Source: Nitrospirota bacterium
GTDB lineage: Bacteria > Nitrospirota > Thermodesulfovibrionia > Thermodesulfovibrionales > UBA6898
Assembly: GCA_016217695.1 (NCBI GenBank)
Contig: JACRHE010000001.1
Span: 1 to 37,018, forward strand
DNA: 37,018 bases
Reading direction: 5' to 3'
Shown here in pieces: positions 1 to 37,018 of this stretch. Numbering within the stretch: position 1 is the stretch's first letter; each line of letters begins with the position of its first letter. Under the pieces are notes generated by a model. The model was not told where the DNA came from. It saw only the letters and a list, made by a program, of their open reading frames with translations, and made no database searches. The position numbers and the translations under genes were made by a program.

Positions 1-1053
1 GACGCAGGGAAGAATATCCATGAAGGCGGCGGCAGTTACAGCTTCGTGGACCTCAACAGGGCAGGGGTGCCTCTGATGGAGATCGTGTCGGAGCCGGATA
101 TCAGGAGCCCGAAAGAGGCTGCGGAATATATGAAAAAGATCAGGGCGATTGTGAGATATCTCGGGGTCTGTGACGGCAATATGGAACAGGGCTCGCTCAG
201 GTGCGACGCCAACGTGTCAGTGCGTCCGGTGGGACAGAAGGAGTTCGGCACGCGCGCAGAGGTGAAGAACATCAACTCCTTCAGGTTTGTAGAAAAGGCG
301 ATCGAATACGAGATAAAAAGACAGATAGGCGTTATACAAGACGGCGGAAAAGTGATACAGGAGACGCGGCTCTGGGACCCGGGCAGGGGCATAACCGAAT
401 CCATGCGCTCCAAGGAAGAGGCGCACGATTACAGGTATTTCCCTGAGCCTGACCTTGTCCCGATCATGGCCGACAGGCAATGGATAGAAGAGATAAGGGA
501 GGCTCTGCCTGAGCTGCCGGATGCCAAGAGGAAGCGCTTTGTTTCAGAATACGAGCTTCCTGAGTACGACGCCGATCTCCTGACATCGGAAAAATACGTG
601 AGCGAATGGTTCGAGGAGGCTGTGAAGGCAGGCGGCCAGGCAAAGTCGGTATCGAACTGGATGATGGGCGAGCTGATGAGATGCCTAAACGAAGAGAATA
701 AGACCCTTGAGCAGATCAGCCTCAGGCCTAAGCAGCTGGCCGAAATGCTTAGGCTCATAGACAACAACACCATAAGCGGCAAGATAGCAAAGACAGTCTT
801 TGAGGAAATGTACAGGACAGGCAGGGATGCTGATCTGATCGTCAAGGAAAAAGGTCTTGTGCAGATAAGCGACTCGTCAGCCATCGAACAGGCTGTCGAA
901 GATGTGCTCTCAAAGAACGCCTCCGAAGTCGAGAGGCTGAAGGCGGGAGAGGAGAAGCTCTTTGGCTTTCTCGTGGGCCAGGTGATGAAGGCCACAAAGG
1001 GGAAGGCCAACCCCCAGATGGTTAACGACCTGATCAAAAAAAGACTCTCCTAA
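1..1053 (+). CDS. gatB: Asp-tRNA(Asn)/Glu-tRNA(Gln) amidotransferase subunit B, 3' part (5' end outside window)
   Basis: Frame 1 is open from base 1 ([33 protein letters not shown]...); GatB hallmarks GxxxVDLNRxGxPLxEIVSEPD and [12 protein letters not shown]; YqeY-like tail. Confidence 0.96.
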
Positions 1054-1091
1054 CCCCATATATTTAGGAATCACAAGTAAAACCTCGCTAT

Positions 1092-1139
1092 TTGTCATTG
1101 TATTTAAGTCCCCTCCTTCGGAGGGGTGGAGGGGTGGGT
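1092..1139. repeat. Short dispersed repeat copy 1 (REP-like; GC-rich hairpin CCCCTCC-ttc-GGAGGGG followed by tggaggggtgggt)
   Basis: Matches 8919-8965 over about 46 bp: tgtcattgtat..aag.tcccctcc...ggaggggtg.aggggtgggt. Confidence 0.75.
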
Positions 1140-1298
1140 AGATTTCTTTCGTGCCCTTCGTAAGCGCCAGCTATCAAAAATATCTCCCGTTTGCTCGGAG
1201 CAGACAATGCAAATCATTAAAAGCATGCTCGTATTGACGAAAGGCTTTGAGGATTGCCTGCCCCGCCATCTGCAACAACGCAAGTCCCTGACGCCTGA

Positions 1299-3983
1299 TT
1301 ACTGCCTCGGTATTGTAAAGTTATACGACCACCAGGAGGTCCAGTAATAATCATTTGGGCCAAAGAGGCTCCATCCCTCACTATGATGCGGCCCCAGCGT
1401 CTCGGTGATGTTGCAGCTCAAATATTCTTTGTTATAGATGCAGCTTCCAACATAAGCTCCCCCAAGCTCGACAGTGCCTTCCTCTTTTGCGATTCCGGGC
1501 TCAATTATGTACTGCGTTCCATAGGTTGAGGCACTACACTTCATGCCATCGCCTACAAATTCCCAGCCCAGTTTGTTGTTTACCAATATGTCGATCGCTT
1601 TCCCTGGCGTTACAGTTGTCCAGAAAGTGGCCGGCCCGCCCTGATCCGAACAGGTGCCGTAGACCTTATTTTCAGCTATCACCTCAACTGAGATGCCCGC
1701 TGTTCCGGAACCTGAATAAGTGAGAGCGGTCGGGCAGAAATCGAAGTCCGTCTCGGTCTCCTCGGTAATGAATTCGTATCTGATATCGCTGTCAAACGGT
1801 CCTCCTCCGCTCTTCCAGCTCCAGCAGTTGCCTGCCCCGAAACTCCAGGCTGCCTGAACATCGCAGCCGTTGGCAAGATTGTGCATGCAATTCGAAGCCC
1901 CCCAGGACCCGCATCCATAGGTCTTGAGGCATGACTCGAAGCAGTCGTCGTGCCATCTGCAACCCTCATGCGTCTTGCATGTCTTGATTATCCATTTGGT
2001 CTTTTCACCTGTGTTATTCTCTCCATCAGTGAGACATCGCCACTCTTCTGCGTCGACGCAGTTCGCCGGTGCGCAGTCAGGGCCGCAGGTACCCCTGCAT
2101 CTTGAGCCGCAAGTGCCGAACTCGCGGCCGTTCGTCGGCTCCGGAGTTGCAGCTGATGTTGCAGACCCTTCAAGGGCGCCTTCTCCATCCAGAGGGAAGT
2201 AGCCATAGACATGCGGTATCGGCGTCTCGTTGGAAAGAATCACCAGCGACGGCACTTCAAGTCCATTAAGACTATTAGTCGCAAGGTCTGTAAAGTATCT
2301 GCAGGAAGAGTTGACCGCAGTGTTCTGCACAGCAGTGAGGCGGTCGGTCGAGTTATATTTCAGGACCATCTGCCAGGGCATCAGAAGGGCGGCAGCTGCT
2401 GAGGGGTCCATACCCGTTGCCCTGCATCCGATCTCAAGAGGGATCAAGGCTATGGCCTTTGAAAGCTCGCCTGAGGCAAGGTCTGTAATCGCAGACTTTT
2501 CAGAGGCTGAAAGGCTGCCGTTGCCGTCCATCGTTAAGCCGTTCCATGTGATGGAACCCTTGCCCGGCTCACTGAGGCTGACCGACAGCTGTTTCTGGCT
2601 GCTGTCAAGAAGTATGGAGGCTGTGGCCTTTCCATTGCCTCCGGGAGCTGCGTTGAACCTGAAGGTGCGGTTGTCGCTAAAGGTTATATATCTGCCGCTC
2701 ACCTCTCCTGAGCTGCCGGTCGGGTCGAGCTCCAGCTCTCCTGCCAGGATCCTTCCTCCTGCTACCTTAAACCTGATCTCATTGGAATTTCCGCTTTCAG
2801 CTCCGGGTCCGTAAGCCCCGACAGCGAAGTAGTACATGCCTGCCGGTATCCAGGAAACGCTCATCGGCCCCAGCTGAGTATTAGTTCCAAGCTCTATGCT
2901 TCCTGCATAATTTCCAGGCCCTGCTCCGAAATATCCCCTGTATCCGCTCGCTCCTGCTGCAGCATCCCACAGGATCGTTATGGCATCGCCCTGATATGAA
3001 TATCTCAGGTTGGAAGGAGACGAGACAAGGGAAGCTGCCGACTTCGTAAATGAGATCTCGTTTGAATATCCGCTCTCCCCCGAAGAATTATAAGCCTGCA
3101 CAGCAATATAATAAGTCCCTGCCGGAAGCCAGCTGACATCAATAGGCCCTATCTGCGTAATGTTTCCCATGTCGAACTCATAAATATAATTACCTGTTTG
3201 GAGCCCTGCGCTTAATCTGTATCCGGTGGCCCCTGTTACGGCATTCCATGAAATGGTCAGGCTGTTTTCTGACAGGGTATGGTGAAGGTTCTGCGGGGCC
3301 TGAGGCGCCGAAGGTCCTGCTGCGTTTAAAGGACCCGCACATACATTGTCGAAGCGGACATCAGTGCCGGATTCCTGGGCAGTGAGCCAGAGCGTGTTGA
3401 TGAGAAGCGGAGCCATTGCGAAATTACCCTGAAACTTAAGGGAGGTATCCTGCCTGTTTATGCGAAGGGTAATCGCATTTTCGGAGTATGCGACTCCAAT
3501 TGAATTAACATTTGCGCCTGCAGCCAGCTTTTCAGACTGATACCACGCCTTATTGACAACATCCCAACCTATGAGATAGGCATTGCCTGAGCCGAAGATG
3601 ATCGCGCCCACGCCGTCAAGTGTACGCTGATCCACACCCAAATATGCATCGCCGTTTGTAAACGGGTAGATGCCGTAAGCGCCGCCCTGCGGCAGAAGAT
3701 CCCTGTAAACATCCACGTCGAGCGTGAAGAAGTCATAAGGATAGAAGGCGGCCTCTGCATGAGCCATCTTTCCTGATGTGATCTGGTCGACATTGAGCAT
3801 CTCTCCTTGCAAAGACCAGCTGCCGTTGGACCACGTCCAGCTGTTTGCCGACAGCCCGGAGAAATCCTCAAAAAAATACGTGCAGGAATCGGTTACAGAG
3901 GCTGCTTCGACCGGGTTCATCATAACAGGGACCATAATAAGCGAAAAGATCAGAACAGCTTTCAGCGCTGCGGCTCTTGACAT
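1299..3983 (-). CDS. Secreted multidomain protein: signal peptide, LamG-like N-terminus, two fibronectin-III-like domains, C-terminal Cys-rich phospholipase-A2-like region
   Basis: ORF 1299..4025; start reassigned to ATG at 3983 behind AAGGAGGTCTCG (MSRAAALKAVLIFSLIMVPVMMNPVEA signal peptide). Two repeats of form P..L....W....GA.GYR........SWxPAGxYYxAVxAYxxxxESGxSNEIxF. C-terminal CKTHEGCRWHDDCFESC resembles the PLA2 CxxHDxC motif. Confidence 0.85.
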   Translation of the reverse strand: MSRAAALKAVLIFSLIMVPVMMNPVEAASVTDSCTYFFEDFSGLSANSWTWSNGSWSLQGEMLNVDQITSGKMAHAEAAFYPYDFFTLDVDVYRDLLPQGGAYGIYPFTNGDAYLGVDQRTLDGVGAIIFGSGNAYLIGWDVVNKAWYQSEKLAAGANVNSIGVAYSENAITLRINRQDTSLKFQGNFAMAPLLINTLWLTAQESGTDVRFDNVCAGPLNAAGPSAPQAPQNLHHTLSENSLTISWNAVTGATGYRLSAGLQTGNYIYEFDMGNITQIGPIDVSWLPAGTYYIAVQAYNSSGESGYSNEISFTKSAASLVSSPSNLRYSYQGDAITILWDAAAGASGYRGYFGAGPGNYAGSIELGTNTQLGPMSVSWIPAGMYYFAVGAYGPGAESGNSNEIRFKVAGGRILAGELELDPTGSSGEVSGRYITFSDNRTFRFNAAPGGNGKATASILLDSSQKQLSVSLSEPGKGSITWNGLTMDGNGSLSASEKSAITDLASGELSKAIALIPLEIGCRATGMDPSAAAALLMPWQMVLKYNSTDRLTAVQNTAVNSSCRYFTDLATNSLNGLEVPSLVILSNETPIPHVYGYFPLDGEGALEGSATSAATPEPTNGREFGTCGSRCRGTCGPDCAPANCVDAEEWRCLTDGENNTGEKTKWIIKTCKTHEGCRWHDDCFESCLKTYGCGSWGASNCMHNLANGCDVQAAWSFGAGNCWSWKSGGGPFDSDIRYEFITEETETDFDFCPTALTYSGSGTAGISVEVIAENKVYGTCSDQGGPATFWTTVTPGKAIDILVNNKLGWEFVGDGMKCSASTYGTQYIIEPGIAKEEGTVELGGAYVGSCIYNKEYLSCNITETLGPHHSEGWSLFGPNDYYWTSWWSYNFTIPRQ

Positions 3984-4097
3984 CGAGACCTCCTTATTTA
4001 AACAAGTCGGTTTATTTTCCCCCAAACACCTCTTTTTTGTAAACCCAAACCCTCAAAGCCTTTCAAGGGTATGAGAACTGGAGAGCCGCGGTAAGCG

Positions 4098-4151
4098 GAG
4101 GCAGGCAAACTTCAAGAGCCTTTCAAGGCGATATGATTTGATCAGGGCATG
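4098..4151. repeat. Dispersed short repeat, family 2, copy B
   Basis: ggcaggcaaacttcaagagcctttcaaggcgatatgatttgatcagggcatggc aligns with about 53 bp at 16204-16256. Confidence 0.65.
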
Positions 4152-4224
4152 GCAGTGTAATAATCGCTCTCCCATGACCATTCGATGAGGACAGGAGTGT
4201 CGGCGGTCGGCGTGGAGTGCCTGC

Positions 4225-4251
4225 TAAAGTTTTGCGCCGGTATTCCGATAA
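4225..4251 (+). promoter_or_regulatory. Sigma-28 (FliA-type) promoter upstream of the hybrid kinase
   Basis: TAAAGTTT-N11-TCCGATAA against consensus TAAAGTTT-N11-GCCGATAA (one mismatch), 43 bp upstream of the ATG at 4295. Confidence 0.72.
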
Positions 4252-4294
4252 ATAGATACACACTAATATGTCTTGATAAACAGAGGAATCAACT

Positions 4295-6580
4295 ATGCCC
4301 ATGTCCGGCGGAAAAGAATCATTTCCAGTGCTGCGGCAGTATCCGGTGGCGTTGCTTGCGGCATGGTCGGTCCTCGTGCTCATTTCAATAGCCTTCAATA
4401 TCTATCAGAGCCACCAGGAGACACTTGAGAAGGCCCGCATCGAGGCAAGGACATATTTTGAGCTGAACCTCTATTACCGGAAATACATCGCAGGCCTGGG
4501 AGGAGTATATGCGCCTGTCGATAAGGTAGAGCCCAATCCTTTTCTTGACGTGCCTGAACGGGACGTCACCACAACCGACGGAAAAAAGCTGACCCTTATG
4601 AATCCTGCATACATGACGAGGCAGGTCTTTGAAATCATCAGAAAATATTCTGAGCTGCCTGTGCTCAACAAGCTCACCAGTCTGAAAAATGTTAACCCTG
4701 CAAATTATCCTGATGCGTGGGAGAAAAAGGCGCTCCTTGGCTTTGAAAGAGGGGAGAAAGAGGCCAGCGTTGTGATCAATATGAATGGGAGGCCTTATCT
4801 GAGACTGGCCATGCCGTTTGTGACTGAGGAGGCCTGCCTGAAGTGTCATGAACATCAGGGGTACAGCATAGGAGATATCAGAGGGGGAATAAGCATGGCT
4901 GTTCCGCTTGAGCCCTATTTTGCAAGTGAAGCCAATACGAGAAGGACGATAATCCTCAGTCATATGCTTTTGTGGTTTCTGGTAAGTGCGGCCATCGTTG
5001 TCTTCACAAGGAAGAGCATGACACAGCAGCGGCAGTTAGCTGAGAGTGAATGGAAATTCAGGACCCTTTCCGAATACTCTGCTGACTGGGAGTTCTGGGT
5101 CACCGGTGATAATGCGATCCTGTTTATGACGCCATCCTGCAGCGACATCACAGGATATGCCCCGGAGGAGTTCAATGAAAACCCGCGGCTTATGACAGAC
5201 ATCATCCATCTGGATGACAGGGCTCTGTGGCAAAAGCATCTGGACGATTTTACGCTACCCCTGCACGATGAGATGGAGTTCCGGATTATTACAAAGGAAG
5301 GAGAGGTGAAATGGCTTTCCCATATATGCCGGCCCATCTTTAAAGAAAATGTCTTTCTCGGCAGGAGGGTCAGCAACAGGGACATAACCGACAGGAAGAA
5401 GCTGGAGGCGCAACTCCTTCAGGCCCAGAAGATGGAGGCTGTCGGACATCTTGCAGGCGGTATAGCGCATGATTTCAATAATATCCTTACTGCGATAATA
5501 GGATACTGCAACCTGCTGCAGATGAAGATGGAGAAGGGCTCCCCGCTCAAAAACTATATCGATCAGATACTCTCGACAGCCGAGAAGGCCTCCTCCCTTA
5601 CCCATCAGATCCTCATATTCAGCAGAAAGCAGGTGATTAACCCGAGGCCCGTGAACCTCGGCGAGATCGTCAGGGATGTGGAGAAGCTGCTCACGAGGCT
5701 TATAGGTGAAGATATCGAGCTGAAGACGGAGGTCTCAGGAGATGATCTTGTTGTTATGGCGGACAGGGGCCAGATAGACCAGGTCCTGATGAACCTGGCA
5801 ACGAATGCTCGGGATGCCATGCCCGGTGGAGGACTGCTCAGCATCAGTACCGAGAAGGTCCATATCGATGCTGATTATGTCAGGGTTCACGGCTACGGGA
5901 TACCCGGCAGCTATGGCGTCATCTCTGTCTCTGATTCAGGAACAGGCATGGATCAGGAGACGAGAAAGAGGATATTTGAGCCCTTCTTTACCACAAAGAA
6001 TTCGGGCAAGGGTACAGGCCTCGGCCTTTCTATGGTCTACGGGATTGTCAAGCAGCACAACGGATATATAAACGTATACAGCGAGCAGGGGAACGGGACC
6101 ATCTTCAGGACATACCTGCCTCTCACAGATGAGCGTCTGGAACCGGCACTGATGAAGATGCCGCATCAACAATACGGAGGAACTGAGACGATCCTCCTGG
6201 CTGAGGATAATGAGGAGGTGCGGAGCCTTATCAGGCATGTGCTCGAGGAGTCCGGATATAAGGTGATAGAGGCGGTGGACGGAGAAGATGCCGCAGCCGT
6301 ATTTCAGAAATACAGAAGCGAGATAAAGCTCCTCATATTTGATGTGATCATGCCCAGGAAGAGCGGCATAGACGCTTATGAAGAGATCAGTGCGACAAGT
6401 CCAGGCACAGACGTGCTTTTCATGAGCGGCTACACAGCGGATGTCCTGCTCAATAAAGGCATATTGAAGGAAGGGCTGAATTTTATCTTAAAGCCGGCCT
6501 CACCTGTCGAGCTGCTTCAGAAGGTGGGAGAGCTCCTTGAGAAAAGCCGGAAGCTGAAGGGCGCAGGGCATGCTGCTTAG
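4295..6580 (+). CDS. Membrane hybrid histidine kinase: periplasmic DUF3365/Tll0287-like c-haem sensor, PAS, HisKA, HATPase_c, receiver
   Basis: N-terminal TM; EEACLKCHEHQGY (CxxCH); second TM; PAS; H-box [20 protein letters not shown]-boxes; receiver LLIFDVIMPRKSG...SGYT...LKPAS. RBS agaggaa. Confidence 0.93.
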   Translation: MPMSGGKESFPVLRQYPVALLAAWSVLVLISIAFNIYQSHQETLEKARIEARTYFELNLYYRKYIAGLGGVYAPVDKVEPNPFLDVPERDVTTTDGKKLTLMNPAYMTRQVFEIIRKYSELPVLNKLTSLKNVNPANYPDAWEKKALLGFERGEKEASVVINMNGRPYLRLAMPFVTEEACLKCHEHQGYSIGDIRGGISMAVPLEPYFASEANTRRTIILSHMLLWFLVSAAIVVFTRKSMTQQRQLAESEWKFRTLSEYSADWEFWVTGDNAILFMTPSCSDITGYAPEEFNENPRLMTDIIHLDDRALWQKHLDDFTLPLHDEMEFRIITKEGEVKWLSHICRPIFKENVFLGRRVSNRDITDRKKLEAQLLQAQKMEAVGHLAGGIAHDFNNILTAIIGYCNLLQMKMEKGSPLKNYIDQILSTAEKASSLTHQILIFSRKQVINPRPVNLGEIVRDVEKLLTRLIGEDIELKTEVSGDDLVVMADRGQIDQVLMNLATNARDAMPGGGLLSISTEKVHIDADYVRVHGYGIPGSYGVISVSDSGTGMDQETRKRIFEPFFTTKNSGKGTGLGLSMVYGIVKQHNGYINVYSEQGNGTIFRTYLPLTDERLEPALMKMPHQQYGGTETILLAEDNEEVRSLIRHVLEESGYKVIEAVDGEDAAAVFQKYRSEIKLLIFDVIMPRKSGIDAYEEISATSPGTDVLFMSGYTADVLLNKGILKEGLNFILKPASPVELLQKVGELLEKSRKLKGAGHAA

Positions 6581-7236
6581 GACTTCACTATCCTGCCGTC
6601 TTTAAGTGTGACCACCCTGTCTGCGCGGCCTGCAAGCTCCTGGTTGTGGGTGACCATGACCACCGTATATCCCCTGAGGTGGAGGGACTTAAGCAGGCCG
6701 AAGATCTTTTCACTGTTTTCGGTGTCGAGATTGCCTGTTGGCTCGTCTGCCAGGAGTATCTCCGGAGTATTTACGAGCGCCCTGGCTATGGCGACCCTCT
6801 GCATCTCTCCGCCGCTTAACTGGCCCGGAAGGTGATGAGTTCTGTTTTGAAGTCCGACCATCTCCAGAAGAGATTCGATCTCTCCTTTTTGTGCCGGCCT
6901 TCTGCTGAAGACAGCCGGAAGCCTTACGTTATCGAATACACTGAGTCCCGGGATAAGGTAAAACTGCTGAAACACAAACCCGATCTTTTTCCTCCTTGTC
7001 CCGACCAGCTCTTTTTCGGTCATATGCTCTGCGCGCATAGGACCTATCTTTACCGAACCCCTGGTGGGAAGGTCGAGACAACCGAGTATATGCATGAGAG
7101 AGGTCTTTCCCGCACCCGAGGGACCCACTATCGAGACAAACTCAGCCACGGAGATCACGAGATCTATTCCCCTCAGGGCATGGACCTCTTCTGCGCCCCT
7201 TTTATAGATCTTTTCTACTCCTGCAAGCTCTATCAT
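6577..7236 (-). CDS. ABC transporter ATP-binding protein (LolD/MacB family)
   Basis: Walker A GPSGAGKTS, signature LSGGEMQRVAIARAL, Walker B ILLADEPTG. Start taken as MIELAGVEKIYKRG, overlapping the permease stop. Confidence 0.93.
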   Translation of the reverse strand: MIELAGVEKIYKRGAEEVHALRGIDLVISVAEFVSIVGPSGAGKTSLMHILGCLDLPTRGSVKIGPMRAEHMTEKELVGTRRKKIGFVFQQFYLIPGLSVFDNVRLPAVFSRRPAQKGEIESLLEMVGLQNRTHHLPGQLSGGEMQRVAIARALVNTPEILLADEPTGNLDTENSEKIFGLLKSLHLRGYTVVMVTHNQELAGRADRVVTLKDGRIVKS

Positions 7237-8396
7237 CCCCTGATCGCCTCTATGGGGCTTATCCTTGACGCCTTCCATGCCGGATAGAGCCCAGACAGGA
7301 TACCGATGAAGGAGATGAAGGCTATGCTCAGCAAGGCAATGCCTGCGTCGAAGCTGACCATATTGCCGCCCGGCACATATGGCATAACCTTTCGCACAAA
7401 GGCCTCTATAAGACCGCTGCCCGTAACAGAAAGAAACAGGCCTGTGAGGCTTCCGGTCATGGTAAGAAGAGCGGCCTCCTTCAGGATGATCCTGAATATG
7501 TCCGGCCTTGACGCGCCTATCGCCCTCATCATGCCGATCTCCTGAGTCCTCTCAAACACAGCCATGAGCATGGAGTTCATTACGCCGAAACCGCTCACGA
7601 TAATGGCCACGAAGGCCATTGAGAGACTGAGCGCCTTTGCAGAGGCGGCAAGGTTGGCTATGCTGTTCATCACCTGGTTCATGGTCACGATCTGGATGCC
7701 CGGAACCTTTTCAGAGAGTGCGTCGGTTATCTTTGTCAGAAGAGCCGGGTCTTTTACACGCACGCCGATAGCGGTCGCTCCTGAGGGCTTTTTGAAGACA
7801 GCCTGCGCTGTTACAAAGGGGATATAGATGAAGGCATCGTCCTGGCTGCCGGTCTTTTTCACGATGCCTGTTACAGTGAAGGTCCTGCTGATATTAGGAT
7901 AGGAGATCGTGCTTCCAGGCTTTATACCCCTGTGGGAAGCCACTTCTGAGCCCATGAGCACCTCGTTTTCTCCCTCAGGTATCTTTCCATCTATCTCCCA
8001 TGAGGGTTTCAGCAGCCCGATCTTCTGCATCTCCATGCCGTAGACAAGGTCGACCCTTCCTTCTTCCGGATTCGGAAGTTGAGACACCAGGAGCGGTGAT
8101 GCAAACTCTATATCATCAGCCGCCTTCACCTTTTCCAGAACCGACAGGTCGAGGAACTTGGGTATTACGGAGCCGTGAAGCACCAGGGAGGCCACCTCGT
8201 GGGGGCACCCTGAGGGAACGACCATGAAATGCAGGCCGGTCCTCTGAAGCTCGCGCTCAAGACCCTTGTGAAAGCCCTTGTTAAAGGAAAGGATAGAGAG
8301 GAGGACTGCTGCTGAAACGGCGATGCCGAGCATGGTGAGCACGCTGCGTGTTTTATGCCTTGCAAGGTTTGTAAAGGCGAGGCGAAGAAAGACCAT
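7233..8396 (-). CDS. ABC transporter permease, FtsX/MacB-like
   Basis: N-terminal TM with MacB_PCD-like periplasmic region, then three TM segments including RTQEIGMMRAIGASRPDIFRIIL. Confidence 0.92.
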   Translation of the reverse strand: MVFLRLAFTNLARHKTRSVLTMLGIAVSAAVLLSILSFNKGFHKGLERELQRTGLHFMVVPSGCPHEVASLVLHGSVIPKFLDLSVLEKVKAADDIEFASPLLVSQLPNPEEGRVDLVYGMEMQKIGLLKPSWEIDGKIPEGENEVLMGSEVASHRGIKPGSTISYPNISRTFTVTGIVKKTGSQDDAFIYIPFVTAQAVFKKPSGATAIGVRVKDPALLTKITDALSEKVPGIQIVTMNQVMNSIANLAASAKALSLSMAFVAIIVSGFGVMNSMLMAVFERTQEIGMMRAIGASRPDIFRIILKEAALLTMTGSLTGLFLSVTGSGLIEAFVRKVMPYVPGGNMVSFDAGIALLSIAFISFIGILSGLYPAWKASRISPIEAIRG

Positions 8397-8755
8397 TATC
8401 TCAGTTCTCCGCCGAGGGCCGACACCTGTATCTCCTGCTCAAAGAGGTTGACGGTGCCGGAGACCTTTACAGGTCTGCCCATGTTTGGAGTGAGCGAGAG
8501 GTTTGCAGGGGCAAGGTTTATGAATACCTGGCCTGTGTCGTCCTGCAGGACGAACCAGCAGCCGTTGCTTCCGCACTGAGAAGATATCTTGCCCTGAAGG
8601 GTCACAACTTTGCCGAGCAAAGAGGAGTCAAGGAAGATATCCTTCACCTTTTTTTCAGGGGCGGCCCTGTCTATGCCTGAACCGAATTTCTGTCCTGAAC
8701 ATGCAGAGAGCATGAACAGGAGGATGACAACTGAAGCCACAATATTTTTTCTCAT
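8396..8755 (-). CDS. Small lipoprotein with OB-fold (tRNA_anti-like) domain
   Basis: Lipobox LSAC after MRKNIVASVVILLFM; VVTLQGKISSQCGSNGCWFVLQDDTGQVFINLAP...GRPVKVSGTVNLFEQEIQVSA resembles OB-fold. Confidence 0.8.
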   Translation of the reverse strand: MRKNIVASVVILLFMLSACSGQKFGSGIDRAAPEKKVKDIFLDSSLLGKVVTLQGKISSQCGSNGCWFVLQDDTGQVFINLAPANLSLTPNMGRPVKVSGTVNLFEQEIQVSALGGELR

Positions 8756-8918
8756 AACATTCCTTATCGCTGGATTTAGGATATACAACGTCGTTTAGGA
8801 ATTTTAACAGGAAAGATATGAAGAAATTGTGAAAGAGACAAGCGAAGATTCTTGTCATGAAAGAGGTTAACCTTCTTAAGTACACCATCCTTAGAATTCT
8901 GTTTGTATTTTGTGGCTC

Positions 8919-8965
8919 TGTCATTGTATCGAAGGTCCCCTCCCTGGAGGGGTGCAGGGGTGGGT
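8919..8965. repeat. Short dispersed repeat copy 2 (REP-like)
   Basis: Counterpart of 1092-1139. Confidence 0.75.
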
Positions 8966-9060
8966 TGATAGTTTCATACAGGTCTCTCATGAAAGGATTT
9001 CCCTGCAGAATCAGTCTGACTTGCTGATAACCTTCCGGCTCATGAGCATTCGCAAAGTTT

Positions 9061-10494
9061 TTATTCCGGCGGGTAGAGATAAAAGGCGACTCCTTCAAGT
9101 CTGAACTCGGGATAGGTTTGAAGGATGCTGTTTTTTTCGTCTTCGTCGATGGTATAAAAGTGACGACCGGCCACATTGAAACGGTAGACCGGCAGGGTTC
9201 CTTCTTCCTGGTTTGAAGGGAAGGCGTAAAAGGCGACTCCTTCGAGGCGGAAGCCGGGATAGTTCTGAAGGATGTCATTTTTCTCGGATTCATAGATTGT
9301 CCAGAGGTGATGGCTGTCTGCATTAAAACGGTATACAGGCAATGTGCCTTCGACAGGACTTGCCGGGGGTATGGCGCAGAAGGCGGTCCCTTCGAGATGG
9401 AAGCCGGGATAGTTCTGAAGGGTGTCATTTTTTTCCTTTTCATATATGGTCCAGAAATAAAAGCCACCCGAGACATTGAACCTGTAAACAGGAGATGAGG
9501 CGGGATAGGCATTGCAATAAGGAATAGGGGCTGACTGGAGGATTATTCCATCGATTCCAAAACCCTTGCTTCCAATAGCAACAAAGGTGCCTTTTCCATA
9601 GGAAATTCCGGAAAGCAATTCAGTTGTAACTGAGGGTGCTGTTGACCATGTAAGACTGTCGGTTGAATAGAGGATTGTTCCGTAGTTTCCAACCGCAACA
9701 AAAAAACCATTTCCGTATTTGACACCGTGAAGACCAGGGATGCTTTCATATGCCTGTGTCCATGTTATACCGTCGGTCGAGGTAAGAATGTAACCACTTG
9801 TCATGACATGATTAGTAGAGGACCAGGATACGATGACAAATGTTCCATTGCCATAAGTTCCGCTGCTCAGATAATCAGATCTAAAAGTCCTGGCTGGTAT
9901 TGGTAGGCCCGGTTCTCTCTTTGTCCACAGCAGACCGTCCCGGGATGTCATGATGATTCGACTGCCAAAGGCAACAAAAGTTCCATTCCCATATATAATA
10001 TCATCAAAATTAGTATCGGCTGTTGCGACTGGTGTCCACGTTATTGCATCCGCCGATTTCAGAATTTTGCTGCCGTAAACAGAGACAAATATCCCGTTTC
10101 CGTAAGTTATTCCGGAAGAGCCAGGGAATGTTTCTGAATTATTCAATGTCCAGTTCTTTCCATCAGCCGATGTGAGGATTAAGCCGCGGCTGGCAAAAGC
10201 AATGAAGTTGCCGTTTGCATAAGTCACTGAGTAGAGAAACCTGCAACCATCCGGAAAGCATATAGAGAAAGAGACCGGAGTCCAGTCAGTTCCATTCGAA
10301 GACGTGAGAATCGATACGCCACCGACCGCAACAAAAGTACCATTTCCGTAAGCGACATCGTAGAGATCATATCCATATCCCAGCTTGGGGGTCTTTCCCT
10401 GGTGCCAGTTGTCCAGCGGACCGGCATGAGCCGTGCTGACGGCGAATGATAAAATGAGAAAGGATATGAGGACAATAAGGTGCTTCCTATGCAT
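9061..10494 (-). CDS. Secreted protein with multiple BNR/beta-propeller-like repeats and three C-terminal DUF5648-like repeats
   Basis: Start at ATG 10494 behind GGAGGG; signal peptide MHRKHLIVLISFLILSFAVSTAHA; repeated YGNGxFVAxG...ILTSxDGxxWT; three copies of PVYRFN....HxxTIxExEKNxILQxYPxFxLEGxAFxxxP. Confidence 0.88.
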   Translation of the reverse strand: MHRKHLIVLISFLILSFAVSTAHAGPLDNWHQGKTPKLGYGYDLYDVAYGNGTFVAVGGVSILTSSNGTDWTPVSFSICFPDGCRFLYSVTYANGNFIAFASRGLILTSADGKNWTLNNSETFPGSSGITYGNGIFVSVYGSKILKSADAITWTPVATADTNFDDIIYGNGTFVAFGSRIIMTSRDGLLWTKREPGLPIPARTFRSDYLSSGTYGNGTFVIVSWSSTNHVMTSGYILTSTDGITWTQAYESIPGLHGVKYGNGFFVAVGNYGTILYSTDSLTWSTAPSVTTELLSGISYGKGTFVAIGSKGFGIDGIILQSAPIPYCNAYPASSPVYRFNVSGGFYFWTIYEKEKNDTLQNYPGFHLEGTAFCAIPPASPVEGTLPVYRFNADSHHLWTIYESEKNDILQNYPGFRLEGVAFYAFPSNQEEGTLPVYRFNVAGRHFYTIDEDEKNSILQTYPEFRLEGVAFYLYPPE

Positions 10495-10550
10495 AAATCC
10501 CTCCATGACAATGTATGACTTCATTTTACGGATAACAGGCACATTTGGCA

Positions 10551-10580
10551 ACTGAGATTCCGGACACTGAGATTCCGGAC
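10551..10580. repeat. Perfect tandem duplication of a 15-mer (actgagattccggac x2)
   Basis: Read directly: actgagattccggac|actgagattccggac. Confidence 0.9.
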
Positions 10581-10642
10581 AAATATGCTGACAAGTTCCG
10601 GCATGATAAGGTAAAATTACATCCTGCAATATAATCCGATAT

Positions 10643-10732
10643 GGAGAGATGGCCGAGCGGCTGAAGGCGCACGACTGGAAATCGTGTGTGGGGTGAAACT
10701 CACCGAGGGTTCAAATCCCTCTCTCTCCGCCA
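10643..10732 (+). tRNA. tRNA-Ser (anticodon GGA), CCA encoded
   Basis: Acceptor GGAGAGA/TCTCTCC, discriminator G, CCA; anticodon stem CACGA-ctGGAaa-TCGTG; long variable arm; T-loop GGTTCAAATCC. TATAAT at 10630-10635. Confidence 0.96.
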
Positions 10733-10815
10733 TACCCTTGTTATGAAGCTGAGATAATCCTTCCAGGCCGTACCCAGGCGACCCGGCTCGCAGCGGCGAC
10801 AACGGGTCCGATAAT

Positions 10816-10998
10816 ATGGGCCTTCTTTTGAGGAACTTTTTCCTTGCCGCACTGGAACTGTTCGACCGCATGGAGCATAATGACAGCAATTTGAAGGCGC
10901 TTGAGGCCATGAACAGCCGGCAGGAGACGCCGGCAGATGAGCTGACGGCAGAGGAGCTTGAAGGATTCAGAAGATGGCTTGAAGGGGATGAGCAGTAA
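10816..10998 (+). CDS. Possible small acidic protein (60 aa), hypothetical
   Basis: MGLLLRNFFLAALELFDRMEHNDSN...LTAEELEGFRRWLEGDEQ has protein-like composition; weak RBS. Confidence 0.4.
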   Translation: MGLLLRNFFLAALELFDRMEHNDSNLKALEAMNSRQETPADELTAEELEGFRRWLEGDEQ

Positions 10999-11042
10999 TA
11001 TGGGTTTGCGTGCTTTGACCCTCTCAATTAAAATGGCTTAGA

Positions 11043-12071
11043 TCACAGCTGGAGGTAGGCGCGGGGGTTAAGGTCAGGACCGGCGATCTCATTTTTCAGG
11101 AAGTGGTGGTATCCGGCAGAGGCGATCATCGCAGCGTTATCAGTGCAGAGAAAGACGGGAGGTATAAACACCCCGATGCCTTTGTCTTCGCCCATCTCTT
11201 TCATCCTTTTGCGTAACCCGCTGTTTGCAGCTACGCCTCCTGAAAGAGCAATCTGCCTGATCCGGTTTTTCTTTATCGCCCATTCCGTCTTTCTTACAAG
11301 GACGTCTATGACCGCAGCCTGAAATGATGCTGCGATATCGTTTAGCAAGGATGAAGGATGAAGGATGAAGGATGAACTTCCCGTCCTCTGACCTCCTCTT
11401 TCTTTTCTCAGAAAGTTCAGCACGGCTGTCTTTAACCCGCTGAAACTGAAGTCAAGGGTCTCGGGGAGATAGGCCCGGGGGAAGTCGATGGCCTTTGGAT
11501 TGCCGGCCTCAGAAAGCTTATCTATGACAGGTCCTCCGGGATAGCCGAGGCCGAGGAGCTTTGATACCTTGTCATAGGCCTCTCCAGCTGCGTCATCGCG
11601 CGTCCTTCCTATCTCGGCATATTTCCCGTATTCCTCTGCTATATAAAGGCTTGTGTGGCCTCCGGAGACGACCAGTGACAGATAGGGAAATGTTGGCGCA
11701 GGTGTTTCGAGAAAAGGTGACAATATGTGACCTTCAAGGTGATTTACGGCAACAAGCGGTATGTCCCTGGCATAACATACTGCCTTTGCAAACGAGCATC
11801 CGACGAGGAGGGAGCCTATGAGTCCAGGTCCATGACATACAGCTATGGCTGACACGTCCGCAAGGGAGATGCCGGCTGCCAGGAGCGCCTCATCAACTAC
11901 GGGCATTATCATCTCCAGATGCCTCCGTGAGGCGAGCTCCGGCACTATGCCCCCGTATTTGGCGTGAATGTCTGATTGGCTCGACACAATGTTCGAGACT
12001 ATCCTTTTGCCGTCTTCGACTACTGCTGCCGAGGTGTCGTCGCAGGATGTGTCAATTCCCAGAATGAGCAT
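11043..12071 (-). CDS. tsaD: tRNA N6-adenosine threonylcarbamoyltransferase
   Basis: MLILGIDTSCDDTSAAVV, SGGHTSLY, FSFSGLKTAV, ALSGGVAANSGLR; HLEGH metal-binding motif. Confidence 0.96.
   Translation of the reverse strand: MLILGIDTSCDDTSAAVVEDGKRIVSNIVSSQSDIHAKYGGIVPELASRRHLEMIMPVVDEALLAAGISLADVSAIAVCHGPGLIGSLLVGCSFAKAVCYARDIPLVAVNHLEGHILSPFLETPAPTFPYLSLVVSGGHTSLYIAEEYGKYAEIGRTRDDAAGEAYDKVSKLLGLGYPGGPVIDKLSEAGNPKAIDFPRAYLPETLDFSFSGLKTAVLNFLRKERGGQRTGSSSFILHPSSLLNDIAASFQAAVIDVLVRKTEWAIKKNRIRQIALSGGVAANSGLRKRMKEMGEDKGIGVFIPPVFLCTDNAAMIASAGYHHFLKNEIAGPDLNPRAYLQL
11347..11374. repeat. 4 x 7-bp perfect microsatellite (aaggatg)n inside tsaD
   Basis: aaggatg repeated four times; on the coding strand it contributes SSFILHPSS. 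Confidence 0.93.
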
Positions 12072-12104
12072 GGGATATTATATAGGGTCGGCAGGTGACT
12101 TTTC

Positions 12105-12146
12105 AGTAAAAGAAGACCGCCTTATCTGAGGCGGTCTTCTTTTACT
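12105..12146. terminator. Bidirectional intrinsic terminator, 17-bp perfect stem
   Basis: AGTAAAAGAAGACCGCC-ttatctga-GGCGGTCTTCTTTTACT, downstream of the minus-strand gene at 12180. Confidence 0.85.
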
Positions 12147-12179
12147 GCTGTCGGTTGAAGGGCAGACTGTCAGCCATTT

Positions 12180-12734
12180 TTAGAGTTGCTCAGGATAAAG
12201 TACATAGTACCACTGACATCCCAGGGCTGTTGAACAGTATTCCAGGTCTCCGATATGATAGCGGGCTACGCTATCATACCAGTACTGATAATCGGGGAAA
12301 CGATAGTAGAAGTGCAGCTCACCCTCACGACCCATAACGCTGCCGTCGCACCCGTAATCCTGTCCCCAGCTGCCATCCTTCCAGGAGCTTCCATAGAAGA
12401 ATTTTGCTTCCCATGCTGCGTAAGGATCATCGGGGAAATAGCCGCCATCGACAATTATACGCAGCCACCCCAGGGCCTCTCCTGCGTTGAGGTAGACGTT
12501 CCCGCCGCATATGCCGTTTACATCAGCGAAGCCGCCTATCATATCGTTTGAGGTGTCATAGATAAGGTAAAAGTATCCGGTTCTCGGATATGCGCTGTAC
12601 TCATAGAGGTCGAGGGTTAGAAAAGTTATCCTCTCGGCAGAAGAGATGCCCGGGATCAGGATAACGCCGATCAACAAAAGGGTGCAGACGACTCTCAGGA
12701 ACACTTGTTTTCTTTTTTGCCGTGCCATAGCCAT
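12180..12734 (-). CDS. Small secreted Tyr-rich hypothetical protein
   Basis: ATG at 12734 behind aaGGAGGA; signal peptide with ...LIPGISSA; followed by a strong terminator. Confidence 0.78.
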   Translation of the reverse strand: MAMARQKRKQVFLRVVCTLLLIGVILIPGISSAERITFLTLDLYEYSAYPRTGYFYLIYDTSNDMIGGFADVNGICGGNVYLNAGEALGWLRIIVDGGYFPDDPYAAWEAKFFYGSSWKDGSWGQDYGCDGSVMGREGELHFYYRFPDYQYWYDSVARYHIGDLEYCSTALGCQWYYVLYPEQL

Positions 12735-12892
12735 AACCATTCCTCCTTTAACCAATGGATTATTACGCACCCCCTGGAGCTGATCAGAAGGGAGTACCCG
12801 CCCACATTTTTATTAATCGTCAGTTTTCATCTAAAACTTTAATCAATCTGCAAATTCTCTGCCGTGAATGATAAAATGTCAGCGAACTCAGG

Positions 12893-13612
12893 ATGGCAGT
12901 CGAGGCAATTGGTCGATTGGTTCCGATATTCCGTGAAAATATGAAAAAGGTCATTGTCTTCAGTGAATTCAGAGAAATCCTTCAGCAGGGAGAGAGCATT
13001 CTCTTAAGGGAAAACATTGCGGTGTATACTGCAGAATCTCCTGAAGAGATTGCGCTGACCCATCGAAAGGAGAGGGTCGACCTTATAATCGCACCGCTTC
13101 AGATGCGGGGGATTGCCGGAGATGATCTTTGTCTGCTGATCCGGCAGGATAAGGCCCTTAAGGCAGTATCTATTATACTTATAACCCCGAAGGATAAAAC
13201 GGCGATGGAAAAATGCATAAGGGCCGGAGCAAATGCCTGCATCCCCCTGCCTGTGAAGCCTGAAAGGCTCTTTGGCAAGATGACCGAGCTTCTGCACATA
13301 TCCGAACGTCAACGGCTGAGATCTATGATAAAGGTCTCTGTCAGCGGGAAAAGCAGTGACCGTGAATTCTTCGCCTTTGCCGAAAACATAAGCGTATCAG
13401 GCATGCTTATCGGCACTGACATGATCCTCTCAAAAGGAGACAGGATAAGTTGCACCTTCTATGTCGACCGCAGGATTACGGTGGCGGGGGAGATCGTCAG
13501 GGTAGAGAAAAAGGGGCCGGACTTCATCTATTACGGCATACACTTCACAGAGCTTAATCCCGAAATCACGGATGAGATAGCATGTTTCGTCAGGAGCAAC
13601 CGTCGCGTCTGA
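12893..13612 (+). CDS. Degenerate receiver domain fused to PilZ domain (possible start at 12941)
   Basis: MKKVIVFSEFREIL...VDLIIAPLQMRG...AGANACIPLPVKPERLFGK receiver-like; PilZ RQRLR plus ENISVSG motifs. Confidence 0.82.
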   Translation: MAVEAIGRLVPIFRENMKKVIVFSEFREILQQGESILLRENIAVYTAESPEEIALTHRKERVDLIIAPLQMRGIAGDDLCLLIRQDKALKAVSIILITPKDKTAMEKCIRAGANACIPLPVKPERLFGKMTELLHISERQRLRSMIKVSVSGKSSDREFFAFAENISVSGMLIGTDMILSKGDRISCTFYVDRRITVAGEIVRVEKKGPDFIYYGIHFTELNPEITDEIACFVRSNRRV

Positions 13613-13697
13613 GCATCTCAGGCATAAGACAATCATAAGACCGCACAAAATCCCTGTTTCATGTGGTAAAATGTGTACAAAAATCAAGAGGGGTTAT

Positions 13698-14168
13698 ATG
13701 CTGAAGGCCAAAGACATAATGCATACCGATGTGATTACCGTCTCTCCCGAGACTACAGTCGAGGAGCTCGGGAGGCTCTTTATCGAAAAGGGGATCAGCG
13801 GCGCCCCTATACTCGATGCAGATAACCGGCTCTACGGGATCGTTACCGAAAACGATCTTATCAAGCAGAATAAAAGATTTCATATCCCCACTCTCATAAG
13901 GCTCTTCGACGCGATGATCCCTATTGAGGGCTTTGCCTCTGTTGAAGATGAGATCAGGCGCATGTCGGCCTCCAAGGTCGCGGACATCTGCATCCGTTCT
14001 GTCATAACCGTGGACCCTGAGACATCCCTCCAGGATATCGCTACGATCATGTCTGAAAAGGGGGTTCACCTGCTTCCGGTCCTGAGCAGCGGCACGCTCG
14101 TCGGCATTATCGGGAAGATAGACGTGATCAGGGGAACACTCGGTGAAGCTGACAGGCAGCAGTCCTGA
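13698..14168 (+). CDS. Tandem CBS-domain protein
   Basis: MLKAKDIMHTDVITVSPETTVEELGRLFIEKGISGAPILDADNRLYGIVTENDL and second copy CIRSVITVDPETSLQDIATIMSEKGVHLLPVL; RBS GAGGGG. Confidence 0.9.
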   Translation: MLKAKDIMHTDVITVSPETTVEELGRLFIEKGISGAPILDADNRLYGIVTENDLIKQNKRFHIPTLIRLFDAMIPIEGFASVEDEIRRMSASKVADICIRSVITVDPETSLQDIATIMSEKGVHLLPVLSSGTLVGIIGKIDVIRGTLGEADRQQS

Positions 14169-14583
14169 GGATACAGAAGCTATTGGCTATAAACTGGGAA
14201 GGCTCCTGAAGGCAGGGGATGTGGTCGGCCTCTATGGAGATCTCGGGACAGGCAAGACAACGATGGTGAAAGGGATCGCAAGGGCCTTCGGCATCGGCAG
14301 CAGGGACGTCACCAGCGCCAGTTTTACCATCATAGCTGAATACGCGTCTAGCCCTCCCTTTTATCACATCGACCTTTACCGCATAGAGAGGGGCTCGGAT
14401 CTTGACGATACAGGAATTTGGGACTGTCTGGGAAGGGAGAGCGTTGCGGTGATAGAATGGGCTGAGAGGATAGGCGACGAGCTCTCGCGGGATTTCATCA
14501 AGGTCTTCCTTACAGATTTGGGCGACGGAAGAAGGGAAATAGCGATCGATGGGATACATGAAGAAGATTGGAATAATCTGTAA
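14143..14583 (+). CDS. tsaE: tRNA threonylcarbamoyladenosine biosynthesis ATPase (GTG start)
   Basis: GDLGTGKTTMVKGIARAFGI, TSASFTIIAEY, HIDLYRIE, VIEWAER. Confidence 0.95.
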   Translation: MKLTGSSPEDTEAIGYKLGRLLKAGDVVGLYGDLGTGKTTMVKGIARAFGIGSRDVTSASFTIIAEYASSPPFYHIDLYRIERGSDLDDTGIWDCLGRESVAVIEWAERIGDELSRDFIKVFLTDLGDGRREIAIDGIHEEDWNNL

Positions 14584-15409
14584 ATCCGGAAGGCACGAAG
14601 CCCGCGAGATCCTGGAGGAACTCCTGCCGTGGCTGAGGCAGAAGGGATACAAGACCTTTGTAGATGCTGATATGGCGGCGATTCTGAATATCGGGGGCTT
14701 CAGCCGTGCCGATATTGCCTCCAGCTCCGACGTCATACTAGTGCTTGGCGGAGACGGCACCATGCTCGGCGTCAGCAGGCTCGTAGCCGAAAAGGGCATC
14801 CCGATACTCGGCATCAACCTCGGCGGCCTCGGCTTCATAACCGAGATAAACCGCGACGAGATCTTTGAGGCGGTCGACAGGATGCTGACCGAAGGCTGCG
14901 CGTCTGAAGAGCGGCTGATGCTGACCGCCAGGATACACAGGGAAGGCAAAAAGATAGCCGAGTATACTGTGCTGAACGATGTCGTCATCAATAAGGGCGC
15001 CCTTGCAAGGATCATAGACCTGGAGACGTTCATCAACGGCTCGTATGTCACCACGTATAAGGCTGACGGCCTTATCATCTCAACTCCGACAGGCTCTACC
15101 GCCTATTCCCTCTCAGCAGGCGGACCTATCATATATCCCACCCTTGACAGCATCGTGCTGACTCCGATCTGCTCCCATACCTTAACCAACAGGCCGATCG
15201 TGCTGCCGGGCGATTTCACAATAGCTATAACTCTCAAGACCCAGAGCGAAGACGTCTACCTGACCCTTGACGGACAGGTCGGATTCTCCCTGAAGATGAA
15301 CGACATCATCGAGATAAACAAGTCAGAACACAAGACGAGGATACTCATCCCGTGTGAGCGCGATTATTTCAAGATCCTCCGGACGAAGCTGAAGTGGGGT
15401 GAGAGATAG
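14549..15409 (+). CDS. nadK: NAD kinase
   Basis: LGGDGTMLGVSR, GINLGGLGFITEI, ADGLIISTPTGSTAYSLSAGGPI. Confidence 0.95.
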   Translation: MGYMKKIGIICKSGRHEAREILEELLPWLRQKGYKTFVDADMAAILNIGGFSRADIASSSDVILVLGGDGTMLGVSRLVAEKGIPILGINLGGLGFITEINRDEIFEAVDRMLTEGCASEERLMLTARIHREGKKIAEYTVLNDVVINKGALARIIDLETFINGSYVTTYKADGLIISTPTGSTAYSLSAGGPIIYPTLDSIVLTPICSHTLTNRPIVLPGDFTIAITLKTQSEDVYLTLDGQVGFSLKMNDIIEINKSEHKTRILIPCERDYFKILRTKLKWGER

Positions 15410-16184
15410 CATCCATATGACAATCAGAGGCGCCGGCTCAGGCAGGGATATCTTCAAAGACGTTATGACCATGCTCGAATTTTATCAGGAGTTCGGCCTC
15501 GAGGCCATTTCTGTAAAACTGGTGGAGGCGCCGACCGGCCTGGAGGGGTCTGTGAAGACAAAAGAAAGAGAACCCCGGTTACGCTCCGTTGTCAAAACAG
15601 GGCTGAAGACGGCGGCTGATACCGAAGGGAAGGCAGCTGCGCTTGCCGCCGTGCGCGAGGATATGGGCGATTGCCTGAGGTGCAACCTTTCCAAAAACAG
15701 GAAGCATATCGTATTTGGGGAAGGCAACCCCTCCGCCCGCCTCATGTTTATAGGCGAGGCTCCGGGTAAGGAAGAGGACATACAGGGGCTTCCTTTTGTG
15801 GGCGAGGCCGGGATGCTCCTGACGCGGCTGATAGAGAAGATGGGGCTGAAAAGAGCCGACGTCTATATCGCCAACATCGTCAAGTGCAGGCCGCCTATGA
15901 ACAGGGACCCTGAAAAAGAAGAGATCGCGACCTGCAGGGGATTTCTCGAAAGGCAGATAGAGATAATACAGCCTGAGGTGATTATGACTCTCGGCAGGAT
16001 AGCTCTTCAGGCGCTCATGGATAATCCCGAGCTGAAGATTTCTGCTGTGAGGGGGAAATTTTTCGATTACCGCGGGATACCGGTGATGCCGACCTTTCAT
16101 CCGGCGTATCTGCTGCGGAGTCCCGGAGAAAAGATAAAGACGTGGGCGGATGCGCAGAAGGTGATGAAGAGGCTCGGCTTGTAG
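15399..16184 (+). CDS. Uracil-DNA glycosylase, family 4 (Fe-S type)
   Basis: [65 protein letters not shown]. Confidence 0.93.
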
Positions 16185-16203
16185 CTCGAAAAGGCTTTGT
16201 CGT

Positions 16204-16256
16204 GGCAGACAACCCTCAAATCCTTTCAATGCGATCTGATTTGACAAGGGCATGGC
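16204..16256. repeat. Dispersed short repeat, family 2, copy C
   Basis: ggcagacaaccctcaaatcctttcaatgcgatctgatttgacaagggcatggc aligns with 4098-4151. Confidence 0.65.
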
Positions 16257-16410
16257 GTATGGAAAGCAGGACTTAAACGGATAAGACATACCGCATATTG
16301 TTCTCAGAGGGGCTTCCGATGCCGTAAGGAATCGCTGCGATAGGCTTTTCGGATAGCCCGCCACGACGGCGCGGTAACAGACGTAAGATCAATTCACCAG
16401 GAGGTTTAAT

Positions 16411-16914
16411 ATGGATGTGCTCTGGGCACCATGGAGGATGCAATATATCAAGGCGCCGAAGGAGGGCGGGCCTGCATGTCTTTTCTGCGATAAACTGGAA
16501 AATGTAAGGGACAGGGAAAACCTGGTGCTCTTCCGGAGCAGCCATACCTTTGTTGTGATGAACCCCTATCCCTACAATAACGGACACCTTATGGTATTGC
16601 CCTATCAGCATGTCCCGACCCTCGAGGATCTTGGCGATGAGGTCCTGCTCGATTTCATGAAGGTCACGCGGTACAGCCTCGATGCATTGAAAAAGGCGTT
16701 TATGCCCGAGGGGTTCAATGTCGGTATAAACTTCGGGAAGGTCGCAGGAGCAGGACTGGGCGAGCACCTGCACCTTCATATTGTGCCGAGATGGGGTGGA
16801 GACGCCAGTTTTATGACTGTTGTGGGAGAGGTCCGCGTGATACCGGAACATATCATGACCACCTATGACACCCTTTTTTGCGTCTTCAATCCGCAGCATG
16901 AAGCGAAAAAATAA
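16411..16914 (+). CDS. HIT-family hydrolase/phosphorylase
   Basis: GEHLHLHIVPRW (HxHxHxx) motif; RBS AGGAGG. Confidence 0.93.
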   Translation: MDVLWAPWRMQYIKAPKEGGPACLFCDKLENVRDRENLVLFRSSHTFVVMNPYPYNNGHLMVLPYQHVPTLEDLGDEVLLDFMKVTRYSLDALKKAFMPEGFNVGINFGKVAGAGLGEHLHLHIVPRWGGDASFMTVVGEVRVIPEHIMTTYDTLFCVFNPQHEAKK

Positions 16915-16926
16915 TCAGCCATAAAA

Positions 16927-17865
16927 ATGAAAGGCCTTGTCAGCGCCATCCTGCTCCTGCTTTTTTCTGCTCTCTGCTTCAGTCTACGGGCCGAGGCAGC
17001 AGCGGATATCCTCGCCTCGGTTAATGGTGAAAATATCAGTATGCCGGACTATCGCGTGTTCGTGACTATACTTGATCCTTCACTCGACAGGGAAAAGGTG
17101 GATGAAAAGATACTCAGAAAGCTTATCGAGGAGAAGATATTTGTCCAGGAGGCCGGTAAAAAAGGGATGACCGTCACCGATGAGGAACTGGAGAAGGGCA
17201 TAGCCGATTTTCTGAACCGCATCAACTTTCCCTATGAGGAACTGCAGAAGAGGATAACAGGGCAGGGCATGAATATGGATGACTACAGGAAGCTGTTCAG
17301 GGAGAATATGGTAATGTCCCTCTATATCCGGAGCGAGATAAATGCCTCAGTGAAGGTGACTGATGAAGAGGTGTCGCAATATTATCATCAGAACCGGCAG
17401 TCTTTCCTGAAGACGCCGGCGCTCATGAAGGTGAAGGCCTTATTCATAAGGCTGGGAGAGAAGCCTTCTCTGACTGAGGTCACCGACCTGAAGATACGGG
17501 CTCTGAAGATATACGCCGAGATCAGGGCCGGTATATCCATCGAGACGGCTGTAATCCGGTACGCAGACGAAGCTCAGAAGAAAAACAACGGCTATCTCGG
17601 CGAGTTCGGCAGGGGAGAGCTCATGCCGGCGCTGGAGCAAAGGCTTTCAGGCATGAAGGAAGGTGAGATCAGCGGTCCTGTCTGGATCAGGGAGGGTTTC
17701 TATATCCTGCAGCTCATTCAAAGGACTGAGACCAGCTACATATCTGCTGAAGAGGCAGGAGACAGGATAAAGGCCATCCTGAGGAAAACGAAACAGGAAG
17801 AGAAGCTCAATGAATGGAAGAGATCCCTATGGGAAAAAGCATCCATAAGCATATCGCCGCGATAA
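16927..17865 (+). CDS. Periplasmic peptidyl-prolyl isomerase, SurA/PpiC-like
   Basis: Signal peptide; SurA_N-like VNGENISMPDY; PpiC core ...YLGEFGRGELMPALEQRLSGMKEGEISGPVWIREGFYILQL. Confidence 0.88.
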   Translation: MKGLVSAILLLLFSALCFSLRAEAAADILASVNGENISMPDYRVFVTILDPSLDREKVDEKILRKLIEEKIFVQEAGKKGMTVTDEELEKGIADFLNRINFPYEELQKRITGQGMNMDDYRKLFRENMVMSLYIRSEINASVKVTDEEVSQYYHQNRQSFLKTPALMKVKALFIRLGEKPSLTEVTDLKIRALKIYAEIRAGISIETAVIRYADEAQKKNNGYLGEFGRGELMPALEQRLSGMKEGEISGPVWIREGFYILQLIQRTETSYISAEEAGDRIKAILRKTKQEEKLNEWKRSLWEKASISISPR

Positions 17866-19382
17866 TATTTTGCATCTTCCTTCTCAATGCGGGTATCTGC
17901 CTGGGCGCGGAGACCGCTCTGCAGGAGCCCGGACTCTTTGAGAAGGCCTTTGATCATTATCTCGCATACGAGCCTGATAAGGCCGCTGAACTTTTTGACA
18001 GGTTTGTAAGGGAATTCCCTGAAAGTCCGGCCCATGACGCTGCACTTTTCTGGAAGGCAAAATCCCTGCTTGTCTTAAAGAGAGCGGACGAGGCAAGGAC
18101 AGTATTTGCTGATCTCTCCGTAAGATTTCCTGAAAGTCATTTTGCGGCCTTTTCGCGCCAGGAGCTGGAGACACTTGAGTATGCTCCAAAGGAAGATAAA
18201 AAGGTCATAAAGGATGATGCGGAGCTTAAGTCAGTCAAAGAGAAAGAGGAGCACGACAAAGAGGTAAAAGCCCTGCGGGCGAGACTTCAGGATCAGGAAA
18301 AAAGATACGGCCAGGCAGAGGCTGCGCTGAAAAAGGCCTTTGAAGAGAAGGCAGAAAGGGACGTGAACCTGCTCGAAAGGGAGGCGCTGCTCGATGGTAT
18401 AAGGAGCTGCAAGGCCGAATACGAGCAGCTCAAGGCGGATATAAGGATGCAGGAGGAGCAGAGAAAGGCCTCCGAGGCAGGCTCGCCTTCTGCACGCATG
18501 CAGAGGGAACTGAATGAATTAAGACGGGCTAACGAGGCCCTGACAAAGCAGGGCAGCGAGATGAGGGCGGAGCTCGAATCCCTGAGAAGCGGCTTAAAGG
18601 ATTATTCGAGGCCTGCAGTCAGGATTGGAGAGAGTACCTATTCGGTTCTCCAGATGATGGAGGAGAATTATAGTGCGTCAGGCGCCCTGTCGAAGATCGG
18701 CGCAGAGCCTGTCCCCTGGAGAAGATGCAACACCAAAGAGGACTTCATTATCGGGCAGCTGCTCTATCTCAGGGCAAAGGCTGCAGGGATAAAGACAGAA
18801 GACGCTGCGGAGCTGTTGGCAAAGAAACATTTCCTTGACGACAGGGAACGGGCATATCTCGTCAAACATCTCGCGGTGGACGAGCTCGTAAGAAAAGAGA
18901 TGGCTCCGCCTGAGGTGGGTGAGGTTGAACTGAGGGGCTATTATGAGGTGAACAGGAAGGACTTTCTCGTTCATGCGGAAGAGAGGATAATAGAGACTCT
19001 AAGCCTGAATTACAGGAAAGAGGATGAGCAGCAAAGGGCCTCCCTGGCCTCGGAACTGCAGCGTGAGGCGATAAACGGAAAGTCCCTGGAAAATATATAC
19101 CGCTTTATGCCTGATATGCTTGAATACGGAAAAGGCCGGCTGACAGACCTTCCGGACCTTCTGAGACAGAGGGCGGAAGGTCTGAAAGATGGCGAGATAA
19201 TCAAGTTCGCGACTGAGAATGAATTTATAATAATCCAGATGCATTTTCAGGGACCTCTCTACAGGCCTTTTGAGGTGGTGCGCGATGAGATCAGAAACAA
19301 GATCATCTCCTGGAGCAGTCCTGAGCAGAAGCTGGAGAGCTGGCTGAACGAGATGAGAAAGGAGGCGGTTGAACTGAAATGA
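17829..19382 (+). CDS. Exported protein: TPR-like N-terminus, coiled coil, PpiC-like C-terminus
   Basis: MGKSIHKHIAAIIFCIFLLNAGICLG signal; tetratricopeptide-like segment; long Glu/Lys/Arg coiled coil; PPIase-like VGEVELRGYYEVNRKDF...YGKGRLTDLPDLL. Confidence 0.8.
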   Translation: MGKSIHKHIAAIIFCIFLLNAGICLGAETALQEPGLFEKAFDHYLAYEPDKAAELFDRFVREFPESPAHDAALFWKAKSLLVLKRADEARTVFADLSVRFPESHFAAFSRQELETLEYAPKEDKKVIKDDAELKSVKEKEEHDKEVKALRARLQDQEKRYGQAEAALKKAFEEKAERDVNLLEREALLDGIRSCKAEYEQLKADIRMQEEQRKASEAGSPSARMQRELNELRRANEALTKQGSEMRAELESLRSGLKDYSRPAVRIGESTYSVLQMMEENYSASGALSKIGAEPVPWRRCNTKEDFIIGQLLYLRAKAAGIKTEDAAELLAKKHFLDDRERAYLVKHLAVDELVRKEMAPPEVGEVELRGYYEVNRKDFLVHAEERIIETLSLNYRKEDEQQRASLASELQREAINGKSLENIYRFMPDMLEYGKGRLTDLPDLLRQRAEGLKDGEIIKFATENEFIIIQMHFQGPLYRPFEVVRDEIRNKIISWSSPEQKLESWLNEMRKEAVELK

Positions 19383-19443
19383 CCGGAAGCGGCCTTCAGC
19401 AAAACTGCATCAGGCGGGGGGACGGCATTCTCTCTCATCCTCG

Positions 19444-19460
19444 TCCCGATCAGATCGGGA
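19444..19460. repeat. Small inverted repeat tcccgat-cag-atcggga
   Basis: 7-bp perfect arms, 3-nt loop, in an intergenic GC-rich tract. Confidence 0.6.
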
Positions 19461-19586
19461 TTCCGAGGCACCGGGCCGCCCACCTGGTCGGTGAGGCAAT
19501 ACGGCCCGCTGAAACCGTTCGAATGCATCCTCTCGCCGACTCTAAGGCGGATTCCGGATTATGACACGGCTTGGGTGGAGAATTTC

Positions 19587-19871
19587 ATGAGCACCTGCGG
19601 GGTATGCAAGCATGGCAGCGATACTAAACCCGGCGGCCAGAAACCTTCTCCGGGCACAGCCTGGTGTCTTCACCGGGGAGTTCAGATGGCAAAGAACAGG
19701 CAGATGCCCTGTTTTGTCCCTGTCGGAGGAGTAAAGCCGAAACACTGCATTGACTGCAAGAAGTCCAGGATCATAAAGCCTTCCGGTGAAACGCCTCAGC
19801 TGGGCAATGTCTGGTGCGAAAAAAAGCATGCAGAGATCAACAAGCACCGCAGCATGGAATGTTTTGAGTAG
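19587..19871 (+). CDS. Small Cys-rich protein made of two copies of a C-x2-C-x19-C-x14-C module
   Basis: ORF 19491..19871; start reassigned to ATG 19587 behind GGTGGAG. The two modules have identical Cys spacing and share KP..G..P..G..WC........K.R.M.CF. Confidence 0.8.
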   Translation: MSTCGVCKHGSDTKPGGQKPSPGTAWCLHRGVQMAKNRQMPCFVPVGGVKPKHCIDCKKSRIIKPSGETPQLGNVWCEKKHAEINKHRSMECFE

Positions 19872-19926
19872 CAGAAGGAGTTCTCACCTCGACAGTCTTT
19901 TCTTCATTGAGTCCTGGCTGCGTGCG

Positions 19927-21672
19927 TCAGGGGATGGTATATAGAGTCAGCCCTTTGTCACTGGCTATCACCGGAAGGTTGAGATGCCAGTCAGCAGGCG
20001 TGAGTATGTCAGTTACCTTGAAACGGCTTCTTATCATCTGCCACTCGGCCAGGGCTCTGTTTTCCCACAAAGGCCTGTGCAGATCGGTTATGACAGCAGA
20101 GTTTTTTTGTCCGGCCGGAGGCTCTGAAAAGATGTCCAACCCGTAGACGTCCCGCAGAATAGCGTTTAATTCAGGGCCGGACTCGGGAACGTAAGGCAAG
20201 AAATCAAGCCCACCGCCGTCCAGCAATACAGGACGGCGCGTAACCATTTGTATAAGGTGAAGATCTGCGGCGGTAAGCAGCAGACCCTCCCGTTCTGAAA
20301 TGATCGCAAAAAATTGATCGTTGGTCATATTACGGAAATCCCCGGTGATCTCGTCTCCGTGAAATATAAGGTTATAGGCAGCAGGAGCGACAGTTGTCAT
20401 TGCCGTCACCAGAAGCACCAGGCCGATCGTAATTGCATGCAGTTTTTCGCGGCGCAGAGAGGCCTTTTCTGCGATGGAGCAGGCAGAAGGGTACAAAATC
20501 GTCAGCAGCGCCCCGATGCCGGCTACATAATAAAAGAGGGCCTTCAGGTCCGGAAACAGGAGGAGCAGGAGAGACCCCCCGAAAAATAGGGGCAGAGTCA
20601 GGCGACCTGTCGTGGATGAGCCTAATATGCCTATTGTCATCGCCATAAAGGCGATGTTCGCAAGATTGAAATATCTGAAAGGCATCAGGACATTCAAGAA
20701 GCTGGACTTGGGTAACTGAATGGCGGCAGCCGAAAAGACAATAGAACAGACAACGGATACCGCAAAAATGCTGCTGATCAGTCTGACTGACCGAGGTGTC
20801 GTTTTCCTCGTTATCACGGTGATGCCGATAAGGCAGTTCAGAAGAGCGATCCTTATTCCGGGTGAGTCCCAGCCCGTAATGCTTCTGTGCAGATCAAAAT
20901 TCTCTATGAAGCTGTCCAGGTACTGGCTCTTCAACTGGGTATCCAGAACAGGCAGGTCCGCAAATAACCGGTATTGATATCCGAAACTTGCAAGACCGAG
21001 AAGGCAGCCCAGCATGGAAAAAATCACGATGGAGGAGCGGTAAGTCCGAAAGGTTTCGGCGTTGAAAAAAAACGAAACCGAGATGATGATAATCATAAAA
21101 ACGCCCAGAGACGGATGCACTGCCGGTGACAGACCTGCGAGGAGAGCGCCGGTCCTGAAATTGCCGGTCCCCAGGAAGCCTGCAGTCATGAGGATATAGG
21201 AAAGTCCGAGTATTCCGTAAGAGTGGGAGGTCCCCATGAGCCAGATAGGATATGCGTGGCCATAACCGACGAGATTCAGACCATAGACGAACAGAGGGCT
21301 GATCAGCGACAGCAGATAGTCTCTGCTGAAGGAAAAGGTTACAAGATACAATGCAGCGCAGGAGACTGCACCCATGAGGCCGGCAATGAGAAGGCTTAAG
21401 CTTATTTCAGAGACCCCTGCTGCAAGGAGCAGGGCGCCGGCCTGATTCAGCAGAGACCAGACCTTTATATGGTAGAGGTACATCGGATTGTTGACGGGGT
21501 ACTGTACAATGCCTGCCAGGACCTGTCCCGTCTCCACCGGCACCTGCCATGTGGGGGGGTGGTTTCCGACAGCGATCAGAAAGCCGAAGGCGGCGGATAT
21601 GATAAGCGCCGCATATGACTTGCGGTTCCAGAGTGATTCTGCCATGGAGTTAATCCACGTTTCCTTGTCCAT
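19927..21672 (-). CDS. Multipass membrane protein of unknown function (GT-C-like topology possible)
   Basis: 581 aa with many hydrophobic segments and a C-terminal soluble tail; start ATG overlaps the brnA-like stop (TAATG). Confidence 0.82.
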   Translation of the reverse strand: MDKETWINSMAESLWNRKSYAALIISAAFGFLIAVGNHPPTWQVPVETGQVLAGIVQYPVNNPMYLYHIKVWSLLNQAGALLLAAGVSEISLSLLIAGLMGAVSCAALYLVTFSFSRDYLLSLISPLFVYGLNLVGYGHAYPIWLMGTSHSYGILGLSYILMTAGFLGTGNFRTGALLAGLSPAVHPSLGVFMIIIISVSFFFNAETFRTYRSSIVIFSMLGCLLGLASFGYQYRLFADLPVLDTQLKSQYLDSFIENFDLHRSITGWDSPGIRIALLNCLIGITVITRKTTPRSVRLISSIFAVSVVCSIVFSAAAIQLPKSSFLNVLMPFRYFNLANIAFMAMTIGILGSSTTGRLTLPLFFGGSLLLLLFPDLKALFYYVAGIGALLTILYPSACSIAEKASLRREKLHAITIGLVLLVTAMTTVAPAAYNLIFHGDEITGDFRNMTNDQFFAIISEREGLLLTAADLHLIQMVTRRPVLLDGGGLDFLPYVPESGPELNAILRDVYGLDIFSEPPAGQKNSAVITDLHRPLWENRALAEWQMIRSRFKVTDILTPADWHLNLPVIASDKGLTLYTIP

Positions 21673-21944
21673 TACATTTTTTTATGCACCTTCTCAGACA
21701 GCCAGACTTTGATAAGCGACTGGTAAGGCACATCACGCTTGTTAGCCTCGATCTTTATCTGTTCCAGGAGTGAAACCGGCAATCTGATCGATATTGACTG
21801 AGTGGACAGCTTGAGATTTGGGAAGCGTGCGCGTTCTGCCTTTGACCAGTCAAGATAATCCGTAGAGTCGTGAGTTTCCCAAAATTCGCGCTCTTCAGCT
21901 TCAGACTTGAATTGGGGGACCGGCTTAAGGTCTTTCCTGCTCAT
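21672..21944 (-). CDS. brnA: BrnA/CopG-family antitoxin-like protein
   Basis: MSRKDLKPVPQFKSEAEEREFWETHDSTDYLDWSKAERARFPNLK...SISIRLPVSLLEQIKIEANKRDVPYQSLIKVWLSEKV: CopG_antitoxin architecture with RHH. Confidence 0.85.
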   Translation of the reverse strand: MSRKDLKPVPQFKSEAEEREFWETHDSTDYLDWSKAERARFPNLKLSTQSISIRLPVSLLEQIKIEANKRDVPYQSLIKVWLSEKVHKKM

Positions 21945-22227
21945 AAATACTCCTCTCTTTGCGATGCATTGCCCGTGCGGAAATGATCCGTATTTTTGTA
22001 CCACTGCTCCGGAGAGTGAAGCTGACGTGCAACAACCGTTCTTCATTTGTCTTTCCCAGGGCATGAAATCGCGGTTCACCATGACTATGTTTCTTATCCG
22101 GCAATAACAGCAACGGCTCGTTGACAAAGACCTGCTCTGCTTCCGTTTGTGTTACGCCATGCTTTTCATTTTTTCGTGTATTGCCCGAGTCCCATTCAAA
22201 CCCTTCGATGCCCCGCAAATCTATCAC
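21925..22227 (-). CDS. brnT: BrnT-family toxin-like protein (GTG start)
   Basis: GFEWDSGNTRKNEKHGVTQTEAEQVFVNEPLLL...RFHALGKTNEERLLHVSFTLR...IRIISARAMHRKER: BrnT hallmarks; overlaps the antitoxin start. Confidence 0.88.
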   Translation of the reverse strand: MIDLRGIEGFEWDSGNTRKNEKHGVTQTEAEQVFVNEPLLLLPDKKHSHGEPRFHALGKTNEERLLHVSFTLRSSGTKIRIISARAMHRKERSIYEQERP

Positions 22228-22231
22228 GGCT

Positions 22232-22262
22232 GTATATTACAGTGATATACCAAAATTGTCAA
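22232..22262 (-). promoter_or_regulatory. brnTA promoter with overlapping palindromic operator
   Basis: Minus strand: TTGACA-N17-TAATAT; palindrome GTATATCAC-T-GTAATATAC (8/9 arm matches) at 22232-22250 covers the -10. Confidence 0.72.
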
Positions 22263-22280
22263 TGGCGTGGACGCATAGTT

Positions 22281-22306
22281 GGCAACCGGCACAGCTGCCG
22301 GTTGCC
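22281..22306. terminator. Hairpin at the 3' end of the kimA-like gene
   Basis: GGCAACCGGCA-cagc-TGCCGGTTGCC, perfect 11-bp stem; the T-rich tract lies on the plus-strand side, so minus-strand termination is uncertain. Confidence 0.55.
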
Positions 22307-22315
22307 TTTCTTCTC

Positions 22316-24130
22316 TTATTTTTTCAGGTGAAACGGCACGCTTGTCGATACCACTCCCTTTTTAAATAAAAGTATTCCCTTGAGAAAAAGTGCAGTCTGG
22401 TTGTGCAGAAGTTGATGCCACCACTTTGTCGGCACAAACTCCGGCAGCACTACTGTGATGACGCCGTCAGGATATTTTTCGCGTATGCCATCAATATAGT
22501 CCATCAGAGGTTCTGTCACGGACCTGTATGGCGAATGCAGGATTTCGAGTCTTACTCCCATGCATCGCTCGTCCCACTTCTCCTTCATCTTCCTGGTCTC
22601 GACAGGGTCAATGTATACATAAACGGCAGTGACGTCGTGAGATAGGGCCTTCCCGTATTTTATCGCCCCGATGACCGCCTGCTGCATGCCCGAGATCGGG
22701 ACAATGACCGAGTGATGCTGATAATCCCTTTCGTCGACAATGCAGCTATCCAGGGATAACTGCTCGGCAACGGAGCTGTAGTGCTTATTGACTTCTTTGG
22801 CAAGGTAGACGAGAAGAGGGATGGCGATAAGCACCATCCAGGCCCCCTGACTGAATTTTTCAACTGCGATGATGATGAGAACCACTCCTGTGACTGCTCC
22901 TCCTGTGCCGTTGATGATTGCGCTCTTGAACCAGCCTTTTCCCCTGTCTTTTACCCAGTGCCTAACCATACCAATCTGGGAGAGAGTGAAGGCAGTGAAA
23001 ACACCTACTGCATACAGAGGAATTAGTGAGTGGGTGTCGCCTTTGAATATCACCAGCAGCAGGGCGGAGAGAATTCCGAGTATCAGTATGCCGTTTGAAA
23101 ATACAAGCTTGTCGCCGCGATTGCTGAGCTGTCTCGGCAGGTAGCGGTCATTCGCCATGATGGAGGAGAGCCTCGGGAAGTCCGCATATGAGGTATTGGC
23201 TGCAAGGATAAGTATAAGGGCCGTGGCGAACTGTATCACGTAGTAGATAATGCCTTTGGAAAAGACGGTCCTTGCGAGCTGTGAAAGCACCGTTTCATCG
23301 GCACTCGGCAGGATTGCGTAGTGATTGGCGAAATAGGCTATGCCGATGGTCAGGATAGCCAGGGTGAAGGCCATCCACACCAGCGTTGTACCGGCATTCT
23401 TGGCCTCCGGCGCCTTAAAGGCCTTGACCCCGTTTGAGACCGCCTCGATGCCTGTGAGGGTCGCACAGCCGGAGGCAAAGGCCTTCAGTATGATGAAGAC
23501 CGGGAATATAGCTGAACCGCTTTCCCTGATCTCGGCATAAGGGAGACGGGGCAGGCCGAAGGCTTTCATGAAACTGGCGCCTATGAGCAGGAGCAGACTT
23601 CCGATGAAGATGTAGACCGGCAGGGAGAAGACCTTGCCGGATTCCCTCACCCCCCTGAGGTTCATAAGCGAGATGAAGAGTATCGCAGAAAGACAGAGCG
23701 CGATAGCGTGATCTTTCATCGAAGGGAAGGCAGATGTTATTGCTGCTATGCCTGCGGACACGCTGACCGTGACAGTAAGAACGTAGTCGATGAGAAGGGC
23801 AGATCCTGCAATAAGGCCGGGATAGTCTCCGAGGTTGTCCTTTGCCACGATGTAGGCTCCGCCGCCCGAGGAGTATGCATGGATCGTCTGGTAATACGAT
23901 GTGGCCACGATCGCCACCAGAATGACGATAGCGACCGCAATGGGCAGCAGGTAGTTAAGGAGGGCTGCCCCGCCCAGCACCAGGGCGAACAGTATCTCTT
24001 CAGTTCCGTACGCCACTGATGAAAGCGGGTCGGATGAAAAAACAGCCAGCCCCATGGTTTTCGACAGGCGCTCGTGTTTTTCCTTGACTGATTCGATAGG
24101 ACTGCCGATGAGAAAACTTTTGATAGACAT
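22316..24130 (-). CDS. kimA: APC-superfamily transporter, KimA/YdaO-like (potassium importer type)
   Basis: MSIKSFLIGSPIESVKEKHERLSKTMGLAVFSSDPLSSVAYGTEEILFAL...SSGGGAYIVAKDNLGDYPGLIAGSALLIDYVLTVTVSVSAG...KAFASGCATLTGIEAVSNGVKAF closely follows KimA; RBS AAGGAG; c-di-AMP riboswitch upstream. Confidence 0.9.
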   Translation of the reverse strand: MSIKSFLIGSPIESVKEKHERLSKTMGLAVFSSDPLSSVAYGTEEILFALVLGGAALLNYLLPIAVAIVILVAIVATSYYQTIHAYSSGGGAYIVAKDNLGDYPGLIAGSALLIDYVLTVTVSVSAGIAAITSAFPSMKDHAIALCLSAILFISLMNLRGVRESGKVFSLPVYIFIGSLLLLIGASFMKAFGLPRLPYAEIRESGSAIFPVFIILKAFASGCATLTGIEAVSNGVKAFKAPEAKNAGTTLVWMAFTLAILTIGIAYFANHYAILPSADETVLSQLARTVFSKGIIYYVIQFATALILILAANTSYADFPRLSSIMANDRYLPRQLSNRGDKLVFSNGILILGILSALLLVIFKGDTHSLIPLYAVGVFTAFTLSQIGMVRHWVKDRGKGWFKSAIINGTGGAVTGVVLIIIAVEKFSQGAWMVLIAIPLLVYLAKEVNKHYSSVAEQLSLDSCIVDERDYQHHSVIVPISGMQQAVIGAIKYGKALSHDVTAVYVYIDPVETRKMKEKWDERCMGVRLEILHSPYRSVTEPLMDYIDGIREKYPDGVITVVLPEFVPTKWWHQLLHNQTALFLKGILLFKKGVVSTSVPFHLKK

Positions 24131-24169
24131 GACACTTCTCCTTTTAGCGGGCAAAAAGGAGAAAATAAA

Positions 24170-24190
24170 AAACCGCCGGGAGGCGGTCTT
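24170..24190 (-). terminator. Riboswitch expression-platform terminator
   Basis: Minus strand: aagACCGCC-tccc-GGCGGTtttttattttc. Confidence 0.85.
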
Positions 24191-24211
24191 CATTTCAGGC
24201 CTTTGCCCTTC

Positions 24212-24345
24212 CAAGTGCCTACGAGGTTAGCTGACGGGCTCGGGATTGGAAGTTCCCTATCCTTTCGGAATACGCCCCAATTATTGGGTCCCCCGCGTCC
24301 ATTCCCATCAATGATGGTAAATGGACCTCGGCTACAATATTTGAG
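24212..24345 (-). ncRNA. c-di-AMP riboswitch (ydaO-yuaA leader)
   Basis: Minus strand: gtaGCCGAGGtcc...gaatggacGCGGGGGACCCAataaTTGGGGcgtattccgaaaGGATAGGGAacttccaatCCCGAGCCCGTCAGCTAACCTCGTAGGC; the 3' CCCGAGCCCGUCAGCUAACCUCGUAGGC block is the recognised ydaO signature. Confidence 0.93.
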
Positions 24346-24417
24346 TTATCCTAACTCCGGAAAAACAGCTTTGTCAAGGCCTGGTCAGGCACGGCGCGAT
24401 ACGGCAAATTTTACCTG

Positions 24418-25368
24418 TTATTCAAGCGGAGTGCCGTCACGAAGATCTTCATAAAACTGCCTGAGATCCGGCAATCTCTTGGAATCCATGATTTTCATCC
24501 CGCTGCGCGGATGCTCATTGAGCACGCCGGTGATCATATAGGGGATGTGGTATCCCCATTCAACCTCTTTTTTCATCGGGATCAGGGATTCCTGTATTAT
24601 CTCAAGGACCGGCCTGATGTCAAACTTCGGATTCTTCAGAAAATTGAGCAGCAGCTCGATGGGACAGTTGCCCGCTCCCCTTCCCATGCCGTAAAGAGTC
24701 GCATCCAGGTAGTTTATCCCTGCGATTATCGCCTCGATGGTATTGGCAAACGCCAGCTGCTGGTTATTGTGGGCATGCATGCCGAGCTGCTTTCCGGGAA
24801 GCGCAGCGAAGTATTTTTTGGCAAGGAAATGTATCTGCTCCGAGTACATCGCGCCAAAACTGTCGACAAGATAAATTATCGGGACATGGCTTTTTGCAAG
24901 GTCCTCGAGCGCCTCATCGAGGTCCTTCTCAAGAACCTTCGAAACTGCCATCAGGTTTATGGTCACCTCATAGCCCTTTTCCATGCAGTGGTGGGCCAGG
25001 TCTATGCCTTTGTCCACTTCATGTGCATAGCATGCCACCCGTAACATGTCAAGAACACTGTCTTTTTTGTTAGGTATATCCTGAAAATCGACCCTCCCGA
25101 TGTCTGCCATCGCAGAAAGCTTTATCTTCCTGTCTTCGTCTCCGACGATTCTTTTCAGATCATCTTCCGTGCAAAACTTCCATGCTCCGTTATCCTGCCT
25201 GGAAAAATACTTCTCCGAGGATTTATATCCGATCTCCATATAGTCAACGCCTGCTTTGGAAAGGGCGTCAAAAATCTTGCGTACAAAATCGTTGCTGAAC
25301 TGCCATTTGTTTATCAGGCCGCCATCGCGGACTGTACAATCCAAAACCGTTATCTGAGGGCGAAACAT
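24418..25368 (-). CDS. DRE-TIM metallolyase (HMG-CoA lyase / 4-hydroxy-2-oxovalerate aldolase-like)
   Basis: ITVLDCTVRDGGLINKWQF...YMEIGYKSS...DSFGAMYSEQ...GMHAHNNQQLAFANTIEAIIAGINYLDATLYGMGRGAGNCPIE. Confidence 0.9.
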   Translation of the reverse strand: MFRPQITVLDCTVRDGGLINKWQFSNDFVRKIFDALSKAGVDYMEIGYKSSEKYFSRQDNGAWKFCTEDDLKRIVGDEDRKIKLSAMADIGRVDFQDIPNKKDSVLDMLRVACYAHEVDKGIDLAHHCMEKGYEVTINLMAVSKVLEKDLDEALEDLAKSHVPIIYLVDSFGAMYSEQIHFLAKKYFAALPGKQLGMHAHNNQQLAFANTIEAIIAGINYLDATLYGMGRGAGNCPIELLLNFLKNPKFDIRPVLEIIQESLIPMKKEVEWGYHIPYMITGVLNEHPRSGMKIMDSKRLPDLRQFYEDLRDGTPLE

Positions 25369-25477
25369 ATTTTATAAACCTCCAAAAAATTATTTTCGTA
25401 GATGCATCATCACACGAACGGAATATTGAATTATACACTATCAGTCAGGCCTCACGCGAGAGACAACGGGCAAGCCG

Positions 25478-26143
25478 TCAGACCGGGCTTATTTCGCCGG
25501 CGTACCCGGTAATCCTCTCAACGAATTTCGCGGCCAGGCCGGTGATCGAGGCCCAGTCTCCGACCGAGATAAGATCCCGCTTCAATATGGAAGAGCCCAC
25601 AAGAATACATGAGGGATTCACTTCAAGATACTGAGAGATATTGTCGAGGTTCAGGCCTCCGCTGAGCATATAACGTATAAACGGCAAAGGCCCCCGTATT
25701 TCCCTAAGGAAGCCCAGCCCGCCCATCTGGACGAAGGGAAATAGTTTAATGATATCCCCGCCTGCCCTGTAGGCATTGTATATCTCAGTCGGTGTGCTTG
25801 CCCCTGGGATGGATATCACACCCTCCTTTTTGGAAAACCTGATAATTTTTTCATCGCAGTTGGGACTTACAATATATCCGGCGCCGGCCTTCAATGCCTT
25901 CTTTGCATCCCGGACATTCAGGACAGTTCCGGCTCCAACCGTGACCCTTGAGTCCGCGCTTAACTCTTTTATGACGTTTTCAGCGTCGGGGACAGTGAAC
26001 GTAATTTCCACGAACCTGACCCCTCCTTCTATACATGCCGCAGCGGCCTTATACGCCTGTTCAGGAGTATCAGTGCGAACCGCGACCATCAGTTTGCATT
26101 TTTCGATGCTCCTGATTAAGGCTGAGCTCCTCTCAACAGTCAT
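25478..26143 (-). CDS. KDPG/KHG (2-keto-3-deoxy-6-phosphogluconate) aldolase family
   Basis: VRFVEITFTVPDAENVIKEL, VGAGTVLNVRDAKKALKAGAGYIVSPNCD, KLFPFVQMGGLGFLREIRGPLP; ATG at 26143 behind AGGAGG. Confidence 0.9.
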   Translation of the reverse strand: MTVERSSALIRSIEKCKLMVAVRTDTPEQAYKAAAACIEGGVRFVEITFTVPDAENVIKELSADSRVTVGAGTVLNVRDAKKALKAGAGYIVSPNCDEKIIRFSKKEGVISIPGASTPTEIYNAYRAGGDIIKLFPFVQMGGLGFLREIRGPLPFIRYMLSGGLNLDNISQYLEVNPSCILVGSSILKRDLISVGDWASITGLAAKFVERITGYAGEISPV

Positions 26144-26295
26144 CTTTCCGGCCTCCTGCGAAAAATATCCTGCTGCCATTAAAATGCTGAAGCCTCATGG
26201 CTTCTCCCTTTTGACAGCCCGTTGTCAATACTAAAAAACAGAGGCGGAATTGTCAAGGAAAGAGCTGAAGATCTCTTTCCCGGATGTATCCGGAA

Positions 26296-28968
26296 CTATA
26301 AAGCGGATTTTGCAGCGTGATGCGGCTGAGCATACCTGAGGACCGCCTTTCGTGCCTCCTCGGCAAAGAACAGGACAAAGGCAAAAGGGATGAGGACGAG
26401 CCATATGGATGAGGAGATTGGATAGGTAGCGAATATCCTGTTGCCCCAGGGGTGGTAGACGATAAAGAACTGGAGCGCCAGTTCAAAGGCTATGCCTGCA
26501 AATATCAGCCTGTTTGTGAAGAACCCGATGCTGAAGACAGACTCCCTCGATGATCTGCAGGCGAAAACATTTGCGACCTGCGTTATCACTATCCCTGTAA
26601 GACACGCGGTTGTGGCCTGCATATACAGTATGTTGTTTGCCTGGAGTATCTCTCCCCAGTGCCAGCCGCCCTGATATAAAAGCCAGAAAAAGCCGAACAT
26701 GCATGCTGCTGCCTCGAAAGGACCGAGGAAGAAATAGGCCCTTGCGATCAGCGGGAAGTTCAGCATCCTTTCCCCGGGCCTCCTCGGCGGCTGTTTCATG
26801 ATCCCCTGTGTCGGCCTTTCAGCTCCAAGGGCGAGGGCAGGCAGCATATCGGTCCCAAGGTCGACCGCCAATATCTGCATGATGGTCAGAGGGAGAGGAA
26901 TTCGCAGGAGTATATAAGAGAGGTAAGGCACCGCCTCAGGAATATTGGACGCGAAGATGTACGTAATGAATTTCCTGATATTCTCATAGACCGTCCTTCC
27001 TTCCTCGACCGCATTAACGATCGTCGCAAAATTGTCATCGAGGAGAACCATGTCGGAGGCCTCTTTGGCCACATCGGTGCCGGACATGCCCATCGATATG
27101 CCGATATCCGCCTTTTTCAGCGCCGGTGCATCATTTACTCCGTCGCCGGTTACCGCCACGACTTCACCTTCTCCCTTGAGTATGGAGACGACGCGCATCT
27201 TGTGCTTCGGCGTCATTCTCGAAAATATGACCTCTTTATGCGTAAGCGTCTTGCGCAGCTCATAGTCACTCATCTCACCGAAGCGCCTGCCCTCTACAAT
27301 GACAGGATCGCTCTGTATGAGGCCTATTTCCCGGCCGATGGCCACCGCTGTCCTGCTTGCATCGCCGGTAATCATTATCACCTTTATTCCTGCCTCGTTG
27401 CACTTGCCGATCGCTTCGGGCACTTCAGGCCGCGGCGGGTCTTCAAGTCCTATGAGGCCGAGAAAAATCATGTCCTGCTCAAGAGTTGAGAGATCAGGAC
27501 CGGGACGGTCTTCCATATCGCGATGGGCGAAGGCCAGGACCCTCAGACCCCTGTCCATGAGACTTTGACAGGAATCAAGTATCTTAGACCTGACCGCATC
27601 ATCTATCAATGTCTTGCGTCCTTCTTTCAGAAGGTGGCTGCAGAGGGGCAGAAGTCCTTCGACAGAGCCCTTCGAAAATGCGAAGACCTTTCCTCCTGTT
27701 CTGTTTACCGTAGACATACGTTTTCTTTCGGGGTCAAAGGGTATCTCGGCAAGGCGTTCATTTTCGATATCCCCGATCATTTCCCGTGCAGTTTTCAGGA
27801 TGGCAGTCTCCGTGGGATCGCCCTTATACTGTCCTTCCATAAACCGGGCATTGTTGCAGAGAAGGGCGGTAATCAGTAGTTCAGGCGCATCTTCCTTATG
27901 AAGGTCGCCGGTATTAATGGTTCTATCGTATACCCACAGCCTGGATACGGCCATCCTGTTTTGGGTAAGCGTCCCTGTCTTGTCGGTACAGATGACCGAA
28001 ACTGAACCGAGCGTCTCAACAGCTGTAAGAGTTTTGATGAGGGCCTTTCTCTTTGCCATCCTCTGGCTTCCCATTGCGAGGGACAGGGTTACGGTAGGAA
28101 GCATTCCCTCGGGGATAAGCGCGACCGTAATGCCGATCGCAAAGATGAAGTTGTCCCAGAAGTTCCTGCCGATTACGAAGCCAAGACAGAAAAAGAATAT
28201 GCCTACGCCTGCTGCGATTGCGGCAACCACTCTTGTTGCCTTTACGATCTCCTTCTGAAGAGGGCTCAGACCCGGTTCAACGGCGCTTGTGAGAAGGGCT
28301 ATCCTGCCGAACTCTGTCCTCATGCCTGTTGCGAATACGGCGGCCATGCCTGAGCCGCTCACAATGGTCGTCCCTGCAAAGGCTATGTTGGAACTCTCCA
28401 TGAACTCGCCCTGAAACGGATCACTACTTCTCGAAAGCGGTTCCGCCTCCCCGGTGAGAGGGGCGTTGTTCACCTTCAAACCTGAGGACTCTATGACCCT
28501 GGAATCAGCCGGAACCTTGTCACCCTCTGAGAGGATCATCACGTCCCCCGGTACGACTTCACCTGCCGTGATCTCCTTTTCTCTGCCGTCTCTGAGGACC
28601 CTTACGAAAAAAGGGAGGAGTTTTTGCAGTTCTTCGAGAGCCTTTTCAGCGCGGTATTCCTGGATGAAAGTGAACACCGCATTTATGAATATCACGGCCA
28701 CTATGGCGATGCCGAGGGTGAGCATTCCCTCACCGGGATGCAGATATTCTGAGAGAAACGACATGGCTGAAGCTATCCAGAGGAGTATGGCGAGAAAGTG
28801 GGTGAACTGGTCAAGGAACCTGATCAGCAGGGATCTTCTCCCAACCTCTGTGATCTTATTGGGGCCAAATTCGGAAAGGCGCCTTCCGGCTTCATCTTCA
28901 GAAAGCCCGGTTTCCGATGTCACAAGGGTATGAAATACGTCATCCTTCGAGAGGCTATGAATTTTCAT
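26296..28968 (-). CDS. Cation-transporting P-type (P2-like) ATPase
   Basis: DKTGTLTQNRM, TGEAEPLSR, KGSVEGLL, MITGDASRTA, VAVTGDGVNDAPALKKADIGISMG. Confidence 0.95.
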   Translation of the reverse strand: MKIHSLSKDDVFHTLVTSETGLSEDEAGRRLSEFGPNKITEVGRRSLLIRFLDQFTHFLAILLWIASAMSFLSEYLHPGEGMLTLGIAIVAVIFINAVFTFIQEYRAEKALEELQKLLPFFVRVLRDGREKEITAGEVVPGDVMILSEGDKVPADSRVIESSGLKVNNAPLTGEAEPLSRSSDPFQGEFMESSNIAFAGTTIVSGSGMAAVFATGMRTEFGRIALLTSAVEPGLSPLQKEIVKATRVVAAIAAGVGIFFFCLGFVIGRNFWDNFIFAIGITVALIPEGMLPTVTLSLAMGSQRMAKRKALIKTLTAVETLGSVSVICTDKTGTLTQNRMAVSRLWVYDRTINTGDLHKEDAPELLITALLCNNARFMEGQYKGDPTETAILKTAREMIGDIENERLAEIPFDPERKRMSTVNRTGGKVFAFSKGSVEGLLPLCSHLLKEGRKTLIDDAVRSKILDSCQSLMDRGLRVLAFAHRDMEDRPGPDLSTLEQDMIFLGLIGLEDPPRPEVPEAIGKCNEAGIKVIMITGDASRTAVAIGREIGLIQSDPVIVEGRRFGEMSDYELRKTLTHKEVIFSRMTPKHKMRVVSILKGEGEVVAVTGDGVNDAPALKKADIGISMGMSGTDVAKEASDMVLLDDNFATIVNAVEEGRTVYENIRKFITYIFASNIPEAVPYLSYILLRIPLPLTIMQILAVDLGTDMLPALALGAERPTQGIMKQPPRRPGERMLNFPLIARAYFFLGPFEAAACMFGFFWLLYQGGWHWGEILQANNILYMQATTACLTGIVITQVANVFACRSSRESVFSIGFFTNRLIFAGIAFELALQFFIVYHPWGNRIFATYPISSSIWLVLIPFAFVLFFAEEARKAVLRYAQPHHAAKSAL

Positions 28969-29797
28969 GACGGGGCCTGAAGATGATGAGGTCGCAGGGG
29001 GAATTCCTAAGCAGTTCTTCCACTGGATTGCCTTTCACAATGGAGCTGAACATACTTCTCTGACTCGCGCCCATGATGATGAGATCATGCCTTTTTGCCG
29101 ACGCCTCCAGCGCGATGGTTTTGCCGGTCCTGCCGGGTACAGTTCCACCGGTGTGGATGACCTTATACCTTTTCATGTGTCCCATGAAATGAGAGATGTC
29201 CTTCGGCAGCTTTTCTTCCCATTGAAGCGGCGTAAGGTGGACCTCACCATGAAAGAATTTCGACATAGGTGCAGGGGCATGAAAGAGGAAGACGTTTGCG
29301 CCGAAGGCCTGCGAGATCCTGGCCGTAAAGTAGACCCTCTCTTCGACATGATCGATCCTTGCCTTTAGCGGGACGAGGATATTCTTCGGATGTATCCTTC
29401 CGGCATGCACTACCCGTACGAGAGCGACAGAGCAGGGCAGTCTGAGAGACAGGCTGCGCGCCACAGTGCCTGTAAAGAATCTTCTCTCCACATCCGCTTT
29501 CCTCGTTGATGCAAAGACAAGATCGATGCCCTCTTTTTTTGTGAGTTCCCCGATCCTCTTTACAGGGTCCCCTGACTCCGTTAGCGCTTCCACTTCCACA
29601 CCTGCCTTTTCCGCCTCAACGAATATCCTCTTCATCGCCTCCTCAGCACGGTCAAGAACCGCAGAAGGCTGAGCTTTTTCAGCAATAAAGCAGAGAAAGA
29701 GCTTTGCTTCACAGGCCGCCGCAAGCTTGAGGGCATATCTTGCGGAGACCTCGGAGTTCAGATGTTCATTGACGGCAGCGAGGATCTTTCTGTACAT
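28955..29797 (-). CDS. Tandem universal stress protein (two UspA domains)
   Basis: MYRKILAAVNEHLNSEVSARYALKLA...; second half ends GKTIALEASAKRHDLIIMGASQRSMFSSIVKGNPVEELLRNSPCDLIIFR. Confidence 0.9.
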   Translation of the reverse strand: MYRKILAAVNEHLNSEVSARYALKLAAACEAKLFLCFIAEKAQPSAVLDRAEEAMKRIFVEAEKAGVEVEALTESGDPVKRIGELTKKEGIDLVFASTRKADVERRFFTGTVARSLSLRLPCSVALVRVVHAGRIHPKNILVPLKARIDHVEERVYFTARISQAFGANVFLFHAPAPMSKFFHGEVHLTPLQWEEKLPKDISHFMGHMKRYKVIHTGGTVPGRTGKTIALEASAKRHDLIIMGASQRSMFSSIVKGNPVEELLRNSPCDLIIFRPRHENS

Positions 29798-29973
29798 GAT
29801 TAATTACAAGATATCATCCGGAAGGCGTGAAATCAATCGCGGATTTCGGGAAAAGGATTGTCCTGGAAATTGATACTCCCATGCTATAAAATATCGGCAG
29901 GGTCAGGATTTAAGAGATGAGCGATGGAAGTATTTAACCCGGATCTGAAAAAAAAGGAGAGCACTGTTTAATC

Positions 29974-32292
29974 ATGGCCGCTGACGAACAAGCCTCGGGC
30001 ACAGGTTTAACAGTATTTGGCGGCATCATCTATGGCTTTATAAAGTCGGGTCATGATCTTCACATTATCGCCAGTGCATCCGCAGATGCACTGATCAAGG
30101 ACATCAATCCCTCCGGCTGGTATCCCCTTCAGATCCTCTTCGGGCTGCAGGAATTCGTAATCAACCATTTCAGCGACTCGGCTCCTGTCTTGCAGAGAAT
30201 CGGCGCTGCGATGATGGACAGCTGGTATCATAACGGTCCCGGCAAAAAAATTATCCGCAGCGGTACGGATTTCCTGCTTTATCAGAGCAGTTCCGAGGGA
30301 TACAGAAGCGTTGTGCGTGGGCCGGAGAGGCTGCTTGGAAACTTCAGTCTGGTAGAGATCGATGACCGGGAGGGCACGGCTTTCATTCACAGTACAACCC
30401 CGTTTAACCGTGATCTCGAGAAGGGGATTATCCTGGGCGGAATGTCGGCTGCAGGAGATCTCGATCAGATCAGTATCGACAACAGCGCTGATAAGGACTA
30501 CTTCAGGATCCGCTTCCACAGAGACGTCAACGCGAGGATAAATGATCTTGTTGCGTCTGAACACTGTCCGGAAGGCGTCAGCCTCGTAAGCAATGATATT
30601 GCGGACCTGTTTTACAAATTTAAGGGACTCCAGGCCGAGCTCGAAAGAGAAAAGGCATACGGCAGATCATCCCGGCAGCATATGGAAGCGGTAATCAGTG
30701 CGATAGGAGAGCGCGATTTCTGGATAAGGGAATCCCAGAGGGTCGCGCGTCTGGGGTCTTATGTCCTGGACATCCGGGCAGGCACGATCACTACGTCTGA
30801 GATACTCGATGATATCTTCGGCATCGGGCCGGATTACGACAAGTCCGTCAGCGGATGGCGCGTCCTTATCCATCCGGATGATCGGGAGAGGGTGATGAAA
30901 TATTTCGCGGATGTGATCAACAGTAAGAAACACTTTGAAGCCGAATACAGGATTCTTCGTCCCGTGGACGGGCAGGAAAGATGGGTATTTGGCCTAGGCG
31001 AGGTGGTTCCGGACAGTAACGGCATGCCTGTGAAGATGCTCGGCACGGTACAGGATATAACAGAGCGCAGGCTGGGGGAGGAGGAGCTGAGAAAATACCA
31101 TGATCACCTCGAAGAGATGGTCGGGCAACGCACCAGGGAATTGGCTGCCTTAAATGATCAGTTGCGGCAGTCCCAGAAACTGGAGGCGGTCGGGCTTCTT
31201 GCCGGAGGGATTGCCCATGATTTCAGCAATATACTCACAACGATAAAAGGGGCACTGTATCTCATACGCAAGAAACTGGAGACAGAAAGTCCCCTGATAA
31301 AATATGCCGAACAGGCCCTCTCCTCCATCAGCAAGGCCAACAGCCTTACGCAGAGTCTGCTTGCCTTCAGCAGAAAACAGGCCATCATCCTGCAGCCGGT
31401 GGATCTTAATGAGATAGTAGAGAAGACGGCAAATCTCCTGGCCCAGATCATAGGTGAGCACATTGAATTGGATATTAAGCTGACCGTTGACAAGACAGTT
31501 GTCATGGCTGACATTAACCAGGTTGAACAGGTGCTGTTAAATCTTTCAACGAATGCAAGGGATGCGATGCCTGATGGCGGCAAACTGCAGATAAAGACCG
31601 GCATTGCTGGTATGGATGAAGCATTTATTAAGGAACACGGTTTCGGAGCCGCCGGCAGCTATGTTCTGATGACAGTTGCCGATACAGGGATGGGGATAGA
31701 GGACACAATAAAGGAAAAGATATTTGAGCCGTTTTTTACTACCAAGGTTTTGGGGAAAGGGTCAGGTCTGGGGCTTGCGGTAATCTATGGCATAGTAAAA
31801 CAGCATAACGGGTATATTGATGTAGAGTCCGAATATCTGAATGGGACAACTTTCAGGATATACCTTCCTTTAGTGGAAGCAACTGCCGCGCATTCTCATA
31901 TTGGAGCTGTTGAGCCTGCTGAAGGAGGATGCGGGACGATACTTTTTGCGGAAGATGACGAGGATGCCAGGAGGATATTGAGTGAGGTACTGAGACTGTC
32001 CGGGTACAGGGTCATAGAGGCAAAGGACGGAGAGGATGCTGTTAAGGCGTTTATGGGACATAAGGAGCGGATCGATCTCATCATGCTTGACGTGAGGATG
32101 CCCAGAAAAAACGGAAGGGAGGCATATGAGGCGATCAGGCGGGTGAGTCCCGGGAGCAAGTTCCTGTTTGTGAGCGGCTACACGGACGACATAATAGACA
32201 GTCACGGAATCAGAGAGGAAGGATTTAACTTCATATCAAAGGCCTCATCTCCGGATGAAATTCTGGAAAAGATACGGCTGGTGATTGAATGA
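29974..32292 (+). CDS. Cytosolic hybrid histidine kinase: unrecognised N-terminal sensor, PAS, HisKA, HATPase_c, receiver
   Basis: H-box [22 protein letters not shown]; HATPase; receiver [13 protein letters not shown]...VSGYTDD; first ~210 aa not assigned. Confidence 0.9.
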
Positions 32293-32303
32293 GTAGTTAC
32301 TGC

Positions 32304-33152
32304 TTAGGGCAGTGCGATGTCATGCAGCTTCACCGGTGTCTTTATCAGCGCCTTCGGCGTTGCAACAAAGATCGTCATCTGCGCCTTCTCCGACATCTGG
32401 TTTTCGAATTCATATACCCTCACTTCGCCCATGGTCATGGATGAGGTATTCCTGATCTTTTTTCCGTCTTCATCGGTAAATTCTATGGCTATCACCTTAG
32501 ACTCAGGGTCCTTGATATTTAAGATAACGCTGTTTTCCCCGACCTCCATCATGCTGCCGAACATTGAGCTGAAGGCCTGAACAAGGGCCTCTCCGAACTC
32601 CTTTGCCACGGCGCCTTCCTTTTCCTTTGCCTCTTTTTTCTTCTGCTCTTTTATCTCATCGAACTGTTTTTTTGTCAGGACAGTGACGCTCACCTTGGCT
32701 GTCTTAAGGGCCTTGTTGTCCAGGGCCTTGCCTGTTTTTGCCATGAAGTTCTTTGTAGCGGCTGTTGCGTTGGCGTCTTTCTTCGGCACAAAAAGGATCA
32801 CCTCTCCTGTCAGTTCCTGAATGACCGAGGCCTTTCTCGACGGGTTCTTCAGCTTTACCTCCACCTCTGCCTGCCCTACGTTATATTCATCCGGTTTCGC
32901 AAAGTCCTGTTTCCCCTCTTCGGTCTTTATAAGGTCTCTCCCTGTATCGTCGACAGCCTTTGTTATCTTCAGCTTCAGGCCCTTTGCATCTCCGACCACA
33001 TCCCCCATAACCTTTAATTTGAGCTCCAGTCCTGCGAAGAACTGTCCGGTAGTCCTGTTGTCCTTCACTTCGCTAACCGATACCCTGATGTCGCCGGCGT
33101 ATGCAACTGATGAGACTAGAAGAACGAGACATATCAAAAAGAAATTTTTCAT
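32304..33152 (-). CDS. Secreted conserved hypothetical protein
   Basis: ATG at 33152 behind AAGGAGG; signal peptide MKNFFLICLVLLVSSVAYA. Confidence 0.85.
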   Translation of the reverse strand: MKNFFLICLVLLVSSVAYAGDIRVSVSEVKDNRTTGQFFAGLELKLKVMGDVVGDAKGLKLKITKAVDDTGRDLIKTEEGKQDFAKPDEYNVGQAEVEVKLKNPSRKASVIQELTGEVILFVPKKDANATAATKNFMAKTGKALDNKALKTAKVSVTVLTKKQFDEIKEQKKKEAKEKEGAVAKEFGEALVQAFSSMFGSMMEVGENSVILNIKDPESKVIAIEFTDEDGKKIRNTSSMTMGEVRVYEFENQMSEKAQMTIFVATPKALIKTPVKLHDIALP

Positions 33153-33465
33153 GATTTCCTCCTTATGTTCTATGCTCATACCCTACCGCATTTTGGATGT
33201 TTTGTGAACTGCCACCCGCTCCTTTCCAGGCTCTCCGGAGATATTCTATCGGACTTTTTCGCCGTGAGGAGTGTCTTTAAAGGCAGGAACAGGGTTTTGT
33301 CCTGGCCACTGACATGACGCACCTCCTTGTTACGTTAAATTATGCCTGAAACAGGCTCAACAATCTCTTCCTCCGTCATACAGTGATACCTTTTTTTCGA
33401 CATGCCGGTAGAAAAACCCCAACTCCATTTGACTCCCTGAAGCTCCAAGAGTCTTTGCCGCTGCC

Positions 33466-34911
33466 CTAGGCCTCTTCCTCAAGCCCCGGCAGAGCAATGC
33501 TCGCGGTTATTTTGTTTTCAATAAGGCACTGGAGCATCTCAAGTTCGTCCTTGTCAAACCAGGTTATGCCGCAGACATTGCAGCGGTCTATCTCGAGCAG
33601 ATATGCAAGGCTGTAGAACTTTCTGAACATAGTATTCCTGCATTTGGGACACTTCAGCGGATGGCTGAGCTTTATTGAAGCGCTGCGCAGTCTTCTGACC
33701 GTGAGGTTCCGCTGATTATCCGTCAGGACCGCCTTTGCCAGGGATCTTATCCTGTCTGTGCAGGGCACTTCCCTCCGCGCTAATATCCTCGGGATCTTGT
33801 TGTTTTCGACCATGATGCCGCCGCAGGAATAACACTGGTGGACCGTTGTCTTTTCGTAGGACATGACAAACAGGGATTCCTTGCAGGAAGGGCAGGCGAA
33901 AGAAGAGACCTCACCGGTGGGTGACATGTCCCCGGTCCCTGTATTTACCTCAGGTCTGACTTTAAGTGCCGACTTGTTCATATGCGCGATCATTAAAAGG
34001 GTCTTTATCCTTTTGCTGATCGGCGGATGAGTTGCCATCAGGTTTGACCACCACCCCTCTGATTCATCGAGTTCTCCGGGCTCCGGATTGACTATGCAGA
34101 GCATCTCGATACCGCTGCTGATGAGGCCTACCCCTGTCCAGCCCCTGGACAGGATATATAATACCTCTGCCATTGCAAGCGGATTGCGTGTCATGCGGAT
34201 GGATGCAGCATCAGCCCTGTACTCACGCTCTCTGGAGATGAGCATATTCAGCATCTGACTCAGCCTGACCAGAACCCAGAAAAGAAGGAAGGCAGGATGG
34301 TATCCCCTGTACTTCTCCTCGTCGATATTGCGGAGCTTCTCAAGAGCTGACGCGTACATCCCGAAAAAACTGGCAGCCACGGTTGTCTCCATGCAGTCAC
34401 CTGAAAGGATATGATAAGCCTCATGGGCCATAACAGCCTCCATCTGGGCGCGGCTGAGTTTTGAAAGCAGTCCTTCGGTTACTGCTATTACCGCCTCGCC
34501 GTTGAGGTCATCGACTGCCAGGGCGTTCATAGAAAGACTCGGAATGACCATGCAGCTCATCTTTCTGGTGTTTCCTGTGGCGATATGGAGTTCCTTGGTG
34601 ATGTTTATTAACTGCATATGCAGACTGTCTTCGGGGTCTGGGGGAGCTGCATCGAGCTGCCTGATCACTCTTTGGACAGCTCCGGATGCCGCAAACCAGA
34701 AATGCATCCCGCCTGCGATAAGAGAGAAGGCGAAGATGGCGGCAAGGTTGAGAGGGTTGGTTACTGAATAAAGAAAAAGAAAAGGAAAGATGACTGACAG
34801 GCCCAGCAACAAAAATATTGCGGCAAGGAAATAAAGACAGATAAGGGCGAGCAGAAGGACTCCGATCCTCCAGCTTTTCTGCTTCTCTATCTCGATGAAT
34901 GTCAGGGGCAT
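33466..34911 (-). CDS. M48-family (HtpX-like) membrane zinc metalloprotease with C-terminal zinc ribbons
   Basis: AHEAYHILSGD (HExxH); TM segments; FACPSC...QCYSC and CPKC...CNVCGITWFDKDELE (zf-TFIIB-like). Confidence 0.92.
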   Translation of the reverse strand: MPLTFIEIEKQKSWRIGVLLLALICLYFLAAIFLLLGLSVIFPFLFLYSVTNPLNLAAIFAFSLIAGGMHFWFAASGAVQRVIRQLDAAPPDPEDSLHMQLINITKELHIATGNTRKMSCMVIPSLSMNALAVDDLNGEAVIAVTEGLLSKLSRAQMEAVMAHEAYHILSGDCMETTVAASFFGMYASALEKLRNIDEEKYRGYHPAFLLFWVLVRLSQMLNMLISREREYRADAASIRMTRNPLAMAEVLYILSRGWTGVGLISSGIEMLCIVNPEPGELDESEGWWSNLMATHPPISKRIKTLLMIAHMNKSALKVRPEVNTGTGDMSPTGEVSSFACPSCKESLFVMSYEKTTVHQCYSCGGIMVENNKIPRILARREVPCTDRIRSLAKAVLTDNQRNLTVRRLRSASIKLSHPLKCPKCRNTMFRKFYSLAYLLEIDRCNVCGITWFDKDELEMLQCLIENKITASIALPGLEEEA

Positions 34912-34934
34912 GGGTATTTAATGAAGGCCGGTAT

Positions 34935-35498
34935 TCATTTCGGTCGGGCGGACATATCGGCCTTCGGCAGGGCGCGGTCCTCTGCATCCGCAGAGAAATA
35001 TTCTGCAGGCCGGAAATGAAAGACAGAGGCGATAATGTTATCCGGGAATACCTCTATTTTCGTCCTGAAGTTTGCGACAAGGTCATTATAGAACTGCCGG
35101 GCAAAGGCGATGCGGTTTTCCGTTGTTGTAAGCTCTTCCTGAAGCCGCAGGACGTTTTCATTGGCCTTGAGGGTCGGGTAATTCTCGATCACTGCCAGGA
35201 GTCCTGACACTGCCTGGCTGAGCCCGATCTCAGAGACCGCTTTTTCATGAAAGCTGGAAGCTGACAGTGCCTTTGTTCTGGCCTTAACCACCTTTTCAAG
35301 GGTCTCCTGTTCAAAATCCATATAACCCTTGACTACAGTCACGAGATTGGGGATAAGATCATGTCGTCTCTTTAACTGAACATCGATCTGGTGCCATGCG
35401 TTTTTTACTTCCACGCGGAGCGTAATCAGTCTGTTATATGCCAGAACCGCCCAAGCCGGGGGTATGACAACTATAAACGCTATTAAAAACCATGTCAT
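34935..35498 (-). CDS. lemA: LemA family protein
   Basis: VEVKNAWHQIDVQLKRRHDLIPNLVTVVKGYMDFEQETLEKVVKAR. Confidence 0.95.
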   Translation of the reverse strand: MTWFLIAFIVVIPPAWAVLAYNRLITLRVEVKNAWHQIDVQLKRRHDLIPNLVTVVKGYMDFEQETLEKVVKARTKALSASSFHEKAVSEIGLSQAVSGLLAVIENYPTLKANENVLRLQEELTTTENRIAFARQFYNDLVANFRTKIEVFPDNIIASVFHFRPAEYFSADAEDRALPKADMSARPK

Positions 35499-35556
35499 TT
35501 GTGGACCGCCTTATTAAGAGTATCCTGCATACATTTCATTCTTAGGGCTGAACTAA

Positions 35557-36390
35557 TCAATTTTTGTCTTCTCCCATAAGACTCCGGTCATAGAGTTCTT
35601 TTTTGCTCAGGCCATACTGGACTGCAACGCGGCTGACCGCATCCTTACGCCTGATCCCCTTCTTCATGAGGCTGCCTATCTCCTTCAGCGCTTCGTCAGC
35701 CGACACGCCGCTCTCTCCCTGCCTGCCTTCAACTACAATTACATATTCCCCCATAATTCTGGAATCCCTGAGCCTTGCAGAGACTTCCGGAAGAGGACCC
35801 CTCTGCACCTCTTCATGGAGTTTTGTTATCTCCTTGATGACAACGGCCCTTCTCTGTCCGAATATCTCAGCCATATCTGCTATCGTATCGAGGACCCTGT
35901 GAGGCGCCTCATAAAAGACGACTGTTCTTTTTTCAAGGCTTAATTCTTCCAGGACCTTTTTTCTTTGAGTCTGCCTGGGAGGAAGGAACCCGGAAAAGAT
36001 GAATTCTTCAGTCGAAAAGCCTGCTACGGATAGCGCAGCTATGACGGCGGTCGGACCGGGGACAGGCACAACACGGATGCCTTCTTCTATCGCCTTCCTT
36101 ATCAGGACACCGCCGGGGTCTGAAATCCCTGGGGTGCCGGCATCCGATATCAGGGCGACTGACTGTCCTGACAGGAGCCTCTTTATGGTTTCTTCAGCCT
36201 TGATCTTTTCCTTTTCGCCCCAGTAGCTGATGAGCGGTTTTGAGATGCCGTAATGGGTCAGGAGCTTAAGGGAGTGGCGTGTATCTTCTGCAGCGATCAG
36301 GTCCACCTCTTTCAGTATGCGCAGCGCCCGGAGGGTAATGTCCTCGAGGTTGCCTATGGGCGTGGAGACTATGTAAAGGGTGCCTTTCAT
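35557..36390 (-). CDS. rsmI: 16S rRNA (cytidine1402-2'-O)-methyltransferase
   Basis: GTLYIVSTPIGNLEDITLRALRILKEVDLIAAEDTRHSLKLL; SDAGTPGISDPG; VFYEAPHRVLDTI. Confidence 0.95.
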   Translation of the reverse strand: MKGTLYIVSTPIGNLEDITLRALRILKEVDLIAAEDTRHSLKLLTHYGISKPLISYWGEKEKIKAEETIKRLLSGQSVALISDAGTPGISDPGGVLIRKAIEEGIRVVPVPGPTAVIAALSVAGFSTEEFIFSGFLPPRQTQRKKVLEELSLEKRTVVFYEAPHRVLDTIADMAEIFGQRRAVVIKEITKLHEEVQRGPLPEVSARLRDSRIMGEYVIVVEGRQGESGVSADEALKEIGSLMKKGIRRKDAVSRVAVQYGLSKKELYDRSLMGEDKN

Positions 36391-36529
36391 ATAAATCTTA
36401 AGCTCGAATCTCTAAGCCCGAACAAATCCGGAATCATAAAAAGGTTCCGATAAAATTAACATTGAATTTGCTGCCATTCGACATTGTTTCGTATTTCGTG
36501 TTTGGTATTTCTGTTTTTTTGTCGCTGTT

Positions 36530-36781
36530 CTACTGGACATTCAGCATCTTCCTGAGCCTTTTGTCGGTTCTTATGATTTCATCAACATCATCACCTGCTA
36601 GCTCCCAGGTATAATCGTCTTTTGCCGACCTTTTCAGCTTTATCCTGACCGGCTTCTTCGTCTTTATCGGCTGGTGTTCTGGGTTATTTTTGAATACGAA
36701 ACCCTCCTTTTCCGCAGCAAAAATTCCGGTGCTGAGGCAAAGTAAAAACGGCAGGAGCGAAAATGCTGCTGACAGCCTCAT
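36530..36781 (-). CDS. Small exported hypothetical protein (83 aa)
   Basis: Signal peptide MRLSAAFSLLPFLLCLSTGIFA; stop/start overlap (TGATG) with the upstream gene. Confidence 0.65.
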   Translation of the reverse strand: MRLSAAFSLLPFLLCLSTGIFAAEKEGFVFKNNPEHQPIKTKKPVRIKLKRSAKDDYTWELAGDDVDEIIRTDKRLRKMLNVQ

Positions 36782-36969
36782 CAGAAAACAAGCCCCTGGT
36801 CAGGTTTGAATGACTTGATCGATGAAGTTATCCACCCGAGATCATATGACTGGCCGCAGTTAGGGCAGATGAGGCAGATCTTGACTCTGCCTTTACCCTT
36901 TGACCTCCTGAAAAAGACGTGAAATCCTTTTTTGTAGTCACAGCTCAAGCAAACCCTGAAGTCTTCCAT
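36781..36969 (-). CDS. Small zinc-ribbon-like protein (62 aa)
   Basis: CLSC...CLICPNCGQSYDLGW Cys pairs; coupled to the downstream gene by TGATG. Confidence 0.65.
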   Translation of the reverse strand: MEDFRVCLSCDYKKGFHVFFRRSKGKGRVKICLICPNCGQSYDLGWITSSIKSFKPDQGLVF

Positions 36970-37018
36970 TAGTAACTCCTGTATCTGTTGGTTATCGGAA
37001 ACCGCCTGTCACTGCCAA

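Follow-up and report, generated by a model that had tools for sequence, protein, structure and literature searches.

Among the closest described relatives of the locus examined here are toxin–antitoxin (TA) pairs of the cyanobacterium Synechocystis 6803, in which dRNA-seq found a distance of 0 between transcription start site (TSS) and start codon for three toxin genes, sll1651, sll1965 and ssl7039 (PMC4963859). The first of these, a DUF497/COG2929 protein, is BrnT and is paired with the DUF3680/COG5304 antitoxin sll1652; the second, also DUF497, is paired with ssl3719 (DUF4415), and the third is a RelE toxin with a gp49 domain and an Xre partner (PMC4963859). Both DUF497 pairs resemble the locus described below in that the DUF497/BrnT toxin gene comes first, and sll1652, as a COG5304 protein, is the same kind of antitoxin as ours. 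A third DUF497 toxin of Synechocystis, ssr0757, has a 45-nt leader (PMC4963859), which counts against a leaderless reading. The authors of that study remarked that every leaderless TA locus in Synechocystis, a single species, has the reverse gene order (PMC4963859).

The BrnT–BrnA pair of Brucella abortus is likewise toxin-first, with a ribbon-helix-helix antitoxin and a ribonuclease of the BrnT family, to which our toxin belongs by sequence; a point of difference is that the antitoxin of our locus falls in PF12441 and not in PF14384. As summarised in PMC10714953, the Brucella antitoxin and the toxin–antitoxin complex autorepress their promoter. Our search of openly readable papers turned up no start site for the Brucella brnTA operon. 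Of the 37 TA pairs in Mycobacterium tuberculosis that have a primary TSS, 32 are leaderless (PMC3898074), but leaderless mRNAs there account for about a quarter of all genes (PMC3898074), whereas Shine–Dalgarno (SD) sequences precede 55–87% of sampled genes in the genome studied here. Leaderless mRNAs of Sinorhizobium meliloti have only AUG starts (PMC3616915), and work cited in the same paper describes non-AUG leaderless starts as inefficient in E. coli. Given the AUG-only pattern of S. meliloti, the GTG start of our toxin gene is a point of doubt for a leaderless reading. The locus itself is of a known type, and a leaderless BrnT has already been mapped in Synechocystis (PMC4963859).

Here we analysed 37,018 nt of a Nitrospirota genome (contig JACRHE010000001.1), the whole of which we refer to as the window. 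Its minus strand carries, at 21672–22262, a two-gene operon in toxin-first order: brnT (21925–22227; 100 aa, GTG start) and an antitoxin gene (21672–21944; 90 aa, ATG start), which overlap by 20 nt such that the antitoxin ATG at 21944 lies inside brnT. The brnT product matches PF04365 with 83.7 bits against a cut-off of 34.5, covering profile positions 1–77 of 77, and among solved structures it matches one toxin (PDB 7vd7, ‘toxin’, E = 6.7e-9). Residues K22, H23, F34, R85 and E91 are conserved among 82 homologs. In a BrnT-like toxin of A. citrulli, residues K17, H18, F29 and E86 are required for activity (PMC10714953); in our protein, K22, H23, F34 and E91 are each shifted by +5 relative to these, a correspondence drawn from this constant shift together with conservation. 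BrnT would be a ribonuclease by family, and is presumably toxic.

The antitoxin, of the CopG/BrnA ribbon-helix-helix type, matches PF12441 (CopG_antitoxin, which we take to be equivalent to DUF3680) with 124.9 bits against a cut-off of 28. This is its sole Pfam match, PF14384 (BrnA_antitoxin) giving none at E 0.01, while its score against the NCBIfam model NF047399 (‘BrnA family’) is 62.9 bits, just above the cut-off of 60. The first-pass annotation had called the two genes a BrnT/BrnA-like TA pair; profile matches and comparison support the pairing, and for the antitoxin the BrnA label is the one given by NCBIfam, whereas Pfam assigns the protein to PF12441. We are fairly confident that the locus is a type II TA operon with the toxin first, a judgement made jointly with the explanation of its expression offered below.

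A 581-aa membrane ORF (19927–21672, minus strand) begins where the antitoxin gene ends, its ATG overlapping the antitoxin stop codon (TAATG); a Pfam search with it returned no match. We considered this ORF as a third gene of the operon, but it is absent from a BrnT locus that is 80% identical to ours, and its sole relative in 27 genomes of the family (in genome G009, at 45%) is not recorded beside BrnT, so we do not count it in the module. The same genome (G000) holds further BrnT-like genes, at C131:29551–29802 (L002), C18:18354–19308 (L003, L005) and C167:44540–44740 (L004): one is intact, with 8 nt between its -10 and its start, two are weak matches lying side by side, and one contains five stops.

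On the minus strand, the -35 hexamer TTGACA (22262–22257), which agrees with the consensus at six of six positions, is followed after 17 nt by the -10 hexamer TAATAT (22239–22234) and, 6 nt beyond that, by the GTG of brnT (22227–22225). This is as the first-pass annotation had it, and comparison supports a sigma70-type promoter, the -10 being recognized by promoter scan and by its conservation in homologs; taken alone, the match is not significant (one found against 1.4 expected in a simple scan of shuffles of 1.4 kb). Read in the frame of brnT as TAA TAT ACA GCC GTG, the -10 contributes an in-frame stop, and the GTG is therefore the first possible in-frame start. From the spacing and its conservation, the TSS is predicted to be the first base of this GTG (22227), the seventh base after the -10; in Synechocystis, by contrast, the TSS on the start codon was measured, and the transcripts were called leader-less.

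The nearest downstream alternative is a TTG at codon 4 (22218–22216), a permitted start in the same frame, from which translation would begin after a leader of about 9 nt, again without an SD. The best BrnT homologs align from residue 1, however, residues 1–4 are conserved, and the first column is nearly always ATG (M1 in 84% of the 82 homologs), and we regard a start at codon 4 as highly improbable.

The two genes differ sharply in their ribosome-binding signals. The antitoxin ATG is preceded at 5 nt by the SD GAGAGGAG (21950–21957), located inside brnT, whose predicted duplex with the anti-SD has an energy of -8.6 kcal/mol as against +0.9 kcal/mol at the brnT start, which has no SD. In the 80%-identical ortholog from a related genome (L007/L036), ATG replaces GTG at identical spacing. 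One could read this replacement as the mark of a decayed or silent module, in which a toxin gene that once started with ATG now has GTG and yields hardly any toxin. Against such decay, both ORFs are intact, the key residues are kept, the operator and the SD are perfect, and GTG occupies the same place in three other BrnT loci (L053, L057, L064); we give this reading only a small chance.

The -10 also forms the right arm of a 19-bp palindrome, GTATAT-N7-ATATAC (22232–22250), which we predict to be an operator. It occurs once in the window, where shuffles lead one to expect none, and is thus significant; the exact sequence occurs only once in the 3.04-Mb genome. Among 36 non-redundant close homologs, drawn from Nitrospirota, alpha-, beta- and gammaproteobacteria, Acidobacteria and Gemmatimonadota, the exact N7 palindrome is kept in 34; in 24 of these 34, exactly 4 nt separate its end from the start codon (equivalent to a -10-to-start spacing of 6 nt), and in 33 the gap is 3–7 nt. 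Columns flanking and upstream of the palindrome carry nearly no information in the 36 homologs, except for a moderately conserved TTG (50–62% per base) in the -35 position. As far as sequence comparison can speak to it, we consider this conservation decisive against chance, and the earlier proposal that a near-palindrome over the -10 serves as operator gains support from both its uniqueness in the genome and its retention in homologs. The antitoxin would be expected to bind there and to repress its own operon.

Some relatives depart from this geometry. In L071, L074 and L075 (Rhodospirillales, Reyranella) the only start in place is a TTG that lies 1 nt after the palindrome and 3 nt after the -10, and transcription beginning at the customary distance would have its +1 on the next codon, ATT, implying either a shifted start site or a non-standard leaderless start. 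In L077 and L078 (Acidobacteria) the palindrome is present and the conserved BrnT frame begins some 40–60 nt downstream, while an ATG directly abuts the palindrome in L078.

The spacing between promoter and toxin start was then compared across 82 non-redundant BrnT loci from several phyla, with promoter likeness scored at each spacing to the start and a threshold of 7.0. We chose this profile of score by spacing; a single best-promoter call per locus was noisy and mis-chose a few starts. Averaged over the loci, the score rises to one high peak, 4.8 at 6 nt, with 3.0 as the next highest value. The threshold is reached at exactly 6 nt in 38% of the loci, whereas no other spacing exceeds 17%. Within 4–8 nt it is reached in 56% of BrnT loci versus 8.5% of 165 long ORFs from the window’s genome. 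The 6-nt peak appears both when the 52 Nitrospirota-type loci are taken alone and when the 30 from other phyla are, and plasmid copies in Variovorax, Mesorhizobium, Sinorhizobium, Rhizobium and Paracoccus have the same layout of palindrome, 4 nt and ATG. An SD is present at 16% of brnT starts versus 78% of antitoxin starts, and of 79 pairs, 73 have the stronger SD on the antitoxin (Wilcoxon p = 6e-13, a value that ignores the kinship of homologs and so overstates their independence).

Some BrnT loci argue against the leaderless reading: their toxin start lies 11–20 nt from the -10, and a few of them carry an SD (L009, L011, L023, L032, L033). In two of these, L009 and L011, where the gene order is as in the window, the longer stretch after the -10 has gained an AGGAG and a TTG start, which suggests that BrnT loci can switch their mode of initiation, leaderless in one case and SD-led in the other.

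Might brnT instead have a short but ordinary leader, with a TSS further upstream supplied by another promoter or by read-through from the permease gene, and with the 6-nt spacing reflecting no more than the packing of an operator over the promoter? The permease gene lies 89 nt upstream on the same strand, and an operator in this position does force promoter and brnT close together. Between permease gene and promoter is a hairpin (22281–22306) that probably separates the module from the permease gene, though its T-run is on the plus strand only and the strand that matters here has none. However, there is no SD before the GTG in the window, nor before the start in most homologs, and because of this a longer leader would bring no help. 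The distance to the start is also conserved apart from the palindrome, recurring at 6 nt in loci with unrelated operators: TTACA/TGTAA (L015, L016, L021), TATACT (L097, L114) and TATAAT (L026, L102). In addition, the TSSs of homologs map to the start codon (PMC4963859). We therefore find an ordinary leader unlikely.

The gene identities, promoter, palindrome, spacing, contrast in SD and conservation, all of which can be read from the DNA, would be best explained by a leaderless toxin mRNA, an SD-led antitoxin and autorepression through the palindrome. We think this account, with its predicted start site, weak toxin translation, repression and toxicity, has a good probability of being correct. 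RNA polymerase would recognize the sigma70-type promoter and start at the G of the GTG or no more than one or two bases from it. The resulting leaderless mRNA would be translated by inefficient 70S-type initiation, yielding little BrnT, while the strong SD within the end of brnT would allow more antitoxin to be made from the same mRNA. Antitoxin would thereby be in excess despite the toxin gene being first, and, alone or with BrnT, it would bind the palindrome over the -10 and shut off its own promoter. The leaderless toxin start put forward in the first-pass annotation thus agrees with the spacing, the SD contrast and the homologous TSSs, with the start site in the window being a predicted one.

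HigBA and Gp49/RelE–Xre modules share the layout of our locus, but their toxin families, antitoxins (often of the Xre type) and operators differ. We measured these and other families in the same way in genomes of the window’s class, setting starts by protein profile position rather than by promoter; HigB genes were set by exact profile-match coordinates, a home-made motif having found only 10 of 30. A promoter at 4–9 nt is seen for 90% of HigB (PF05015, n = 30) and 79% of Gp49/RelE genes (PF05973, n = 24), and a toxin SD for 13% and 8% respectively, while the second gene has an SD in 100% of cases after HigB (n = 25) and in 93% after Gp49 (n = 15). Several of these loci (L118–L147, L198–L227) have GTG starts. 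The three Synechocystis toxins whose TSS falls on the start codon come from families, BrnT and Gp49/RelE, in which we see this signal. As controls, the antitoxin-first PhdYefM family (PF02604, n = 30) has 0% at 4–9 nt, 93% at 20–45 nt and an SD in 97%, and HicA (PF07927, n = 30), mostly the second gene here, has 7% at 4–9 nt and an SD in 67%.

The first-pass annotation considered a leaderless toxin coupled to a normally initiated antitoxin an unusual dosage arrangement. On the contrary, the layout is the norm of the BrnT family, in which a spacing of 5–8 nt, an SD-less toxin and an antitoxin with a strong SD recur across phyla; the HigB and Gp49/RelE layouts and the leaderless BrnT transcripts of Synechocystis (PMC4963859) also contradict the description.

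We lean, by a narrow measure, towards the view that a leaderless toxin with a strong-SD antitoxin is a design rule common to the unrelated toxin-first families BrnT, HigB and Gp49/RelE, whereby the mode of initiation, and not gene order, would set antitoxin excess, and a given mRNA would yield proportionally more toxin under conditions that favour leaderless translation. Such a rule may be new. In the literature we found it only as the remark on one cyanobacterium (PMC4963859), and among openly readable papers, a set to which the original BrnTA paper does not belong, nothing on leaderless brnT or higB beyond that study. It draws on predictions from one class for HigB and Gp49 and from several phyla for BrnT. 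Viral contigs yielded just two relatives of HigB, of which one has a longer leader, and none of Gp49, and because they gave so few, the cross-family rule rests on one bacterial class and Synechocystis.

How antitoxin comes to be in excess in toxin-first TA operons is an old puzzle. In mqsRA the excess is achieved through a separate antitoxin promoter (PMC6918082). A leaderless toxin followed by an SD-led antitoxin would, if true, solve the dosage puzzle on one mRNA. Moreover, since some stresses favour leaderless mRNAs, toxin output would, if this is true, be tied to the state of the ribosome.
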